From Apibacter adventoris (lineage in GTDB: Bacteria > Bacteroidota > Bacteroidia > Flavobacteriales > Weeksellaceae), in NCBI RefSeq assembly GCF_002964975.1, contig NZ_PSZM01000024.1:62001-126000 (forward strand): DNA of 64,000 nucleotides, written 5' to 3'. Below the pieces are notes generated by a model. It was not told where the DNA came from. It made no database searches and worked only from the letters and a program-made list of their open reading frames with translations. Both the position numbers and the translations under genes were made by a program. Shown here in pieces: positions 1 through 64,000 of the stretch; the first letter of the stretch is position 1; the number at the start of each line of letters is the position of its first letter.

Positions 1-100
1 GTATAGCAGAAGGATCGGGTTTGTCTGTGCCGATACCTATTTGAGAAAAGATCAAATTGTAAGATGATAATAAGCTAACTAAGAATAATTTTTTTTTCAT
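1..100 (-). CDS. N-terminus of a secreted surface protein (partial)
   Basis: The first 33 codons of a minus-strand gene run off the left edge. The start is the ATG at 98-100, giving MKKKLFLVSLLSSYNLIFSQ, a signal peptide ending at SQ, followed by IGIGTDKPDPSAI. The mature start IGIGTxxPxxSA is a pattern I know from many flavobacterial secreted or surface proteins, often long ones with a C-terminal sorting domain. Only the leader is visible, so its function cannot be stated. Confidence 0.6.
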   Translation of the reverse strand, partial: MKKKLFLVSLLSSYNLIFSQIGIGTDKPDPSAI

Positions 101-793
101 TTTTAATTTATTAAATATTTAAAATATTTTTTAGCCCATATGACAAAATAAAAGAACTAATAGATTTTTTTATTTTTTTATTCATTAAAATAATACAAAT
201 TTAATTTATTTTTATATTAAAACAATTATTTTTTTTAAAAATAATAATGGTGAAAATATATTGTATTTTATAATATTTAAAAATAAATGTTGTTTAGGAT
301 TTTTTTTCATATATACTTGCTTTTGCAATGGAATTTGGATATATCACATTTGTAATCTATCATAAAATAATTTAGAAATAATTCATGGAGAGTTTTTAAA
401 TACATTCAATAATATTGAAATTGAATTTATATTTTCAGACTATTAGTGAATACTATTTATATTTATGGTGTAATGTATGTTTCTATTTTTATAATTAGTA
501 TGTAAATAGAGTATTTTTTGTATTAATACTATGTTATTAAATGAAAATGCATTAAAAATAAGATAAAAATAAAATAATTTTAGTTATTTCCTGTTTAATA
601 TCGATTAATATCAATTAGTATTTATAAAAAATTATATTTTATTAAAAAAATGTAAAATATGTATTGATTATTTTCTTAATAAACATAATTCTATAGGTAT
701 AATGTTTGATGAATAAGGTATATTTTTTTATAGTATATACTTTTCGTATTTTTGTTATTGGTTTTTTGAAAAAAGAACAGGATTATATAAATT
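101..793. other. AT-rich intergenic region
   Basis: About 690 bases between the divergent surface-protein gene and uvrA, almost only A and T, with many stops in all frames. A short tandem repeat, TTAATATCGA/TTAATATCAA, lies at 595-614. A TAnnTTTG match (TATTTTTG, 747-754) could be the -7 element for uvrA, but no TTG lies at the right distance upstream. I see no gene or RNA here. Confidence 0.5.
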
Positions 794-3616
794 ATGAGTC
801 AAGAATTTATACACATTTATGGAGCCAGGGAACATAATCTTAAAGATATTTCTATAAGTATTCCCAGAAATCAATTAGTAGTCATAACAGGACTCAGCGG
901 AAGCGGAAAATCATCTTTAGCATTCGATACCATTTTTGCAGAAGGACAACGCAGGTATATAGAAACATTTTCAGCTTATGCCCGTCAGTTTTTAGGAACA
1001 TTAGAACGCCCAGATGTGGATAAGATTGATGGATTATCGCCGGTTATAGCTATAGAACAAAAAACCACGTCTAAAAATCCTCGTTCAACAGTGGGCACCA
1101 TTACGGAATTATATGATTTTTTTCGATTACTATATGCCCGTGCTTCCGATGCATATTCCTACAATACAGGAGAGAAAATGGTTACATATTCGGAAGATCA
1201 AATTATTGAACTGATATATCAGGAATATAATGACGAGAAAGTCTTACTTCTTGCACCGTTAGTAAGATCTCGTAAAGGTCATTATAGAGAACTATTTTCC
1301 AGTTTAGCTAAAAAAGGCTTTCTACAGGTCAGGGTAGATGGCCAATTGTTGGATATAGAAAGAGACATGAAGTTAGATAGATATAAAACGCATGATATTG
1401 ATGTAGTAATTGATAAGTTGATCATCGATAATTCAGACCAAAAACAAAGAGTACTTTCATCTATACGTTTATCTATGCAATATGGAGAGGGTACTATTAT
1501 GTTATTAAAGCAAAATGAAACAGACGGAAGATATTATAGCCGGAATTTGATGTGTCCTTCCACAGGGATTTCCTATCAAATACCAGAACCAAACACTTTT
1601 TCTTTTAATTCGCCAAAGGGAGCATGTGAAACTTGTAGTGGTTTAGGACGAATTAAAGAAATAGAGTTATCTAAGCTGATTCCTAATCCTAAACTTTCTT
1701 TTAGTAAAAATGTAATGCCTGTGTTGGAAGAGCTGAAATATACAGACTGGTTATTTTCACAGATAGAAATGATTCTGAAAAAAAATGGGTTTGATAAAAA
1801 AACTCCCTGGGAAAAATTATCTTCTCTAGCTCAACATGAAATCTTATATGGAGTAGAAGAAAAATTAACTGTAGATCTAGATTATGCAAAAATTAAAAAA
1901 ACCTATAAAATTAGTTTTGAAGGTGTTTTTGCTTATTTAAATAAATTAAGAGAAGAGGGAGAAGACGGGGAAATAAATCGGTTTAAAACTCAAGTTTTTG
2001 AAGATAAAGTTTGTCCAGAATGTAAGGGAGCCCGATTGAAGAAAGAAAGTTTATTTTTTAGACTTGATAACAAGAATATATATGAAGTATCGAAACTGTC
2101 CTTGTTAGAATTAAAAAACTGGATAGAAGAATTGCCAGATAAGTTGAGTAAAAGTCAAAATATAATAGCCAAGGAACTATTACAGGAAATTACTAAAAGA
2201 TTAAGTTTTCTCTTGGATGTAGGGTTAGAATATTTGAGTTTACATAGACCCTCTCAAACACTTTCGGGAGGAGAGTCTCAAAGAATTCGATTAGCCACTC
2301 AGATAGGATCTCAATTAGTAAATGTGCTATATATTTTAGATGAACCTAGTATAGGACTTCACCAAAGGGACAATGTTAAGCTGATAAAATCACTGAAAAA
2401 ACTCAGGGATCTGGGAAATTCTGTATTGGTTGTAGAGCATGATAAGGATATGATCCTCAATTCCGATTATGTGGTAGATATGGGTCCTTATGCGGGAAAA
2501 CGAGGAGGAAAAATAGTTTGGCAGGGACCTCCTGAAAATTTAAAAAAAGCAAACACTTTAACCTCTAAATATATCAATGGAGATTTAGAAATTTCTATTC
2601 CTCAGAAACGAAGGGAAGGTAATGGTCATTTTCTAACGTTGAGTGGATGTACAGGAAATAATTTAAAAAATGTAAATTTTAGAATACCTTTAGGAGTTTT
2701 AGTTTGTATCACCGGAGTATCAGGAAGTGGTAAATCCTCATTAATAACCAATACATTATACCCTATTCTTAATAAACATTTTTTCAGGGCAGAAAAAGAA
2801 CCACTTCCTTACAAAAAAATTGAAGGATTAGAATATCTGGATAAAATTGTGGATGTAGATCAGTCGCCTATAGGCAGAACTCCCAGATCTAATCCTGCCA
2901 CTTACACTGGAGTTTTTACAGAAATACGGAATTTATTTACACAGTTACCGGAATCTAAAATAAGAGGATATAAATTGGGAAGATTTTCTTTTAATGTTAA
3001 AGGAGGAAGGTGTGAGATGTGTCAGGGATCAGGATTAAAATTGATAGAAATGAATTTTCTTCCGGATGTTTATGTTCCTTGCGAAACTTGTCACGGAAAA
3101 AGATTCAATAGAGAAACTTTAGAAGTCAGATACAAAGGAAAGTCTATTTCTGATGTTTTAGATATGACAATTGACGAAGCAGTAGAATTTTTCCAACCTA
3201 TACCTAAAATTTATAGTAAAATAAAAACTTTACAGGAAGTAGGACTAGGATATATTACTTTAGGCCAACAATCTACGACTCTTTCGGGAGGGGAGGCACA
3301 AAGAGTAAAACTAGCCACAGAGCTTAGCAAAAAACAAACAGGGAATACCATTTATATTTTAGATGAACCTACAACCGGTTTGCATTTTGAAGATATTAGG
3401 GTATTGATGGAAGTAATTAATCGTTTAGTAGAATTAGGAAATTCTGTAATTATTATTGAGCATAATTTAGATGTTATTAAAACAGCGGATTATATAGTAG
3501 ATATTGGATTAGAAGGAGGGGATATGGGAGGAAAGATCATTGTACAAGGAACTCCTGAAGAAGTTGTGAAAAATAAAATAAGTTTTACGGCTAAATATCT
3601 AAAAGATGAGCTATAA
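794..3616 (+). CDS. uvrA: UvrA, excinuclease ABC subunit A
   Basis: Damage-recognition ATPase of nucleotide excision repair, which loads UvrB on damaged DNA. At 940 residues it has the full family length. It carries two ABC ATPase halves: Walker A GLSGSGKS at residues 33-40 and GVSGSGKS near 640, with ABC signatures LSGGESQR near 490 and LSGGEAQR near 830. The C-terminal zinc module is complete (CEMCQGSG ... CETCHGKRF). The first zinc site reads CPSTG, lacking the second Cys of the usual CPxCG, with CETC following; I believe this is common in Bacteroidota UvrA rather than damage. It stands alone on the plus strand after a long AT-rich leader. No RBS decides the start, but ATG followed by EFIHIYGAREHNL matches the family. 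Confidence 0.97.
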   Translation: MSQEFIHIYGAREHNLKDISISIPRNQLVVITGLSGSGKSSLAFDTIFAEGQRRYIETFSAYARQFLGTLERPDVDKIDGLSPVIAIEQKTTSKNPRSTVGTITELYDFFRLLYARASDAYSYNTGEKMVTYSEDQIIELIYQEYNDEKVLLLAPLVRSRKGHYRELFSSLAKKGFLQVRVDGQLLDIERDMKLDRYKTHDIDVVIDKLIIDNSDQKQRVLSSIRLSMQYGEGTIMLLKQNETDGRYYSRNLMCPSTGISYQIPEPNTFSFNSPKGACETCSGLGRIKEIELSKLIPNPKLSFSKNVMPVLEELKYTDWLFSQIEMILKKNGFDKKTPWEKLSSLAQHEILYGVEEKLTVDLDYAKIKKTYKISFEGVFAYLNKLREEGEDGEINRFKTQVFEDKVCPECKGARLKKESLFFRLDNKNIYEVSKLSLLELKNWIEELPDKLSKSQNIIAKELLQEITKRLSFLLDVGLEYLSLHRPSQTLSGGESQRIRLATQIGSQLVNVLYILDEPSIGLHQRDNVKLIKSLKKLRDLGNSVLVVEHDKDMILNSDYVVDMGPYAGKRGGKIVWQGPPENLKKANTLTSKYINGDLEISIPQKRREGNGHFLTLSGCTGNNLKNVNFRIPLGVLVCITGVSGSGKSSLITNTLYPILNKHFFRAEKEPLPYKKIEGLEYLDKIVDVDQSPIGRTPRSNPATYTGVFTEIRNLFTQLPESKIRGYKLGRFSFNVKGGRCEMCQGSGLKLIEMNFLPDVYVPCETCHGKRFNRETLEVRYKGKSISDVLDMTIDEAVEFFQPIPKIYSKIKTLQEVGLGYITLGQQSTTLSGGEAQRVKLATELSKKQTGNTIYILDEPTTGLHFEDIRVLMEVINRLVELGNSVIIIEHNLDVIKTADYIVDIGLEGGDMGGKIIVQGTPEEVVKNKISFTAKYLKDEL

Positions 3617-3643
3617 ATTATAAGTATATAATTTATGTGAGCA

Positions 3644-3757
3644 ATGATAATAATATTAATGTTAAGTTCAGTAAATATATTTCATGCTCAGTTTATAAAT
3701 AGAGAAGATATTAAAAGAAGGAGTTTAGATAGATATTTATCTTTTTTAAATTTATAA
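3644..3757 (+). CDS. possible 37-residue secreted peptide or gene remnant
   Basis: A short reading frame between uvrA and upp begins ATG ATA ATA ATA TTA and encodes MIIILMLSSVNIFHAQF followed by about 20 polar residues rich in Arg, Lys and Asp. The hydrophobic start ending in HAQ looks like a flavobacterial signal peptide. No family is recognised. It may be the 5' remnant of a decayed gene or chance, as the region is AT-rich. Confidence 0.25.
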   Translation: MIIILMLSSVNIFHAQFINREDIKRRSLDRYLSFLNL

Positions 3758-3877
3758 GATTATTAAATTCCGAAAGTTATAAAAAAACGATAAATAGGTA
3801 AGAAGGATCTTAAAAATGATCCGGTTAATGTATCATTTCTGAGATTGATGAATCGTTAAAAAACTTTAAAAATTACA

Positions 3878-3910
3878 TTTGCATGAATGTAATTCAAATA
3901 CCTACCTTTA
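3878..3910 (+). promoter_or_regulatory. putative upp promoter
   Basis: A TTTG at 3878-3881 and TACCTTTA at 3903-3910 are 21 bp apart and resemble the Bacteroidota -33 TTG / -7 TAnnTTTG promoter, with one mismatch in the last base. The upp start codon follows 15 bases later. Confidence 0.45.
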
Positions 3911-3925
3911 CAAAAAATATAAAAA

Positions 3926-4585
3926 ATGATTGTACACGATTTTAGTCGTACCCATTCCATATTAAATCATTTTGTTGCAGAACTTAGAGATGTAGAAATT
4001 CAAAAAGACAGAATGCGTTTTAGGAAAAATTTAGAAAGAATAGGGGAAATTTTAGGATATGAGTTGAGTAAAACGTTAGATTATTGTATTACAGATGTAA
4101 ATTCTCCATTAGGAGTAAAACCTACAGAACTTTTAAAACAACAACCCGTTTTGTGTACAATTTTACGTGCAGGGTTGCCTTTACATCAGGGAATGATGAA
4201 CTTTTTTGATAAGGCAGAAACTACTTTTGTTTCGGCATTTAGACATCATCCTAACGGAGAGAAAGAATTTGAGATAGTGGTGGAATATCTTGCCACTCCT
4301 TCTTTAGAAAATAAAACTTTAATTATATCTGACCCTATGCTGGCAACTGGTGAATCTTTAGCAAATGTATATGAAGTTTTATTAAGTGAAGGAAAGCCTA
4401 AAAAAGTACATATAGTTGCAGCTATTGGTTCCAAACCCGGATTAGATTATATTTCAACTAAATTACCTGAAAATACTGAATTGTGGATAGCTTCTGTAGA
4501 TGATATACTTGATAATCATAAATATATTGTTCCGGGCTTAGGGGATGCAGGCGATTTAGCATTCGGGAAAAAATTATCTAAATAA
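3926..4585 (+). CDS. upp: Uracil phosphoribosyltransferase
   Basis: Pyrimidine salvage enzyme making UMP from uracil and PRPP. The PRPP-binding motif is seen as LIISDPMLATGES near residues 132-144. The C-terminal uracil-binding part carries the conserved PGLGDAGDLAFG. At 219 residues it is slightly longer than the usual 208-216. It is monocistronic on the plus strand and converges on rpiB, with the shared terminator at 4809-4851 about 220 bases downstream. The PRPP synthase gene prs also lies in this window, at 62.3 kb. Confidence 0.95.
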   Translation: MIVHDFSRTHSILNHFVAELRDVEIQKDRMRFRKNLERIGEILGYELSKTLDYCITDVNSPLGVKPTELLKQQPVLCTILRAGLPLHQGMMNFFDKAETTFVSAFRHHPNGEKEFEIVVEYLATPSLENKTLIISDPMLATGESLANVYEVLLSEGKPKKVHIVAAIGSKPGLDYISTKLPENTELWIASVDDILDNHKYIVPGLGDAGDLAFGKKLSK

Positions 4586-4808
4586 AACTCAAGTTTTAAA
4601 TTATATTAAACTTAAGAACTATTATGTAAATTTTTTATATTGTTTTATAAAGTTTATATATTTATCATTAATTATTATTGAGTAGAAAGTAAATTATTGA
4701 TAAGATTTTTTTATATAATTCACTTTTAGTATTAAGGATTTTTAATGTGAAAAGTGAAATGGAAAAAATAGTATTATTGAAGTTTTAAACTAAAAAGAGT
4801 TATAAAAA

Positions 4809-4851
4809 AATAACAAGAGTAATTACAAATATTACAATTACTCTTGTTATT
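4809..4851. terminator. bidirectional terminator between upp and rpiB
   Basis: Perfect 16-bp inverted repeat AATAACAAGAGTAATT (4809-4824) / AATTACTCTTGTTATT (4836-4851) with an 11-base loop. It is followed by TCTTTTTT on the plus strand and by a T run on the minus strand (A7 at 4804-4810). Its place between convergent genes fits a two-way terminator. Confidence 0.85.
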
Positions 4852-4884
4852 CTTTTTTAAATAAATTTTTATTCTTAAAAAACT

Positions 4885-5346
4885 TTATTTTTTAGAATAT
4901 TCATTTTCATAGTGGCATATACGTTCTACCTTTGGAGCAGATCCGCCTCCGCTAAATTCTGAGTCTAACCAAGTATTTAATAGGCTTTTGGCTAATTCAT
5001 GTCCAATAACTCGTTCACCAAAACAGATGATTTGTGCATTGTTGCTTTTTCTCGCTCTTTCAGCAGAAAACGGATCGTGACAAACTGCTGCTCTTACTCC
5101 TGGGATTTTATTAGCTGTAATTGCCATTCCGATTCCTGTACCACAAGTTAACACTGCTCTTTCAAATTCTCCGTCAGCTACTGCTTTTGCTACACTTGCA
5201 GCCACATCTGGATATAGAACAGTTTCTCCTTTTTCTGCACCAAAATCTTTTACTTCATAACCAAGTTTTTCTAAATGGTCTTTTAATACTACCTTTAGTG
5301 CATATGCTGCTTCATCGCATCCGATTGCTATTTTTTTATTTTTCAT
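4885..5346 (-). CDS. rpiB: Ribose 5-phosphate isomerase B
   Basis: RpiB/LacAB family enzyme interconverting ribose 5-phosphate and ribulose 5-phosphate in the pentose phosphate pathway. It has the family length (153 residues). The catalytic Cys lies in LTCGTGIGMAI (Cys68) and the phosphate/anion-loop residues in GIGMAITANKIPGVRAA. The N-terminal IAIGCDEAAYALK corresponds to the family's GxDHxG region, here with Glu in place of the usual His. It is a single gene on the minus strand ending at the bidirectional terminator at 4809-4851. Confidence 0.93.
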   Translation of the reverse strand: MKNKKIAIGCDEAAYALKVVLKDHLEKLGYEVKDFGAEKGETVLYPDVAASVAKAVADGEFERAVLTCGTGIGMAITANKIPGVRAAVCHDPFSAERARKSNNAQIICFGERVIGHELAKSLLNTWLDSEFSGGGSAPKVERICHYENEYSKK

Positions 5347-5862
5347 GATAATTGGTATGTTTTAAAATTACAAAATATAGGTATTTTCGTTTACACAAAT
5401 TTAATTACTAAAGCAAAATTAAACAATATAAATTCGAAATATTTTTAATGATAATTAACAGTTTTTTTATTAATTTATTGTTTATGTTGTTGATTATTAG
5501 TTTGTTGTTATTTTTTTTGAGATATTTTCATGTTTCGAAATCGAAATATTTTAAGTGTTTTTAGCAGTTATTTATTTTAATAAACTTCTTTTGCCTATTC
5601 TATAAAATTTATTTATACTATGGGAAAAAAACAATGAAATTAAGAGATAATAAATAACAATTAATTAAAGAAATTATTATAAATTATTTTTATTATTTTA
5701 CAAATAGAGCAACCTTTTTAAGATAAATACAATCTTATATAAAAAAATATTTTAAGAATTTTTGATCTAAAAATAAGTGTTAATATTAATCTAATTAAAA
5801 TTAATGATTTTTAAGGAAATTAGAAAAGTTATAAATTTTAACCAAAAGAAGATTATAATATT
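5347..5862. other. AT-rich intergenic region
   Basis: About 515 bases between the rpiB start and the end of the BaiN-like gene. It is very rich in A and T with no reading frame of note. The upstream region of rpiB must include its promoter, but I found only a poor match to the TAnnTTTG element near 5371-5379. Confidence 0.4.
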
Positions 5863-7065
5863 TTACTTTTTGTATTTAAATTGTTTGCTGATTATAAAAG
5901 CTTCACTCCAGCATGCCTGAAAATTAAAACCTCCGGTTACAGCATCTATATTTAACACTTCACCTGCAAAATATAATCCGGAAATCAGTTTAGATTGCAT
6001 GGTTTTAAAATCTATTTCTTTCAAATCAACCCCGCCAGCTGTTACAAATTCATTTTTATAAGTACTTTTTCCATCAATAATTAATTGTGTGTGAGTTATA
6101 ATTTCAGCTATTCTATTGATATCTTTTTTTCCTAGATCTGCTAATAATTTATTGGATATTCCTACATGATCTAAGAGATTTAACCAAAATCGTTGTGTTA
6201 TGTTATAAATTTTTAGAGAAGAAATAGTTTTTTTAGGATGTGCCTGTTTAATTTTATATAGATTTTCTTTGACAGTATCAAATTTTTCAGAGATCCAATT
6301 AATATTTATAGAGAAATTATAATTAAGATTAGCAATTTCTCGAGCTCCCCATGCAGAAAGTCTGAGTATTGCAGGGCCGCTGAGACCCCAATGGGTAATA
6401 AGAATTGGACCGTTTTCCTTTATTTTTAATTGAGGAATAGAAACTTCTGCATTTAGAAAAGAAATTCCTTGTAAATTTTGGATTAAAGAATTTTTACAAT
6501 TAAAAGTGAATAAGCTTGGTACGGGTGGAATAATTTTATGACCTAGTTTTTCAATGATTTTCCACATTTTTTGGGAACTTCCAGTACATATGACTACAGA
6601 GTCTGCACAATATAAATTTTGATTTGTTTGAATATTAAATTTATTTTCATTTTTAGTGATTTGTGTAACTTGGGTTTCATAGGTTATATTTATTTGGTTG
6701 GACGAGGTTTCATTAAGTAATGTATCTATAATAGTTTGAGAAGAATTAGTTTCCGGAAAAATTCTATTATCAGATTCTATTTTTATATTGGTATTTTTAT
6801 TTTTAAACCATTCAATAGTATCTAATGGTTGAAATTGATGAAAAACATTCAAGAGTTCTTTAGCCCCTCTGGGATAAAATTTAGTTAATTCTTTTGGAAC
6901 AAAACAAGCATTTGAAAGATTACATCTTCCTCCCCCAGAAATTTTTAATTTTTGAAGTGGTTTTTTTGCCTGTTCTATTATTAGCACATTCCAATTACAA
7001 TATTTTAGGTTTGAGGCTAAAAAGAATCCAGCAGCACCTCCACCTATTATGATAAGCTGCTTCAT
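5863..7065 (-). CDS. BaiN/RdsA-type NAD(P)/FAD-dependent oxidoreductase
   Basis: Flavoprotein of the HI0933/YhiN/BaiN family, 400 residues, the usual length. The dinucleotide fold GGGAAG is at residues 8-13, the family motif GGRCNLSN near 45-52, and the C-terminal FAD-binding segment reads GLYFAGEVLNIDAVTGGFNF. The substrate is unknown for most members; BaiN acts on bile-acid intermediates and RdsA on sulfur chemistry, but neither role follows here. The gene begins 13 bases after the wzc stop, so it may be the last gene of the polysaccharide transcript by read-through, although nothing in the protein points to sugar metabolism. Confidence 0.88.
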   Translation of the reverse strand: MKQLIIIGGGAAGFFLASNLKYCNWNVLIIEQAKKPLQKLKISGGGRCNLSNACFVPKELTKFYPRGAKELLNVFHQFQPLDTIEWFKNKNTNIKIESDNRIFPETNSSQTIIDTLLNETSSNQINITYETQVTQITKNENKFNIQTNQNLYCADSVVICTGSSQKMWKIIEKLGHKIIPPVPSLFTFNCKNSLIQNLQGISFLNAEVSIPQLKIKENGPILITHWGLSGPAILRLSAWGAREIANLNYNFSININWISEKFDTVKENLYKIKQAHPKKTISSLKIYNITQRFWLNLLDHVGISNKLLADLGKKDINRIAEIITHTQLIIDGKSTYKNEFVTAGGVDLKEIDFKTMQSKLISGLYFAGEVLNIDAVTGGFNFQACWSEAFIISKQFKYKK

Positions 7066-7078
7066 CTCTTATTTAGGT

Positions 7079-9583
7079 TTAAGATTTTTTAAATAATCTT
7101 TTTATTCTTGAAATTAATGAATTATCGTAGATTTCATCTTCTTCAAAATAGCCATAACCATAACCATATCCGTAACCATAACCATATCCATACTCACTCG
7201 AACTCATGTAATCGTTGAAAATTATACCTATGTGATTAACTTCTCCCTCATTATACTTTTCATTAATTCCTTTAAGTAATTGTTTATATGTGTAATTACA
7301 TCTGGTAATATATAATCTGGCATCTGAAAATCTCATAAGGTCATATGCATCTATTACCAATCCAACGGGAGGCGAATCAATAATAACAAAGTCATATAAT
7401 TCTCTTAATTTTTTTATAAGTTCTTCATTTTCATCGCTAATCAATAATTCTCCAGGATTAGGTGGAATAGGACCAGCTGGTATTATATCTAAATTTTCAT
7501 ATTCAGTCTTCTTAATTATTTCATCCAAAGTATTGATTCCTGATAAGTAACCAGATAACCCAATTTTATTACTTATTTTAAAATCATCAAAAATCCTAGG
7601 CTTACGTAAATCCATTCCTACCAATACAGTTTTTTTTCCGCTTAAAGCAATAACTGAGGCTAAGTTTATTGCTATAAATGTTTTTCCCTCTCCGCCAATA
7701 GATGATGTAATAAGAAAAACTTTACCCCCTATTACTTCTTTTTCATTAAATAAGAATCTTAAATTTGAACGAATAGCTCTAAAACTTTCTGAAATACTGG
7801 ATTTGGGTCTATTAAATACGACAAGGTTATTTTCCACATTTTTACTTCCTATAGTTCCTATTATAGGTATTTTTGTAATATTCTTTAAATCAGAAAATAA
7901 TTTTATTTTATTATCTAATAATTCTATTAAAAATAAAGCTAAAAATGGTATGAAAAGAAAAATACTTGTATATGTGATTTGATTTTTTTTGATATTAGGG
8001 GTAATAGGTCCTTGACCGGTATTTTTAGCCTTATCTAAAATATTAATATCAGAAACTGTAGTGGCTTTCCTCATTTCTGCTTCTGAAAGCTTATCTAATA
8101 GTGTATTATATATTCCATCATTTAGTAAGTAGCCTCTTTGAGCATTAACATATAATTGTTCTTTTTCAGGAAGAGTTTCTATTTCGAGTTCTAGGTTATT
8201 TATTTGCTTATTAATGTTATCCATATTATTCAATAGGTCTTTAGAAGAGCTATTTAACATGGAAGAAATTTTTGATTTAGCGTTATTCAATCTATAATTT
8301 ATTTCTTTTATAGGTTCTGAATTAGGTCTATATAAAAATAATTTTTCTCTTTTTTCTTCCTCAAGGCTATGTATTTGCTGTAGAGTGGTATTAAATTCAG
8401 GATTAGTAATTCCTGCTAACGAAAAATCAATAACATCTTTATTGTTATATATAGAGTTTTTTAATTGTGATAATGCATTAATCTTAGTTTTTAGTTCTTC
8501 TTTTTGTTGATCTAAAGTTTGTATTTTAGATAAAACTAAATTAGTAGAACTTTCTGATTTTGAGAAAATTTTATTTTCAAGTTGTACTTTTTGAAAGATA
8601 GCTGAGGCACTATCAAGTTTTTTCTTTGTAATAATAATTTGATTTTTTATAAATAGAATTGTATTTTGATTAACTAGATTTTTATCTTTTAATCGAGTTT
8701 TTATCAATTCTTCAATAGATTTGTTTAAAAAATTAATTGTTCCATTTAAACTTAATCCTTTTTTAGAAACAATCATTATTGAAGATAAATCAGAATCAAA
8801 ATCAACACTTGTGGAAGCTAAAATTTTATTAACAGCATTGTTTATTGTAGAAAGATAAAAATAAAATTCAAAATTTTGCATAGACATATTTCCAATATAT
8901 TCTGGATTAGGTACTATTTTAAATTTTAAATTATTTGTTTTTACCCATGTATTTAAAGAAACTATTAATTGTTTTTTGTATGTATCTTTTCTATTGATAT
9001 ACTCCTCTTTTGGATAATAAAAACATTGTTCATTTACTTCTTCTGGAAATGTTAATTCAAATTTATTTTTAGAAAGATATTTAATTTTCACATGAGAGTT
9101 AAGACTTTGTGCATAGCTTGTGTCTATTAATACTTTAAAAGGAATATCAACATAGTCAATTTCAGTGGTTTTAATATTTCCTTTCAGATAATAATTTATA
9201 TATAAATTTAAAGATTTAACTAGATTTTCATTATGGGTACGGGAAGTCAATATTTTTTTATAAAAAATTCCTTGAGTACCACCGTTATTTCCTCCCCAAA
9301 TAAAATTTATTGATTGGCTGGGAGCTAATACATTAGAAGTACTAGAAGATATACTTACAGAAACTGAGGTTTGATAGAACCTATCAGAAAATCTGTTTAT
9401 TATAAATGCTATGAGCCATCCAATAATAAAAAATATGATAAACCAGTACCAATTTTTTAACAAACGTTTGATAAATCTTTCGATACTAAAGAAATTATTC
9501 TCAAGAATTTCTGAAGCTTTACTTTTTTGATTGACAGACTGATTATTGTCTATATTGTTTTTGTTATTATTTTGCTGATTCAT
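7079..9583 (-). CDS. wzc: Wzc-like polysaccharide co-polymerase with tyrosine autokinase domain
   Basis: Inner-membrane polysaccharide co-polymerase and bacterial tyrosine kinase controlling capsule or exopolysaccharide length and export. It has 834 residues: a first membrane segment near 45-65, a large periplasmic Wzz/GNVR coiled-coil part, a second membrane segment near 540-560, then the kinase. Walker A SSIGGEGKT lies near 625-635, Walker A' KTVLVGMDLRKPR near 655, Walker B DFVIIDSPP near 735. The C-terminus carries the tyrosine cluster as seven Tyr-Gly pairs encoded by hexamer repeats (7152-7193). The start overlaps the wza stop by one base (TAATG), so Wza and Wzc are translationally coupled. 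Confidence 0.93.
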   Translation of the reverse strand: MNQQNNNKNNIDNNQSVNQKSKASEILENNFFSIERFIKRLLKNWYWFIIFFIIGWLIAFIINRFSDRFYQTSVSVSISSSTSNVLAPSQSINFIWGGNNGGTQGIFYKKILTSRTHNENLVKSLNLYINYYLKGNIKTTEIDYVDIPFKVLIDTSYAQSLNSHVKIKYLSKNKFELTFPEEVNEQCFYYPKEEYINRKDTYKKQLIVSLNTWVKTNNLKFKIVPNPEYIGNMSMQNFEFYFYLSTINNAVNKILASTSVDFDSDLSSIMIVSKKGLSLNGTINFLNKSIEELIKTRLKDKNLVNQNTILFIKNQIIITKKKLDSASAIFQKVQLENKIFSKSESSTNLVLSKIQTLDQQKEELKTKINALSQLKNSIYNNKDVIDFSLAGITNPEFNTTLQQIHSLEEEKREKLFLYRPNSEPIKEINYRLNNAKSKISSMLNSSSKDLLNNMDNINKQINNLELEIETLPEKEQLYVNAQRGYLLNDGIYNTLLDKLSEAEMRKATTVSDINILDKAKNTGQGPITPNIKKNQITYTSIFLFIPFLALFLIELLDNKIKLFSDLKNITKIPIIGTIGSKNVENNLVVFNRPKSSISESFRAIRSNLRFLFNEKEVIGGKVFLITSSIGGEGKTFIAINLASVIALSGKKTVLVGMDLRKPRIFDDFKISNKIGLSGYLSGINTLDEIIKKTEYENLDIIPAGPIPPNPGELLISDENEELIKKLRELYDFVIIDSPPVGLVIDAYDLMRFSDARLYITRCNYTYKQLLKGINEKYNEGEVNHIGIIFNDYMSSSEYGYGYGYGYGYGYGYFEEDEIYDNSLISRIKRLFKKS
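7152..7193 (-). repeat. hexamer repeat coding the Tyr-Gly tail of Wzc
   Basis: Seven consecutive 6-base units of the type CCATAA/CCATAT/CCATAC, with one CCGTAA, on the plus strand. On the coding strand they give seven Tyr-Gly dipeptides. A unit gain or loss keeps the frame and changes the number of tyrosines in the autophosphorylation tail. Confidence 0.85.
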
Positions 9584-10389
9584 TATAAACTTTTAAAGAA
9601 CACATATGTTGCAATTGCCTGCATTCCTAAAGACAAAAATTGGGTTGCATCTCCAAGAGTTGTACCCCCACCGAGTCCGGATATTTTCTCTTTTAAAGGA
9701 TCTATAATTACTTGATCTCCTGATTGAAGATAAAAATATGGAGAATTTAGAATATCATCACGTGTTATATCTAAAGTAATATTTTTTTTACCTTCTGGAT
9801 ATTCTCTAATTATACGTATATGTCTTCTATCTGCAAATCTTGTTAAATCGCCAGATTTTGCAATAGCTTGCAGTAGATCAATTCTGTTACTTTGTTCAAT
9901 TTTTTCTCCTGGGTTAGATACTTCCCCAACCATATAATATTTTATAGAACCAATGTTCATCCTTACTTCAGCTTTTCCTTCATTGTATAATACTTGGTTT
10001 AATTTTGCTTGTACTAAATCTGTAACCTCACTTAAAGTAAGTCCATAAACATAAAATTCACCCAATCCATATATAGTTATATATCCGTTAGGGTCGACTA
10101 TTAGGCCTCCTGTTCTTAATCTGCCATCATTTGGATTAGTTCCACCTTTAAAATAAGTAGTATTTTCATTAGTTAGAAATTTTGCTGCATTTTCATCAGA
10201 AGTGATAAGAGTCATTGTAAGGATATCATCTTTTTTTATCCTATATTTTTCATAAGCTACAGGAATTAATCCATATTGGTTTAATTGTAAATTTTCACTT
10301 GGTTGAAGGTATTTTAATTTTTTAACTCCTATACAAGAACTAAGCAAGATTGAATTTAATATAATAAATATAAATATTTTTATCTTCAT
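9583..10389 (-). CDS. wza: Wza-like polysaccharide export lipoprotein
   Basis: Outer-membrane polysaccharide export protein of the Poly_export/SLBB family, partner of Wzc. I take the ATG at 10387-10389 as start: it gives MKIKIFIFIILNSILLSSC, a clean lipoprotein leader with Cys at the lipobox. The longer frame, beginning at 10413, would put eight extra residues in front. The export domain covers roughly residues 45-150 (KDDILTMTLITSDENA ... VDPNGYITIYGLGEFYVYG), followed by an SLBB region (YYMVGEVSNPGEK). At 268 residues it is shorter than enterobacterial Wza, which is normal in Bacteroidota. It is followed by wzc with a one-base overlap. Confidence 0.9.
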   Translation of the reverse strand: MKIKIFIFIILNSILLSSCIGVKKLKYLQPSENLQLNQYGLIPVAYEKYRIKKDDILTMTLITSDENAAKFLTNENTTYFKGGTNPNDGRLRTGGLIVDPNGYITIYGLGEFYVYGLTLSEVTDLVQAKLNQVLYNEGKAEVRMNIGSIKYYMVGEVSNPGEKIEQSNRIDLLQAIAKSGDLTRFADRRHIRIIREYPEGKKNITLDITRDDILNSPYFYLQSGDQVIIDPLKEKISGLGGGTTLGDATQFLSLGMQAIATYVFFKSL

Positions 10390-10419
10390 AGTGAGAATGA
10401 TAATAGTTGGCAAAAATAG

Positions 10420-11469
10420 TTAAATTTTTAATAATTGGCTATACTTTTTAATTTCCATTTCTATTTTTTTTAAATTATAATTGTTTAAATTTATTTTGTT
10501 ACATTCTGAACATATCTTTTCTTGTGTTTCATATGAAAAATTAAGTTCTTCATCAAATTTTTCATACTTTTTAGATTTAGATTTTGTGTAAGAGATATTG
10601 GGGGTATAATCCAAATTTAATTTTTGTAAAATTTTAAAGAGTATTTTTTCTATTATATAAGGTTGCCCCATATTGAGTATATAAATTCCTGATGAAAATA
10701 AAGGGTTTGATAGAATAATTAATCCCTTAGTTGCTTGAAATTTAGATATAAAATAACGTTTCATACTTTTATGATTTATTGTAATAGGAAGTTTATTTTC
10801 AATTTGAAATTTGAAAATGTTAAATATGGACCCATTACTATTGAAAACATTTCCGAAACGTAAAATTTTAACTTTAAAATTATCTTTTTTTGTAAGAACC
10901 TCCTTAATAAGATAGAGTTCAGTTATTCTTTTAGAAATTCCCATCTTATTTATTGGGTTAACAGCTTTATCTGTAGATATAAAAATAAATTGTTCTGCAT
11001 TTTGTTTTTTGGCAGTAAACAAAATATTTAAGGTAGCTTCAGTATTGACAGAAATTAATTCGGTGCTGTTATTTTCTAAAATAGCAATATGCTTATATGC
11101 TGCAGCATGATATATGATTTGAATAGGAAAAGTAGAAAAAATATGATTTATTGTATCTTGATTTCTTATATCTCCTAAAATTAAAAAAAGCTTTTTATTT
11201 TCAATAGCTGTTTTAAAAAACAACCCTAATTGAAAAATCCCATATTCAGAATGATCAAGGGCTATAATCTTTTTAATATTTTGATTTAAAAGATGTTTAA
11301 TTAAAGAACTACCAATAGAACCAGCTCCACCTGTTATAAGAATAGTTTTGTTTTTTAAATAATTATTCTTCTGTAATGAAACATCAATTTTCTTGTCAAA
11401 AATATCTTCAAAATGAATTATTTGATTATTTATATTTAATATGTCTGCTGTATCAATCAAAACATTCAA
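10420..11469 (-). CDS. CapD/FlaA1-type nucleotide-sugar 4,6-dehydratase, soluble short form
   Basis: Short-chain dehydrogenase/reductase of the polysaccharide biosynthesis protein CapD family, expected to turn UDP-GlcNAc or a relative into a 4-keto-6-deoxy sugar. The NAD-binding motif GGAGSIG is at residues 47-53. The active-site region STDKAVNPINKMGISKR lies near 165-181 and has Met where ordinary SDRs have Tyr, as in the FlaA1/WbpM group. At 349 residues it lacks the N-terminal membrane domain of the 600-residue PglF/WbpM type and begins near that domain boundary. Cys residues near the C-terminus (KICSEC) are a curiosity. Seven bases separate it from the upstream aminotransferase gene, its likely partner. 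Confidence 0.82.
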   Translation of the reverse strand: MNVLIDTADILNINNQIIHFEDIFDKKIDVSLQKNNYLKNKTILITGGAGSIGSSLIKHLLNQNIKKIIALDHSEYGIFQLGLFFKTAIENKKLFLILGDIRNQDTINHIFSTFPIQIIYHAAAYKHIAILENNSTELISVNTEATLNILFTAKKQNAEQFIFISTDKAVNPINKMGISKRITELYLIKEVLTKKDNFKVKILRFGNVFNSNGSIFNIFKFQIENKLPITINHKSMKRYFISKFQATKGLIILSNPLFSSGIYILNMGQPYIIEKILFKILQKLNLDYTPNISYTKSKSKKYEKFDEELNFSYETQEKICSECNKINLNNYNLKKIEMEIKKYSQLLKI

Positions 11470-11475
11470 CTTTAT

Positions 11476-12597
11476 TTATAAATTTTTATCAATTATATTT
11501 ATAATTCTTTTTAATTTATTCTTGGTAAGATTATTTCCGGAAGGTAAACTTAAACCGTGTTTGAATAAATAATTTTCAAAACTTTTATCTCCATAAAAAA
11601 AGTAATTTTTAAAAACTGTTTGTTTATATAATGGATTCCATAAATATCGAGATTCTATTCCTTTTTTATTTAAAATATCTTTAATTTTTTTGTTTAAGTC
11701 TTTGGGGAAAATAAATGAACTTAACCATCTATTAGAAAAACAGTTTTCATCTTCTATTTGAGATTCAATTTCTAATTTATTTTTAAAATAAGATAAATAA
11801 TAGTTAAAAATATTTCTTCGTTGTGTAACTTTTTGATTGAGACTTTTAAACTGGGCTAATCCTATGGCTGCTAATATATTACTTTGAGAATAATTATATC
11901 CTAATTCTTCATGTTTATAATAATCTATATCTTCTTTAGCTTGATTAGCTAGTTTTTTAGCATAGGAATAATCTTTTTGATTAGGTAATATTAAAGCTCC
12001 TCCTGTAGAACAAGTAATAATTTTATTGCCATTAAAAGAAAGAATTCCATAGTCACCTAATTGTCCTAGTGGCAAATTAAAATATTTAGATCCTAAAGCT
12101 TCTGCAGCATCTTCTATAATTTTAATATTATAATTTTTACAAATATCAAAAATACTTTTCATATTACAAGGCATCCCATATATATGAGCTACAATTAATA
12201 CTTTTGGTTGTATATTTTTATTTTTTAAATTTATTAATGCATGTTCTAAATATTCAGGAGATAAATTCCAACTTTTTTGATCAGCACCAATAAATACTGG
12301 TATTGCCTTTTGGTACAATATCGGAAATGCTGTTGCAGCAAAAGTAAAATCAGAACATAAAACATAGTCTCCCTCTTTTATATTTAAAATTTTTAATGCT
12401 AAGTGAATAGCAGATGTACCATTATTAGTAAGTAATATATTTTTATGGGAATAATAAAGAGATAATTTTTTGGTAAAATTATCAATAAATGAACCAAAAG
12501 GTGATATCCATCCACTCAATAATGCTTCATTTACAAATTTTATTTCTTTATTTGTAATGCAGGGGGGGGAAAGATATATTTTATTTGTTGTGTCCAA
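11476..12597 (-). CDS. DegT/DnrJ/EryC1/StrS sugar aminotransferase
   Basis: PLP-dependent aminotransferase of the sugar type, 373 residues. The PLP lysine is in LSFNGNKIITCSTGG near residue 189; the segment EDAAEALGSKY is the conserved cofactor-binding Asp region. Next to a 4,6-dehydratase it most likely makes a 4-amino-4,6-dideoxy sugar, as PglE does in bacillosamine synthesis. The adjacency is the basis for that inference. No acetyltransferase of the PglD type is seen nearby. It lies in the polysaccharide operon, four bases after the WecA-like gene. Confidence 0.88.
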   Translation of the reverse strand: MDTTNKIYLSPPCITNKEIKFVNEALLSGWISPFGSFIDNFTKKLSLYYSHKNILLTNNGTSAIHLALKILNIKEGDYVLCSDFTFAATAFPILYQKAIPVFIGADQKSWNLSPEYLEHALINLKNKNIQPKVLIVAHIYGMPCNMKSIFDICKNYNIKIIEDAAEALGSKYFNLPLGQLGDYGILSFNGNKIITCSTGGALILPNQKDYSYAKKLANQAKEDIDYYKHEELGYNYSQSNILAAIGLAQFKSLNQKVTQRRNIFNYYLSYFKNKLEIESQIEDENCFSNRWLSSFIFPKDLNKKIKDILNKKGIESRYLWNPLYKQTVFKNYFFYGDKSFENYLFKHGLSLPSGNNLTKNKLKRIINIIDKNL

Positions 12598-12601
12598 ATA
12601 A

Positions 12602-13720
12602 TTAATTTTTATTTTTATTTGATTTTGTAATTAATAATGGTAAAAATGAAAATATTAAACCTAAAGTTAATATTATTAATAATAAAAGATGAACCTTAAT
12701 ATGTCTAAGAAAATAAGCAGTTAAAATTATAAGAGCATTCTCAGAAATCATAATTAAAGAAACCTTCTTATGATCTAACCCTAATCTTAAATACCTATGA
12801 TGCATATGGTTTTTATCGCCTCTAAATGGAGAATTTCCTTTTAATATTCTAATAATAAAAACTCCAATAGTATCTATTATTGGGATAATTAAAATTGCAA
12901 TCACTATTACCGGTGCAGATTGTAAATGATAAATAGGGGTGCCAAATGGTGATAATATTAAAAATAAATTTAAAAATTTAATACCCATAAATGATAATAG
13001 AAAACCAATGATCATGGAGCCGGTATCTCCCATAAAAATTTTATATTTTTTATTAAAATTAAATCGTAAAAAAGCTAATAGGCTTCCTATGATGGTTAAT
13101 GCCAATACTATCATAGGATAATTTATACTTCCTAGCCTCCAAAAAGTAAATATAAAAGCACAACAAGCAAGTAAAGCTATACCTGAGGCTAAACCATCAA
13201 TACCGTCAACTAAATTGTAAGCATTAATTAGAAAAATAAATATTATAACTGTAAAAATGATACTGATTCCGTAAGGTAAAGTTTCAATTCCAAAAATACC
13301 AAAAAAACTCCCAATTCTTACATTAGATCCTATTGAGATCATTAATGAAGCTATAATTTGTGCATAAAGTTTTTTATTAGGTGTAACGACTAGTATATCA
13401 TCCATTAATCCAATGAAAAATAAGATAATAATGGAAGAAAACAAGAAAATATAACTTGAAAATAATTCGTAAGCACAAATAGAAGACATAATGGCAATTG
13501 AATAAAAAATAGCAATTCCTCCTAAATTAGGAGTTCTTTTATTATGAGAGCTCCGCTCTCCAGGTAAAGCCATTAAGTCTTTTTTATAAGATATTTTTAT
13601 AATTTTAGGAATAGATATATAAGTCAAAAGAAATGATCCTACTAACCCTAAGAAACATTTTAAATAGAAACTATTTATTCCAAAAATATTTTTTAGATCT
13701 CTTATGTCAAATTCGTTCAT
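12602..13720 (-). CDS. WecA/MraY-type undecaprenyl-phosphate glycosyl-1-phosphate transferase
   Basis: Polytopic inner-membrane enzyme of glycosyltransferase family 4 that starts a repeat unit by placing a sugar-1-phosphate on undecaprenyl phosphate. Conserved loops are present: GERSSHNKRTPNLGG near residue 55, NLVDGIDGLASG near 165 (Asp-rich site), GDTGSMIIGF, and the His-rich KNHMHHRYLRLG near 300. At 372 residues with about ten membrane segments it matches WecA-like proteins of Bacteroidota. Its first codons overlap the end of the upstream glycosyltransferase by 14 bases. It is likely the initiating enzyme for the polymer made by this operon. Confidence 0.9.
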   Translation of the reverse strand: MNEFDIRDLKNIFGINSFYLKCFLGLVGSFLLTYISIPKIIKISYKKDLMALPGERSSHNKRTPNLGGIAIFYSIAIMSSICAYELFSSYIFLFSSIIILFFIGLMDDILVVTPNKKLYAQIIASLMISIGSNVRIGSFFGIFGIETLPYGISIIFTVIIFIFLINAYNLVDGIDGLASGIALLACCAFIFTFWRLGSINYPMIVLALTIIGSLLAFLRFNFNKKYKIFMGDTGSMIIGFLLSFMGIKFLNLFLILSPFGTPIYHLQSAPVIVIAILIIPIIDTIGVFIIRILKGNSPFRGDKNHMHHRYLRLGLDHKKVSLIMISENALIILTAYFLRHIKVHLLLLIILTLGLIFSFLPLLITKSNKNKN

Positions 13721-14465
13721 ATTTCTTTAATCCATTAAATGCCCATTGAACTGTATAATAGATAGATTTATACAAAGATAATTGCAAAAAATTATAATAA
13801 ACAAAAAATTGTAATTTAAACATTAGCCATTTATTTCTAGAATAGGAATTACACCTTATTCTATATATTACTAACGGTTTATTTATAGCTCTAATTATAG
13901 TTTTTTTTGAAAGATTTAGTATCATGGCATAATCTTCTCTTCTACAAACATCAGGAAAAATTATTTTCCCAATTTTATTAGTGTCATATATTAATGTTGA
14001 GATAAAAACAGGGCAATTTAGTAACAATCTGTTAAAATTCACATTATCTTCTGCACTAAAATCCTTTAAACAAGGTTCTAATTTTTCATTTACTCTTTTA
14101 TAAGAGGTATAAACTGCAGATTCATTATTTTCTTGTAAGTATTTAATTCGTTCTTCTAAAGCAGTAGGTAACCATAGATCATCACTGTCAATAAAAGATA
14201 TATATCTTCCTTTAGCTTGATTGATACCATAATTTCTAGCAATAGCAGTACCCATGTTTTTTTTTAGTTTTAGTAATTTAATTCTATCGTCTTTATAAGT
14301 TTCAATAATTTTTATAGAAGAATCTGTGCTGCAATCATCAACTATAATCCATTCCCAATTTGGATATGTTTGATTTAATACAGAGTCTATAGTTTCTGAT
14401 ATAAATTTTTCAGAATTATAACAAGCTGTAATTATAGATATATGATTTTGCGAAATATGGTTCAA
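13707..14465 (-). CDS. Glycosyltransferase family 2
   Basis: A GT-A fold glycosyltransferase of 252 residues. The N-terminal nucleotide-sugar region SIITACYNSEKFISETIDSV, the motif VDDCSTDSS and the metal-binding DSDD (SFIDSDDLW near residue 93) are all seen. It probably adds one sugar of the repeat unit on the cytoplasmic face. The acceptor and donor cannot be read from the sequence. The stop overlaps the WecA-like start by 14 bases. Confidence 0.9.
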   Translation of the reverse strand: MNHISQNHISIITACYNSEKFISETIDSVLNQTYPNWEWIIVDDCSTDSSIKIIETYKDDRIKLLKLKKNMGTAIARNYGINQAKGRYISFIDSDDLWLPTALEERIKYLQENNESAVYTSYKRVNEKLEPCLKDFSAEDNVNFNRLLLNCPVFISTLIYDTNKIGKIIFPDVCRREDYAMILNLSKKTIIRAINKPLVIYRIRCNSYSRNKWLMFKLQFFVYYNFLQLSLYKSIYYTVQWAFNGLKKYERI

Positions 14466-14513
14466 TTTTGTAAAATTTTTGAAATTAAACTTTAAAACAT
14501 ATGTATTTATTAT

Positions 14514-15647
14514 TTAGTCAATTGTTTCATCAATTATAACAATAGCAGATCCGTCTGTAAAAAGGGTATCAAATTTATCAAAATTTAATTTTTTTGCATT
14601 TGCAGCAAACCGAAAGCTCAAAAGATATAGGTAAATAATCAAAAAAGAGTAAATAAAATATTTATTAATTTGACTTTTACTGTTTTTTATAATAATTGCG
14701 AATAAAGTACCAGCAAATGCATCATAAACAATAGGAAGTCTAATTGAAAATATTTCATTCTGACGAAAACAATAATAAATACAATAATAGGTGAGACATA
14801 AATTTCTAATTTTTAAATAATTATAATTATTTGCTGTTTTAATGTTATACTTATCAAAAGAAAAAATGATTACTAAAAAACATATTTTAACAATTTCTCC
14901 AACAGAAAAGGTTGATTCACCTAATTTTTGATAAGAATTGTAAGCATCAGATAAGGTATCAGCAGATAATGAATTAAAAATTTCTCCGAACCAATTATAA
15001 GGTTCTAATGGAGCAATTAAAATAGATAATACAATCAATAAAAAAGCTTTGAAAGTAGATATATAAATGTTTGCTATCCAATAAGCTGGCAAAAAAATTA
15101 TAGCAGTTTTATGAAAATAGTAAGCTATTAAAATAGATAACAAAAATTTTAACAGTTTTCTTTGTGTAATATATTGAAATGAAAATAGGCAAATAGCTAT
15201 GGAAGCTCCTTGTCTGATATGCCCTGAATCTTGAAAAAAATATGTAGGCATATAATAAAATAATAAAGTAAAAAATGGATAAGGAGAAAATTTATAGTAA
15301 AATGAACTTCTGAGACTTATGGATATAGTGGCAAAAGTAAATAGAAGAATGAAAAAAGGTAAATGTAAATTCCCTATTATTTTCGAAAATATTATATAGG
15401 TAGGCTCTACACCAGAATCGAATATTTGATTCCATCTAATAAAAGTATTAGCTCCAACAAAAAATCTTACATATGGCCAATAATCAGCTCCTCGGTTTCC
15501 TCTTGTTCCCGTAATAAAAATTAAAACTATAACCATGCAGATGTATGGAATTTTAATTTTTGGTTTTATATTATAATTACTTGAAACTTCCATATAACTA
15601 TAGAAAGTCATAATAATCATAATTAAGTAAAATACGGGGTGTATCAT
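14514..15647 (-). CDS. EpsG-like polysaccharide polymerase
   Basis: A hydrophobic protein of 377 residues with about ten membrane segments. The N-terminal block TGTRGNRGADYWPYVRFF is the EpsG/Wzy-type signature (Arg, Gly and Asp-Tyr in the first periplasmic loop). It is the best candidate for the Wzy polymerase that joins repeat units. It lies between two glycosyltransferase genes, with a three-base gap to the upstream one. Confidence 0.75.
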   Translation of the reverse strand: MIHPVFYLIMIIMTFYSYMEVSSNYNIKPKIKIPYICMVIVLIFITGTRGNRGADYWPYVRFFVGANTFIRWNQIFDSGVEPTYIIFSKIIGNLHLPFFILLFTFATISISLRSSFYYKFSPYPFFTLLFYYMPTYFFQDSGHIRQGASIAICLFSFQYITQRKLLKFLLSILIAYYFHKTAIIFLPAYWIANIYISTFKAFLLIVLSILIAPLEPYNWFGEIFNSLSADTLSDAYNSYQKLGESTFSVGEIVKICFLVIIFSFDKYNIKTANNYNYLKIRNLCLTYYCIYYCFRQNEIFSIRLPIVYDAFAGTLFAIIIKNSKSQINKYFIYSFLIIYLYLLSFRFAANAKKLNFDKFDTLFTDGSAIVIIDETID

Positions 15648-15650
15648 TCC

Positions 15651-16613
15651 TTATATCTTTATTATTTGTATTAAATAATATATTTTCTTTTTTATTCCAA
15701 GGGAAAAAAGATAATTTTTAGCAAATCTAGTATAACATATTATATCTTTTTTAGTTATTTTTTCTTGATTTATTAATTTTTTTAATTTAGAAAACATATA
15801 ACTCTTTTCAGGAGTTTTTACATAAGCATAATAAGCCAGGAAGCTATAAAAACCTTGCAGTATTACAAACTTTTTCCACACATTAGTCCATTTACTGTAA
15901 AAACATGTATTGAAATCTTTTTTAACAATTTTTATAGCTTCAAATATATCTAAACCTTTTATGTTATAATTTCTGGTAATAGATCCAGTTCTAACAAAAT
16001 ATTTGTAAAAATATTTATCGGATTTAGCTATAGTTTTTGCTTTTAAAAATAGACGTGGAATAGTGGCTATATCTTCAAAATGTAAATTTTTAGGAAACGT
16101 AATTCCTTCAAATAATTCTTTTTTAAATATCTTATTACAAGCAAAACAAGACATTTCACCAAATATAGAAAAATCTTCATTTAAAAATATTTTTTCTTTA
16201 GATTGAGGCATTTGAGGAAGAAATTCTATGGAGTTATTATTTTCATTTACTTTTTCAAGACTACAAAAAACGATTTCTGCATTATGTTTTATGCCTAAAT
16301 TATACATTTCTTCCATCATTTTGGAATCAATCCAATCGTCTCCATCAACAAAAGCTAAATACTCACCATTAGCATGTTTTATACCATAATTTCTTGCATC
16401 ACTTAATCCTCCATTAGATTTATTGTATACTTTAATAAAAGAATAATTTTTAGAGTATTGTTCAATAATATTTAGAGAATTATCTGTAGAACCGTCATTA
16501 ATTATTACTATTTCAAGTTCCTTTAATGATTGATGAATTATAGATTCCAAGCATTTGGCTATATAAGGCTCAACATTGTAAACAGGTACTATAATAGATA
16601 TTTTATAATGCAT
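15651..16613 (-). CDS. Glycosyltransferase family 2
   Basis: A GT2 enzyme of 320 residues. It starts KISIIVPVYNVEPYIAKCLES, has INDGSTDNS near residue 40 and the DxD-type FVDGDDW near 92, all typical of capsular glycosyltransferases of the WcaA/EpsJ kind. The C-terminal part, about residues 220-320, is unconserved in appearance and basic. It is likely to transfer one sugar of the repeat unit. Gaps of 41 bases upstream and three bases downstream fit operon membership. Confidence 0.9.
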   Translation of the reverse strand: MHYKISIIVPVYNVEPYIAKCLESIIHQSLKELEIVIINDGSTDNSLNIIEQYSKNYSFIKVYNKSNGGLSDARNYGIKHANGEYLAFVDGDDWIDSKMMEEMYNLGIKHNAEIVFCSLEKVNENNNSIEFLPQMPQSKEKIFLNEDFSIFGEMSCFACNKIFKKELFEGITFPKNLHFEDIATIPRLFLKAKTIAKSDKYFYKYFVRTGSITRNYNIKGLDIFEAIKIVKKDFNTCFYSKWTNVWKKFVILQGFYSFLAYYAYVKTPEKSYMFSKLKKLINQEKITKKDIICYTRFAKNYLFSLGIKKKIYYLIQIIKI

Positions 16614-16654
16614 AAATTGCCTAAATCATAATGATTTTCTGTCTATTAAAAAAA

Positions 16655-17494
16655 TTATTTTTCTTTAATCTCTTCAATAATATTATGAAAATTTTTATTT
16701 ATAATAAGAAAGTTAGAGTCTAAAAAATTTTCCATTTTTACATTATAATCTAAAAAATGAACCCCGTTAGGATATATCTTCCCTATAATATAATTATTAG
16801 GAATACAAAAGTTGTATATATCTTTTAAAAATGAGCCCGAATAAATAAAATTTTTTCCATATTCAAATTGTATAGCATCAATTTTATTATTTTTTATCAT
16901 ATTTTTAAAGCCTTTAATAACTTCAAAATCCATTCCTTCTACATCAATTTTTAAGAAATTGATGTGAGAAATATTATTTTCTGAACAAAATTGATCGCCT
17001 GCGTAAATTTCTACTTTTTTCTCAATATAATTTATATTTTTATCGGAGTTGTTCTCATATCTTGTAGAGAGATAATGGCTTGTAGGAAAATGCTTAAAAA
17101 TTGTTTCAGATCGCTCACTTCCAAGTGCTAGGTTAAAATAATGTATATCTTTAAATTGTTGAGTAAATTCTTTACATTTACTAAGTGTTTCATCTATTGC
17201 TTCTATAGCATAAATAGTAGCTTTTGGATTAAAAATTTTATAAATTCTCGTATTGGTTCCTACATTAGCTCCGCAATCCACTACAATATCAAAATTATGT
17301 TTAGCTAATTTTTTAAACAATAAGTTTTCTCCATTTGAAGAAGAATCATAGCTAACATTATTCTGAGCATAAGTAAGATATTCAGCTATTTGTAAGACAG
17401 ATTTAATAGGTTGTTTGTTTCTTTTATCAGAAATAAATTTTATTATTTTATTTTTTTTACTTTGTGGAATTAATTCTTTTAATGATCTAGACAT
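16655..17494 (-). CDS. FkbM-family methyltransferase
   Basis: SAM-dependent methyltransferase of the FkbM group, 279 residues. The SAM-binding motif I is seen as VVDCGANVGTNTRIY, and the family motif FLKIDVEGMDFEVIKGF follows in the second half. Such enzymes in capsule loci O-methylate a sugar. It is the first gene of the minus-strand polysaccharide operon, with a good promoter 18-45 bases upstream of its ATG. Confidence 0.85.
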   Translation of the reverse strand: MSRSLKELIPQSKKNKIIKFISDKRNKQPIKSVLQIAEYLTYAQNNVSYDSSSNGENLLFKKLAKHNFDIVVDCGANVGTNTRIYKIFNPKATIYAIEAIDETLSKCKEFTQQFKDIHYFNLALGSERSETIFKHFPTSHYLSTRYENNSDKNINYIEKKVEIYAGDQFCSENNISHINFLKIDVEGMDFEVIKGFKNMIKNNKIDAIQFEYGKNFIYSGSFLKDIYNFCIPNNYIIGKIYPNGVHFLDYNVKMENFLDSNFLIINKNFHNIIEEIKEK

Positions 17495-17511
17495 TTTTAT
17501 TAAATATTGTA

Positions 17512-17539
17512 CAAAGTTATACTTTTATTTAAAAAACAA
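17512..17539 (-). promoter_or_regulatory. promoter of the polysaccharide operon
   Basis: On the minus strand TTG (17537-17539), 17 bases, then TAACTTTG (17512-17519), an exact TAnnTTTG -7 element. It lies 17 bases upstream of the FkbM start codon. All genes from 17494 down to 7079 run the same way with small gaps, so this is probably the main promoter of the locus. Confidence 0.7.
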
Positions 17540-17612
17540 TAAAACAAATTAAAAAATATGTATTTTAATAAGTGCATAATCATAATATATTTAAAATAGG
17601 TTAGGTTAATTA

Positions 17613-18806
17613 CTAATAAAAAAAATTATATTTTTTGATATCTTCCCAAAATTCTGGATAAGATTTTTTAACAACTTCAGGATTTTCAATTTGCAATGGG
17701 AATAATAATTTAAGAGGTACAAAGCTCATAGCCATCCTATGATCGTTATATGTTTGTATATTTATATTATCAATAAAATTATTACATGAATTAATTTTTA
17801 GACTATTATCTGTTATAAAAACTTCTCCACCACATTTTTCAATTTCTGTTTTAAGTGCGTGTAAGCGATCAGTTTCTTTTATTTTTAAAGTTTCCAATCC
17901 GGTTATATGTATAGGGATTCGTAGTCCAAAAGCTGTAACGGCCACAGTTTGAGCTATATCGGGGCAATCATTCATATCTAGTTGAATTGATTTTGGATAG
18001 CAGAATTCTTTTATTTTAGATAAAATAATTTCGCCATTGATAAATTCTGTACTTACTCCAAAATAATCTTTATATATAATTTCAACTTTTCGGTCTGCTT
18101 GTAAAGAATTTTTAAAAAGATATTTTAATCTAATCTTAAAATCATTTCCTAAAGCACAAAGTGAGTAATGATAGGATGCCGATGACCAGTCGCTTTCAAT
18201 TACAAATTCAGTTTTTTTTAGTTTATTAGTATAAGCTATAGAAATAATATTTTTATAAAAGTCTACCTTGATGCCTAATTGGGTTAAAATGTTGAGAGTC
18301 ATATTTATGTAAGGAAAAGAAGTAACCTTTCCTTCAAGTTCAATATTTAAACCATTTTTTAATTGAGTGCCTATTAAACATAAAGCGGTTATATATTGAC
18401 TGCTTACTTGAGAAGAAATTTTAATCTTATTTTCATGTAATTCTTTCCCATTAATTTCTAAGGGAGGATATCCATTATTTTCTAGATAAGAAATATTAGC
18501 ACCCAGCTTTTGTAATGCAGTTACTAAAATTTCAATAGGACGTTCTTTCATTCGGTGAGACCCGGTAAGGATCGTTTTTCTTTTATTTTGAATAGAGTAA
18601 TATGCTGATAAAAAACGCATAGCAGTTCCTGCATGATGTATATCTATAAGTTCATTATTAGAAGATAAGGCATCTTGCATAAGTTGTGAATCCTGACTTT
18701 TAGAAGTATTAATTAATCGAATAGTATTAGAGTATAAAGCGTTTAAAATTAACAATCGATTAGTTATACTTTTAGAACCGGATAATTGAATGTGTATTTC
18801 TTTCAT
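17613..18806 (-). CDS. aroA: 3-phosphoshikimate 1-carboxyvinyltransferase (EPSP synthase)
   Basis: Sixth step of the shikimate pathway, joining shikimate 3-phosphate and PEP. Family blocks present: LSGSKSITNRLLIL at the start, GTAMRFLSAY near residue 60, GSHRMKERPIEIL near 80, DCPDIAQTVAV near 290 and KIKETDRL near 325. At 397 residues it is at the short end of the family. It lies 72 bases downstream of the MazG-like gene, in the order rocD, mazG-like, aroA, and ends just before the polysaccharide promoter, so it is probably not part of that operon. Confidence 0.95.
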   Translation of the reverse strand: MKEIHIQLSGSKSITNRLLILNALYSNTIRLINTSKSQDSQLMQDALSSNNELIDIHHAGTAMRFLSAYYSIQNKRKTILTGSHRMKERPIEILVTALQKLGANISYLENNGYPPLEINGKELHENKIKISSQVSSQYITALCLIGTQLKNGLNIELEGKVTSFPYINMTLNILTQLGIKVDFYKNIISIAYTNKLKKTEFVIESDWSSASYHYSLCALGNDFKIRLKYLFKNSLQADRKVEIIYKDYFGVSTEFINGEIILSKIKEFCYPKSIQLDMNDCPDIAQTVAVTAFGLRIPIHITGLETLKIKETDRLHALKTEIEKCGGEVFITDNSLKINSCNNFIDNINIQTYNDHRMAMSFVPLKLLFPLQIENPEVVKKSYPEFWEDIKKYNFFY

Positions 18807-18878
18807 GAGAAAGTATTATATTCTGAATTTAGGAATAAAAAAATAAAATATAAGTTAAAAAAATAATCAATCAAAAAA

Positions 18879-19205
18879 TTATTTCAATTTTTTATTATTC
18901 AGATGTCTTGTTTTATCACGAAGCATTTTAGACTTCATATTTTTTTGAAAAGCATCTTCAAGGTCTATCCCTGTTTGGTTAGCTAAACAGGTAACTACAA
19001 AAATAACATCAGCTAACTCTTCACCCAAATCCTTATTTTTATCAGATTCTTTTTCTGACTGTTCACCATATCTTCTGGCAATAATTCTAGCAACTTCACC
19101 AACTTCTTCAGTAAGTTGAGCCATATTAGTTAGCTCATTAAAATACCTTACTCCGTATTTATTGATCCATTGATCTACCTGATGTTGTATTTTATCTAAT
19201 CCCAT
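18879..19205 (-). CDS. MazG-like nucleotide pyrophosphohydrolase
   Basis: All-alpha NTP pyrophosphohydrolase of the short MazG/dUTPase-like type, 108 residues. The metal-binding helices are visible as EEVGEVARIIARRYGEQ and LGEELADVIFVVTCLA (ExxE and ExxD pattern). It would hydrolyse a non-canonical or excess nucleotide to the monophosphate. It starts immediately after the rocD stop codon with no gap, so they are cotranscribed. Confidence 0.88.
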   Translation of the reverse strand: MGLDKIQHQVDQWINKYGVRYFNELTNMAQLTEEVGEVARIIARRYGEQSEKESDKNKDLGEELADVIFVVTCLANQTGIDLEDAFQKNMKSKMLRDKTRHLNNKKLK

Positions 19206-20447
19206 TTATTCAAACTCTCTGATAGTTAATTTAATGATTTCTAAACATTCTTTTATTTGTTTTTCTGTAATAGTAAGAGGAGGTGCAAATCTAATTATGT
19301 TGGTATGAGTCGGCTTAGCCAATAGTCCACGATCCTTTAATTTAAGACATATTTCCCAAGCCAGTTCTTTATATGAAGAATTATTAATAATAAGAGCATT
19401 TAGTAATCCTTTACCTCTAATTTGTTTGGCAATTTTAGAATTTTCACAAAAAGTTTTCATTTTATTTCTAAATATCAATCCCATATCATAAGCATTTTTT
19501 GCTAAGTTTTCTTCTTGTATTACTTGCAATGATGCAATACCAATTGCTGCAGCCATAGGGTTCCCTCCAAATGTAGATCCGTGTTGTCCTGGTTTTATAA
19601 CATTCATAATTTCTTTGTTTGATAATACCACAGAAATAGGATAGGTTCCTCCGGAAAGAGCTTTACCCAAAATTAAAATATCTGGTTTTATATCTTCATA
19701 ATCACAAGCTAATAGTTTCCCGGTTCTAGCAATTCCGGTCTGTATCTCATCACCAATAAAAAGGACAGAGTGGGATTTACATATATCATAGCATGCTTTT
19801 AAATATCCATCATCTGGTACATAGGCTCCTGCCTCCCCTTGAATAGGCTCAACTAAAAAACCCGTTATATTGGAATTTTCATTTATAATTTTTTCCAAAG
19901 CCTGAACATTATTATAAGGAATTTTTATAAATCCGGGAGTAAACGGTCCATAATGAGTAGATGCTTCAGTATCAGATGAAAAAGAAATAATAGTAGTAGT
20001 TCTTCCATGGAAATTATTTTCGCAAACAACGATTTGAGCCTCATTTTCTTTAATTCCTTTAGATTCATAACCCCATTTACGGCAAAGTTTTATCGCTGTT
20101 TCAACCGCCTCTGCACCTGTATTCATAGGAAGAACTTTTTCATAACCAAAGTAATCTGTTATATATTTTTCAAATATTCCTAATTTATTATTATAAAAAG
20201 CTCTTGAGGTAAGTGTTAATTTTTTAGATTGTTCAATGAGTGTGTTTATAATTTTTGGATGGCAATGTCCTTGATTGACAGCTGAATAAGCGGATAAGAA
20301 GTCATAATATTTTTTTCCTTCAACATCCCATAAAAAAACCCCTTCTCCTTTTTCTAATACAACAGGTAAGGGATGATAGTTGTGAGCTCCATATTCATTT
20401 TCGTATTCCATTAAATGAAGTGGAGATAATTTTGGTTCCATGAACAA
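19206..20447 (-). CDS. rocD: Ornithine--oxo-acid transaminase
   Basis: PLP enzyme converting ornithine and 2-oxoglutarate to glutamate semialdehyde and glutamate. It has 413 residues and opens with MEYENEYGAHNYHPLPVVLE, characteristic of ornithine aminotransferases. The PLP lysine lies in DILILGKALSGGTYP, and the GEIQTGIARTGK-like segment (FIGDEIQTGIARTGK) precedes it. The start could be the first or the third codon (MFMEPK). It leads a small operon with the MazG-like gene and aroA. Confidence 0.93.
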   Translation of the reverse strand: MFMEPKLSPLHLMEYENEYGAHNYHPLPVVLEKGEGVFLWDVEGKKYYDFLSAYSAVNQGHCHPKIINTLIEQSKKLTLTSRAFYNNKLGIFEKYITDYFGYEKVLPMNTGAEAVETAIKLCRKWGYESKGIKENEAQIVVCENNFHGRTTTIISFSSDTEASTHYGPFTPGFIKIPYNNVQALEKIINENSNITGFLVEPIQGEAGAYVPDDGYLKACYDICKSHSVLFIGDEIQTGIARTGKLLACDYEDIKPDILILGKALSGGTYPISVVLSNKEIMNVIKPGQHGSTFGGNPMAAAIGIASLQVIQEENLAKNAYDMGLIFRNKMKTFCENSKIAKQIRGKGLLNALIINNSSYKELAWEICLKLKDRGLLAKPTHTNIIRFAPPLTITEKQIKECLEIIKLTIREFE

Positions 20448-20477
20448 ATTTATTTTTTGCTAAATTAATTAAAAATT

Positions 20478-20723
20478 ATGGGAATTTTAAATTTAGTAAA
20501 ATCAGGTTTATTATTTTACCTTACAATGCATGGAGACTCAAATTTTATAGGCAATCCTTTATTACAAAATAATTTCTACTCATTGCAAGGAAATATCCCA
20601 ATTAAAAAGGAAACGTATCAACTTACTTATATCAATAAAAATTCAACTTTAGCTGAAAATTCCTTAGGTATTATAAAGACTAGAACATTCAATAAATGTA
20701 ACTTTTATTTAAAAAATTACTGA
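20478..20723 (+). CDS. doubtful 81-residue reading frame
   Basis: An open frame in the 350-base gap between the divergent rocD and xerD genes, starting MGILNLVKSGLLFYLTMHG. There is no recognisable domain, no clear ribosome-binding site, and the composition matches AT-rich spacer. It may be a remnant or chance; it is listed because it fills most of the gap. Confidence 0.2.
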   Translation: MGILNLVKSGLLFYLTMHGDSNFIGNPLLQNNFYSLQGNIPIKKETYQLTYINKNSTLAENSLGIIKTRTFNKCNFYLKNY

Positions 20724-20782
20724 TCTTTTAGAATTTTTAAAATAAGCATGTTTACATTAATCTATAAATTAAACAAAAATAG

Positions 20783-20790
20783 TAGCTTTG
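20783..20790 (+). promoter_or_regulatory. -7 element close to the xerD start
   Basis: TAGCTTTG matches the Bacteroidota TAnnTTTG element exactly and ends eight bases before the preferred xerD ATG at 20799. It argues against the longer frame that begins at 20748. No clear TTG sits at the -33 distance. Transcription from here would give a very short or absent leader. Confidence 0.5.
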
Positions 20791-20798
20791 CAAAAATA

Positions 20799-21710
20799 AT
20801 GGATTGGAATTCTGCTTTTATAGATTTTAATGAATATTTGTTGTTGGAGAAAGGGCTTTCTCAGAACACACAATTAGCATATATAAGGGATTTAAATAAA
20901 TTAAGAATATTTGCTGAACTACATAACGAATCTAACCCTTGTTTGATAGATAAATTTTTTATGCAGGATTTTGTATATGATTTTGCTAAAAAAACAAAGT
21001 CAGATAAATCCCAAGCAAGATTAATATCATCTTTAAAAGCCTTTTTTAATTTTTTACAAATAGAAGATAGGAGGGAAGACAATCCTGTAGAACTGATTGA
21101 AAGTCCCAAAATCGGGCTTAGATTACCGGATACTCTAAGTCATTCAGAAATTGAAAAAATTATTTCAACAATAGATTTATCAATGCCTGAAGGAACAAGA
21201 AATCGGACCATTATTGAAACATTGTATGGATGTGGTCTGCGAGTATCAGAATTAGTAAATTTAAAATTATCAGATTTATTTTTTGAAGAAAATTTTATAA
21301 GGGTGATTGGTAAAGGAGATAAGCAAAGATTAGTACCTATATCAGATTGGACCATCAAATATATTACTATTTATAAAGAAACTGTGCGATCACATCAAAA
21401 TATAAAGCCTAAAAATGAAGATATTTTATTTTTAAATAGAAGGGGAGGAAAATTAACCCGAGAGATGATATTTATAATAGTTAAAGATGCTGCAGAAAGG
21501 GCAGGAATTTGTAAAAAAGTTTCCCCACATACTTTCAGACATTCTTTTGCTACTGTTTTATTAAAAAATGGTGCTGATTTACGATCTATTCAACAAATGT
21601 TAGGACATGAAAGTATTACTACTACTGAAATATATACACATTTAGATAAACAGCAACTCCGAGATGCAATTGAAAAATATCACCCTTTTTATAGAAAAAA
21701 TTTAGAATGA
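20799..21710 (+). CDS. xerD: Tyrosine recombinase XerD/XerC
   Basis: Site-specific recombinase for chromosome dimer resolution. I choose the ATG at 20799 (MDWNSAFIDFNEYLLLEKGLS), giving 303 residues, close to the 298-300 of the family; a longer frame from 20748 adds 17 unlike residues and would span the -7 element. Catalytic residues are seen in TLYGCGLRVSELVNLKL (Arg), the Lys of VIGKGDKQR, HTFRHSFATVLL (His and Arg), MLGHESITTTEIYTH (His and Tyr). The stop overlaps the next start as ATGA. XerC versus XerD cannot be settled; Bacteroidota often annotate this one as XerD. Confidence 0.93.
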   Translation: MDWNSAFIDFNEYLLLEKGLSQNTQLAYIRDLNKLRIFAELHNESNPCLIDKFFMQDFVYDFAKKTKSDKSQARLISSLKAFFNFLQIEDRREDNPVELIESPKIGLRLPDTLSHSEIEKIISTIDLSMPEGTRNRTIIETLYGCGLRVSELVNLKLSDLFFEENFIRVIGKGDKQRLVPISDWTIKYITIYKETVRSHQNIKPKNEDILFLNRRGGKLTREMIFIIVKDAAERAGICKKVSPHTFRHSFATVLLKNGADLRSIQQMLGHESITTTEIYTHLDKQQLRDAIEKYHPFYRKNLE

Positions 21711-22204
21711 TGTCTGTAAATATAATACAACATAAAAAAGAAGCATTAAAGAAGCAGGAAACTCATAAAAAATATTTAGAAAAATTAAAAAGTAAGAGGC
21801 CTAAAAAACTTGATGTAATTATGCAGGAAATACATCAAAATGTTTTTAAAAATGTAGATTGTTTAAAATGTGCAAATTGTTGTAAAATAACAGGTCCCTT
21901 ATATACGGAAAGAGATATAGAAAGAATATCTAAAAATTTACATATAAAAGCTTCTGAATTTATAGAGAAATATTTATATAAAGATGAAGATAATGATTGG
22001 GTATTAAAACAATTGCCATGTCCATTCTTAGATTCAGAAAATTATTGTTTGATTTATGAATTTCGCCCCAAAGCTTGTAAAGAATATCCACATACAGATC
22101 GAAAGAAGTTTTATCAGATTAATAAATTAACCTTGCAAAATACTTTAATATGTCCGGCAACCTACAAAGTTGTTGAAGAATTAATAAAAAAACTACCTTT
22201 GTAA
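21707..22204 (+). CDS. YkgJ-family cysteine cluster protein
   Basis: A 165-residue protein with the zinc/iron-chelating pattern: CLKCANCCKITGPLYTERD (CxxCxxCC) near residues 48-66, then CPFLDSENYCLIYEFRPKAC and a last Cys near 150. This is the YkgJ/UPF0153 family; its exact function is unknown and an iron-sulfur or zinc ligand role is assumed. It overlaps xerD by four bases (ATGA), so the two are cotranscribed, and overlaps the next convergent gene by 12 bases. Confidence 0.85.
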   Translation: MMSVNIIQHKKEALKKQETHKKYLEKLKSKRPKKLDVIMQEIHQNVFKNVDCLKCANCCKITGPLYTERDIERISKNLHIKASEFIEKYLYKDEDNDWVLKQLPCPFLDSENYCLIYEFRPKACKEYPHTDRKKFYQINKLTLQNTLICPATYKVVEELIKKLPL

Positions 22205-22624
22205 ATTAACTTTTTTGTTCTTTTTGTTTTGCAACCATTCTACCAATTGGGCCCCCAACCATGAAAAAGGGAAAAAAATAAAAAACATACATACGATATA
22301 CCAGGTAGGATAACCTTTAAACGTGAAAATAGTAGCAATTGCAGCTATTAAAAGTATAAAACCTATTAACATAGCATAGGCTTTTTTCGCTGTTTTAACT
22401 ATTAAAGCACATACAATTCCTCCCATAAGAGAAGCTATCCCTGAGGAAATTAATAAAGCTATAAAAAATTCTACTTTAGCAGTTCTTACAACCGACCTCC
22501 AATGTTCTATAGGTAATCCCTTATAATCAAAAGGAATCCAGTAAGAATTAATCATTACAGAAAAAGTAATTATAGCCAAAGCTACAAATAAACCTGCTAT
22601 TACAGCAATTGTGTTTCTAATCAT
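22193..22624 (-). CDS. small four-helix membrane protein, unknown
   Basis: A 143-residue protein with about four hydrophobic segments (near 5-27, 50-75, 80-100 and 105-125) and a basic tail. The sequence starts MIRNTIAVIAGLFVALAIITF. I do not recognise a family. It is nine bases downstream of the ridA stop and probably the last gene of an lptD-ridA transcript. Its end overlaps the convergent YkgJ-like gene by 12 bases. Confidence 0.7.
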   Translation of the reverse strand: MIRNTIAVIAGLFVALAIITFSVMINSYWIPFDYKGLPIEHWRSVVRTAKVEFFIALLISSGIASLMGGIVCALIVKTAKKAYAMLIGFILLIAAIATIFTFKGYPTWYIVCMFFIFFPFSWLGAQLVEWLQNKKNKKVNLQR

Positions 22625-22632
22625 TTTTATGT

Positions 22633-23010
22633 TTATTCAGAAGCTATTACTGAAATTTCTATTTTAACATTTTTAGGCAAAGCAACTACTTGTACACATT
22701 CTCTAGCTGGAAAAATTTCTGAAAAATAAGAAGCATATATTTCATTTACTATTCCAAAATCCTTTATATCTGTTAAAAAAATAGTAGATTTAATTATGTT
22801 ATTACATGTAAGATTTGCTTTTTTTAGAATGGCTTCTATATTTTTCATTACCTGCTGGGTTTGTTCTTCAATGCCTGTAGGGATTTCATTTGTTGATGGA
22901 TGAACAGGAATTTGCCCCGAAATGAATAATAGATTATTTATTTTTATTGCTTGCGAATAAGGTCCTATAGCTGCAGGAGCCTTAGTGGTATTTATTATAT
23001 TTTTAGACAT
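22633..23010 (-). CDS. ridA: RidA-family reactive intermediate deaminase
   Basis: A 125-residue Rid protein (YjgF/YER057c/UK114). It hydrolyses reactive enamine/imine intermediates such as 2-aminoacrylate. Family signatures are AAIGPYSQAIKINNLLFISGQIP at the N-terminus and FPARECVQVVALPKN near 100-115, the Arg there being the substrate-binding residue. The length is typical. It follows lptD after 38 bases. Confidence 0.93.
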   Translation of the reverse strand: MSKNIINTTKAPAAIGPYSQAIKINNLLFISGQIPVHPSTNEIPTGIEEQTQQVMKNIEAILKKANLTCNNIIKSTIFLTDIKDFGIVNEIYASYFSEIFPARECVQVVALPKNVKIEISVIASE

Positions 23011-23048
23011 TTTTTATGTTAATTTAATTTTATAAATATAAAAAAAAT

Positions 23049-25655
23049 TTAAAAATTAGTGTTATCATTAAAATTTCTTGCTTCATATTTTATAGCATCT
23101 TTTAAAAGATTTGCCTTAATTCCTATATAAAAATCCCATGTTTTATTATAACCAGAAGAGATAGGAACCCAATTAAAACTAATATTAAAGCTACGTAAAT
23201 CTCGCATAAATCCAAGGCGGGTATAACCAAACTCTCTACTTTCCATATCATAATTTGTAGATCCGGTTATTTTCCAGTAAGGAGACGGAGAAACTTCACC
23301 TGTTATATTTACTGTGGCAGATGTAGTTGAAAATCTGTTATATTCTTTAGTATGAGAATAGTTTAATCCAATATTCAATTTCCATGGAATATAGAAATGA
23401 GCGTAATTTTCGTCATCAAAATAATATTTTTCATATCTAATTTGTCCCTGTTTATTATATTTTTTGGAATAATTATCTTCTTTTATTCCAAATAAGGACG
23501 GATCTAAAGAAAAATTTAACCCCATAGTATAACTGGCAATTGTAAAATATCCAAACTTATCTACCATATGTCCAAAATTGTTATTTGTGGGATTGTCAAA
23601 TACTATTTTGTAAGGGTTAATTTTCATTCCATAATTAATTTTTAGTTTGGAATTGAAAACAGAAGAAGATCCTGTTGCAATTAAAGGAGACCATTTTAAT
23701 GAATCTGCAGCGAAATTATAACCGGTAGAAATATTTAAAGCTTCAAATATTTTTATTTTTTTCACTCCACTTTTTTCATTTTTGTCTCTTACTTTCATTT
23801 CCAAATTATTTGCTATGGAGATAGAAACTGAACTATTTTCAATATTAGAAGGATCCCCCAATATTCCACCTTCGAAATAAGAATATTTAATTTTTTGCCC
23901 TGATTGATTTATGTAGGTCCCATAATACCCCCATGAATCACTGGAAAAATCAGGCATATAGTTATAACTGATAGTAGGGGATATCATGTGTCTAATTGAC
24001 TCTATAACTCCTCCTTTTTTAAATTTTGCCATTCCATATAATGTAGTGCTAATACTAGCAGACCCACCAAAAGTACGGTAAGATTTAAAACCATTATGAT
24101 TGTTAATTTCTAGTTTATTTTCAGTAAGGTTATAATCTTTTTTAATCGTTTTGGTTGTCCAGGCCTCTTTATAATTTCCATTAATACCTATTTGAAAATA
24201 ATTGAAAATATTAGCAGTAGTTCCAAAATTTGTTTGATTTGTTATGCCATTTTTAGAATTATCAAACATTTTAGAGGTAAAAATGTCATCCATGGTAGTA
24301 TTAACTGTATTTTGAAGGTTCATTTTGTAATCCATGTAGATGTTTTGGAACATGCCTTTTTTAGCACCTGATTTGGGTGAAAAAGGATAAACCTGCGGCA
24401 TAGTTACAGATAAGTTGGGTAATATCATTGTTACATCTCCCGAATTTGAATTTCCCGATGTAATGTTTTGAGAAGCAGATGCATTTAAAGAAATAGTTAA
24501 AGGGTTATTATTGAATCTTTTTACTAAAGAGATTGAGGACGAAGCTTGGTTATTATTTACACTTCCATTCAGTGCATTTTGATTATATATGCTATTATTA
24601 TAATAATTTTGGCTTACAAAATTAATAGCTGAATTAAAAGAAAGGGTAGGATTGGCTTTGGAATCCTGATAGTGAGACCATACTACTCTATAGTTTTCAA
24701 TTTCCGAATAATCATCTAAACCTTTTGTGCTGGTTATATTTTTTTCGTAAATAATATTAAAATTTCCTGAATATTTATATCTTTTAACATATCTCAATTT
24801 GTTGTCTGTCATCCAACTACCCTTAGTGTAAACACCAAACCGGCTTTCCAAATCTAAATATTCTCCGATGGGAACATAAAATCCCCATCTTTCAAGGTAA
24901 AACCCTTTAGTTTGTCTTTCTCCAAAGGTACCAATAAGAACTCCTGCTTCTCTTTTTTTACCAGAAGAAGGTAGATATAGAAAAGGAAGAATAAACGGAG
25001 TTGGGAACTGTTCAATATACATTTGAGTAGGTCCGGCAACCAAAGTTTTTTGGTTTTTTCCCGTAATCATCTTCATTTTGTTGGTTGATAAATGATAGTC
25101 GGGCAAAGAATCTTTTTTAGCTTTAAAGTATTCATCAGTAGTCATAATACCACTTCTCATATAGTAATTTTCATCATCTACTCTTTTAGCCTTTTCCGCT
25201 AATATTACCATTTCATCTTCATCGGTTCTTATATTGAAAGCAGTGCCCTGTTTCGTTTTCATATTGAATACAGCTTCTTTATATTCAAATTTTTTATCCC
25301 CTTGTGTAAAAAGAATATTATCTGTAATTTTTCCTAAACTGTCAGTTTTACCACGCGCAAAAATATCTCCGGAATTCCAGTCAATGACGATATAGTCTGC
25401 TGCAATAGACATATTTTCATAATCGACCTTGGCATTGTGAATTAAATAAGTTAACTTTTTAGAAAACAAATTTCTTATTTCATCTCCTTGAGTGTTAAGA
25501 ATATCTTCAAGTTTTTCTTTTTTATTTTGAATTGTATCTCGGGTTATATGTGTGGAATCTGGGATGCTTTTTCCAACCTTATTCTGTGCTAACAGAATGT
25601 TAAAAATTAGAATAAACAAACAAAGTATACTATATTTGAATCTTGAATTAATCAA
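23049..25655 (-). CDS. lptD: LptD-like LPS-assembly outer membrane protein
   Basis: An 868-residue outer membrane protein with a signal peptide ending LLAQ. Residues about 55-230 form a beta-jellyroll of the OstA/LptA type (VDYENMSIAADYIVIDWNSG, ... VFNMKTKQGTAFNIRT), then FPTPFILPFLYLPSSGKKREAGVLIG, typical of flavobacterial LptD, leads into a large beta-barrel. It would insert lipopolysaccharide in the outer leaflet. It is divergent from the amidase gene; the start (25655) touches the longest possible amidase frame. The barrel part is rich in Asn and Ser as usual for such proteins. Confidence 0.85.
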   Translation of the reverse strand: MINSRFKYSILCLFILIFNILLAQNKVGKSIPDSTHITRDTIQNKKEKLEDILNTQGDEIRNLFSKKLTYLIHNAKVDYENMSIAADYIVIDWNSGDIFARGKTDSLGKITDNILFTQGDKKFEYKEAVFNMKTKQGTAFNIRTDEDEMVILAEKAKRVDDENYYMRSGIMTTDEYFKAKKDSLPDYHLSTNKMKMITGKNQKTLVAGPTQMYIEQFPTPFILPFLYLPSSGKKREAGVLIGTFGERQTKGFYLERWGFYVPIGEYLDLESRFGVYTKGSWMTDNKLRYVKRYKYSGNFNIIYEKNITSTKGLDDYSEIENYRVVWSHYQDSKANPTLSFNSAINFVSQNYYNNSIYNQNALNGSVNNNQASSSISLVKRFNNNPLTISLNASASQNITSGNSNSGDVTMILPNLSVTMPQVYPFSPKSGAKKGMFQNIYMDYKMNLQNTVNTTMDDIFTSKMFDNSKNGITNQTNFGTTANIFNYFQIGINGNYKEAWTTKTIKKDYNLTENKLEINNHNGFKSYRTFGGSASISTTLYGMAKFKKGGVIESIRHMISPTISYNYMPDFSSDSWGYYGTYINQSGQKIKYSYFEGGILGDPSNIENSSVSISIANNLEMKVRDKNEKSGVKKIKIFEALNISTGYNFAADSLKWSPLIATGSSSVFNSKLKINYGMKINPYKIVFDNPTNNNFGHMVDKFGYFTIASYTMGLNFSLDPSLFGIKEDNYSKKYNKQGQIRYEKYYFDDENYAHFYIPWKLNIGLNYSHTKEYNRFSTTSATVNITGEVSPSPYWKITGSTNYDMESREFGYTRLGFMRDLRSFNISFNWVPISSGYNKTWDFYIGIKANLLKDAIKYEARNFNDNTNF

Positions 25656-25711
25656 TGTATATAATTTCAGAGAGAAATTTAAGTGCCAAAATTAATCAAA
25701 AAAAATTTTTA

Positions 25712-26989
25712 ATGCGAGTTTTAACAGTATTTAACTTAAAAAATCTAATAATATTATTTTTAATCTCGATAAGCAGTTTATCATATTCTCAAAAAAAAGA
25801 TTTTGTACTAGTGTTGGATGCCGGTCATGGTGGGAATGATTTTGGAGCCAAAGGTCCTTATGCTTTTGAAAAAGATGTTAACCTTTCTTTAGTTTTAAAA
25901 GTAGGAGCTTTGATTGAGAAAAATAACAAGAATATTAAAGTTATATATACCAGGAAAGTGGATGAATTTATTCCGTTGATGACCAGAGCAGATATCGCAA
26001 ACCGAAACAAAGCAGATTTATTTATATCAATACATTGTAATTCCAGTTCAAGTAGTGCACCTTATGGTACGGAGACTTATGTGTTAGGTGCTCATCGAAA
26101 TAATGACAATTTTAATGTTGCTAAAAGAGAAAATGAGGTTATTTATTTAGAAAAAGATTATAAAAGTACTTATGAAGGTTTTAATCCATCTTCACCAGAA
26201 TCAATTATAGGGCTTACTTTAATGCAGAATGTTTTTTTGGAAAACAGCTTAAAAATAGCTTCTTTGGTTGAAGATAATTTTAAAAATGAAAGTAGGCTGT
26301 CACGAGGAGTAAAGCAAGCAGGTTTTTTAGTTTTGGTACAAACCGCTATGCCCTCTGTTTTAATTGAAACAGGTTTTATATCCAATTATCAAGAAGGGAA
26401 GTATCTTGCTTCAGAAGAAGGACAGAATGTTATAGCTAATGACATTTATGGTGCATTAATAAAATACAAAAAAGAATATGATAAAAAATCTGGAAAAACA
26501 GAAGAGGTAAAAGAAGTAGTAAAAGAAAAACCTCTTGAAAATACTAGCTTAAAAGTACAATTTTTAGCTTCTTTTAATAAATATTTTCCAGGTTCAGCCC
26601 AACTGAGAGGACTTAAAAATATAGAGATTATCAAATCCGGAGGAAAATATATATACTATACGGGAAATACTAATTTGAGGTCTGAAGGAGAAAGCAATTT
26701 GAAAATAGCAAAGGAAGCTGGTTTTACAGATGCTAAAGTTGTAGAATTTAATGATAAAGAATCTTTAAAAAATGAGTATTATACAATTGAAATATTACTT
26801 TCTCCTAAAAAATATAAAGAAAGAGATGCTATTTTTAGAGGACTTAATAATGTAATTAGAGAAAAAAATAATGATGTATATGTTTATACTTGTGGAAAAG
26901 TAACAAATTATGAATCTGCTAAAAGATTACTTGAAAATATAAAAAAAATAGGATTTACTGATGCTGTAATATCTAAATTATCATTCTAA
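25712..26989 (+). CDS. N-acetylmuramoyl-L-alanine amidase (Amidase_3) with SPOR-like tail
   Basis: Periplasmic peptidoglycan amidase that cleaves the stem peptide from MurNAc. I start at the ATG at 25712 (MRVLTVFNLKNLIILFL..., signal peptide ending YSQ); the longer frame from 25655 adds 19 residues overlapping the lptD start. The zinc amidase is seen in LDAGHGGNDFGAKG (His), FISIHCNSSSS (His), and LIETGFISNYQEG (Glu). The C-terminal 150 residues hold a repeated AGFTDAKVVEF / IGFTDAVISKL pattern like a SPOR domain that binds denuded glycan. It converges on asnB with a shared terminator. Confidence 0.9.
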   Translation: MRVLTVFNLKNLIILFLISISSLSYSQKKDFVLVLDAGHGGNDFGAKGPYAFEKDVNLSLVLKVGALIEKNNKNIKVIYTRKVDEFIPLMTRADIANRNKADLFISIHCNSSSSSAPYGTETYVLGAHRNNDNFNVAKRENEVIYLEKDYKSTYEGFNPSSPESIIGLTLMQNVFLENSLKIASLVEDNFKNESRLSRGVKQAGFLVLVQTAMPSVLIETGFISNYQEGKYLASEEGQNVIANDIYGALIKYKKEYDKKSGKTEEVKEVVKEKPLENTSLKVQFLASFNKYFPGSAQLRGLKNIEIIKSGGKYIYYTGNTNLRSEGESNLKIAKEAGFTDAKVVEFNDKESLKNEYYTIEILLSPKKYKERDAIFRGLNNVIREKNNDVYVYTCGKVTNYESAKRLLENIKKIGFTDAVISKLSF

Positions 26990-27091
26990 TTATAATCAAA
27001 ATAATTCAGATTAAAATATAAAATATACTTTACATTTGAATAAATACTATTTATTAATGAAGTGTTTATTTTTTACGAAATAATAAATTAT

Positions 27092-27130
27092 AATAAAATC
27101 GGCTTGAAATTTTTTCAAGCCGATTTTATT
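27092..27130. terminator. bidirectional terminator between amidase gene and asnB
   Basis: Perfect 18-bp inverted repeat, AATAAAATCGGCTTGAAA (27092-27109) and its complement (27113-27130), with a three-base loop. It lies between convergent genes, seven bases from the asnB stop. Confidence 0.88.
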
Positions 27131-27136
27131 ATGTCT

Positions 27137-28801
27137 TTATATAGCATCAGTATGTACCGTTTTTACAGCTCTACCTGAAGGATCAGGATTATTTTTAAAA
27201 GCTTCATCCCATTCTAATGCAACAGCAGAACTGCAAGCTACAGATGGAACAGATGGAACTGTATGAGCAGCTGCGGGAGATGGAAAATGTTCTTCAAATA
27301 TTGTTCTAAACCAATATTCTTCTTTTGTCATAGGTGGATTAATAGGAAAACGTTCAGCAGCCCTTTCCATTTGTTTATCACTTACTTTTTCATTAGCTTT
27401 TTCTTTTAATGTATCAATCCATGAATAACCTACTCCATCAGAAAATTGTTCTTTTTGTCTCCAAGCAACATCTTCGGGCAAATAATCTTCAAAAGCTTTA
27501 CGTAAAATATACTTTTCAATCTTTCCATTTCCACACATTTTATCTTTAGGGTTCACACTCATAGCTATATCCATAAATTCTCTGTCCAAGAAAGGAACAC
27601 GTCCTTCTACACCCCAAGCCATTAAAGATTTGTTAGCTCTGAGGCAGTCATATAAATGAAGTTTGTCCAGTTTTCTTACAGTTTCCTCATGAAAAGCTTG
27701 AGCATTTGGCGCTTTATGGAAATATAAATAACCTCCGAAAATTTCATCAGATCCTTCTCCGGATAAAACCATTTTTACTCCCATTGATTTTATATATCGG
27801 GCTAGTAAATACATGGGAGTAGAGGCTCGTATAGTAGTTACATCATAAGTTTCTACGTGATAAATTACATCACTTAGAGCATCTAGAGCTTCTTCTATAG
27901 TAAAATGAATTTCATGATGAACCGTACCTATATAATCGGCTACTTTTCTTGCAGCCAATAAATCAGGAGCACCTTTTAATCCAATGGCAAAAGAATGCAA
28001 TTGAGGCCACCATGCTTCGGATTTATTATCATCTTCAATTCTTTTACTGGCATATTTTTTTGCAATTGCAGAAATAATAGAGGAGTCTAATCCTCCAGAA
28101 AGTAAAACACCATAAGGAACATCAGACATAAGTTGACGATGCACAGCGTCTTCAAGCCCTTTTTTTAGTTTTTCAATATCCGTTTTATTCTCTTTGACAT
28201 TATCGAAGCTCATCCAATCTCTGTGATACCAGGATTTGATTTCACCATCAGGGCTATAAAAGTATTTTCCTGGTTCAAATTCTTTAATATCCGGACATAC
28301 TCCTTCTAAAGATTTTAATTCGCTGGCTACATAAAATTGTCCTTTATCATCATATCCCATGTATAATGGAATAATCCCCATATGATCTCTTCCTACTAAA
28401 TAGGCATTTTTAATTTTATCATATAGGACAAATGAATATATACCTGATATATCTTCAAATAATTTAATTCCTTTTTCTTTATATAAAGCTAGAATTACTT
28501 CACAGTCCGATTGAGTTTGAAAATTATATTTACCTTTAAATTTTTCACGAATATCTTTATGGTTATAAATTTCTCCGTTTACGGCGAGTATTAAATTTTT
28601 GTCTTCACTAAATAAAGGCTGTCCGCCAGAAGCAATATCTACAATTGATAATCGCTCATGTACTAAAATACTTTTGTCATCACAATAAACCCCAGACCAA
28701 TCGGGACCTCTATGACGAATTTTTTTTGCCATTTTTAAAACCTCAGGTCTTAAGGTATTACTATTCTCTTTTAATTCGAAAACACCAACAAATCCACACA
28801 T
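27137..28801 (-). CDS. asnB: Asparagine synthase B (glutamine-hydrolysing)
   Basis: Makes asparagine from aspartate, ATP and glutamine. At 554 residues it has the length of E. coli AsnB. Cys2 (MCGFVGVFE) is the glutaminase nucleophile after Met removal. Glutamine-binding RLSIVD and NGEIYNHKDIR follow, and the synthetase pyrophosphate loop is LLSGGLDSSIISAIA near residue 235, with VLSGEGSDEIFGGY near 345. It is monocistronic; the terminator of the upstream rdgB gene separates them. The C-terminal SPAAAHTVPSVPS tail is characteristic of this AsnB type. Confidence 0.96.
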   Translation of the reverse strand: MCGFVGVFELKENSNTLRPEVLKMAKKIRHRGPDWSGVYCDDKSILVHERLSIVDIASGGQPLFSEDKNLILAVNGEIYNHKDIREKFKGKYNFQTQSDCEVILALYKEKGIKLFEDISGIYSFVLYDKIKNAYLVGRDHMGIIPLYMGYDDKGQFYVASELKSLEGVCPDIKEFEPGKYFYSPDGEIKSWYHRDWMSFDNVKENKTDIEKLKKGLEDAVHRQLMSDVPYGVLLSGGLDSSIISAIAKKYASKRIEDDNKSEAWWPQLHSFAIGLKGAPDLLAARKVADYIGTVHHEIHFTIEEALDALSDVIYHVETYDVTTIRASTPMYLLARYIKSMGVKMVLSGEGSDEIFGGYLYFHKAPNAQAFHEETVRKLDKLHLYDCLRANKSLMAWGVEGRVPFLDREFMDIAMSVNPKDKMCGNGKIEKYILRKAFEDYLPEDVAWRQKEQFSDGVGYSWIDTLKEKANEKVSDKQMERAAERFPINPPMTKEEYWFRTIFEEHFPSPAAAHTVPSVPSVACSSAVALEWDEAFKNNPDPSGRAVKTVHTDAI

Positions 28802-28858
28802 GTTATATTAATTAATAATTGAAAGCAAATTTCCGACTATTATTATTAATTAACTACT

Positions 28859-28903
28859 AAAAACAAAAAATCAATTTATTTATTAAATTGATTTTTTGTT
28901 TTT
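28859..28903. terminator. terminator between rdgB and asnB
   Basis: Twenty-base inverted repeat, AAAAACAAAAAATCAATTTA (28859-28878) and its complement (28884-28903), loop of five. It lies about 75 bases beyond the rdgB stop and just ahead of asnB, both on the minus strand, so it likely ends the rdgB transcript. Confidence 0.75.
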
Positions 28904-28976
28904 AATTTATATTTTAAACTGAAAAACATAAGAATGTTTCGTTTTAGTTGTAAAAATAAAGAAGGTAAAAATGGAT

Positions 28977-29555
28977 TTAAGACTGATAAGTATCTAAAAA
29001 ACGTACTAATTTTTTTAAAGCAAGAGCTCTATGGCTTATTTTGTTTTTTTCATTGGCGGAAAATTCGGCAAAACTTTTTAAATATCCATCAGGAATGAAT
29101 ATAGGATCATATCCAAAGCCTTGCTCTCCCTTTATTTCAGTAGAAATTGTTCCGTTTATTTTACCCTCAAAATACTTAATTTCGTCACCATTAACCCAAC
29201 AGATTACACTTATAAAGTAAGCTTTCCTGTTTTTAACACCTTTCATGTTTTTTAGAACCTTGTTAATATTATCAACAAAAGAACCTGTTTCTGCATATCG
29301 TGCGGAATATACGCCCGGATCGCCATTTAACGCTTCAATAACCAATCCACTATCATCTGCAAAACTAGGAATGCCAGCAAGTTCATATCCAGATTTAGCT
29401 TTTATAAAAGCATTTTCCTGGAAGGTTTTTCCTGTTTCTTCAATATCTTCCTGAAAATTATAATCAGCAAAAGTTTTTAATAGAAGATTTTTAGGTAATA
29501 TGGATAATATTTCTTCTTTTTTATGTTCGTTTTGTGTAGCTAATAAAATTTCCAT
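28977..29555 (-). CDS. rdgB: RdgB/HAM1-type dITP/XTP pyrophosphatase
   Basis: House-cleaning enzyme that removes deaminated purine nucleotides (dITP, XTP). Family signatures: LATQNEHKKEEI at the N-terminus, SFADDSGLVIEALNGDPGVYSARYA near 65-90 (catalytic Asp), GFGYDPIFIPDGY near 150 and the C-terminal KISHRALALKKL. At 192 residues it is of normal length. It stands alone, with its terminator at 28859-28903. Confidence 0.95.
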   Translation of the reverse strand: MEILLATQNEHKKEEILSILPKNLLLKTFADYNFQEDIEETGKTFQENAFIKAKSGYELAGIPSFADDSGLVIEALNGDPGVYSARYAETGSFVDNINKVLKNMKGVKNRKAYFISVICWVNGDEIKYFEGKINGTISTEIKGEQGFGYDPIFIPDGYLKSFAEFSANEKNKISHRALALKKLVRFLDTYQS

Positions 29556-29693
29556 TTTACATTTTAGAATATTTTGACTTCAAAAATAAGGATAAAAAGT
29601 TATTTTTTAGGCAAGCAACCTAAAAAAATATTTATATTCATGTGTTTTAAATATTTAAAATTCTTTGAAAGTAGATGAAATTTTAGATTTTAA

Positions 29694-30506
29694 TTAATAT
29701 GGATTCCAAATATAATTTTTAGTTAGTCGGGAATATAAATATCCAAAAAGTATTAATAAAACAATACCAAAACATAAAATAAAAGTATCATATGATAAAA
29801 AAAAATCAGGAGTATTTAAATGTTTGTATTTTATATACATAACATATCCAGTTAGGTTATTTATAATATGGAGTATAGTACTAGTAAGAAGAGAACCTGT
29901 TTTATAGAAAACAACTCCTAAAACTATACCGGCCATTATACCTCCTAGCATTTGCCATGGAAAAATATGAGCTCCTCCGAATATAAAAGCAGATATAATT
30001 ATAGCTTTTGTCGGTTGTACTTTATAATTTAATAGTCCTTTTAAAATTAAACCTCTGAAAAATATTTCTTCACATATTGGCGCGATAATACATATATTCA
30101 GAAAAGTAATAATGGGATATTGGGTTAAATTTCCTAAAAGTGCATTTTCCATGGAATGGTATAGATTCCCAAAGTATTTACCTTCTGTAGGAATAAGTCC
30201 GGTTAAGAATTCAGCTATAATAGATTGACCTATAAATAATAATAAAGCAATAGGAAATAAACTAAACCTCTGTACTGAATAATTGATAATAAATTTTTCG
30301 TGTTTAGAACTAAATACTATGAATTTATAAAAAAGAAAAATAAACAAATAGTTCATTAATATACTAAATGGAGAAAATATATAAGAGTTTATATGTAATG
30401 AATCTCCTATATTTTGAAATAGGTAACTAATTATACTTCCGCTAAAAAAGTAAATAATAAGTATAAAAATAATTTCTAAATAAGAAAGACGTATATAGTT
30501 ATTCAT
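29694..30506 (-). CDS. CPBP-family intramembrane metalloprotease
   Basis: Polytopic membrane protein with the CAAX-protease/bacteriocin-processing (Abi) signature: EEIFFRGLILKG (EExxxR), then FIFGGAHI with the metal-binding His and a third conserved block IVLGVVFYKTGSLLTS. I take the ATG at 30506 (MNNYIRLSYLEI), giving 270 residues and an eight-base overlap with rlmH; the longer frame from 30542 would overlap rlmH by 44 bases. The substrate is unknown. It is translationally coupled to rlmH. Confidence 0.85.
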   Translation of the reverse strand: MNNYIRLSYLEIIFILIIYFFSGSIISYLFQNIGDSLHINSYIFSPFSILMNYLFIFLFYKFIVFSSKHEKFIINYSVQRFSLFPIALLLFIGQSIIAEFLTGLIPTEGKYFGNLYHSMENALLGNLTQYPIITFLNICIIAPICEEIFFRGLILKGLLNYKVQPTKAIIISAFIFGGAHIFPWQMLGGIMAGIVLGVVFYKTGSLLTSTILHIINNLTGYVMYIKYKHLNTPDFFLSYDTFILCFGIVLLILFGYLYSRLTKNYIWNPY

Positions 30507-30972
30507 TATGATAAGGTTTTCCTTGTAGTATACTGAATGCACGATATAATTGTTCCACGAAAAATAATCGAATCATTTGATGCGTAAATGTCATTTTTGA
30601 AAGGGCTATTTTATGAGGGTTGAGCGCTTGTATTTTATCGGAAAAGCCTAAAGCTCCACCCACACAAAAAACCAAATGCTTTTTAGATAAATTCATTTGT
30701 TGATCTAAATATTTTGAAAATTCTAAAGAGGTATATTCCTTCCCTCTTTCATCTAAGATAATTAAAGTATCAGAAGGTTCTAACTGAGATATAAGTAAGT
30801 CAGCTTCTAAATTTTTTAATTCATTTTCAGATAAATTTTTTGCATTTTTTATATCAGGCAATTCTTTTCTATTAAATTTAACAAATAATGGCAGTCTTTT
30901 TTCTAATTCATTTATTAAATATATCAATTCTTTAGAATTAGTTTTACCTATTGTAAGTAAAGTTATTTTCAT
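30499..30972 (-). CDS. rlmH: 23S rRNA (pseudouridine1915-N3)-methyltransferase
   Basis: SPOUT-class methyltransferase that acts on helix 69 of 23S rRNA in assembled ribosomes. I use the ATG at 30972 (MKITLLTIGKT), which gives 157 residues, the family length; an extra three residues from a TTG are unlikely. Motifs: LDERGKEYTSLEFSKYL near 73-90, FCVGGALGFSDKI near 103, and the C-terminal HQMIRLFFVEQLYRAFSILQG with its knot. The 3' end overlaps the CPBP protease gene by eight bases. Confidence 0.95.
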   Translation of the reverse strand: MKITLLTIGKTNSKELIYLINELEKRLPLFVKFNRKELPDIKNAKNLSENELKNLEADLLISQLEPSDTLIILDERGKEYTSLEFSKYLDQQMNLSKKHLVFCVGGALGFSDKIQALNPHKIALSKMTFTHQMIRLFFVEQLYRAFSILQGKPYHNE

Positions 30973-31176
30973 GCTATACAAAAGTAATATATTTTTTTAT
31001 TATTAATTTTTATTCAATTTAAAAGCTTTATGTAATACATATAAACATTTAAAGAATAGAGTATATTAAAATAAAGAAGATATAATGGAATATTTAAAAT
31101 TAAAAGATGAATATATATTAATGTTGAACATAAATTCTTCATTTATTATATTTGTTAAAAAATAATTAATATATAG

Positions 31177-33213
31177 ATGAGATTACATATGATAGCCATA
31201 GGGGCTTTAGCTGCTTCCTCACTTTTAGTATCTTTAGATGGTAGAGCGCAAAATAAAAAAAATTCTAAAGGAGAAATGGAATCTTTTAATTTCAAAGTAG
31301 ACCGTTTTGCAGATATAGAAGTTTTAAAATATCAAGTTCCAGAATGGAATAAACTAACTTTGAAAGAAAAAGAATTGGTGTATTATTTATCGCAAGCAGG
31401 ATTATCCGGTAGAGATATTTTTTGGGATCAAAATTATAAATATAATTTACGTATAAGAAAAGCTTTAGAAAATATTTATAAAAAATATAAAGGAGATAAA
31501 AATACAGAGGATTGGAAAAATTTTGAAACATATATAAAAAGAGTATGGTTTTCGAATGGAATACATCATCATTATTCAAATGATAAAATTAAACCGGAAT
31601 TTACTAAGGAATATTTTAAAGCATTGTTAAGATCTACTAAAACAGAGTTAAATTCCGAAATAATAGCAATTCTTTTCAATGACGCAGATAATAAAAAAGT
31701 AAATTTAGACGAATCTAAAGATTTAGTTGAAGGATCTGCGGTTAATTTTTATGGAAAGGGAATTACAGTAAAAGATGTAGAAGATTATTATGCTACTAAA
31801 GGGACTCCTGATAAAGACAGACCTTTATCTTTGGGATTAAATTCTCAATTGGTAAAAAACGCTAATGGACAATTAGAAGAAAAAGTATGGAAAAGTGGAG
31901 GAATGTATGACTCTGCTATAAATAAAATTATTTTTTGGCTTGAAAAGGCGGTTACAGTGGCTGAGAATAAACCTCAGGCAGAAGCTCTTAAATTATTGAT
32001 TCAATTTTACAAAACTGGAGATTTAAAAGTATGGGACGATTATAATATTGCTTGGTTACAGGCTACAGAAGGTAACATTGACTATATTAACGGGTTTATT
32101 GAAGTTTACAATGATCCTTTAGGACAGAAGGGATCTTATGAAACCATTATACAAATTAAAGATTTTGATATGTCTGCTAAAATGGAGGTAATTTCTAAAA
32201 ATGCACAATGGTTTGAGGATCATTCACCACTGAAACCTGAGCATAAAAAGAAAGAGGTGGTAGGAGTAACTTATAAAACGGTAATTGTAGCCTCAGAAGC
32301 TGGAGATTCCTCGCCAAGTACTCCCATAGGAGTAAATTTGCCTAATGCAGATTGGATACGTGCAGAATATGGATCTAAATCGGTTTCTTTAGGGAATATA
32401 ATAGATGCATATAATATGGCAGGAGGAACAGAAAAATTAAAAGAATTTGCTTATGATGAAGAGGAGTTTGAATTGTCTAAAAAATATGGGGAGTTGGCTG
32501 ATAAATTACATACAGCTCTTCATGAAGTAGTAGGACATGCTTCGGGACAAATTAATAAAGGTATAGGGACTCCTAAGGAAACATTAAAAAGTTATGCCTC
32601 AACTTTAGAGGAAGGACGTGCAGATTTAGTTGGGTTATATTATTTGTATGACCCTAAATTACAGGAATTAGGGTTAGTAGAAGATTGGGAAAAAGTTGGT
32701 AAAACGGCATATAATGATTATATACGTAATGGCTTGATGACACAATTAGTGCGAATAGAACCTGGGAAAGATATAGAAGAAGCTCATATGAGAAATAGAC
32801 AGTGGGTGAGTGCTTGGGTATATGAAAAGGGAAAAGATGAAAAAGTAATAGAAAAAATTGTAAAGAACGGAAAAACCTATTTTAAAATTAATGATTATAA
32901 AAAGCTGCATAAATTATTTGGTGACTTATTACGTGAAACACAGAGAATAAAATCAGAAGGTGATTATGAAGCCGGTAAGGATTTAGTAGAAACTTATGGA
33001 GTTAAAGTAGATCCGGCTTTACATAAAGAAATATTAGAAAGAAATGCTAAATTTAATACAGCAGCCTATAAAGGATTTATTAATCCGATTTTAACCCCTA
33101 AAGTAAATGTTAAAGGAGAAATTATAGATATAGAAATTGTATATCCGAAAACATTTGCAGAACAAATGTTGTATTATTCAGAAAATTACGGTTTTTTACC
33201 TTTAAATAATTAA
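31177..33213 (+). CDS. Dipeptidyl peptidase III (peptidase M49)
   Basis: Zinc exopeptidase that removes dipeptides from peptide N-termini. It has 678 residues with the M49 zinc motif LHEVVGHASGQ near residue 450 (HExxGH) and the second motif EEGRADLVGLYYL near 482 with the third zinc ligand and catalytic Glu. The N-terminus MRLHMIAIGALAASSLLVS ... GRAQN is a signal peptide, so the enzyme is secreted, probably to the periplasm; it lacks a lipobox Cys. It is monocistronic and ends at a strong terminator. Peptide use as food would fit the organism. Confidence 0.93.
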   Translation: MRLHMIAIGALAASSLLVSLDGRAQNKKNSKGEMESFNFKVDRFADIEVLKYQVPEWNKLTLKEKELVYYLSQAGLSGRDIFWDQNYKYNLRIRKALENIYKKYKGDKNTEDWKNFETYIKRVWFSNGIHHHYSNDKIKPEFTKEYFKALLRSTKTELNSEIIAILFNDADNKKVNLDESKDLVEGSAVNFYGKGITVKDVEDYYATKGTPDKDRPLSLGLNSQLVKNANGQLEEKVWKSGGMYDSAINKIIFWLEKAVTVAENKPQAEALKLLIQFYKTGDLKVWDDYNIAWLQATEGNIDYINGFIEVYNDPLGQKGSYETIIQIKDFDMSAKMEVISKNAQWFEDHSPLKPEHKKKEVVGVTYKTVIVASEAGDSSPSTPIGVNLPNADWIRAEYGSKSVSLGNIIDAYNMAGGTEKLKEFAYDEEEFELSKKYGELADKLHTALHEVVGHASGQINKGIGTPKETLKSYASTLEEGRADLVGLYYLYDPKLQELGLVEDWEKVGKTAYNDYIRNGLMTQLVRIEPGKDIEEAHMRNRQWVSAWVYEKGKDEKVIEKIVKNGKTYFKINDYKKLHKLFGDLLRETQRIKSEGDYEAGKDLVETYGVKVDPALHKEILERNAKFNTAAYKGFINPILTPKVNVKGEIIDIEIVYPKTFAEQMLYYSENYGFLPLNN

Positions 33214-33225
33214 TATTATATACTT

Positions 33226-33263
33226 TATAAAAAAAGCAGTCTTAAATGACTGCTTTTTTTATA
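33226..33263. terminator. bidirectional terminator
   Basis: Sixteen-base inverted repeat, TATAAAAAAAGCAGTC (33226-33241) and complement (33248-33263), six-base loop, with A and T runs making it a terminator in both directions. It serves the DPP III gene and the convergent metallophosphoesterase gene, whose stop codon (33259) lies inside it. Confidence 0.85.
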
Positions 33264-34347
33264 TGCTGGATAAATTAATTACAACATATTCGGATTGAGT
33301 CCCTATTCTAAATTTTCCACCCCATATACCGATTCCAGAACTTACATAAATATTAGTATTACCTTTTTTCTTATAGCCATGTGATACTTCATAAAGTTTA
33401 TCTGTAATCCAGGATATAGGCCAAACTTGTCCTCTATGAGTATGTCCTGATAATTGAATATCTATTCCGTTTTTTTGAGATTCTTCTAAACCATAAGGTT
33501 GATGATCCAATAAAATAATGGGTTGAGAGGAATCTATATTTTTTATTACCTCTTTTAAGGTTTTTCTATGGCTATTCGTTTTATCATCCCTACCTATAAG
33601 ATAAAAAATACCTTCTATATCCACATAAGAATCTCTTAGAAGATGCACATTAGTCTTTTCTAAAAATTTTATACTGGAATCAATACCCGAAATATATTCA
33701 TGATTTCCTAAACAGGCGTAAATACCTAAAGGGGCATGAAATTTATTAAAATAAGGGGCTAGTTGGTAATAATATAAAGGATTTACGTTATTGTCAATAA
33801 TATCACCGGGAATGAGTAAAATATCAGCTTTTTCCTGATTTATCAATTGTATCCATTCATTCAATTCTTTGCTATTAATAGTATATCCTAAATGTAAATC
33901 ACTAATAGCAACAATTTTTATATTCTTCTTCAGGGGTTTATTTATAGCTATATTTAATTCAACCCTTTTCTTTTTTTTATAATTTATGTTTCCACAATAA
34001 AATATTGAAAATAAACAAATCAAAGCTAACCCTACGTTCATCCAGAGAGGTATTGGATATAAGTAATAGATAACTAAATCCAATATCCCAAAAATTAATA
34101 TGGCATATATAAGAATAAAAATCCAGGATGTTCCTAATGTATATAAAAAAGTAATACTCTTAATAGTTAATTTTTTAGGAATAATTAAAACCGGTAAAAT
34201 TGAAAAAGATATAAATATAGATAAAACCACTAAAAGTATATATATTACTGAATATCGTATAGGAACTAAATTATAAAAATGACTAAACACATAATAATTA
34301 GCTCCTATGTAAATAACGAGTAATAAAAAAAAACGTATTAATTTCAA
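33259..34347 (-). CDS. Membrane-anchored metallophosphoesterase
   Basis: A 362-residue protein with three or four N-terminal membrane segments (residues about 5-125) and a calcineurin-like phosphoesterase domain. All metal-binding motifs are seen: AISDLHLGY (DxH), PGDIIDN (GDxxD), LGNHEYISG (GNHE), and LSGHTHRGQVWP (GHTH). This is the YkuE-like family, often acting on lipid-linked phosphates such as UDP-2,3-diacylglucosamine or undecaprenyl diphosphate; which one cannot be told. It lies 20 bases downstream of glmM, in the same operon. Confidence 0.88.
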   Translation of the reverse strand: MKLIRFFLLLVIYIGANYYVFSHFYNLVPIRYSVIYILLVVLSIFISFSILPVLIIPKKLTIKSITFLYTLGTSWIFILIYAILIFGILDLVIYYLYPIPLWMNVGLALICLFSIFYCGNINYKKKKRVELNIAINKPLKKNIKIVAISDLHLGYTINSKELNEWIQLINQEKADILLIPGDIIDNNVNPLYYYQLAPYFNKFHAPLGIYACLGNHEYISGIDSSIKFLEKTNVHLLRDSYVDIEGIFYLIGRDDKTNSHRKTLKEVIKNIDSSQPIILLDHQPYGLEESQKNGIDIQLSGHTHRGQVWPISWITDKLYEVSHGYKKKGNTNIYVSSGIGIWGGKFRIGTQSEYVVINLSSI

Positions 34348-34367
34348 TTTTGTAGTAAGAAATAAAA

Positions 34368-35750
34368 TTAAGAAATATTTTTTATTTCTTCAATGAATTG
34401 ATCGGCTAACTGATCTGCTTCATTTTGAGATAATGCTTCAGTATATATACGAATAATAGGCTCTGTATTCGATTTACGTAAATGCACCCAATATTTAGGG
34501 AAATCAATCTTTAACCCATCTATTGTAGAAATATTTTCATTTTTATATTTTTCTGTTAATTTTTCCAGAATAGAATCAGTATTTACTTCAGGATTTAAAT
34601 CTATTTTTTTCTTTCCCATGTAATACGAAGGGTAAGTATTTCTTAAAGATTTACATGAAATTCCTTTTTCAGCAAGGAAAGTAAGGAATAAAGCAATACC
34701 TACTAAAGAATCCCTGCCATAGTGTAATTCAGGGAAAATAATTCCTCCGTTTCCTTCACCGCCTATTTTAGCATGCAATTCTTTCATTTTAGTAACCACA
34801 TTTACTTCTCCTACTGCCGAAGCCGCATAAGGTTGTTTATATGATTCAGAAATATCTTTTAATGCTCTGGAAGAAGAAAGATTTGAAACAGTAGCTGAAG
34901 GAGTTTTTGATAATATATAATCAGCAACGGCCACTAAGGTATATTCTTCTCCAAACATTGAACCATCTTCACATATTAAAGCTAAACGATCTACATCCGG
35001 GTCTACGACAATACCTAAATCAGCTTTTTCTTTAGGTACTTTTTTCATAATATCCTGTAAATTTACTTCTAAAGGTTCCGGATTGTGAGGGAAATGTCCA
35101 TTCGGTTCACAGTATAGTTTTATAACTTCAACGCCTAGTTGTTCTAAAAGTGGAATTACAGATATGCCTCCGGTAGAGTTTACAGCATCTACTACGATCT
35201 TAAATTTTGCCTTTTTAATAGCTTCGGGATTAACCAAAGGGAGAGATAATATTTTTTTAATATGATAGTCAATACCTGAAGAATTTTGAGAATATGAACC
35301 TAGGTGATCCACATCAACAAAATCAAAATCTTCATTGTCTGCAATATCCAATAGCATTTCTCCTTCTTCTTTCGATATAAATTCTCCTTTATTATTTAAT
35401 AATTTTAAAGCATTCCATTGTTTAGGATTATGGCTTGCGGTTAAAATTATTCCACCATCAGCCTTAAGATGAGTAACCATGACTTCTACAGTAGGGGTAG
35501 TAGAAAGACCTAAATCCACTACATCAATTCCTGTTCCTTGTAAAGTAGAGGCAACTAAATTAGAAATCATTTGCCCCGATAAACGGGCATCTCTACCAAT
35601 TACAACTTTTATAGATTCATTATTAGAATTTCTTTTTAGCCAAGTGCCATATGCAGAGGCAAATTTGACGGTATCTACCGGAGTGAGGTTTTCATTTACT
35701 TTTCCGCCGATAGTTCCTCGGATACCAGATATGCTTTTGATCAATGACAT
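34368..35750 (-). CDS. glmM: Phosphoglucosamine mutase
   Basis: Alpha-D-phosphohexomutase expected to turn glucosamine 6-phosphate to glucosamine 1-phosphate for UDP-GlcNAc synthesis. At 460 residues it is of normal length. The phosphoserine loop is TASHNPKQWNALKLLN near residue 100, the metal loop DPDVDRLALI near 245, the sugar-binding GEGNGGIIFPE near 330, and the phosphate loop LRKSNTEPIIRIY near the C-terminus. A phosphomannomutase role is a less likely alternative. The middle gene of TlpA-like, glmM, metallophosphoesterase. Confidence 0.9.
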   Translation of the reverse strand: MSLIKSISGIRGTIGGKVNENLTPVDTVKFASAYGTWLKRNSNNESIKVVIGRDARLSGQMISNLVASTLQGTGIDVVDLGLSTTPTVEVMVTHLKADGGIILTASHNPKQWNALKLLNNKGEFISKEEGEMLLDIADNEDFDFVDVDHLGSYSQNSSGIDYHIKKILSLPLVNPEAIKKAKFKIVVDAVNSTGGISVIPLLEQLGVEVIKLYCEPNGHFPHNPEPLEVNLQDIMKKVPKEKADLGIVVDPDVDRLALICEDGSMFGEEYTLVAVADYILSKTPSATVSNLSSSRALKDISESYKQPYAASAVGEVNVVTKMKELHAKIGGEGNGGIIFPELHYGRDSLVGIALFLTFLAEKGISCKSLRNTYPSYYMGKKKIDLNPEVNTDSILEKLTEKYKNENISTIDGLKIDFPKYWVHLRKSNTEPIIRIYTEALSQNEADQLADQFIEEIKNIS

Positions 35751-35761
35751 AGTATATTAAA

Positions 35762-36331
35762 CTATTTTTTTGTTAAATATTCTTCTATTTTTTTATATAA
35801 AAAATTTTTGGAAAGATCTCCTAAAAATAATTCTCTGTTATTTTTTTTCTGAATAACTGTAATGGGTATTCCTAATTCTTTCATTTGAGGATCTAAGGTA
35901 CCTATATTATCCATTAAATCAGAAATATTTATATGATATAAATTTTTCATTTTATTTTTTTCTACAAATGGTATTACTTGAGTTTGAATTTCTTCTTCAT
36001 TATTTACATTTACAAATGCAAATTTTACTTTTTTGTTTTTATACTTTTCTTGAAAATCCACAAAATCAGGTATTTCTTTAACACAAGGAGGACACCAGGT
36101 AGCCCAGTAATTAGTTATATAAACCGTATCACTATCTATATGAGCAAGGGTTTGTATTTTTTCAAAATTAGATTTTATAATATTGGTACGAGTATTTTTA
36201 ATAGTTTTATTAGAAGTTGCTTCAAGTGAAAGAGAATCTGCCTTTTGTTGAGTTTCATTAGGTTTATCTTTGCAGGAAAAAGTAAAAAAAATAAAGCTAA
36301 CAATAGATAAACCTATGAGACAATTTTTCAT
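35762..36331 (-). CDS. TlpA-like thioredoxin-fold lipoprotein
   Basis: A 189-residue periplasm-facing lipoprotein: the leader ends FFTFSC at residue 20. The thioredoxin active site is WATWCPPCVKEIPDF (CPPC) near residue 78. It probably serves as a disulfide reductase or in cytochrome maturation. Its stop is 11 bases from glmM, so it leads that operon, although the function does not link obviously to glmM. Confidence 0.87.
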   Translation of the reverse strand: MKNCLIGLSIVSFIFFTFSCKDKPNETQQKADSLSLEATSNKTIKNTRTNIIKSNFEKIQTLAHIDSDTVYITNYWATWCPPCVKEIPDFVDFQEKYKNKKVKFAFVNVNNEEEIQTQVIPFVEKNKMKNLYHINISDLMDNIGTLDPQMKELGIPITVIQKKNNRELFLGDLSKNFLYKKIEEYLTKK

Positions 36332-36498
36332 TTTTTATTTATTTTAATGTAACAAAAGTAATAAATTTTGCTATATATTTTTTTAAGAATAGAATTACGA
36401 ATTTCTACATACTAGAAAAGTTTTACATAAATCTTACTCCCCTGATAACTAAATTAAACTCATCAAAAATTTTTATCTTTGAAAAAAATAAGGTAATC

Positions 36499-36741
36499 AT
36501 GAAAAAAAATATTTTAGCTTTGGGTATACTTTCATTTAGCTTTTTTTCTTGTGGTGATACTTCCGGAGGAAATAAAAATATTTTACCCAAAGACTCAAAA
36601 GATATTGTAGAAATAAAATCTAATTCTACTATAGAGAAAAAGGTTACGGATACACTAAAAAATCAAGATTCGTATCACTATAGGGAAAAAGAAAGTTCGG
36701 TAAAGGCAGATTCAACGAAAGCTAATACCCAAACTAAATAA
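36499..36741 (+). CDS. small lipoprotein, unknown (leader paralogous to the next gene)
   Basis: An 80-residue lipoprotein, MKKNILALGILSFSFFSC, then GDTSGGNKNILPKDS and a low-complexity polar tail rich in Lys, Ser and Thr. The first mature residues CGDTSGGNKN match CGDNSGGNKG of the following gene, so the two leaders appear to be copies. No domain follows the leader here. It is 42 bases ahead of the YceI-like gene and probably cotranscribed. It may be a truncated duplicate or a genuine small lipoprotein. Confidence 0.6.
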   Translation: MKKNILALGILSFSFFSCGDTSGGNKNILPKDSKDIVEIKSNSTIEKKVTDTLKNQDSYHYREKESSVKADSTKANTQTK

Positions 36742-36783
36742 AACACACACAATTTTTTTAATTGAAATTATAAATTAAGATTT

Positions 36784-37401
36784 ATGAAAAATTTAATAGG
36801 GGGATTACTACTTTACTCATTTGCTTTAATTTCTTGTGGAGATAATTCCGGAGGAAATAAAGGAGTAGTTGTAGAAAATAACAACTCCGAATCATCAAAT
36901 ACAGTTATTCCGGCCAAGGAATCTAGTTATACAAAAACATTACAGTGGACAGCTTACAAAATGAAAGAAAAAGTTCCTGTAATTGGAACTTTTAATTCAA
37001 TTTCATTAACTAATACCCAAGAAGAAAAGCCTATTTTGGAATCTTTACAAGGTGCTAAGTTCTCATGTGATGGTACAACTGTATCAACAGGAGATACTGC
37101 AAGAGATGGTACTTTAACAGCATTCTTCTTTAAGCGTTTACAAGATACTACTATTCAAGGAAATTTTGGTAAATTTGAAAACAATAAAGTTCCTATAACC
37201 TTTATTTTAGATGGCAAAACAGTAACTAAAGTTTTTGATTATACTCTAAAAGGAAAGGAGTTAACCATTAAGGGGAGTATAGATATACTTAAAGATTTTG
37301 GTGCGGAAAAAGCATTTACCAGCCTACATCGAGCCTGTTATGATTTACATGAAGGTAAAACCTGGACAGAAGTAGATATTATAGCAAAAATCTCTGAATA
37401 A
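36784..37401 (+). CDS. YceI-like lipoprotein
   Basis: A 205-residue lipoprotein whose leader ends FALISC at residue 18, followed by GDNSGGNKG and a Ser/Asn linker. The rest matches the YceI lipocalin-like fold: LQWTAYKMKEKVPVIGTFNSI near residue 53, an IQGNFGKFENNKVPITFIL strand and a C-terminal strand VDIIAKIS. YceI proteins bind polyisoprenoids or other lipids in the periplasm. It is probably cotranscribed with the preceding small lipoprotein. Confidence 0.8.
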   Translation: MKNLIGGLLLYSFALISCGDNSGGNKGVVVENNNSESSNTVIPAKESSYTKTLQWTAYKMKEKVPVIGTFNSISLTNTQEEKPILESLQGAKFSCDGTTVSTGDTARDGTLTAFFFKRLQDTTIQGNFGKFENNKVPITFILDGKTVTKVFDYTLKGKELTIKGSIDILKDFGAEKAFTSLHRACYDLHEGKTWTEVDIIAKISE

Positions 37402-37475
37402 TATTTAAATCAGATAGATAGAATTCTATTTTAATTTAAAATGTAAATAAAAAATGTAATTTTTTTAACAAAAGT

Positions 37476-37505
37476 TTGTAAAATAAAAAAATGATTCTAT
37501 CTTTG
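37476..37505 (+). promoter_or_regulatory. promoter of the tRNA-Asp operon
   Basis: TTG at 37476-37478, then 19 bases, then TATCTTTG at 37498-37505, an exact Bacteroidota -33/-7 pair. It ends 44 bases before the first tRNA. Confidence 0.85.
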
Positions 37506-37549
37506 CACCACTCAAAAAAACACTTATTTATAGGTGAATTTAGGAAGGA

Positions 37550-37623
37550 GATCCGGTAGTTCAGTTGGTTAGAATGCCGCCCTGTCACGGCGGAGGTCGC
37601 GGGTTCGAGTCCCGTCCGGATCG
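37550..37623 (+). tRNA. tRNA-Asp (GTC), copy 1
   Basis: A 74-base cloverleaf: acceptor GATCCGG/CCGGATC with discriminator G, anticodon stem CCGCC/GGCGG around loop CTGTCAC with anticodon GTC (37584-37586), and T arm GCGGGTTCGAGTCCCGT. CCA is not encoded. Confidence 0.96.
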
Positions 37624-37649
37624 CAGTAAATTTTGCATTTATCTCTAAA

Positions 37650-37723
37650 GGTGTGGTAGTTCAGCTGGTTAGAATACCTGCCTGTCACGCAGGGGGTCGC
37701 GGGTTCGAGTCCCGTCCATACCG
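37650..37723 (+). tRNA. tRNA-Asp (GTC), copy 2
   Basis: A 74-base cloverleaf, acceptor GGTGTGG/CCATACC (one G-T pair), discriminator G, anticodon stem CCTGC/GCAGG and anticodon GTC at 37684-37686. It shares the D and T arms with copy 1 but differs in acceptor and anticodon stems, so it is a full second isoacceptor gene and not a 3' att duplicate. CCA is not encoded. Confidence 0.95.
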
Positions 37724-37761
37724 CTTAAAAGACTGACAATCAGTCGAATACGAAGACAAGA

Positions 37762-37794
37762 AGCTTGTAAAGTAGCACTTTACGGGCTTTTTTT
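37762..37794 (+). terminator. terminator of the tRNA-Asp operon
   Basis: Twelve-base stem AGCTTGTAAAGT (37762-37773) / ACTTTACGGGCT (37777-37788) with two G-T pairs and a three-base loop, followed by T7. Confidence 0.8.
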
Positions 37795-37997
37795 ATTTTT
37801 CTTTAGGACACACTAAAGTCATCAAAAAGCCAAAGTCGGACAGAGTTCCGTTACCAAATCATTACCTATTTTTCAAAAATTTAAATAAGTAACGAATGTC
37901 GCGATAAGGCGTTGATTTGTCGCTAATTGGCGTAGCAGAAATACCTCATATGAGATCACAAGAACGTAATTTTGTAATTTTCTAAAATGAGTTAATT
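37795..37997. other. spacer between tRNA-Asp and integrase relic
   Basis: About 200 bases, visibly richer in G and C than the core genome nearby, holding a short inverted repeat CTTTAG/CTAAAG at its left end. No gene is seen. It is where an attachment site of the former integrative element would be expected, but I could not find a repeat of the tRNA 3' end on the right side. Confidence 0.4.
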
Positions 37998-38207
37998 ATG
38001 CATAGTACATTTAAAATTCTTTTCTACATCAAAAAGAATGCGATTAAGAGTAACGGGAAAGCTCCCATAATGGCAAGAATAACCTTGAATGGAGAAATTT
38101 CCCAGTTTAGTGTGAAATGCGAAATTGATCCCGCAGAATGGAACCTAAAAGCAGGAAAGGCAAATGGCAGATCCGCAAATGCCATAAAGCTGAATGGATT
38201 GTTAGAT
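37998..38207 (+). pseudogene. integrase N-terminus (arm-binding domain), truncated
   Basis: The first about 70 codons of a Bacteroidota tyrosine recombinase: STFKILFYIKKNAIKSNGKA, PIMARITLNGEISQFSVK and IDPAEWNLKAGKANG match the arm DNA-binding domain of integrases from conjugative transposons. After NAIKLNGLLD (about 38207) the similarity ends and the sequence turns into traG in another frame, so a deletion has removed the rest, including all catalytic residues. It stands downstream of tRNA-Asp in the same direction, the usual place for an integrase of a tRNA-targeted element. Confidence 0.75.
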
Positions 38208-39615
38208 ATATTGTACTGGGTACTCCCGGTTCGGGTAAGTCATACGCCGTTGTTAATCAGTATATGAAACAACAGATTGAAAAAGGATTCTCTATGTACG
38301 TGTATGATTTCAAGTTTCCAGACTTATCAATGATTGCTTACAACCATTTACTAAACAATTAATTAGGCTACAAGAAAGTACCGACCTTTTATGTGATAAA
38401 CTTCGACGATCCTTCCCGTTCGCACCGATGCAACCCGATTAATCCGTCCTTTATGGACGACATTTCGGACGCATACGAAAGTGCTTATACCATAATGCTT
38501 AACTTGAATAAAACGTGGGTGCAGAAGCAAGGCGATTTCTTTGTAGAATCTCCGATTATCCTATTTGCTTCTATAATATGGTATCTCCGAATTTATCAGG
38601 ACGGAAAGTATTGTACGTTCCCACACGCGATTGAGTTCCTGAATAAACGCTACGAAGATATATTTCCGATTCTCACCTCATATCCCGAACTCGAAAACTA
38701 TTTAAGTTCCTTTATGGATGCGAGGCTTGGAGGGGCAGCAGATCAATTGATGGGACAGATAAACAGTGCGAAAATTCCGCTATCGAGGATGGTTTTGCCA
38801 CAGTTATACTGGGTTATGAGTGGCGATGAATTTTCATTGGATATAAACAATCCCGATGATCCGAAAGTATTGGTTGTAGGTAATAATCCTGACCGTCAGA
38901 ATATTTAATTTACGGTGCAGCTCTGGGATAGTACAACTCTCGTATTGTGAAGCTCATCAACAAAAAAGGTCAGCTAAAAAGTTCGTTTGTAATTGATGAG
39001 TTGCCCACAATTTATTTTAAGGGACTAGATAACCTGATAGCAACTGCACGTAGTAATAAGGTTGCCGTACTGTTGGGATTTCAGGACTTTTCCCAATTAA
39101 CAAGGGACTATGGAGATAAAGAAGCTAAAGTCGTGATGAACACGGTCGGCAATATTTTCTCTGGTCGAGTCGTGGGAGAAACAGCAAAAACGCTTTCCGA
39201 CAGGTTTGGAAAGGTATTACAGAAACGCCAAAGTATGAGTATTACCCGAAGTGATAAAACGACCTCTATCAGCACACAAATGGACAGCCTGATACCACCG
39301 TCTAAAATCTCCAATCTGACACAAGGTATATTTGTCGGAGCTATTGCGGACAATTTCGACGAACGTATCGAGCAAAAGATTTTTCATTGCGAAATTGTTG
39401 TAGATAATGCAAAGGTAGCCGCCGAAACTAAGGCGTATCAACCTATCCCTGTTATTACCGATTTTACAGATGAAAACGGAGAAAATAAAATGAAAGAACG
39501 AATACAACTCAACTATAATCGTATAAAAGAGGAAGTTAAGCTAATAGTTGCTGATGAATTGGAGCGAATCAAGAATGACCTGGCATTGGCCCATTTGTTG
39601 CAACAAGGGGAATAA
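38204..39615 (+). pseudogene. traG conjugation coupling ATPase, decayed
   Basis: Remains of the TraG/VirD4-like ATPase of Bacteroidota conjugative elements. Walker A GTPGSGKSYAVVN is at about 38222; then KGFSMYVYDFKFPDLSMIAYN, FYVINFDDPSRSHRCNPINP, VGNNPDRQNI, SFVIDELPTIYFKG, FQDFSQLTRDYGD and GNIFSGRVVGETAKTLSDRFG follow in order. The N-terminal membrane part is lost at the fusion with the integrase. The frame is broken by a TAA at 38360-38362, by a 5-base tandem duplication (ATTTAATTTA, near 38903) that shifts frame into a TAA at 38906-38908, and by a TAG near 38926-38930 in the resumed frame. G+C is clearly higher than around (the 60 bases from 38401 have 32 G or C). Confidence 0.85.
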
Positions 39616-39626
39616 TTAATTTTACG

Positions 39627-40175
39627 CTAAAAAACCACAACTTTAAACTCGTTTTGATTAAGGTTGTGGTTTTTAGTACATATCATTTCATCATTCAAAA
39701 TAGCATCAAAATAACAAGCTAAATTTGTGGAAATTTTTTCAAAAACATTAGGAATGAAAGGAGCAATACTTTCGACAGTTAGTAGTCTATCTCTTGGATA
39801 GTTGTGATATTGATGGAGATAAAGAATTATATCAAACTGCTCGGAGAAATCTAATTTAATAAACGGATTTTTAGTTTCATAATTATGAAAATCTGACAAA
39901 TGAATAAAACCGCACTCTAATTTATAAACATAGCTTATATAACCTTTCAATTCATTCGCTTTGTTTACCATATCTTTATCTGTAACTTGCTTCCATTTGC
40001 CGTTATGTGTTATAATAGTCCATTTATCCCCAGATAGCGTCTGTGTCATCAATCTTTCTCTTTCTGTGAAATCCGCTATTCTCCCTAAATACATAACTCG
40101 GATAAAAGAGTCAAGTTCTTCTCTCAATGTTGAAATACATTTTCCTATTCGTTTCTTATCAAAGTCATCCTTCAA
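39627..40175 (-). CDS. unknown protein, probably 5'-truncated
   Basis: An open frame of 182 codons beginning with TTG; the same frame stays open to a TAG at 40257-40259 without an ATG, so the true start is unclear or lost. The protein is soluble and mixed-charge (YVYKLECGFIHLSDFHNYE in the middle, a Phe/Val-rich end). The segment with Cys-Gly-Phe-Ile-His and the surrounding helices vaguely recall HEPN-like or abortive-infection proteins, but I do not recognise a family. It is 123 bases downstream of another unknown gene on the same strand, next to the conjugative-element relic. Confidence 0.55.
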   Translation of the reverse strand: MKDDFDKKRIGKCISTLREELDSFIRVMYLGRIADFTERERLMTQTLSGDKWTIITHNGKWKQVTDKDMVNKANELKGYISYVYKLECGFIHLSDFHNYETKNPFIKLDFSEQFDIILYLHQYHNYPRDRLLTVESIAPFIPNVFEKISTNLACYFDAILNDEMICTKNHNLNQNEFKVVVF

Positions 40176-40298
40176 TGATTCTGCATTTTCCTTACTCCGT
40201 CGTTGAATTAACTTAATAAATTGTTGTCTTATTCTTGCTATTTTTCGGTATCTTTTCTAAGCCGATATTAATAGTAATAAATGTTATTGACTAATGTT

Positions 40299-41228
40299 TC
40301 ACTCATTACTTTCTTTTCTTAAATTTGCATTTAATTGCATCAATTTTTCAACTTCATTATTGTCATTTAATTTATATCTTTTCAACAACTCGAAAAAACC
40401 ATTCATGTTTACCTGTCTTTTTGAATTAGCTAATACTTGCCTTAATTTGTCCTTGTCAGTTTTCTGGAAATCATATCCGTAATTATTGAGAAATATCATT
40501 ACTGTCAAATGGAGAAAATATAATCTATCCCATCTTCTTCTATTTTCTACTGGAGAAATTCCATCAAACCAACAATATAATTCGTGAAGTGATTGTTGTA
40601 ATTCCTTTAAGTTTTGTATGTATTCTGAATAAGATTTAAGACCATTTTCCGTAATAATTACATCTGGAAATAAATTTAGGTTATCCCTAAAAAAATGATC
40701 TGTTGCATGTGTACCATCTGCATTTTTTCCTTCAACAAATTGTAAATCACAAAATAACTGAGAAATTACTCGTAAAAACTTAATGAACTCTAGATCATTC
40801 TTTGATGCTAAGGTAGTGTCAATAAATATTATCTCTTTTTGGATTTTTTTTATCCAAGCAAATATAGAAAGGAAACGATAAATAAAAGAATGAAAATAAT
40901 AGTGCGGTTTGCTATAATCATTATCTTTTTCTGGAATGCAATGCCATCCTTTTGAATGGTTTTCTGAAAAATTCCACATTCTATAATTAAAGTCTTCACA
41001 AGCAGTAAGCAGATGAACTTTGTACTTTGCAAGAACATCTTTAATCTTTTTTTGCTGATTAAATTTATGTTCTGTTTCAAGTTTCCTTTTGTGTAGCTTA
41101 TTTTCAAAGTAATTCTTAATTACTATTGTTAGCAAAAATGTTATAAATGAAACAATGGCACTTATTAGAGCCACTTGGAATGCGTTTAGAGTATAGTTCT
41201 CAATAATTGCCTTTATATTTTCTTCCAT
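40299..41228 (-). CDS. unknown protein with one N-terminal membrane helix
   Basis: A 309-residue protein. A membrane segment lies at about 17-38 (AFQVALISAIVSFITFLLTI), then a Lys/Glu-rich coiled region to about 70 and a long helical cytoplasmic part rich in aromatic residues (RFLSIFAWIKKIQKE, LHELYCWFDGISPVENRRRWDRLYFL). No known domain is recognised. The layout (one anchor plus a soluble domain, in an island next to a conjugation relic) is seen in some defence proteins, but this is only context. It precedes the 39627-40175 frame on the same strand. Confidence 0.65.
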   Translation of the reverse strand: MEENIKAIIENYTLNAFQVALISAIVSFITFLLTIVIKNYFENKLHKRKLETEHKFNQQKKIKDVLAKYKVHLLTACEDFNYRMWNFSENHSKGWHCIPEKDNDYSKPHYYFHSFIYRFLSIFAWIKKIQKEIIFIDTTLASKNDLEFIKFLRVISQLFCDLQFVEGKNADGTHATDHFFRDNLNLFPDVIITENGLKSYSEYIQNLKELQQSLHELYCWFDGISPVENRRRWDRLYFLHLTVMIFLNNYGYDFQKTDKDKLRQVLANSKRQVNMNGFFELLKRYKLNDNNEVEKLMQLNANLRKESNE

Positions 41229-41273
41229 AGCTTCTTATCTTTATTATAATTCCATCATACCGGTTACTATTTC

Positions 41274-42622
41274 TCAATAAAGTCCACACTTATGAGCTAT
41301 ATCTAAAACCATAGAAGAAGAATAACCTCCAGTTGCTCCATTATGCCAATATAACTCTTTATTATCTTCTGATTTGATAATATGCCATCCCAATGCCACC
41401 TCGATTCTTTCATTTAAGATGTAAGTTGGAGTCCTTGTTAAAGCTAATTCCACATTGGTACTATCAAATTGGGCTTTTGCAAATTTAGATAAATCATTTG
41501 TTGTTGACAAAATCCCTCCTGCACCTAATAATACATCGGAATTCCACTCCCAGTTTTTAATTGTGTTTCCATCATCTAATCCGCAGACTAAACTTCCTTT
41601 GACTTTACTTATATTTGTGAACGAACTTGTCATTTCATATTTTTCGAAAATTTTTTCTTCAAATAGGTCTTCTAGATTTTCTCCTTCAACTAAACTTAAT
41701 GTATACCCTAGTATACCAACTCCTAAGTTTGAATATTTATATTGTTTATGAGACAATTGAATAGAATCTAAATCTTTTTGAAGATAGGAGTACAAATCAT
41801 TTTTATTATATTCTTTGTATGGATTAACAAAATTTTCTTTTGTACTTAACTTTAAATAATTTAGAGCATTTAAATTTGAAGGCAATGCAGATAAACCCGA
41901 TGTATGATTAGATAAACTTTTGAAATTAAGCTCTATATTATCCTTGAACGGAAAATTATAGCACTTGCTAATATTATCGTCTAATTTGATAAAAGAGTTG
42001 CTGTAAAAACTTTAGATATAGAACCTATTTCAAAAACCGCATTTTTGTTTTCTACTTCTTTTAATGTGTTATTTGATTTTACAATACCATAAAAGCTAGT
42101 AACTCCATCTTTTATAAAAGCAATCGCTATCTGAGTATTGTTAGGAAAGTCTTTAGTCTGTTCTACAATTGCATTAATCTGTTTTTGAGGGAGATTCTTT
42201 AATGCACTCTTTTCATAGGACTTAGGGTTTGATCTAGATATATTATAGGGTTTGAAAAGAAACTCTTCTATTTTATCTTATTCATTGATTGTTAACATCA
42301 GAACAAGCTTTTTTCTCTCAAAAGTTATTTTATAGAATACATTAGAACCATTTTCCGATTGTTTTACTAATTGACTATTGATGATATTACCACAGTTGTT
42401 TTTAAGGTATGATAAAAATTGATTTGTAATATCTAAGGTTAATACTTGTTTCATCTCATTAGAGAATGAATTCTGAAATGTATCGTAATTACCGGAATTG
42501 TAAGAGTCTTGTAGTTTACTTGCTATGCTGTCAAATTTCTTATTCTGAGCCGACATGTAATTGCTAGGTAAGCTAATTATTAGAAATAATAAATTTAGAT
42601 ACACTCTCATATTTCTTGTCAT
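41274..42622 (-). pseudogene. serine hydrolase (beta-lactamase family) with N-terminal DUF3887-like domain, broken
   Basis: One gene in three pieces. From 42622 it reads a signal peptide (MRVYLNLLFLIISL ... MSAQNKK) and a DUF3887-like domain, ending ...MLTINE at a TAA (42278-42280). The same frame goes straight on as DKIEEFLFKPYN ... FEIGSISKVFTATLL with the SxxK motif SISK, until a TAG at 41981-41983. A frame change plus a probable small deletion follows, and the other frame continues KLDDNISK ... NHTSGLSALP, YSNLG (YxN) and WHNGATGG (HxG). The C-terminus stops early at DIAHKCGLY. The family comprises PBP4-like or AmpC-like esterases and peptidases. It starts 24 bases downstream of the barrel 1 gene, so it was probably in that operon. 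Confidence 0.8.
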
Positions 42623-42646
42623 ATCAAGCAGATTATATATATCAAT

Positions 42647-43603
42647 TTATCTTTGGAATTTATATTTCAATCCAATAGAGCCATAGGCAGAGACACCAAA
42701 GCTAGGATGTTTATCAGATTCTATTTTATTAAATCCATTATTATCATAAGAAATAGACTTATCATCATCAAAAAAAGCTTTGATAGTCCTATCCTTATAG
42801 TACACTTCACGCGACATACTTACTCCTATTGTTATAGGAATTGATAGAGATTTACCTAGCAAAAATTCAGGTTGCAATCCTAGATATCCATATTGAGTAA
42901 CAAAATACATATCTTTACCATCCTTATTTACAGCAGACATCAACCCTTTAAATTCACCAATTAATCCTAATTTAAACTTGTCATTAAACTGAGTAGTAAC
43001 ACCGATTTTAAATGAATTGTACATAGACAAATTGAATTGATATTTACCGTCTAACCTCCAATCTAGATAAAATGAGGGGAATATCATTGGATAACCCAAA
43101 GCATTATTTAGAGCAACACCTACACCCCAATCTAGATTCTGTTTGGCATGACGGATAAATAAGACTCCACCTTGTCCTAATATTGCTTTTCCTGATATTT
43201 TATCTAAGTCAGATGTAAATATGCCTACACCCAATAAAGCCATCATTGACCATTTATCGTTTAATGGTCGTATATGAATTAATCCCACTTGAGCATTAAG
43301 AATTTCAGATTCAGAATAAATTTTTGATAAATTTTCGTTTCCTAAAGAAGCATAAGTACCACTTAATGCAACAGCCCACGCTTTAGGCTTATTATTTTCA
43401 TTCATTTTGATGGATATTGGTACCTGTACACTTCCATCAATTGTTTTTAAATCACCCTTTCCTCCTAATTTATTTCCGTCGGCATCTTTAAATTTTGATG
43501 ATGTAATATATTCTGATTTTATCTCTATCTGTGCGTATCCATTATTTCCAAATACTATGATAAAAAAGCTAATCGTTACTATTTTCATTAATTTATATTC
43601 CAT
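42647..43603 (-). CDS. outer membrane beta-barrel protein (DUF6268-like), barrel 1
   Basis: A secreted protein of 318 residues when started at MEYKLMKIV (43603); the next ATG (43588) gives the tidier leader MKIVTISFFIIVFGNNGYAQ. A long upstream open stretch to 43795 is non-coding in character and holds the promoter. The body alternates polar and hydrophobic residues like a beta-barrel, ends in Tyr-Lys-Phe-Gln-Arg, and contains HIRPLNDKWSMMALLGVGIF and GVALNNALGYPMIFPSFY. These blocks are shared with the gene at 44584-45486, so the two are paralogues. I believe both belong to DUF6268. The function is unknown. Confidence 0.75.
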   Translation of the reverse strand: MEYKLMKIVTISFFIIVFGNNGYAQIEIKSEYITSSKFKDADGNKLGGKGDLKTIDGSVQVPISIKMNENNKPKAWAVALSGTYASLGNENLSKIYSESEILNAQVGLIHIRPLNDKWSMMALLGVGIFTSDLDKISGKAILGQGGVLFIRHAKQNLDWGVGVALNNALGYPMIFPSFYLDWRLDGKYQFNLSMYNSFKIGVTTQFNDKFKLGLIGEFKGLMSAVNKDGKDMYFVTQYGYLGLQPEFLLGKSLSIPITIGVSMSREVYYKDRTIKAFFDDDKSISYDNNGFNKIESDKHPSFGVSAYGSIGLKYKFQR

Positions 43604-43628
43604 AATTGTTTTTTTATGATTACAAAAA

Positions 43629-43636
43629 CGAAAGTA
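43629..43636 (-). promoter_or_regulatory. -7-like element of barrel 1 gene
   Basis: TACTTTCG on the minus strand differs from TAnnTTTG at one base. It is 26 bases ahead of the start at 43603 and 28 bases downstream of the direct repeats at 43665-43695. There is no TTG at -33, which would fit an activator-dependent promoter. Confidence 0.45.
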
Positions 43637-43664
43637 GACAATAAGAGATAGCAGATTTTTTATA

Positions 43665-43695
43665 TAGACCAAAGTAATATTTTTGTAGACAAACG
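43665..43695. promoter_or_regulatory. direct repeats, putative LytTR-type operator of barrel 1
   Basis: TAGACCAAAG (43665-43674) and TAGACAAACG (43686-43695) match at eight of ten bases and are 21 bp apart from start to start, two helical turns. A third TAGAC lies at 43635-43639. LytTR regulators bind pairs of imperfect direct repeats about two turns apart. The core GAC(A/C)AA resembles GACGAA in the repeats in front of lytS. Confidence 0.45.
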
Positions 43696-43824
43696 AAATC
43701 AAGAACACATATCTGTTAGTTTGAATATTATTTTTTCTTTTCAACTGATAAACCATCTTTCTAAAAAGAGAATAATAAAAGCAAGGTTTTAGCAAAGAAT
43801 ACTCTTGAAATATGTTATTCTTTT

Positions 43825-44580
43825 TTACTTGTATTTTCTCATTTTTATTACGATATAAATACAGAATGGCATAAACAAACCAACAAGACTTAAATATAGC
43901 ATTTCTATCAATTTTATATTTTGAGATATATTGACAACAATTTCTTCAAATAGTAATAAGGCACATAAATTAAATGATGAATGTATTATGATAGCAGCGA
44001 CTATATTTCCTTTTGTTTTTAGATATAACCAACTGATAATAATAGAAAGTTCTGTGGTTAATAGTATGTATATAAAAAAAACGAAAATTCCTGCTTGAAA
44101 TCGTAAGTGCCAAATGCCCCAAAAAACACCAATAAGAACACTTGAAATTAAATATGAATGTTTTCTCAGAAGTATGGGTAACATAAAACCTCTCCATCCT
44201 ATTTCTTCTCCAATACTGCCCAAGATAATCAAGAGTAGGTATAAAGAATACATACCTAAAGAATGATGTAAAGTTGGAAATAAAAACCCTTGATGTTTTA
44301 TAAACGATATTATCAAGAAAGAAATTCCACATACAACAAAAGGTATAGTAAAAGCCAATATATACCATTTAATATCAGTTTTATTGAAAGCCATTTTATA
44401 CAAAAGTTTTTTCAGACCAATTTTCCCATTTATCAAATAAGTCATCCAAATCGCAAAAAAGGCAGGAGTCCATTGTTGTGGTACTTCATCTAAGGAATAG
44501 ATTACCGTAATCGCTAATACCAAACAGATATTTAATAGACTATATAAAGAAATTAAATGATTGGCTATAAATTTTTTCAT
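43825..44580 (-). CDS. CPBP-family intramembrane metalloprotease
   Basis: A 251-residue polytopic membrane protein with the CPBP/CAAX protease signature LGSIGEEIGWRGFMLPIL (EExxxR) near residue 125 and GVFWGIWHLRFQ with the second metal ligand, then IIHSSFNLCALL as the third motif. It begins three bases after the stop of the barrel 2 gene, so the two are cotranscribed. The substrate is unknown; a link to envelope stress or peptide processing is inferred from the two-component system next door. Confidence 0.85.
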   Translation of the reverse strand: MKKFIANHLISLYSLLNICLVLAITVIYSLDEVPQQWTPAFFAIWMTYLINGKIGLKKLLYKMAFNKTDIKWYILAFTIPFVVCGISFLIISFIKHQGFLFPTLHHSLGMYSLYLLLIILGSIGEEIGWRGFMLPILLRKHSYLISSVLIGVFWGIWHLRFQAGIFVFFIYILLTTELSIIISWLYLKTKGNIVAAIIIHSSFNLCALLLFEEIVVNISQNIKLIEMLYLSLVGLFMPFCIYIVIKMRKYK

Positions 44581-44583
44581 ACC

Positions 44584-45486
44584 CTAAAATCCTATATTTA
44601 GCCCTGCTGAAGTATAAGGAGCTATTTGAAAATAATATTCTTTATCCTGAAACATGCTTTTTATGTTTCTATTCGTTATCTCAGCTGGGCGTATTGCACT
44701 AATACCAGCTGTAATGAGTATAAAAATCTGTTTGCCTATCTTTATTTCGGGACGGAATCCTGCTACAATATATTGGTGTGAGAATATCTTATCTTTTCCA
44801 TCTTGTTCTATAAAAGCCATTTGTCCATTCATTTCGGCTACAATATTTAGGCTTAAATATTTGTTGACGTTATATCCTGCTGACATTTCTAAGCCGTCCA
44901 TCATTGATATCTTTACAGCATATTTCCCTTCGGCAGTCCAATTAAAATAAAAAGCAAGAAATACCATTGGATAGCCGAAAGAATTATTCATAGATATACC
45001 TAAACCGAGTTCAAGATTTGGTTTAAAATGATAAATAAAAATAGCAGAAGCATTTCCAAGTACATTTTTTAATCGGATTTTGGAAAATTGGGTACTTGGC
45101 ATATAAATACCTCCGCCAACACTTGCCATCATAGACCATTTGTCATTTAATGGACGAAGATGATCAAGACTTAGCCCCATATTCATAATTTCATCGATGA
45201 CTAAAGGCTCTGTAAAATTTTTGTTATCAAGTTTTGCATAAGCTCCTCCTGCACTAATAGACCACATCTTTAGACGGTTCTTATCATTTAGACTCACAGA
45301 CAATGGAATATTAATACCTCCCTGATATACTGTTGCTGAACCTTTGCTATTTCCGATCTTTTCATCTCGATCTCCTTCTGTCATACGGTAACCGGATTTA
45401 CCGAAATATTCCGTTTTAAACATGATTTGTGCATTTATGTTTGTATATCCAATAAGCATAAATGCAATAACTAATATCTTTTTCAT
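44584..45486 (-). CDS. outer membrane beta-barrel protein (DUF6268-like), barrel 2
   Basis: A 300-residue secreted protein with a signal peptide MKKILVIAFMLIGYTNINAQ. It is a paralogue of the protein at 42647-43603: LDHLRPLNDKWSMMASVGGGIY and LGISMNNSFGYPMVFLAFYF align with the same blocks there. The rest alternates like a beta-barrel and ends in the aromatic residue Phe (GLNIGF), as outer membrane barrels do. It heads an operon with the CPBP protease and is transcribed away from lytS. Confidence 0.78.
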   Translation of the reverse strand: MKKILVIAFMLIGYTNINAQIMFKTEYFGKSGYRMTEGDRDEKIGNSKGSATVYQGGINIPLSVSLNDKNRLKMWSISAGGAYAKLDNKNFTEPLVIDEIMNMGLSLDHLRPLNDKWSMMASVGGGIYMPSTQFSKIRLKNVLGNASAIFIYHFKPNLELGLGISMNNSFGYPMVFLAFYFNWTAEGKYAVKISMMDGLEMSAGYNVNKYLSLNIVAEMNGQMAFIEQDGKDKIFSHQYIVAGFRPEIKIGKQIFILITAGISAIRPAEITNRNIKSMFQDKEYYFQIAPYTSAGLNIGF

Positions 45487-45525
45487 ATTGAGTTTTTTTT
45501 AATGAATAATTTGATTCTGTTTCAT

Positions 45526-45533
45526 CAAAATTC
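45526..45533 (-). promoter_or_regulatory. -7-like element of barrel 2 gene
   Basis: GAATTTTG on the minus strand differs from TAnnTTTG at one base. It lies 39 bases ahead of the barrel 2 start codon and 28 bases downstream of the nearer direct repeat (45562-45571). It is a weak match on its own; the spacing equals that at barrel 1. Confidence 0.35.
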
Positions 45534-45561
45534 ATTTTTTTAGAATGTTATTACGATTTTT

Positions 45562-45593
45562 TTTGACGAATCATTGAGTTGCCTTTGACGAAT
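45562..45593. promoter_or_regulatory. direct repeats, putative LytTR operator in the lytS / barrel 2 divergent region
   Basis: Two identical copies of TTTGACGAAT at 45562-45571 and 45584-45593, 22 bp from start to start. The reverse complement ATTCGTCAAA resembles the CCGTTCGTC half-site known for the LytTR regulator AlgR. The second copy is 26 bases upstream of the TAAATTTG in front of lytS, the first is 28 bases upstream of the -7-like element of barrel 2. Confidence 0.6.
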
Positions 45594-45619
45594 GATAATA
45601 GACCTGTCAGTTAATGCGT

Positions 45620-45627
45620 TAAATTTG
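45620..45627 (+). promoter_or_regulatory. -7 element of lytS
   Basis: TAAATTTG is an exact TAnnTTTG match ending four bases before the lytS ATG. It has no TTG at the -33 distance; the direct repeats take that place, which would suit positive autoregulation. The start site would lie at or next to the ATG. Confidence 0.45.
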
Positions 45628-45631
45628 TAGT

Positions 45632-46654
45632 ATGAGAATAAAAAATTATATAATAGAGAATTACATTATTCTTATCTTTTGGGTAATTGTAACTTTTGTT
45701 ATGTGGTTACAGATCATTCCACAAACAGAGTCTTTGATTGAAGCTACATTATATCCAGTTTTGGCAATGTTATCTGTTTTCCCATTTGTAAAATATCTAA
45801 GCGAGACATTATTACAGAGGGCAATGAAGCAAAAAACAACAGTGGTCTTCATCCTTCAGTTTTTAGGTATTTCAATCATTACAGGTATAATTTTCACCTT
45901 ATATCAATATTTTTTCACTTTTTTAGAGAAAGAAGGAGTTTTTCCTCTATCGATATATTTCAATATGGATGATCTTCCTAACTTTTATATACTTATCTTT
46001 CTCTCGTCAGGAATTTTGATCAATTTATGCATTTGTGGACTACGTTTTTTTCAGGAAAATACAAAGTTGAAACGAACACTTATCGAGTACCAGCTTCGAT
46101 CTTTACAACACCAAGTTACTCCGCATTTTATGTTCAATGTATTGAACCATATCCATATATTGATGCAGACAAATGTAAAATTGGCATCTAATCTGTTGAT
46201 TAAATATTCCGAAATTTTGCGTTATCAACTATATAATGGAGACAAGCAAATAACATTGGAGCAAGATATTCAATTCCTGAAAGATTATATTGCGGTTGAA
46301 GAGTTTCGTTGGGAAGATAAATTAACAGTTTCTAGTTCTTGGGAAATAGAAAAACCTCAAATGGAGATACCATCATTGTTGTTTATCACATTTATCGAAA
46401 ACGCATTTAAGCATGTATCGAAGTCCGGTTTTGAAAAAGGATATATCAATATTGACTTTGAGCAAAAAGAGAATACAATCTCCCTAAATGTGGAAAACTC
46501 TAAGTCCACATTATCCACAAAGAAAAAGAACGTAGGAGGTTTAGGTTTAAAAAATATAAAACAACGATTGGAAATTCTATATTTTGGAAAATATAACTTG
46601 TCTGTAAAAGAAACAGAGGCTACATACCATACCAAAATTATTATTAATATATAA
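45632..46654 (+). CDS. LytS/YehU-type sensor histidine kinase
   Basis: A 340-residue inner-membrane kinase. Four membrane segments occupy about residues 8-145 with no extracytoplasmic domain of size. The phospho-acceptor motif QHQVTPHFMFNVLNHI near residue 168 is that of the His_kinase (LytS) family. The ATPase part shows FIENAFKHVSK (N box) and GGLGLKNIKQRL (G box). It senses an unknown signal in or near the membrane. It lies two bases ahead of its response regulator and is divergent from barrel 2. Confidence 0.92.
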   Translation: MRIKNYIIENYIILIFWVIVTFVMWLQIIPQTESLIEATLYPVLAMLSVFPFVKYLSETLLQRAMKQKTTVVFILQFLGISIITGIIFTLYQYFFTFLEKEGVFPLSIYFNMDDLPNFYILIFLSSGILINLCICGLRFFQENTKLKRTLIEYQLRSLQHQVTPHFMFNVLNHIHILMQTNVKLASNLLIKYSEILRYQLYNGDKQITLEQDIQFLKDYIAVEEFRWEDKLTVSSSWEIEKPQMEIPSLLFITFIENAFKHVSKSGFEKGYINIDFEQKENTISLNVENSKSTLSTKKKNVGGLGLKNIKQRLEILYFGKYNLSVKETEATYHTKIIINI

Positions 46655-46656
46655 AA

Positions 46657-47409
46657 ATGACTGAACTAATCTCAAAAAATACAATACAAACTCAACTAAG
46701 CTGTTTAGTGGTTGATGATGAATCTATTGCGATAAAAGGAATTGAGAATTATATAAGCAAAATAGATTTTATGGAAGTTACTGATACATGTTCATCAGCA
46801 TTAGAAGCAGCTGAGATATTCAAAAAGAAAAAGATCGATCTGATGTTTTTGGATATTAATATGCCTCATCTTTCAGGGTTAGAGTTCTTAGAATCACTTG
46901 GGAAACCTCCGTTAACGATAATCACTACCGCTTATTCTGAGTATGCACTTGATGGCTTCAGACTTAATGTCGTTGATTATCTCTTGAAACCAATTGCATT
47001 TCAGCGTTTCTTTCAAGCTATATCGAAAGCTCAGGATATGTTTCGATCTCAAGAGATATTGCAAAATGAACAAGAGGGAGTGATGACAAATATGTATGTT
47101 CGGCAAGGAGATGCTTTTCAACGAATTGCATGGGAAGATATTCTTTATGCCGAAGGAATGCAGAATTATGTAAAATTGTATTTTACGAATAAGGTATTAA
47201 CAATACATCAGACAATGGCTTCTTTGGAAGAAATCCTACCTCAATATTATTTTTTCAGGATACACCGATCGTACTTGATAAATATATCTCATATTCATAA
47301 AATATCGGGAGGACAGGTTCTTATTAATGGCAGTCTCCTACCTATTGCGAAGCCAAGACGAGAGAAACTTTTAAACACTGTGGTATATAAGAATTTGATA
47401 AGTAAATGA
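46657..47409 (+). CDS. LytTR-family response regulator
   Basis: A 250-residue regulator: receiver domain with VVDDESIAIKG (acidic pocket), the phospho-accepting Asp in LMFLDINMPHLSG near residue 68, the TTAYSEYA block and the Lys of YLLKPI; then a LytTR DNA-binding domain with EDILYAEGMQNYVKLYF and FFRIHRSYLINISHIHKI. It is the partner of the kinase upstream (two-base gap). LytTR proteins bind pairs of direct repeats, which are found in front of this operon and of both barrel genes. Confidence 0.93.
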   Translation: MTELISKNTIQTQLSCLVVDDESIAIKGIENYISKIDFMEVTDTCSSALEAAEIFKKKKIDLMFLDINMPHLSGLEFLESLGKPPLTIITTAYSEYALDGFRLNVVDYLLKPIAFQRFFQAISKAQDMFRSQEILQNEQEGVMTNMYVRQGDAFQRIAWEDILYAEGMQNYVKLYFTNKVLTIHQTMASLEEILPQYYFFRIHRSYLINISHIHKISGGQVLINGSLLPIAKPRREKLLNTVVYKNLISK

Positions 47410-48365
47410 GATTCTAAATATTATGTTATCTATTTGTAATATAGCTATTTGAAATAATGGAAACACAAAATTATTATCATTGTTGACTTTCCTATCTTTA
47501 AACATCTGTTATTCAACAGATAAATTTTATTTACCTCTTGTTCATACGGATTAAACGTTTCTATGAATACCAACTCCATATGAGTTTTGTTTAATTTCAG
47601 AATATTTTAGTGTAGTCGAATTCTGCTTTGCAGTTTTTTGTCTAATATCAAAACTTATTAATTTTAGATAATACTGTTTTTAAAACATCAAGTGCTATTA
47701 ATTTAAAGCTTTTATAAGTTTTAGTAACTGTAGAAACTAAAAAATAATGTAATAATTTCGTAAACCATAAATCATAAATAACTTGTCAATCATAATATTG
47801 AGAAAAGATTTGAGGATATCAGTATTTAAAACAGTTTCATTAATATCAAAAAATAAAACATTTAGTTTTAGAAAGCATCTAATTTTTCATGATATAATTA
47901 TTTTATAAAAACAAACATTAATATATATTTTGGGTTTAATAAATTAAAGTTTAGTTATGTATCTGATAATACTATCTTGTGCATTCATTTCTGTATGTTT
48001 TTTAGATTAAAATAATTTGAATATTTCAAATAAAATGCAAATAATATTTTCCTAATTTGATTTAATCCTTTTATAACTGGTTATAGAAAAATAAATTTAA
48101 TTTGTTTAATTACTGTCTTATATCACAATAAATTTTAAAACAAAATAAAAGTCCTGTATTCTAGTGAAATATCAGGACTATTTAGTTTTAAACACTGAAA
48201 ATTAATTTACTGAAAATTGTTCATAACTCTACTCTTAATTATAAGAAATAAAACATTTTAATATTAAATTTAAATATAAAGATCAATTTATTTTCAATTA
48301 AAAAATATTTTAATTATATTGCTGATAATTAAAAACATATATTAGAATTATTATATGTTTTTTAC
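47410..48365. other. long AT-rich region without genes
   Basis: About 955 bases without a supported reading frame. After lytR there is a hairpin ATCTGTT/AACAGAT at 47505-47522 with no good T run and a weak CTGC-TTT-GCAG-TTTTTT structure at 47623-47639, either of which could end the lytR transcript. The rest is nearly pure A and T. It may be the remains of deleted genes in the island. Confidence 0.4.
48150..48179. terminator. probable terminator after the CMD-family gene
   Basis: Inverted repeat AGTCCTG (48150-48156) / CAGGACT (48173-48179) with a partly paired loop. On the minus strand it is followed by a T-rich run. It lies about 190 bases beyond the stop of the gene at 48366. Confidence 0.5.
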
Positions 48366-49226
48366 TTATTGATTTTTGTGTTCTTGTATAACTTCTTTTA
48401 AAGAGTTTGTACCATTAATAGATGCCGGAAAACCTGCATAAACTGTCATCATTAACATGATCTCTTTTATTTCATCAACAGTCAATCCAATATTTAAACC
48501 TGCCTCAATATGAAATTTTAATTGGGGTTGTGCATTACCTAAAGTAGCTAAAGCCGAAATTGTTGAGATCTGTCTATACTTTTTATCCAAATTGTCACGA
48601 GAGAAGATATCTCCGTATCCATATTCAATAGTAAGTCTGACTAATTCTGGAGATAAATTTTGGAAATTTTCCTTTAGAATTTGCTCTTGATTATCTTTTA
48701 AAATGGCTAAAAATTTAGCTCCTAAAGTGTATTTATCAATAGTGGTATTTGTCGATGCTGTTTTTCCTTCTTTATCAATAATGCCTAAGGCTTTTCTTTC
48801 CTCTAAAACTTGCCTCAAAGCTTTCATTCCATTTATACATTTCGGAAATCCACAATAAACAGACATTTGTAAAATAATTTCTTTAACTTCATTAATAGTA
48901 CTTCCGGTATTTAAAGCTCCATTTAGATGAACTTTTAGTTCAGGAATAGCACCTTGTGCAATTAAAGACGAAATGGCAACGATTTCTTTAGATTTATTAT
49001 CCAAAGTAGTAAGGCTATAGACTTCTCCAAAAGAATATTCTATAATAAACCTGCTGAGTTCAGGTGAAATATCTTTTAATCCATTCACCACTTTTTCTCC
49101 TGCTTCTCCATCTATTTCTTTTAACTTATTCCAGCCTTTGTTATATTTCTCTGAAGTTTTGTTGGGTTGTGAGTTCATTATTGTAATATTTATAAGTGTT
49201 AAAAATATAAAAATGTATGATTTCAT
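48366..49226 (-). CDS. secreted double-domain carboxymuconolactone decarboxylase-like protein
   Basis: A 286-residue protein with a signal peptide (MKSYIFIFLTLINITIMNSQ) and two copies of a carboxymuconolactone decarboxylase/AhpD-like domain, about residues 60-145 and 195-280. The copies match at EIVAISSLIAQGAIPELKVHL / RQISTISALATLGNAQPQLKFH, and EIILQMSVYCGFPKCING / EIMLMMTVYAGFPASING. The first copy keeps Cys residues in CGFPKC; in the second they are Ala. Function is unknown: the family covers gamma-carboxymuconolactone decarboxylases and peroxidase-like enzymes. The AraC gene next to it on the same strand may control it. Confidence 0.85.
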   Translation of the reverse strand: MKSYIFIFLTLINITIMNSQPNKTSEKYNKGWNKLKEIDGEAGEKVVNGLKDISPELSRFIIEYSFGEVYSLTTLDNKSKEIVAISSLIAQGAIPELKVHLNGALNTGSTINEVKEIILQMSVYCGFPKCINGMKALRQVLEERKALGIIDKEGKTASTNTTIDKYTLGAKFLAILKDNQEQILKENFQNLSPELVRLTIEYGYGDIFSRDNLDKKYRQISTISALATLGNAQPQLKFHIEAGLNIGLTVDEIKEIMLMMTVYAGFPASINGTNSLKEVIQEHKNQ

Positions 49227-49463
49227 ATTTGTTGATTTACATATTTTATTTGAATGCTAGTAAAATTTTTTCTTTTGTTTTTAACTTACATAAAAGATCA
49301 GATTTTTTTACATTTTCATCTATTAAAATCTTTGCTCCTTTTGATTTAATTGATATAAAAAGACAAAAATTGTTTTGCACAATTTCCAGATTATTTATTT
49401 AATATCTGTTTTTAATTTACAAATACAAAATTAGTGGGATCAGAAATATATATTATAGGATTT

Positions 49464-50282
49464 TTATAAGTGTTTTCGGTACTTTTTTAAAAATTCAGTA
49501 GGAGATAGGGTAGTTCTTTTTTTGAAAATACGAGCGAAATAGGAACTATCTTCAAAGCCTAGTGAAAAAGCTATTTCGCTTATATTGTTAGAAGTATAGA
49601 TCAATAAACGTTTTGCTTCAGTTACTTTAATATCTAATATATATTGTTTTACAGAAATTCCGGTAATATTTTTACATAGAGTATTTAAATTTTCAATTGG
49701 CATTCCGATTTTCTCTGCATATCTTTCAATTTTAATACAGTAAGGGTCTTCAAAAATTATTTGGTTTAATTTATTTATTGTTTTATTTACAACCGTTCTA
49801 ACTACTTGACTTTCTTCTGCAACTCTTTTTAAAACAGAATGAAGATATAAAATTCCCGCTTTAATACTCTCATATGTCAAATGGTCATTACGTTTTTTTT
49901 CTTTTAATAAATTTGTAAATATATTTTCAATAAATAATTTGTTATATGTTATATCTAAGTAAGAAGCAATAGAGGTTAAATTAAGCTCTAAAACCAAGGT
50001 GGGATCGCATAATAAAATATATCCTTTACAATTTTCCGAATAGTTCCAATTATGAATTTGTTTCGGATAGACTAAAAACAATCGATTAGGGACTATTTCA
50101 TATTCCTGCATATCAATAACATAAAACCCATTGCCTTGGGTAAACCAGACTAAGGAGTAAAAATTATGACGATGAGGCCAGTCTAATTCAGCATCTTCAG
50201 TATTTTCAAATGTTCCTACAAAATATGGAATATGTTGAGAAGGTAAATCAAGTATATCAGAAATGGAGTATTCTTTCAACAT
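49464..50282 (-). CDS. AraC-family transcriptional regulator
   Basis: A 272-residue regulator with an N-terminal cupin sensor (LDWPHRHNFYSLVWFTQGNG and the PKQIHNW strand) and a C-terminal pair of helix-turn-helix motifs. The second, best conserved, reads ISEIAFSLGFEDSSYFARIF, then FKKRTTLSPTEFLKKYR. It is 240 bases upstream of the CMD-like gene on the same strand. The ligand is unknown. Confidence 0.9.
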   Translation of the reverse strand: MLKEYSISDILDLPSQHIPYFVGTFENTEDAELDWPHRHNFYSLVWFTQGNGFYVIDMQEYEIVPNRLFLVYPKQIHNWNYSENCKGYILLCDPTLVLELNLTSIASYLDITYNKLFIENIFTNLLKEKKRNDHLTYESIKAGILYLHSVLKRVAEESQVVRTVVNKTINKLNQIIFEDPYCIKIERYAEKIGMPIENLNTLCKNITGISVKQYILDIKVTEAKRLLIYTSNNISEIAFSLGFEDSSYFARIFKKRTTLSPTEFLKKYRKHL

Positions 50283-50734
50283 AGTTCAAATTTAATGAAA
50301 AACTTTCAATTCAGTATTTATATGTTTTATTGAATTTATGTTTTTAGTTCTTATCATGATTTCTTTTTGAACTTTTAATGAAAATTATATTGAGCTCTAT
50401 AGGAAAACAAATAGCTAAAAATTTACTTATTTTTACTTTATATATGAACTAAATGAAAATATATCATTCACAGAAATAGGATTTTATTATCGTTGAAATA
50501 GAAAAATTGAAAAAGAAAATTTATTTTGTTAATTCGTTAGTAAATGTTAGAAGTCTTCCATAAAGTTCAATATTTTGTATATTGTAATTGGATAAAAAGT
50601 TAAATTATTTATTGACTTTTAAAATTGAATTATTCAATAAAAAATATTGTATAAATTCTTTTATATAATATAGAAAAATTAATAATTAAAGGTATCTCTC
50701 TGCATATTACCTAATAAAAATAAATATTATAAAC
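50283..50734. other. AT-rich region between two divergent AraC genes
   Basis: About 450 bases with no supported gene. It must hold the promoters of both regulators. I see no clear TAnnTTTG with a well-spaced TTG and no strong dyad. Confidence 0.4.
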
Positions 50735-51556
50735 ATGGAAAACACTCATAATGATGCACTAAAATTTAGTTATTCAAATATTTTTTTTTCATATTATTTT
50801 AATAATGAACGTATTTGTCGAAATATGATAAAAGATCATATGTTAGTATTTGTATATTCAGGAGAATTATTGTTGTTAGAAGAAAAAAATACAATAAAAA
50901 TACATAAAGGTGAATGTGTTTTTTTAAAAAAAGATAACCGGGTAAATATGATTAAACAGCCTAATGGTAAAGAAAAGTTCAGTGGAATATTTATGGTTTT
51001 TAATCGTAATTTTTTACGTGAATTTTATCAGTCATTAGATAAAAATAAAATACCTCAAAATATAGAAAAACTTAAGCAAAGTGTTATAAAATTACCCAAG
51101 AGTTCTGCCATAACCAGTCTTTTTCAATCAATGATTCCTTATTTTGATTCTGAAGAAAAACCGATGGAAAAACTCATGAAGCTTAAACTTTTAGAAGGTG
51201 TATATTCATTATTACAAATTGACGAGCATTTTTATACTTGTTTGTTTGATTTTACAGCTATATGGAAAATCGATATTATGGAGTTTTTAGAAAATAACTA
51301 TATGTATGATCTTTCAATAGATGAAATTGCTCATTTTACAGGACGTAGTTTATCTACATTTAAAAGAGATTTTAAAAAGATAAGTGATTTATCTCCACAA
51401 AAGTGGTTAATCGAAAGACGTTTGAAAACCGCTTATGATCTTTTGAAAAACGAAAATAAGAAAGTTTCTGAAGTGTATTTAGAAGTGGGATTTAAAAATT
51501 TTTCTCATTTTTCTACTGCATTTAAACGGCAGTATGGTTTTCCGCCTTCTAAATAA
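50735..51556 (+). CDS. AraC-family transcriptional regulator
   Basis: A 273-residue protein with a cupin-like N-terminal half (VFVYSGELLLLEEKNTIKIHKGECVFLKKD) and an AraC DNA-binding domain: LSIDEIAHFTGRSLSTFKRDFKKIS and VSEVYLEVGFKNFSHFSTAFKRQYG with the final PPSK. The type resembles ExsA-like/YesN regulators of Bacteroidota. The SDR fragment and the aldo/keto reductase gene follow on the same strand and are possible targets. Confidence 0.9.
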   Translation: MENTHNDALKFSYSNIFFSYYFNNERICRNMIKDHMLVFVYSGELLLLEEKNTIKIHKGECVFLKKDNRVNMIKQPNGKEKFSGIFMVFNRNFLREFYQSLDKNKIPQNIEKLKQSVIKLPKSSAITSLFQSMIPYFDSEEKPMEKLMKLKLLEGVYSLLQIDEHFYTCLFDFTAIWKIDIMEFLENNYMYDLSIDEIAHFTGRSLSTFKRDFKKISDLSPQKWLIERRLKTAYDLLKNENKKVSEVYLEVGFKNFSHFSTAFKRQYGFPPSK

Positions 51557-51730
51557 AAATGAGCGATTTTGCAAAATATTTTGAGCTTCTGAAAAAACAG
51601 ATAAGAATTTTTAATTTGTACCTTTCGTGTGTTGAATTAAAAAATAATATAATAAGTTACTTTATATAATAAAATTAATATAATTTACAGAATATTTAAT
51701 TAAAAAGGGAGGGATAGCCTATATGCATAG

Positions 51731-52066
51731 GTTACAGATGTAACAGACTCTAATCAGGTGAAAAAATTAGTGGAAGCAGCAGTAGAAAAATTTGGCAAAA
51801 TATATGTTATGCTAAATAATGCAGGATTAATGCAACAATCTCCATTGGAGCTTTTGAAAATTGATGACTGGGATAGAATGATAGATGTAAATATTAAAGG
51901 AGTATTATATGGAATCGCAGCAGCTTTACCTTATATAAAAAAACAAAAATCAGGACATATAATAAATGTTTCTTCAGTAGCAGGGCATAAGGTATCACCT
52001 GGTAGTGCGGTTTATTCAGCAACAAAATTTGCAGTTCGAGTAATAAAAAAAAATAAAAGTTATTAG
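51731..52066 (+). pseudogene. short-chain dehydrogenase/reductase, internal fragment
   Basis: About 112 codons from the middle of a classical [32 protein letters not shown] (NNAG), [20 protein letters not shown] (catalytic Ser) and YSATKFAV (YxxxK). The N-terminal Rossmann TGxxxGxG half is missing, replaced by unrelated sequence with a TAG at 51728-51730, and the C-terminal third is lost after FAVR, where it runs into VIKKNKSY and a stop. It is dead as an oxidoreductase. It sits between an AraC gene and an aldo/keto reductase, a grouping often seen intact in Bacteroidota. Confidence 0.85.
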
Positions 52067-52129
52067 ATCATAAAACGGAATATGAAAATTTTAGTTTATA
52101 TGAAGACATATGTAACAGAAAAATGTTAG

Positions 52130-53176
<1,047 letters not shown>

Positions 53177-53316
53177 TTTTATGAATACAAGATACTTTCT
53201 TTCAAAAGATTAAAAAATGTCAAAAAATAGAAATAAAATATTATTTATAAATGAATGTAAATTATTTTATTAGTAAAGTTCAGAATTATTATAAGTATGA
53301 TATTAATAAAAGAAAT
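53177..53316. other. AT-rich spacer
   Basis: About 140 bases between the aldo/keto reductase stop and the integrase relic. No gene or signal is seen. Confidence 0.4.
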
Positions 53317-53450
53317 TCATTGAAAGCAGGATAAAAAAATACACTGTACATACCAGTCAGCTGTTAGATTTTTCTTTTGGATGATTTCCAATCCGAGGGG
53401 CTTACCCAAATTTCAGAGTATGAGCACCCAAATTTTGTTTCCGTTATCAT
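53317..53450 (-). pseudogene. integrase N-terminal relic next to tRNA-His
   Basis: On the minus strand from the ATG at 53450: MITETKFGCSYSEIWVSPSD then WKSSKRKI and a TAA at 53364-53366. A shift of one frame in the A-rich stretch restores KNLTADWYVQCIF. The joined peptide (KFGCSYSEIWVSPSDW ... LTADWYVQCIF) resembles the first 45 residues of a group of Bacteroidota tyrosine recombinases, from memory of that family. The rest of the gene is gone. It lies just past the 3' end of tRNA-His in the same direction, and its DNA is richer in G and C than the spacer on its left. Confidence 0.45.
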
Positions 53451-53498
53451 GTGTAATTTACATTGCCGTTCACATTGCCGTTTTCAGTAATTACACAT
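53449..53498. repeat. dyad with internal tandem repeat beside the integrase relic
   Basis: ATGTGTAATT (53449-53458) and its exact complement AATTACACAT (53489-53498) enclose 30 bases that hold CATTGCCGTT twice (53461-53470 and 53473-53482, period 12). It sits between the relic start and tRNA-His. It could be a recombinase or excisionase site of a lost element. Confidence 0.6.
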
Positions 53499-53515
53499 TT
53501 GAAGTGATTTGGTAA

Positions 53516-53555
53516 AAAGCTCTAAAACCTAATATGGGAGCGGCTTTAGAGCTTT
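53516..53555 (-). terminator. terminator of tRNA-His
   Basis: Eleven-base stem AAAGCTCTAAA (53516-53526) / TTTAGAGCTTT (53545-53555) with an 18-base partly paired loop, starting one base past the tRNA 3' end. On the minus strand the T-rich arm follows the loop. Confidence 0.7.
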
Positions 53556-53556
53556 G

Positions 53557-53631
<75 letters not shown>

Positions 53632-53643
53632 GTTTTGAGAGTG

Positions 53644-53673
53644 CAAATATATAAATAGATTTTTTATTTTCAA
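53644..53673 (-). promoter_or_regulatory. promoter of tRNA-His
   Basis: On the minus strand TTG (53671-53673), 19 bases, TATATTTG (53644-53651): exact Bacteroidota elements with the same spacing as at tRNA-Asp. The -33 element overlaps the bshB1 stop codon. Confidence 0.82.
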
Positions 53674-54389
53674 ACAAAATTTTCAAAATCTTTAAGACCG
53701 ATCCATTGGGGTGAAGTAAACCCTTCTCCGGCATCAGTTCCTATAAGTCTACCTAAATTTTCTGCTCTGTAAATAATACTTTTTTTAAAATTTTTGGATG
53801 TAATAGGCGTAATTGGTTCCTGAGATTCAGGATCATAGAATTGAGATTTGTAAGCCATACAAGCTTCAGTTTTCTTGTCTAAATATTCCGAAATATCTAT
53901 AATAAAATCAGGTTTATCTTCATTCCACTGAATATAATTAAAGAGGTGTTTAGGTCTCCAATTTTCTTGTTCAATGTTATTTATTTCCGTTTTAATTTTT
54001 CTTAATCCCGAAAGGAAACAAGAATCATAAACTAATTTAGAAGCTTTTCCATGATCCGGGTGCCTGTCTGCTATAGCATTAGCCAATATAATAGTAGGTT
54101 TATATTTCCTAATAATTTTTATAATTTCTATTTGATGTTTTTCATCATTTATAAAAAAACCATCTCTAAATTTTAGATTTTCTCTTATAGAAATTCCTAA
54201 AATTTCTATACTTTTTTCAGCTTCAATTTTTCTGGTTTCAAATGTTCCGCGTGTACCCAGCTCTCCTTGGGTTAAATCTAAGATTCCTACTTTTTTATTT
54301 GAAGCAACCATTTTAGCCAAAGTACCTCCACAACCAAGCTCTACATCATCTGGATGTGCACCTATGGCAAGAATATCTAATTTTGTCAT
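53670..54389 (-). CDS. bshB1: Bacillithiol biosynthesis deacetylase BshB1
   Basis: LmbE-like zinc deacetylase acting on GlcNAc-malate to give GlcN-malate, the second step of bacillithiol synthesis. It has 239 residues, the family length. The zinc motif is AIGAHPDDVELGCGG (PHPDD type) near residue 10 and ADRHPDHGKAS near 108 carries the later His ligand. The motif DLTQGELGTRGTFETR is typical of BshB1. Other bsh genes are not in this window. A core gene at the right edge of the accessory stretch. Confidence 0.93.
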   Translation of the reverse strand: MTKLDILAIGAHPDDVELGCGGTLAKMVASNKKVGILDLTQGELGTRGTFETRKIEAEKSIEILGISIRENLKFRDGFFINDEKHQIEIIKIIRKYKPTIILANAIADRHPDHGKASKLVYDSCFLSGLRKIKTEINNIEQENWRPKHLFNYIQWNEDKPDFIIDISEYLDKKTEACMAYKSQFYDPESQEPITPITSKNFKKSIIYRAENLGRLIGTDAGEGFTSPQWIGLKDFENFV

Positions 54390-54466
54390 AATAAAGAATT
54401 GATGCTCATATATAAATATTACATTATAATACTAAAATTTTTATATAATAATTTTTAAAATATAAT

Positions 54467-54778
54467 TTATAATTGAGATTCAACCTGTGCCATCAAACTT
54501 TCTATTTTAGATTTAATGTCTGAATTTGGGGATATTTGCCAGGCTCTTATAGTAAATGTATTACCTTTGGTTCTTATTATTAATCCGTAATCTGCACTTT
54601 TAGAAGTCCATATTCCTGGAGAAGATGGCTCTCCGAATGTTTGTTGTATCAGAGATTCCACTTTTTCTATTTTTTCAGGGGTAGATTGTATTTCATTACT
54701 ATATTTATACATATTTTCTTGTGCTATACCAAAAACTGAAAAAATAGTTAAAAATAAAATTAAAAGTTTTGTTTTCAT
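54467..54778 (-). CDS. small secreted protein, unknown
   Basis: A 103-residue protein with a signal peptide (MKTKLLILFLTIFSVFGIAQ) and a small acidic domain. The segment SIPGIWTSKSADYGLIIRTKGN-like (actual GIWTSKSADYGLIIRTKGNT) and FTIRAWQISPNSD suggest a compact alpha/beta fold, but I know no family name for it. It is alone on the minus strand between bshB1 and rpmE2. Confidence 0.75.
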   Translation of the reverse strand: MKTKLLILFLTIFSVFGIAQENMYKYSNEIQSTPEKIEKVESLIQQTFGEPSSPGIWTSKSADYGLIIRTKGNTFTIRAWQISPNSDIKSKIESLMAQVESQL

Positions 54779-54931
54779 AATTGTTATTTCATTTGTTAGT
54801 TATAAAGTTGTTTTTTGTTAATGTATAAGGGGGAAATTGTATAAAATTAGAATAAATAGCATTTAAAATAATATGCATTTATTAATGTCAATATTTGTGC
54901 CATAAGTTTAAATAAATATTATAAAAAAAGT

Positions 54932-54960
54932 AACCCTGTTCCGTATTTAGGATCAGGGTT
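54932..54960 (-). terminator. terminator after rpmE2
   Basis: Stem AACCCTGTTCC (54932-54942) / GGATCAGGGTT (54950-54960) with one mismatch and a seven-base loop. On the minus strand it is followed by ACTTTTTTT. It begins 35 bases past the rpmE2 stop. Confidence 0.82.
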
Positions 54961-54994
54961 GTTTTTCTATAAGTAAAAAATATCTTTAAAAATA

Positions 54995-55246
54995 TTATTT
55001 TTTATAATTTTTGTATTTATTAAAAAATTTATCTACTCTACCGGCAGTATCAACTAATTTTACTTTTCCTGTATAGAAAGGATGGGAAGTACTGGATATT
55101 TCCATTTTTATCAAAGGATATTCTTGCCCTTCGTATTCTATAGTATCTTTAGTTTCTGCAGTAGATCTGCAAATAAACATTTCGTCATTACTCATATCTT
55201 TAAATACAACCAATCTATAGTTCTCAGGATGAATGTCTTTTTTCAT
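54995..55246 (-). CDS. rpmE2: 50S ribosomal protein L31 type B
   Basis: Ribosomal protein bL31 of the zinc-free type B. I start at [18 protein letters not shown] (ATG at 55246), giving 83 residues, the usual length; ten further residues upstream are not family-like. No CxxC is present. The end [15 protein letters not shown]-type segment ([17 protein letters not shown]) is diagnostic. In other bacteria this form replaces the zinc-binding L31 when zinc is low; in Bacteroidota it is usually the only one. Confidence 0.95.
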
Positions 55247-55305
55247 TATTATTAAATTTGAGATGCAAAAATACAATTTTTTTCTAAATTAACAAGAACT
55301 GAAAT

Positions 55306-56532
55306 TTATTTTTCAAATATATTTTTTAAGTTTTCATTTATAATATCTAAAAAATCTTCAGTATTTAGATAATCATCTTTTGTCATTTCTTTTCCTTTAA
55401 CTAAAAGCGCTAAATCTTTTGTCATTTTTCCGGATTCTACCGTATCGATACAAACCTTTTCTAAAGTTTCTGCAAATTTTGTTACTTCAGGAGTATTGTC
55501 TAATTTTCCTCTATGCATTAATCCTCTGGTCCAGGCAAAAATCGAAGCAATTGGATTGGTTGAGGTTTCTTTACCTTCCTGATATAAACGATAATGTCTT
55601 GTTACTGTACCATGAGCAGCTTCTGCTTCAACAGTTTTACCGTCAGGGGTTACTAAAACAGAAGTCATAAGTCCTAATGATCCAAAACCTTGCGCCACAG
55701 TATCAGATTGTACATCTCCATCATAATTTTTACAAGCCCAAACAAAACCTCCGTTCCATTTCATAGCCGATGCTACCATATCATCAATTAGTCGATGTTC
55801 GTAGGTAATCCCTAGTTCTTCAAATTTATTTTTATAATCTTTTTCGTAAATTTCTTGGAATATATCTTTAAAACGACCGTCATAAGCTTTTAATATAGTA
55901 TTTTTTGTAGAAAGATACAAAGGCCATTTTTTTGTTAAAGCCATTTGAAATGATGAATGTGCAAAACCTTTAATAGATTCATCTGTATTATACATAGACA
56001 TAGCAACCCCACTATCTTTAAAGTCAAATACTTCCCATGTTTGAGCTTCTCCATTTTCAGGAGTGAAAATCATGGTAAGTTTTCCGGGACCATTGGTAAG
56101 AACATCGGTAGCTTTATATTGGTCCCCAAAAGCATGTCTGCCTATAACTATTGGCTGCGTCCATCCCTGAACATATCTGGGAACATTTTTCATAATTATG
56201 GGTTCTCTAAAAACAGTACCTCCTACAATGTTACGAATAGTACCATTGGGAGATTTCCACATTTTTTTTAAGTTGAATTCTTTAACTCGTGCTTCGTCGG
56301 GGGTTATAGTTGCACATTTTACGGCAACATTATATTTTTTAGTTGCTTCTGCTGAATCTATAGTGACCTGATCATTGGTTTTATCCCGGTTTTCAATTCC
56401 TAAATCATAATATTTTAGATCTATATCTAAGTAAGGGAGAATCAATTTATCTTTAATGAATTTCCAGATGATTCTTGTCATTTCATCACCATCCATTTCC
56501 ACAATAGGGTTTAGTACTTTTATTTTTTGCAT
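55306..56532 (-). CDS. icd: NADP-dependent isocitrate dehydrogenase (eukaryote-like type II)
   Basis: Oxidative decarboxylation of isocitrate to 2-oxoglutarate in the TCA cycle. The sequence opens [20 protein letters not shown], typical of the 400-residue homodimeric eukaryote-like [18 protein letters not shown] and [21 protein letters not shown] hold the substrate-binding Ser and Arg residues, and [12 protein letters not shown] the NADP site. At 408 residues it is full length. It is unrelated in subfamily to E. coli Icd. Monocistronic on the minus strand. Confidence 0.95.
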
Positions 56533-56880
56533 AATTACCTTTAATTGATTTCTTCAAATATAATAAGAGTCATCATAGAAAAAAAAATATTTACTTTATA
56601 AATATTAAACATTTATTAAAAACTTGTATTAAAAATTATATATTATTTTAAATTTTTTTGAATAATATTTTGGTTAAGTTATGTAAATATCAGTTTATAG
56701 CTAATTAACAAAATGTTTAAAATCTGTTTAAGATGATTGATTAAAATATGAATTTACATACATTTTGTTTATTTAATTGTATAATTAGTATCATATGAGA
56801 ATATTATTTTTTAATAAAAATGACAGGGTATTTGTTATATTTTTAACTTATAAAAGTTGAATTTAGAATAAAAATGAATA
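56533..56880. other. AT-rich intergenic region
   Basis: About 350 bases between the icd start and the feoB stop. It contains the icd promoter region but no clear TAnnTTTG/TTG pair, and no gene or stable hairpin that I can support. Confidence 0.4.
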
Positions 56881-58914
56881 TTATTTTAAAATTTGGTAAC
56901 ATAAAAATGCTATAAAATAAGCTATACCTGTCATAAAAAAGAGTTGTAAAAAAGGCCATTTCCATGAATTTGTTTCTTTTTTCACAATAGCCAGAGTACT
57001 TACACATTGCATAGCAAAAGCATAAAATAAAAGAATAGATATACCAGTAGCAAAATTAAATGTTGGTTTTCCTGTATTATGGTTTATATCTTTTTTCATT
57101 AATTCTTTTAGTTTTAAATTTTCAGCCCCGTCATCTTCCATACTGTATATGGAAGCTAATGTTCCAACAAAAACTTCTCGGGCAGCAAAAGAAGATAATA
57201 TACCAATATCAATTTTCCAATCAAATCCTAAAGGTTCAAATATGGGTTCAATAGTCTTACCAAAAGCACCTAGGTAGGAATTTTCTAATGTAGTTTTTGT
57301 GAAATAGGAAGTTTCTTTAGATTTGTTATTAGTCTTACCAAAGGAACCTAGTACCCATAAAATAACACTGACAGCTAATATTATTTTACCGGCATTAGCA
57401 ACAAAACTCCATGATTTTTCAAATAACCCGTAAAATACATTCCTCCAAAATGGAATTTTGTAATTAGGCATATCTAAAATAAGATAGCTTTTATAGGTAG
57501 ATTTAAGAAACTTATTGGCAAATGCTGCTCCTATAAAGGCCATTATAACACCTAATAGATACATAATCATCATAGTTACTCCTTGTAAGTTAAATAAACC
57601 ATGTCCTTTAGGTATAATTAATGCTATAATGATGGAATAAATAGGCAATCTTGCGGAACAGGTTATAAAAGGAGTTACTAGAATAGTAATTAATCTTTCT
57701 TTAGAATTTTCAATATTTCTTGCAGACATAATTGCAGGGATTGCACAAGCTGCACCTGATAAAAGTGGAACCACACTTTTTCCACTTAAACCAAAAGGTC
57801 TGAACCACCTATCCATAATGAAAACAACCCTCGCCATATATCCGCTTTCCTCCATTAATAAAAGGAAGAAAAATAAAATAGCAATTTGCGGAACAAAAAC
57901 TACCACACCACTAATACCCGGAATTAAACCATCTGCTAATAACTCAGTTAACGGTCCGGCAGGTAATTTTTCTGATAAAAAGGAGCTAAAACTTGCAAAA
58001 AAACCTTCTATCCAGTCTTGAGGATAGCTTGATAAAAAAAATAAAGCTTGAAAAATCAAAAATAAAATTCCAAAAAATATTACATATCCCCAAAAAGGAT
58101 GAAGTAAAACTTTATCCAGCTTATTAGTAATGGTTTGATATGTAGGATCTTTATATACAACCTTTTCAATTAAGTTATCTATAAATTGATGTCTGGAGAT
58201 GGTCTCTTTTATTTGTAATCTTTTGGGTATTATTTTGTATTCTTTAATAACTTCAGATACTTTTTTTCTGTATTTTTCAGGAATATTCTGTAAGTTGGTT
58301 TGTGATAAAAATAACCATGCTAAATAATCATTTGTATGAAATGTCTGGGTAATAATATTTATAGCACCAGTTATTTCTTTAGGATAATTGAAAGTGTTTT
58401 GTTTTTTTTTACTTCCGCCATTATGTATGGCTTCTTTAAGTTCTTTAATACCTATGCCTTTTCTGGAACTTATAAGTATAACCGGAGTATCAAAACAAGT
58501 AGAAAGATTATCTTTTCGTAAAAGAATACCTTCTTTTTCTATTTCATCTATTTGGTTAATAGCTAATATGGTTGGTATTTCTAAATCTATTACCTGTTCA
58601 TATAAAAAAAGACTTCTTTTCATATTATGAACATCGGCAACAACAATAATTAGATCAGGATAATCTGAATTTGAAGGGTCGGAAAATGCATTTAAGACTA
58701 CTTTTTCATCTTCAGAAGAAGGACATAAACTATACGTTCCCGGTAAATCTATAAGTGTATAGTTAACATCTTTATATTTGAATTTTCCTTTTTTTTGTTC
58801 AACAGTAATACCGGGATAATTTCCTGTTTTTTGGTGTAATCCACTTAATTGATTAAAAAGAGTGGTTTTTCCTGCATTTGGATTCCCTACAAGAATAATA
58901 TTTTTTTCACTCAT
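56881..58914 (-). CDS. feoB: Ferrous iron transporter FeoB
   Basis: Inner-membrane Fe2+ uptake protein with an N-terminal G domain. Of 677 residues, the GTPase motifs are GNPNAGKTTLF (G1, 10-20), the switch I Thr in GNYPGITVEQ, LIDLPGTYSL (G3), and NQID (G4, near 120). The membrane part carries the two Gate motifs, for example SGAACAIPAIMSAR and TPFITCSARLPIY with conserved Cys. Slightly shorter than E. coli FeoB (773), as is common here. It follows feoA after nine bases. Confidence 0.95.
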   Translation of the reverse strand: MSEKNIILVGNPNAGKTTLFNQLSGLHQKTGNYPGITVEQKKGKFKYKDVNYTLIDLPGTYSLCPSSEDEKVVLNAFSDPSNSDYPDLIIVVADVHNMKRSLFLYEQVIDLEIPTILAINQIDEIEKEGILLRKDNLSTCFDTPVILISSRKGIGIKELKEAIHNGGSKKKQNTFNYPKEITGAINIITQTFHTNDYLAWLFLSQTNLQNIPEKYRKKVSEVIKEYKIIPKRLQIKETISRHQFIDNLIEKVVYKDPTYQTITNKLDKVLLHPFWGYVIFFGILFLIFQALFFLSSYPQDWIEGFFASFSSFLSEKLPAGPLTELLADGLIPGISGVVVFVPQIAILFFFLLLMEESGYMARVVFIMDRWFRPFGLSGKSVVPLLSGAACAIPAIMSARNIENSKERLITILVTPFITCSARLPIYSIIIALIIPKGHGLFNLQGVTMMIMYLLGVIMAFIGAAFANKFLKSTYKSYLILDMPNYKIPFWRNVFYGLFEKSWSFVANAGKIILAVSVILWVLGSFGKTNNKSKETSYFTKTTLENSYLGAFGKTIEPIFEPLGFDWKIDIGILSSFAAREVFVGTLASIYSMEDDGAENLKLKELMKKDINHNTGKPTFNFATGISILLFYAFAMQCVSTLAIVKKETNSWKWPFLQLFFMTGIAYFIAFLCYQILK

Positions 58915-58923
58915 TTTATTATT

Positions 58924-59169
58924 TTATTCCAGCTTTATTAATATACAATTAGCTTCTTCTTTTCTTAACATAACCGCACTTTTTTCTTTGCCGTATTCTA
59001 AAAATAGCGGACCGTTCCAAGGAGCTTTTCTTTTAAGTCTCACAGATACTCCTGGAACAATTCCCATTTCCAAAATTTTATTTGGTATAATATCTTCAGT
59101 GAAGCCAATTACTTTAGCTATTTGAGTGGGCTTCAACTCGGAAAGGGAAATTTTATTATCAGAAAGCAT
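58924..59169 (-). CDS. feoA: FeoA, SH3-like partner of FeoB
   Basis: An 81-residue cytoplasmic protein with the FeoA SH3-like fold: LSELKPTQIAKVIGFTED, then KILEMGIVPGVSVRLKRKAPW and the C-terminal ANCILIKL. It assists FeoB in iron uptake. It is the first gene of the feoAB operon. Repeats and a -7 element upstream (59187-59225) suggest metal control. Confidence 0.93.
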   Translation of the reverse strand: MLSDNKISLSELKPTQIAKVIGFTEDIIPNKILEMGIVPGVSVRLKRKAPWNGPLFLEYGKEKSAVMLRKEEANCILIKLE

Positions 59170-59186
59170 AATTCAAATTAAAAATA

Positions 59187-59225
59187 AATGTACTATATAT
59201 AATGTACTAATTGATGGCAAATATA
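59187..59225 (-). promoter_or_regulatory. feoAB promoter with possible metal-repressor site
   Basis: The minus strand has TATATTTG (59218-59225), an exact -7 element. Between it and the feoA start lie two direct copies of AATGTACTA (59187-59195 and 59201-59209) with a 14-base period; each contains the palindrome GTAC. A repressor of the Fur or DtxR kind bound here would cover the start site. The identity of the repressor is inferred. Confidence 0.5.
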
Positions 59226-59375
59226 TATAATTATTTGTATTTAATCTAAATTAAATATTCTAAAAAAAATAGATATTTTTAAAATGTAATTGATAGTATA
59301 AATCCATTATTAATATATATTATTTTAATTATAAAATAAGAGCAAAATATTAGTATGAATATTAAAAGATAGTCT

Positions 59376-59383
59376 TAGCTTTG
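59376..59383 (+). promoter_or_regulatory. -7 element of the OmpP1/FadL gene
   Basis: TAGCTTTG matches TAnnTTTG exactly and ends 24 bases before the ATG at 59408. It supports that ATG against the upstream TTG at 59381, which would lie within the element. I see no well-placed TTG at -33. Confidence 0.5.
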
Positions 59384-59407
59384 TTTTCACACTCTAAGTT
59401 CAGATTT

Positions 59408-60649
59408 ATGAAAAAAAGATTATCTTTTTTACTATGTTTTATGATTACTTTTTACTTATTGCAAGCAGGAGGTTTTAGGGTTTCTTTACAAGGAATACGC
59501 CAAGCAGCCATGGCACATACCAGTGCACATACAAGAGATGCTAGTGTTGTTTTTTTTAATCCTGCCGGAATGTCTTTTATTCCTTCTAAATTAAGCATTA
59601 CAGGAGGAATGTTTGCTGTGATAACAAAAGCTGAATTTCAGAGTGTTAATAGTTTATATAAAGCAAAAACAGATAATCCGGTTAGCCCTCCCTTTAATTT
59701 TGCTGCGGCATATAAGGCTACAGATAATTTATCTGTAGGTTTAAGTGTATCTACCCCTTATGGCAGTAGTGTAGATTGGGGTAAAGATTGGATGGGTAAA
59801 AATTTAATTACAAAAATTAAATTAGAAGCATTTTTTATTCAACCAACAGTAGCGTATAAAATAACAGATTGGTTTAGTATTGGAGGAGGTTATATTTTCG
59901 CGACAGCATCAGCAAATTTAGAAAAGGCTATATCTAATATAAATGGAAGTATGAAATTAAAAGCCGGAGGTGCTCCCGGGTATGGGTATAATTTAGGTAT
60001 GTATTTTAGACCTACAAAAGAACTAGATGTAGGAATATCCTATAGGTCTGAAGTGAAAATAAAAGCTAGAAAAGGAAATGTTTATTTACATATCCCGTCT
60101 TCATTAATTGGAACGGATAAGTTTGCAACTACTACAGATCGTTTTGATACAAATATACCTTTGGCATCAGAATTAACATTGGGATTAACTTATAAAATTT
60201 CTAAAAGTTGGTCAATATCTTCAGATTGGAATTTTTCAGGATGGCATGAATATAAAGATTTAACATTTAAATTTTATCAAAATAAAATAGGGAATGACCC
60301 TCATAACCCCACTATATCTTCATCTCCCAGAAAATTTAAAAACAGTAGTGCATACAGGATAGGTACAGAATATTCGCCTTCAGATAAACTTGCTTTTAGA
60401 TTAGGGTATTATTATGACGAATCGCCGGTAAAAGATGAATATTGGAACCCAGAAACACCCAGTACGGATAATCAAGCTATAACCGGAGGACTAGGTTATA
60501 AGTTGACAGATAATTTATATATTGACTTGTCAGGAATTTATTTTGTTGGAGAATCTAGAAATATAGATAATGAAAATGCAGGATTCTATGGGCAGGTAAA
60601 ATCAAGTAGCTACATGGTTGGTTTAGGGTTATCATGGAATGCCTTTTAA
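59408..60649 (+). CDS. OmpP1/FadL-family outer membrane transporter
   Basis: An outer membrane barrel of the FadL/TodX family for hydrophobic compounds such as fatty acids. From the ATG at 59408 it has 413 residues with a signal peptide (MKKRLSFLLCFMITFYLLQAG). The mature N-terminus GGFRVSLQGIRQAAMAHTSAHTRDASVVFFNPAGMSFI is the FadL plug signature with the NPAG block. The C-terminus ends in Phe (GLSWNAF). It is followed after 23 bases by an SGNH lipoprotein, a pair I know from other Bacteroidota. Confidence 0.9.
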   Translation: MKKRLSFLLCFMITFYLLQAGGFRVSLQGIRQAAMAHTSAHTRDASVVFFNPAGMSFIPSKLSITGGMFAVITKAEFQSVNSLYKAKTDNPVSPPFNFAAAYKATDNLSVGLSVSTPYGSSVDWGKDWMGKNLITKIKLEAFFIQPTVAYKITDWFSIGGGYIFATASANLEKAISNINGSMKLKAGGAPGYGYNLGMYFRPTKELDVGISYRSEVKIKARKGNVYLHIPSSLIGTDKFATTTDRFDTNIPLASELTLGLTYKISKSWSISSDWNFSGWHEYKDLTFKFYQNKIGNDPHNPTISSSPRKFKNSSAYRIGTEYSPSDKLAFRLGYYYDESPVKDEYWNPETPSTDNQAITGGLGYKLTDNLYIDLSGIYFVGESRNIDNENAGFYGQVKSSSYMVGLGLSWNAF

Positions 60650-60672
60650 AATTTATACTATTTAAAGAAACA

Positions 60673-62184
60673 ATGAAAAAAATTATATACCCCTTTTTAT
60701 TTAGTTTTTTAACTATTATTTTCTCTTGTAACAATGATTTTGATGGAGAAGGAAATGTTTCAGATATTGAAGTGAACTCTGGAGAAGCAAATTTTTCTAG
60801 ATATATAGCTTTAGGGGGATCATTAACATCAGGTTTTAAAGATGGAGCTTTATATATTGAAGGACAAAAACAATCTTATCCTGCTATTATAGCAGAACAA
60901 ATGAAAAGAGTCGGAGGAGGGATGTTTAAAATACCCTATATGGAAGATGAATTAGGCGGAATTCCTTTTTTAGGAATTTCTAATAAATTATCTTTAGAAA
61001 TTGTAAATGGAGGTCTTTCTCCGACTGTAGCACAAGGTAAGGGAATAACCACATTAACGAATATTTATTCACAAGGTCCTTATCAAAATATGGGGGTACC
61101 TGGAGCTAAATCATATCATTTAATATCATTAGGATATGGTGATCCTACAAATCTACCATTAGGTGCAGCAAACCCCTATTTTATAAGATTTGCATCATCA
61201 CCTAATACCTCAATACTAGAAGATGCTATGAAGCAAGATCCAACTTTTTTCTCTTTATGGATAGGGTATAATGATATATTGGGTTACGCTATGTCCGGAG
61301 GAGATGGGAGTAATACCCTCACTTCAGTCTCAACATTTCAAACTACATATAATACTTTATTAAGTAAATTAGTTTCTAAAGGAGCTAAAGGAATAGTGGC
61401 AAGTATACCCAATGTAACAGCAAGCCCTTTTTTTACCACTGTTCCATATAATCCATTAACCCCTCAAAATTTAACAAAAACCAACCCTAATCAGATTAAG
61501 GAGTTGAATAATGCTTTTGAATCTTTAAATAATGTTTTTGATTTTTTACAACATCCGGAAAGAAAAATAAAGTATTCCTCTACGCAAGCTAATCCATTAT
61601 TGATAAAAGATAAAGATTTAGTAGATTTAAAATCTCAAATTAAAATGGTTTTAATTTCTAAAGGTGTTTCTACAAATCAGGCCGAATTGATGGGTACTTT
61701 ATATGGACAATCTAGACAGGCAACTGGTGAAGATTTTATTGCTTTAACAGCATTAAGAAGTATTGCTCAAATCAATTCAAAAGCTATCTCTGAAGGAATT
61801 CCTTCTAGTTTAGCGGTAAATGGAGTAACTTATCCATTAATAGATTCATGGGTTCTTACAGCGAAAGAAAGAGAGAAAACAAATTTAGCAACAATGCAAT
61901 TTAATAACATAATAAAAAATCTCTCAGATCAATATAACTTAGCTTTTTTTGATGCTAATGCCTTAATTAATGATTTTAATAAAAATTCTGGTCTAAATTT
62001 TAATGGGGTAAATTATACTAGCCAATTTATTACAGGTGGGGCTTTTTCTTTAGATGGAATTTATTTTACAAGTAGAGGATACGCTATAATTGCAAATGGA
62101 TTTATAAAAGCTATTAATAAAAAATATAAATCAAATTTACCCTATGTAGATCCTAATGCATACCAAGGAATAAAATATCCTTGA
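60673..62184 (+). CDS. SGNH/GDSL-type lipoprotein, possibly catalytically impaired
   Basis: A surface or outer-membrane lipoprotein of 503 residues from the ATG at 60673: MKKIIYPFLFSFLTIIFSC, then NNDFDGEG. SGNH blocks: YIALGGSLTSGFKDG (block I, Ser), a Gly-containing VPGAKSYHL (block II), WIGYNDILGYAMSG (block III, Asn-Asp), and SLDGIYFTSRGYAII (block V). In block V the catalytic DxxH would need His where Tyr is found (TAT at 62062-62064). It likely works on lipids or esters delivered by the FadL-type porin upstream. A longer frame from 60634 overlaps the porin gene and adds 13 unlike residues. Confidence 0.83.
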   Translation: MKKIIYPFLFSFLTIIFSCNNDFDGEGNVSDIEVNSGEANFSRYIALGGSLTSGFKDGALYIEGQKQSYPAIIAEQMKRVGGGMFKIPYMEDELGGIPFLGISNKLSLEIVNGGLSPTVAQGKGITTLTNIYSQGPYQNMGVPGAKSYHLISLGYGDPTNLPLGAANPYFIRFASSPNTSILEDAMKQDPTFFSLWIGYNDILGYAMSGGDGSNTLTSVSTFQTTYNTLLSKLVSKGAKGIVASIPNVTASPFFTTVPYNPLTPQNLTKTNPNQIKELNNAFESLNNVFDFLQHPERKIKYSSTQANPLLIKDKDLVDLKSQIKMVLISKGVSTNQAELMGTLYGQSRQATGEDFIALTALRSIAQINSKAISEGIPSSLAVNGVTYPLIDSWVLTAKEREKTNLATMQFNNIIKNLSDQYNLAFFDANALINDFNKNSGLNFNGVNYTSQFITGGAFSLDGIYFTSRGYAIIANGFIKAINKKYKSNLPYVDPNAYQGIKYP

Positions 62185-62304
62185 TAACCTAATTAATGAA
62201 TTAAAAATAGGCGAAATGTTACTCATTTTTTTATATATTACTTAAAAATAATAAATTTGTAACATCGTAAAATTTTATGGAACTATATAAATAAACTATA
62301 ATAA

Positions 62305-63240
62305 ATGAATCAGCCAGTTCATATTTTTGCAACAAGAGAAAATATTTCATTAGCAGAAACTATTTCTCAGTGTTATGGGATGCCTTTAGGGAAACTTAGT
62401 TTTTTGGATTTTAGCGATGGGGAATATCAACCTTGTTTAGAAGAATCAGTAAGAGGTTCTAGAGTTTTTGTAATAGGATCGACCTTTCCTCCGGCTGATA
62501 ATTTAATGGAATTGCTTCTTATTATAGATGCTGCAAAAAGAGCTTCAGCAGAGAAGATTACAGCAGTAATTCCTTATTTTGGTTTAGCTCGACAAGATCG
62601 GAAAGACAAGCCTAGAGTTCCTATAGGAGCAAAATTAGTAGCAAATCTTTTAACAGCAGCCGGAGCAACGCGTGTAATGACTATGGATTTACATGCAGAT
62701 CAAATTCAAGGTTTTTTTGAAATTCCGGTAGACCATTTGTTTGCATCTACAATTTTCATCAGCTATGTTAAATCCTTAAATTTAGAAAATCTTACAATAG
62801 CTTCACCGGACATGGGAGGAGCTAAACGGGCAAGAAGTTATGCCAGTTATTTAAATGCAGAGGTAGTAATTTGTTATAAAGAAAGGAAAAAAGCTAATAA
62901 TGTAGATTTCATGACCTTAATCGGTGATGTTAAAGGAAGAAATGTTATTTTAGTAGATGATATGATTGATACGGCTGGAACATTAACTCGTGCTGCTGAT
63001 TTAATTATGGATGCCGGAGCATTAAGTGTTAGAGCTATGGCTACTCATCCTATATTTTCTGGGGGTGCTTTTGATAGAATTAATCAATCTAAATTACAGG
63101 AAGTAATTGTTACCGATTCAATTCCGTTGAAAAATACTTCCATAAGTAAAATAAAAGTATTATCTTGCGCCCCTCTATTTGGTGAGGTGATGAACTTAGT
63201 TCATAATAGAGAATCCATTAGTACAAAATTTATCATGTAA
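62305..63240 (+). CDS. prs: Ribose-phosphate pyrophosphokinase
   Basis: Makes PRPP from ribose 5-phosphate and ATP. At 311 residues it is of normal length. Motifs: [21 protein letters not shown] near residue 35, [26 protein letters not shown] (flexible loop, catalytic Arg/Lys region), [13 protein letters not shown] and the PRPP-binding [14 protein letters not shown] near 218. It is ten bases ahead of rplY, the usual Bacteroidota pair. Its product feeds upp in the same window. Confidence 0.96.
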
Positions 63241-63250
63241 ATATAATTTT

Positions 63251-63850
63251 ATGAAATCAATTACAATTCAAGGAGAAAAAAGAGAAAGCGTAGGTAAAAA
63301 TTCATCTAAAGCCTTACGTAATGCTGAAAAAGTTCCTTGTGTTGTTTATGGGGAAAAAGAAGTATTACACTTTTCTACAAACGAAAAAAGTTTTAAGAAT
63401 TTAGTTTATACTCCCGAAGCACACACAGTTACTTTAGAAGTAGAGGGTAAAAAAATAGAGGCTATTTTACAAGATGTTCAGTTCCATCCTGTAACTGATA
63501 AAATTATCCATGCAGATTTTTACGAATTAAACCCTAAAAAATTAGTAACTATGGAAGTTCCTGTAATTATTACGGGAAGATCTAAAGGGGTAGTTAGAGG
63601 AGGAGCACTTCGTGTTAACTTAAGAAAGTTAAAAGTTAAATCTTTACCGGCAAACTTACCGGATGAGGTAGTAATAGATGTTACTGACTTAGATGTTGGA
63701 GATAAGTTTGAAGTCTCTAAAATAGAAGCTGAAAAATTTCAAATTTTACATCCGTCTAATACGGTTATTGCAGCTGTTAAAACATCGCGTAATGTTAAAG
63801 GTGATGCAGATACAGCAGAAGATAGTACTGAAGCTGATTCAGCAAAATAA
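63251..63850 (+). CDS. rplY: 50S ribosomal protein L25/Ctc
   Basis: 5S rRNA-binding protein of the long Ctc/TL5 type, 199 residues: an N-terminal L25 domain ([34 protein letters not shown]) and a C-terminal TL5 domain ([35 protein letters not shown]-like [18 protein letters not shown]), then an acidic tail. It is cotranscribed with prs and ends at a terminator 20 bases on. Confidence 0.95.
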
Positions 63851-63869
63851 GAAAGAAGTTTTCAAAAAT

Positions 63870-63899
63870 AAAAAAACTGCAATTTTTTGCAGTTTTTTT
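63870..63899 (+). terminator. terminator of prs-rplY
   Basis: Thirteen-base stem AAAAAAACTGCAA (63870-63882) / TTGCAGTTTTTTT (63887-63899), four-base loop, ending in T7. The remaining 100 bases of the window show no gene. Confidence 0.85.
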
Positions 63900-64000
63900 G
63901 TTTTCTTAATTTATATTTATAAAACTTTTAGATATAGAACTCAGTATATATTTACTGTTGAAATATTTAATTATCCAGTAAGGTTTCAAATGTAACATTT

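Follow-up and report, generated by a model that had tools for sequence, protein, structure and literature searches.

Recurrent pairing of DUF6268 barrels with putatively dedicated LytTR regulators in Bacteroidota, and a predicted direct-repeat operator in Apibacter adventoris

The LytTR direct-repeat operators with which the present locus is compared come from Gram-positive bacteria. LytTR regulators are described as binding direct repeats of 8–13 bp that lie about 12 bp apart (PMC4064291), and the repeats of LytTR activators are reported to stand often 10 bp upstream of the -35 element (PMC6193735). For Flavobacterium psychrophilum, positions -12 to -5 are reported to hold the -7 box, TAnnTTTG (PMC9723704). 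Neither a mapped LytTR operator in Bacteroidota nor a functional account of DUF6268 was found in the open-access literature, and searches there for LytTR together with Bacteroidetes, Flavobacterium, Elizabethkingia or Bacteroides did not retrieve the barrel module described below; a search for DUF6268 itself retrieved one paper. Mutations in a LytTR/kinase pair were reported in a coevolution study of Flavobacterium johnsoniae (PMC10197871), but no link with this module was found. In the window, i.e., the whole 64-kb stretch of A. adventoris DNA analysed here, two direct repeats about 21–22 bp apart stand at a fixed distance from a promoter core between a lytS-type kinase gene and the gene of a predicted outer-membrane barrel (operator A).

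Gene content and setting of the locus

The window belongs to a genome of 2.75 Mb with a G+C content of 25–34% over 4-kb bins. A TraG-type fragment is followed by the genes of a serine hydrolase, a DUF3887 protein, barrel 1, a CPBP protease and barrel 2 on the reverse strand and by lytS-lytTR on the forward strand, with an AraC-type gene as the other border (Table 1). The fragment, of a TraG/TraD-type coupling protein (38947–39615), lies beside the island and may be what is left of a conjugative element. The kinase gene adjoins that of the response regulator (RR), 2 nt upstream of it, and both domain scores of the RR exceed the cut-off, i.e., a receiver and a LytTR DNA-binding domain are present.

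Table 1. Positions of the features discussed, in window coordinates unless a contig is named.
Feature	Position	Strand	Basis or remark
Serine hydrolase, beta-lactamase fold, frameshifted remnant	41274–42260	-	Family match and frameshift
DUF3887 protein	42278–42622	-	Family match; downstream of barrel 1
Barrel 1, DUF6268	42647–43603	-	Family match
-7-like box of barrel 1, TACTTTCG	43629–43636	-	End 35 nt from half-site
Operator C, half-sites TTTGTCTAC and TTGGTCTAT	43664–43693	-	Period 21; before barrel 1
CPBP/Rce1-like membrane protease	43825–44580	-	Family match; begins 3 nt past barrel 2
Barrel 2, DUF6268 (PF19783)	44584–45486	-	Family match and predicted barrel; N-terminal signal-like helix
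-7-like box of barrel 2, GAATTTTG	45526–45533	-	End 36 nt from nearer half-site
Operator A, two direct half-sites TTCGTCAAA (barrel-2 strand)	45562–45592	-	Period 22
-7 box of lytS, TAAATTTG	45620–45627	+	End 35 nt from other half-site
lytS-type histidine kinase	45632–46654	+	PF06580 (GHKL), 73 bits
LytTR response regulator (RR)	46657–47409	+	PF00072, 71.7 bits; PF04397, 65 bits
C36 operon (L177, G000:C36)	7054–12360, contig C36		Outer-membrane-receptor-like gene and HK-HK-RR

The two barrels of the window score 352.6 and 370.8 bits against PF19783 (cut-off 22.8). The structure prediction of barrel 2 (pLDDT 84.4) shows about 14 strands, and a structure search returned generic barrels (OmpG, FadL) with TM scores of at most 0.50 in the 50 matches listed and no specific match among them; barrel 2 is predicted to be an outer-membrane barrel of about 14 strands. 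With barrel 2 as the query, matches were obtained in 3 of 60 near relatives, the window's own genome counted, and its closest named relatives are Bacteroidales with 71–73% identity (Segatella, Alloprevotella, Prevotella, Hoylesella, Dysgonomonas). Since the window RR, in turn, shares 80% identity with an RR of Chitinophaga, the DUF6268/LytTR module seems to move between orders.

A sequence-only reading of the window had placed the CPBP protease and the serine hydrolase among the targets of the regulator. The CPBP gene, separated from barrel 2 by a 3-nt gap, probably shares an operon with it. However, phmmer (E ≤ 1e-3) detected no CPBP homolog in loci L065–L158, and the protease is local cargo of the window locus, not a conserved part of the module. 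The serine hydrolase was ruled out as an intact member of the module by the frameshift in its gene.

Operator A and the pairing of DUF6268 with LytTR regulators

Direct reading placed TTTGACGAAT at 45562–45571 and 45584–45593 (22-bp period) and the barrel-1 repeats, TAGACCAAAG and TAGACAAACG, at 43665 and 43686 (21-bp period), where the sequence-only reading had located them (45562/45584 and 43665/43686). Its TAnnTTTG-like boxes at 45620, 45526 and 43629 also stand, and by eye a -33 TTG is absent from the lytS, barrel 2 and barrel 1 promoters of the window. The two copies of TTTGACGAAT are the only exact ones in the 64-kb window. In the whole genome, the operator A pattern (22-bp period, up to three mismatches) had one match against five in the control, and its 21-bp-period version had eight against 12. 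An exact 10-mer direct repeat with a period of 18–26 occurs in 0.2% of random 145-bp stretches, and about two are expected in 64 kb, of which the window holds 13, 10 of them in one repetitive run. The barrel-2 repeat is rare for its intergenic stretch yet unremarkable across 64 kb; the relatives decide. With a matrix built without the window, operator A reaches 26.0 bits (P ≤ 2.5e-4).

Half-sites identical to those of the window (TTCGTCAAA twice, 22 bp) are found in divergent loci of Prevotellaceae (L097–L099, L104) and Chitinophaga (L101). Filimonas, Dysgonomonas, Tannerella-like and Flavobacterium loci carry variant half-sites, and degenerate ones occur in Flavobacterium and Chryseobacterium-like loci. 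In the Chryseobacterium-like layout, the barrel is convergent to the RR and has the same upstream design as in the window, typically (T/G)TnGTCATA, 12 bp and TTAATCAAG, followed by a CTCTTTG box whose end lies 36 nt further on. When each genome or locus is counted once and the window is excluded, 60 of 64 class-A relatives have a site at the fixed distance from the -7 box, a count that is partly circular because half-sites of the counted relatives served to train the class-A matrix and only the window was held out. The misses are G117, G089, G217 and L100, the last with an upstream shortened by start-codon choice and a box that also ends at 36 nt. The same combination is absent from all 408 upstreams taken from other genes as controls; five of them do attain 11 bits but lack the geometry. 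Among the 62 upstreams with at least 11 bits (window included), TTTG or TTCG ends exactly 36 nt past the nearer half-site in 56 and at 37 nt in three. Of the 62, 57 have a period of 21 and five one of 22, the half-site pair chosen for L011 and L072 being displaced.

Across 59 genomes of one genus, the operator pattern, which was written from these same sites and would let variant sites escape, matched exactly in 27, once each, and directly upstream of DUF6268 in all 21 of these with a known DUF6268 position. With one mismatch allowed, 34 matches in 31 of the 59 genomes were obtained, against 11 in the control. Within the limit of this pattern search, the RR of operator A looks like a single-target regulator. 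The expectation that the repeats persist in relatives that keep the genes was generally borne out, with exceptions such as Segatella buccae (L096), whose barrel is 73% identical to barrel 2 and has neither the repeats nor an RR in the flank.

Some loci show a disrupted arrangement. In L115, a termite-gut Tannerellaceae MAG, the operator occurs twice, flanking an insert that parts the kinase from the barrel, and an insert of about 1.2 kb lies likewise between kinase and barrel in L114. Pedobacter cryoconitis (L102) has kept the operator with no kinase or RR within the flank, and a DUF6268 fragment lies downstream.

The proposed link of the LytS/LytTR pair with barrel 2 was followed in the family that holds the Chryseobacterium-named records (Weeksellaceae), and it is supported by gene neighbourhood. 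An RR ortholog is present in 59 of the 246 family genomes with 54–60% identity (100% in the window's own), the next matches standing at about 40%. DUF6268 with at least 250 bits occurs in 60 family genomes, namely all 59 with the RR ortholog and G197, in which a truncated DUF6268 lies beside an RR fragment. In 59 of 59 genomes (window's included), RR and DUF6268 share one contig and are at most 1466 bp apart. Among the named DUF6268 loci, HK and RR both occur in the retrieved flank of 52 of 63, at a distance of up to 1.2 kb in 48 of these; the other 11 are L096, L102, L106–L108, L110–L112, L139, L149 (cut by a contig end) and L153. The share of random genes with a LytTR gene no more than 6 kb away is estimated at about 4% or less, a figure that follows from the 0–15 LytTR genes per genome in 80 family genomes and has the family, not the 63 loci, as its base.

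The distances among RRs and those among DUF6268 proteins are correlated (Mantel r 0.70, 75 loci; L086, which is type B in the RR tree and probably has a spurious RR, was dropped). The divergent, tandem, convergent and operon layouts are clustered on the RR tree, with 7 changes versus 35 for shuffled labels, and the divergent and convergent types intermingle. Sphingobacterium-like and second-copy Chryseobacterium-like operator types show a self-similarity peak at offset 21 (offsets 12–32), and some of the second-copy loci carry three half-sites. Among the weak DUF6268 members, L087 and L088 are without HK/RR, and L089, L090 and L091 have one nearby. On this evidence from genomes, the pairing of a DUF6268 barrel with a putatively dedicated LytTR regulator recurs in many Bacteroidota.

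A near-identical DUF6268 stretch with no kinase or RR in the flank is found in Myroides, Sinomicrobium and Parapedobacter (L110, L111 and L112, respectively) and is probably mobile.

Of 44 loci scanned, 25 have the gene of an LpxL-like lipid A acyltransferase after that of DUF6268, and 13 that of a TolC-type outer-membrane efflux protein; these 44 are the same-strand neighbours that remain from 48 (62 loci) when L111, L112, L153 and L155 are left out, and the tally is also without 12 opposite-strand neighbours and two loci lacking a neighbour. Such neighbours are a hint of envelope defence.

Barrel 1 and a second LytTR system on contig C36

The repeat before barrel 1 was rejected as significant by itself, since a pair of equal or better quality turned up in 1644 of 3000 random 221-bp stretches. 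With a matrix from the orthologs L151, L169 and L170, no site in the window outscores that of barrel 1 (19.3 bits, P ≤ 2.5e-4), whereas it scores 6.2 bits (P = 0.16) under the window-type matrix, i.e., the operator type is unlike that of barrel 2. The barrel-1 ortholog of G493 shares 66% identity. Two kinases and a LytTR RR of another subfamily come after the barrel gene on the same strand in G493, in G605 and in L151, a Parabacteroides MAG. These three loci carry 21-bp repeats, TTCGTCTAT/TTTGTCCAC or close to them, with the half-site form TTNGTCYAY, and a TAnnTTTG box ends at 36, 35 and 36 nt, respectively.

Contig C36 of the window genome encodes an RR that is 71% identical to that of G493 and groups with the RRs of the three loci with a support of 100/100. 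The apparent operon is led by a 784-aa outer-membrane-receptor-like gene (named by eye from its sequence) behind the operator TCCGTCTAT/TTTGTCTAC, which scores 19.8 bits and has a TAnnTTTA box ending at 36. Because the barrel-1 half-sites fit those of its own orthologs, and the RR subfamily of these orthologs is present on C36 behind a like operator, barrel 1 most likely answers to the C36 regulator. However, the C36 system is headed by another outer-membrane gene and not by a DUF6268 barrel, which counts against this assignment. A genome scan with the barrel-1/C36-derived pattern returned those two exact sites and 10 others with 1–2 mismatches, versus 29 in the control. Cross-regulation between the barrel-2 and barrel-1 systems is possible, since TTNGTC is common to both kinds of half-sites. 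The LytTR-type operators at a near-constant -7 distance that the sequence-only reading proposed before both barrels are backed by the sites of the orthologs; it probably merged two true operators, and with them two systems, into one.

Promoter geometry, proposed mechanism and comparison with known systems

The 36-nt distance, together with a -7 box spanning -12 to -5, puts the end of the near half-site of barrel 2 at about -41, a position known to be used by LytTR activators. TTTTTG stands near -33 in the Chryseobacterium-like relatives and is absent in the window; since the promoters of the relatives differ in this way, the argument for activation at a weak promoter is drawn from the window only. 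On the kinase side, the other half-site and the end of the box, a conserved TAnnTTTG, are separated by 35–36 nt in the window, L097–L100 and L109. The distance is 32 nt in L104, 3 bp shorter than the 35 of its close relatives, and only TTTA-type boxes fit at 35–36 in L101 and L150. Across orders, the lytS ATG stands four bases past the -7 box (45620–45634 in the window; L097–L100, L104 and L109), a gap that would put +1 on the A of the ATG, so that the lytS transcript is predicted to be leaderless. None of 27 kinase upstreams in the convergent Chryseobacterium-like layout has the site with the geometry, and one reaches 11 bits.

From the sequences, their conservation and geometry, the gene pairing and the subfamily placement, we infer a chain of phosphorylation, binding and activation, together with a signal and a purpose. 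The LytS kinase would phosphorylate its LytTR partner, and a dimer of the latter would bind both TTCGTCAAA half-sites, two DNA turns apart. As the barrel-2 promoter is without a good -33 element, the bound RR may recruit the polymerase there and switch on barrel 2 and CPBP. The same operator probably raises lytS-lytTR too, since the divergent genes put it at a nearly equal distance from the lytS -7 box. This positive feedback is the weakest step and plausible in the divergent layout only; the self-activation of lytS that had been proposed thus finds support there and loses it in the convergent layout. The sister operator of barrel 1 (TTTGTCTAC/TTGGTCTAT) most likely answers to the C36 regulator on the other contig. 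The module would be one case of the Bacteroidota-wide DUF6268/dedicated-LytTR pairing, probably remodelling the outer membrane under envelope stress. As a whole, a dedicated LytTR switch at operator A, C36 control of barrel 1 and a phylum-wide pairing offer the best explanation, in which we have fair confidence.

That the repeats are chance or AT-rich noise is hardly credible. A stretch of 64 kb should contain about two exact 10-mer repeats of this kind, and by themselves the barrel-1 repeats do not exceed chance, but site and geometry are conserved across orders of Bacteroidota. The single regulon originally proposed, in which the window RR controls lytSR, barrel 2-CPBP and barrel 1, would account for the common locus and orientation, the common TTNGTC core, the near-equal spacing to the -7 box (35 and 36 nt) and the 13.3 bits that operator A also reaches with the barrel-1-type matrix. 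Nevertheless, it is unlikely, as barrel 1 fits the window-type matrix poorly (6.2 versus 19.3 bits) and its orthologs accompany another RR subfamily, which the genome holds on C36 behind TCCGTCTAT/TTTGTCTAC. Judged by these matrices and subfamilies, two parallel, dedicated LytTR systems are likelier than one regulon.

Alternatively, operator A may serve the barrel only. In that case, lytS-lytTR would have a leaderless promoter that is not regulated, and the compact arrangement of the divergent genes would by itself produce the equal spacing. The 27 Chryseobacterium-like kinase upstreams without site and geometry, whose barrels keep theirs, and the kinase-side spacing of 32 in L104 versus 35 in its close relatives would fit this view, whereas the 35–36 nt and the conserved TAnnTTTG box in the window, L097–L100 and L109 speak for a role on both sides; a barrel-only operator has an appreciable chance of being correct, if short of an even one. 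The RR could also repress the barrel by occupying the region upstream of the promoter, since the computed results fit either sign of regulation. Repression is quite improbable, however, because the sites reach down to about -41 and not into the -33 region, the window promoters are without a -33 TTG, and Streptococcus HdrR is reported to activate from similarly placed repeats (PMC6193735).

Beyond the preferred reading of a dedicated, activating switch, a wider picture can be drawn, which we regard as tentative and open to considerable doubt. DUF6268 and LytTR kinases may form a phylum-wide surveillance, with the barrel either in the sensing loop or as the main effector, in which a dedicated single-target switch reports and mends damage to the outer membrane in concert with LpxL-like acylation of lipid A or TolC/RND efflux, several copies being insulated from one another by a half-site code. 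The operator, promoter geometry and target are now testable for several LytTR subfamilies at once, and the uncharacterised barrel family DUF6268 is tied to a signalling system. In addition, paralogous switches with distinct half-sites in one genome are a naturally occurring test case for the specificity of LytTR regulators.

Control by LytTR direct repeats is already known, whereas the widespread DUF6268 pairing was not found described. The streptococcal Sil locus, reportedly a quorum system beside the CAAX protease SilX, is said to appear in papers that mention LytTR (PMC9298176, PMC2766830); it is a bacteriocin system, and the CPBP gene of the window is absent from the related loci scanned. 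AlgZ/AlgR of Pseudomonas aeruginosa resembles the window system as a kinase/LytTR pair, and the AlgR box CCGTTCGTC has TTCGTC in common with the half-site (PMC4064291), a likeness already pointed out in the sequence-only reading. However, AlgR boxes are described there as not necessarily being direct repeats 12 bp apart, and the AlgR targets are alginate and pilus genes. The Streptococcus LRS (HdrRM, BrsRM) are likewise reported to use direct repeats 11–13 bp apart close upstream of the -35 element and to show positive feedback (PMC6193735). An LRS consists of a LytTR regulator and a membrane protein, whereas the window encodes a kinase and an RR with a receiver domain, and the presence of these domains rules out its assignment to the LRS. 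The LytTR regulators reviewed in PMC4064291 share with the present one the LytTR domain and two imperfect direct half-sites of 8–13 bp about 12 bp apart. In the present system, by contrast, a predicted outer-membrane barrel is the conserved target, with a promoter that belongs to the Bacteroidota -7 type.
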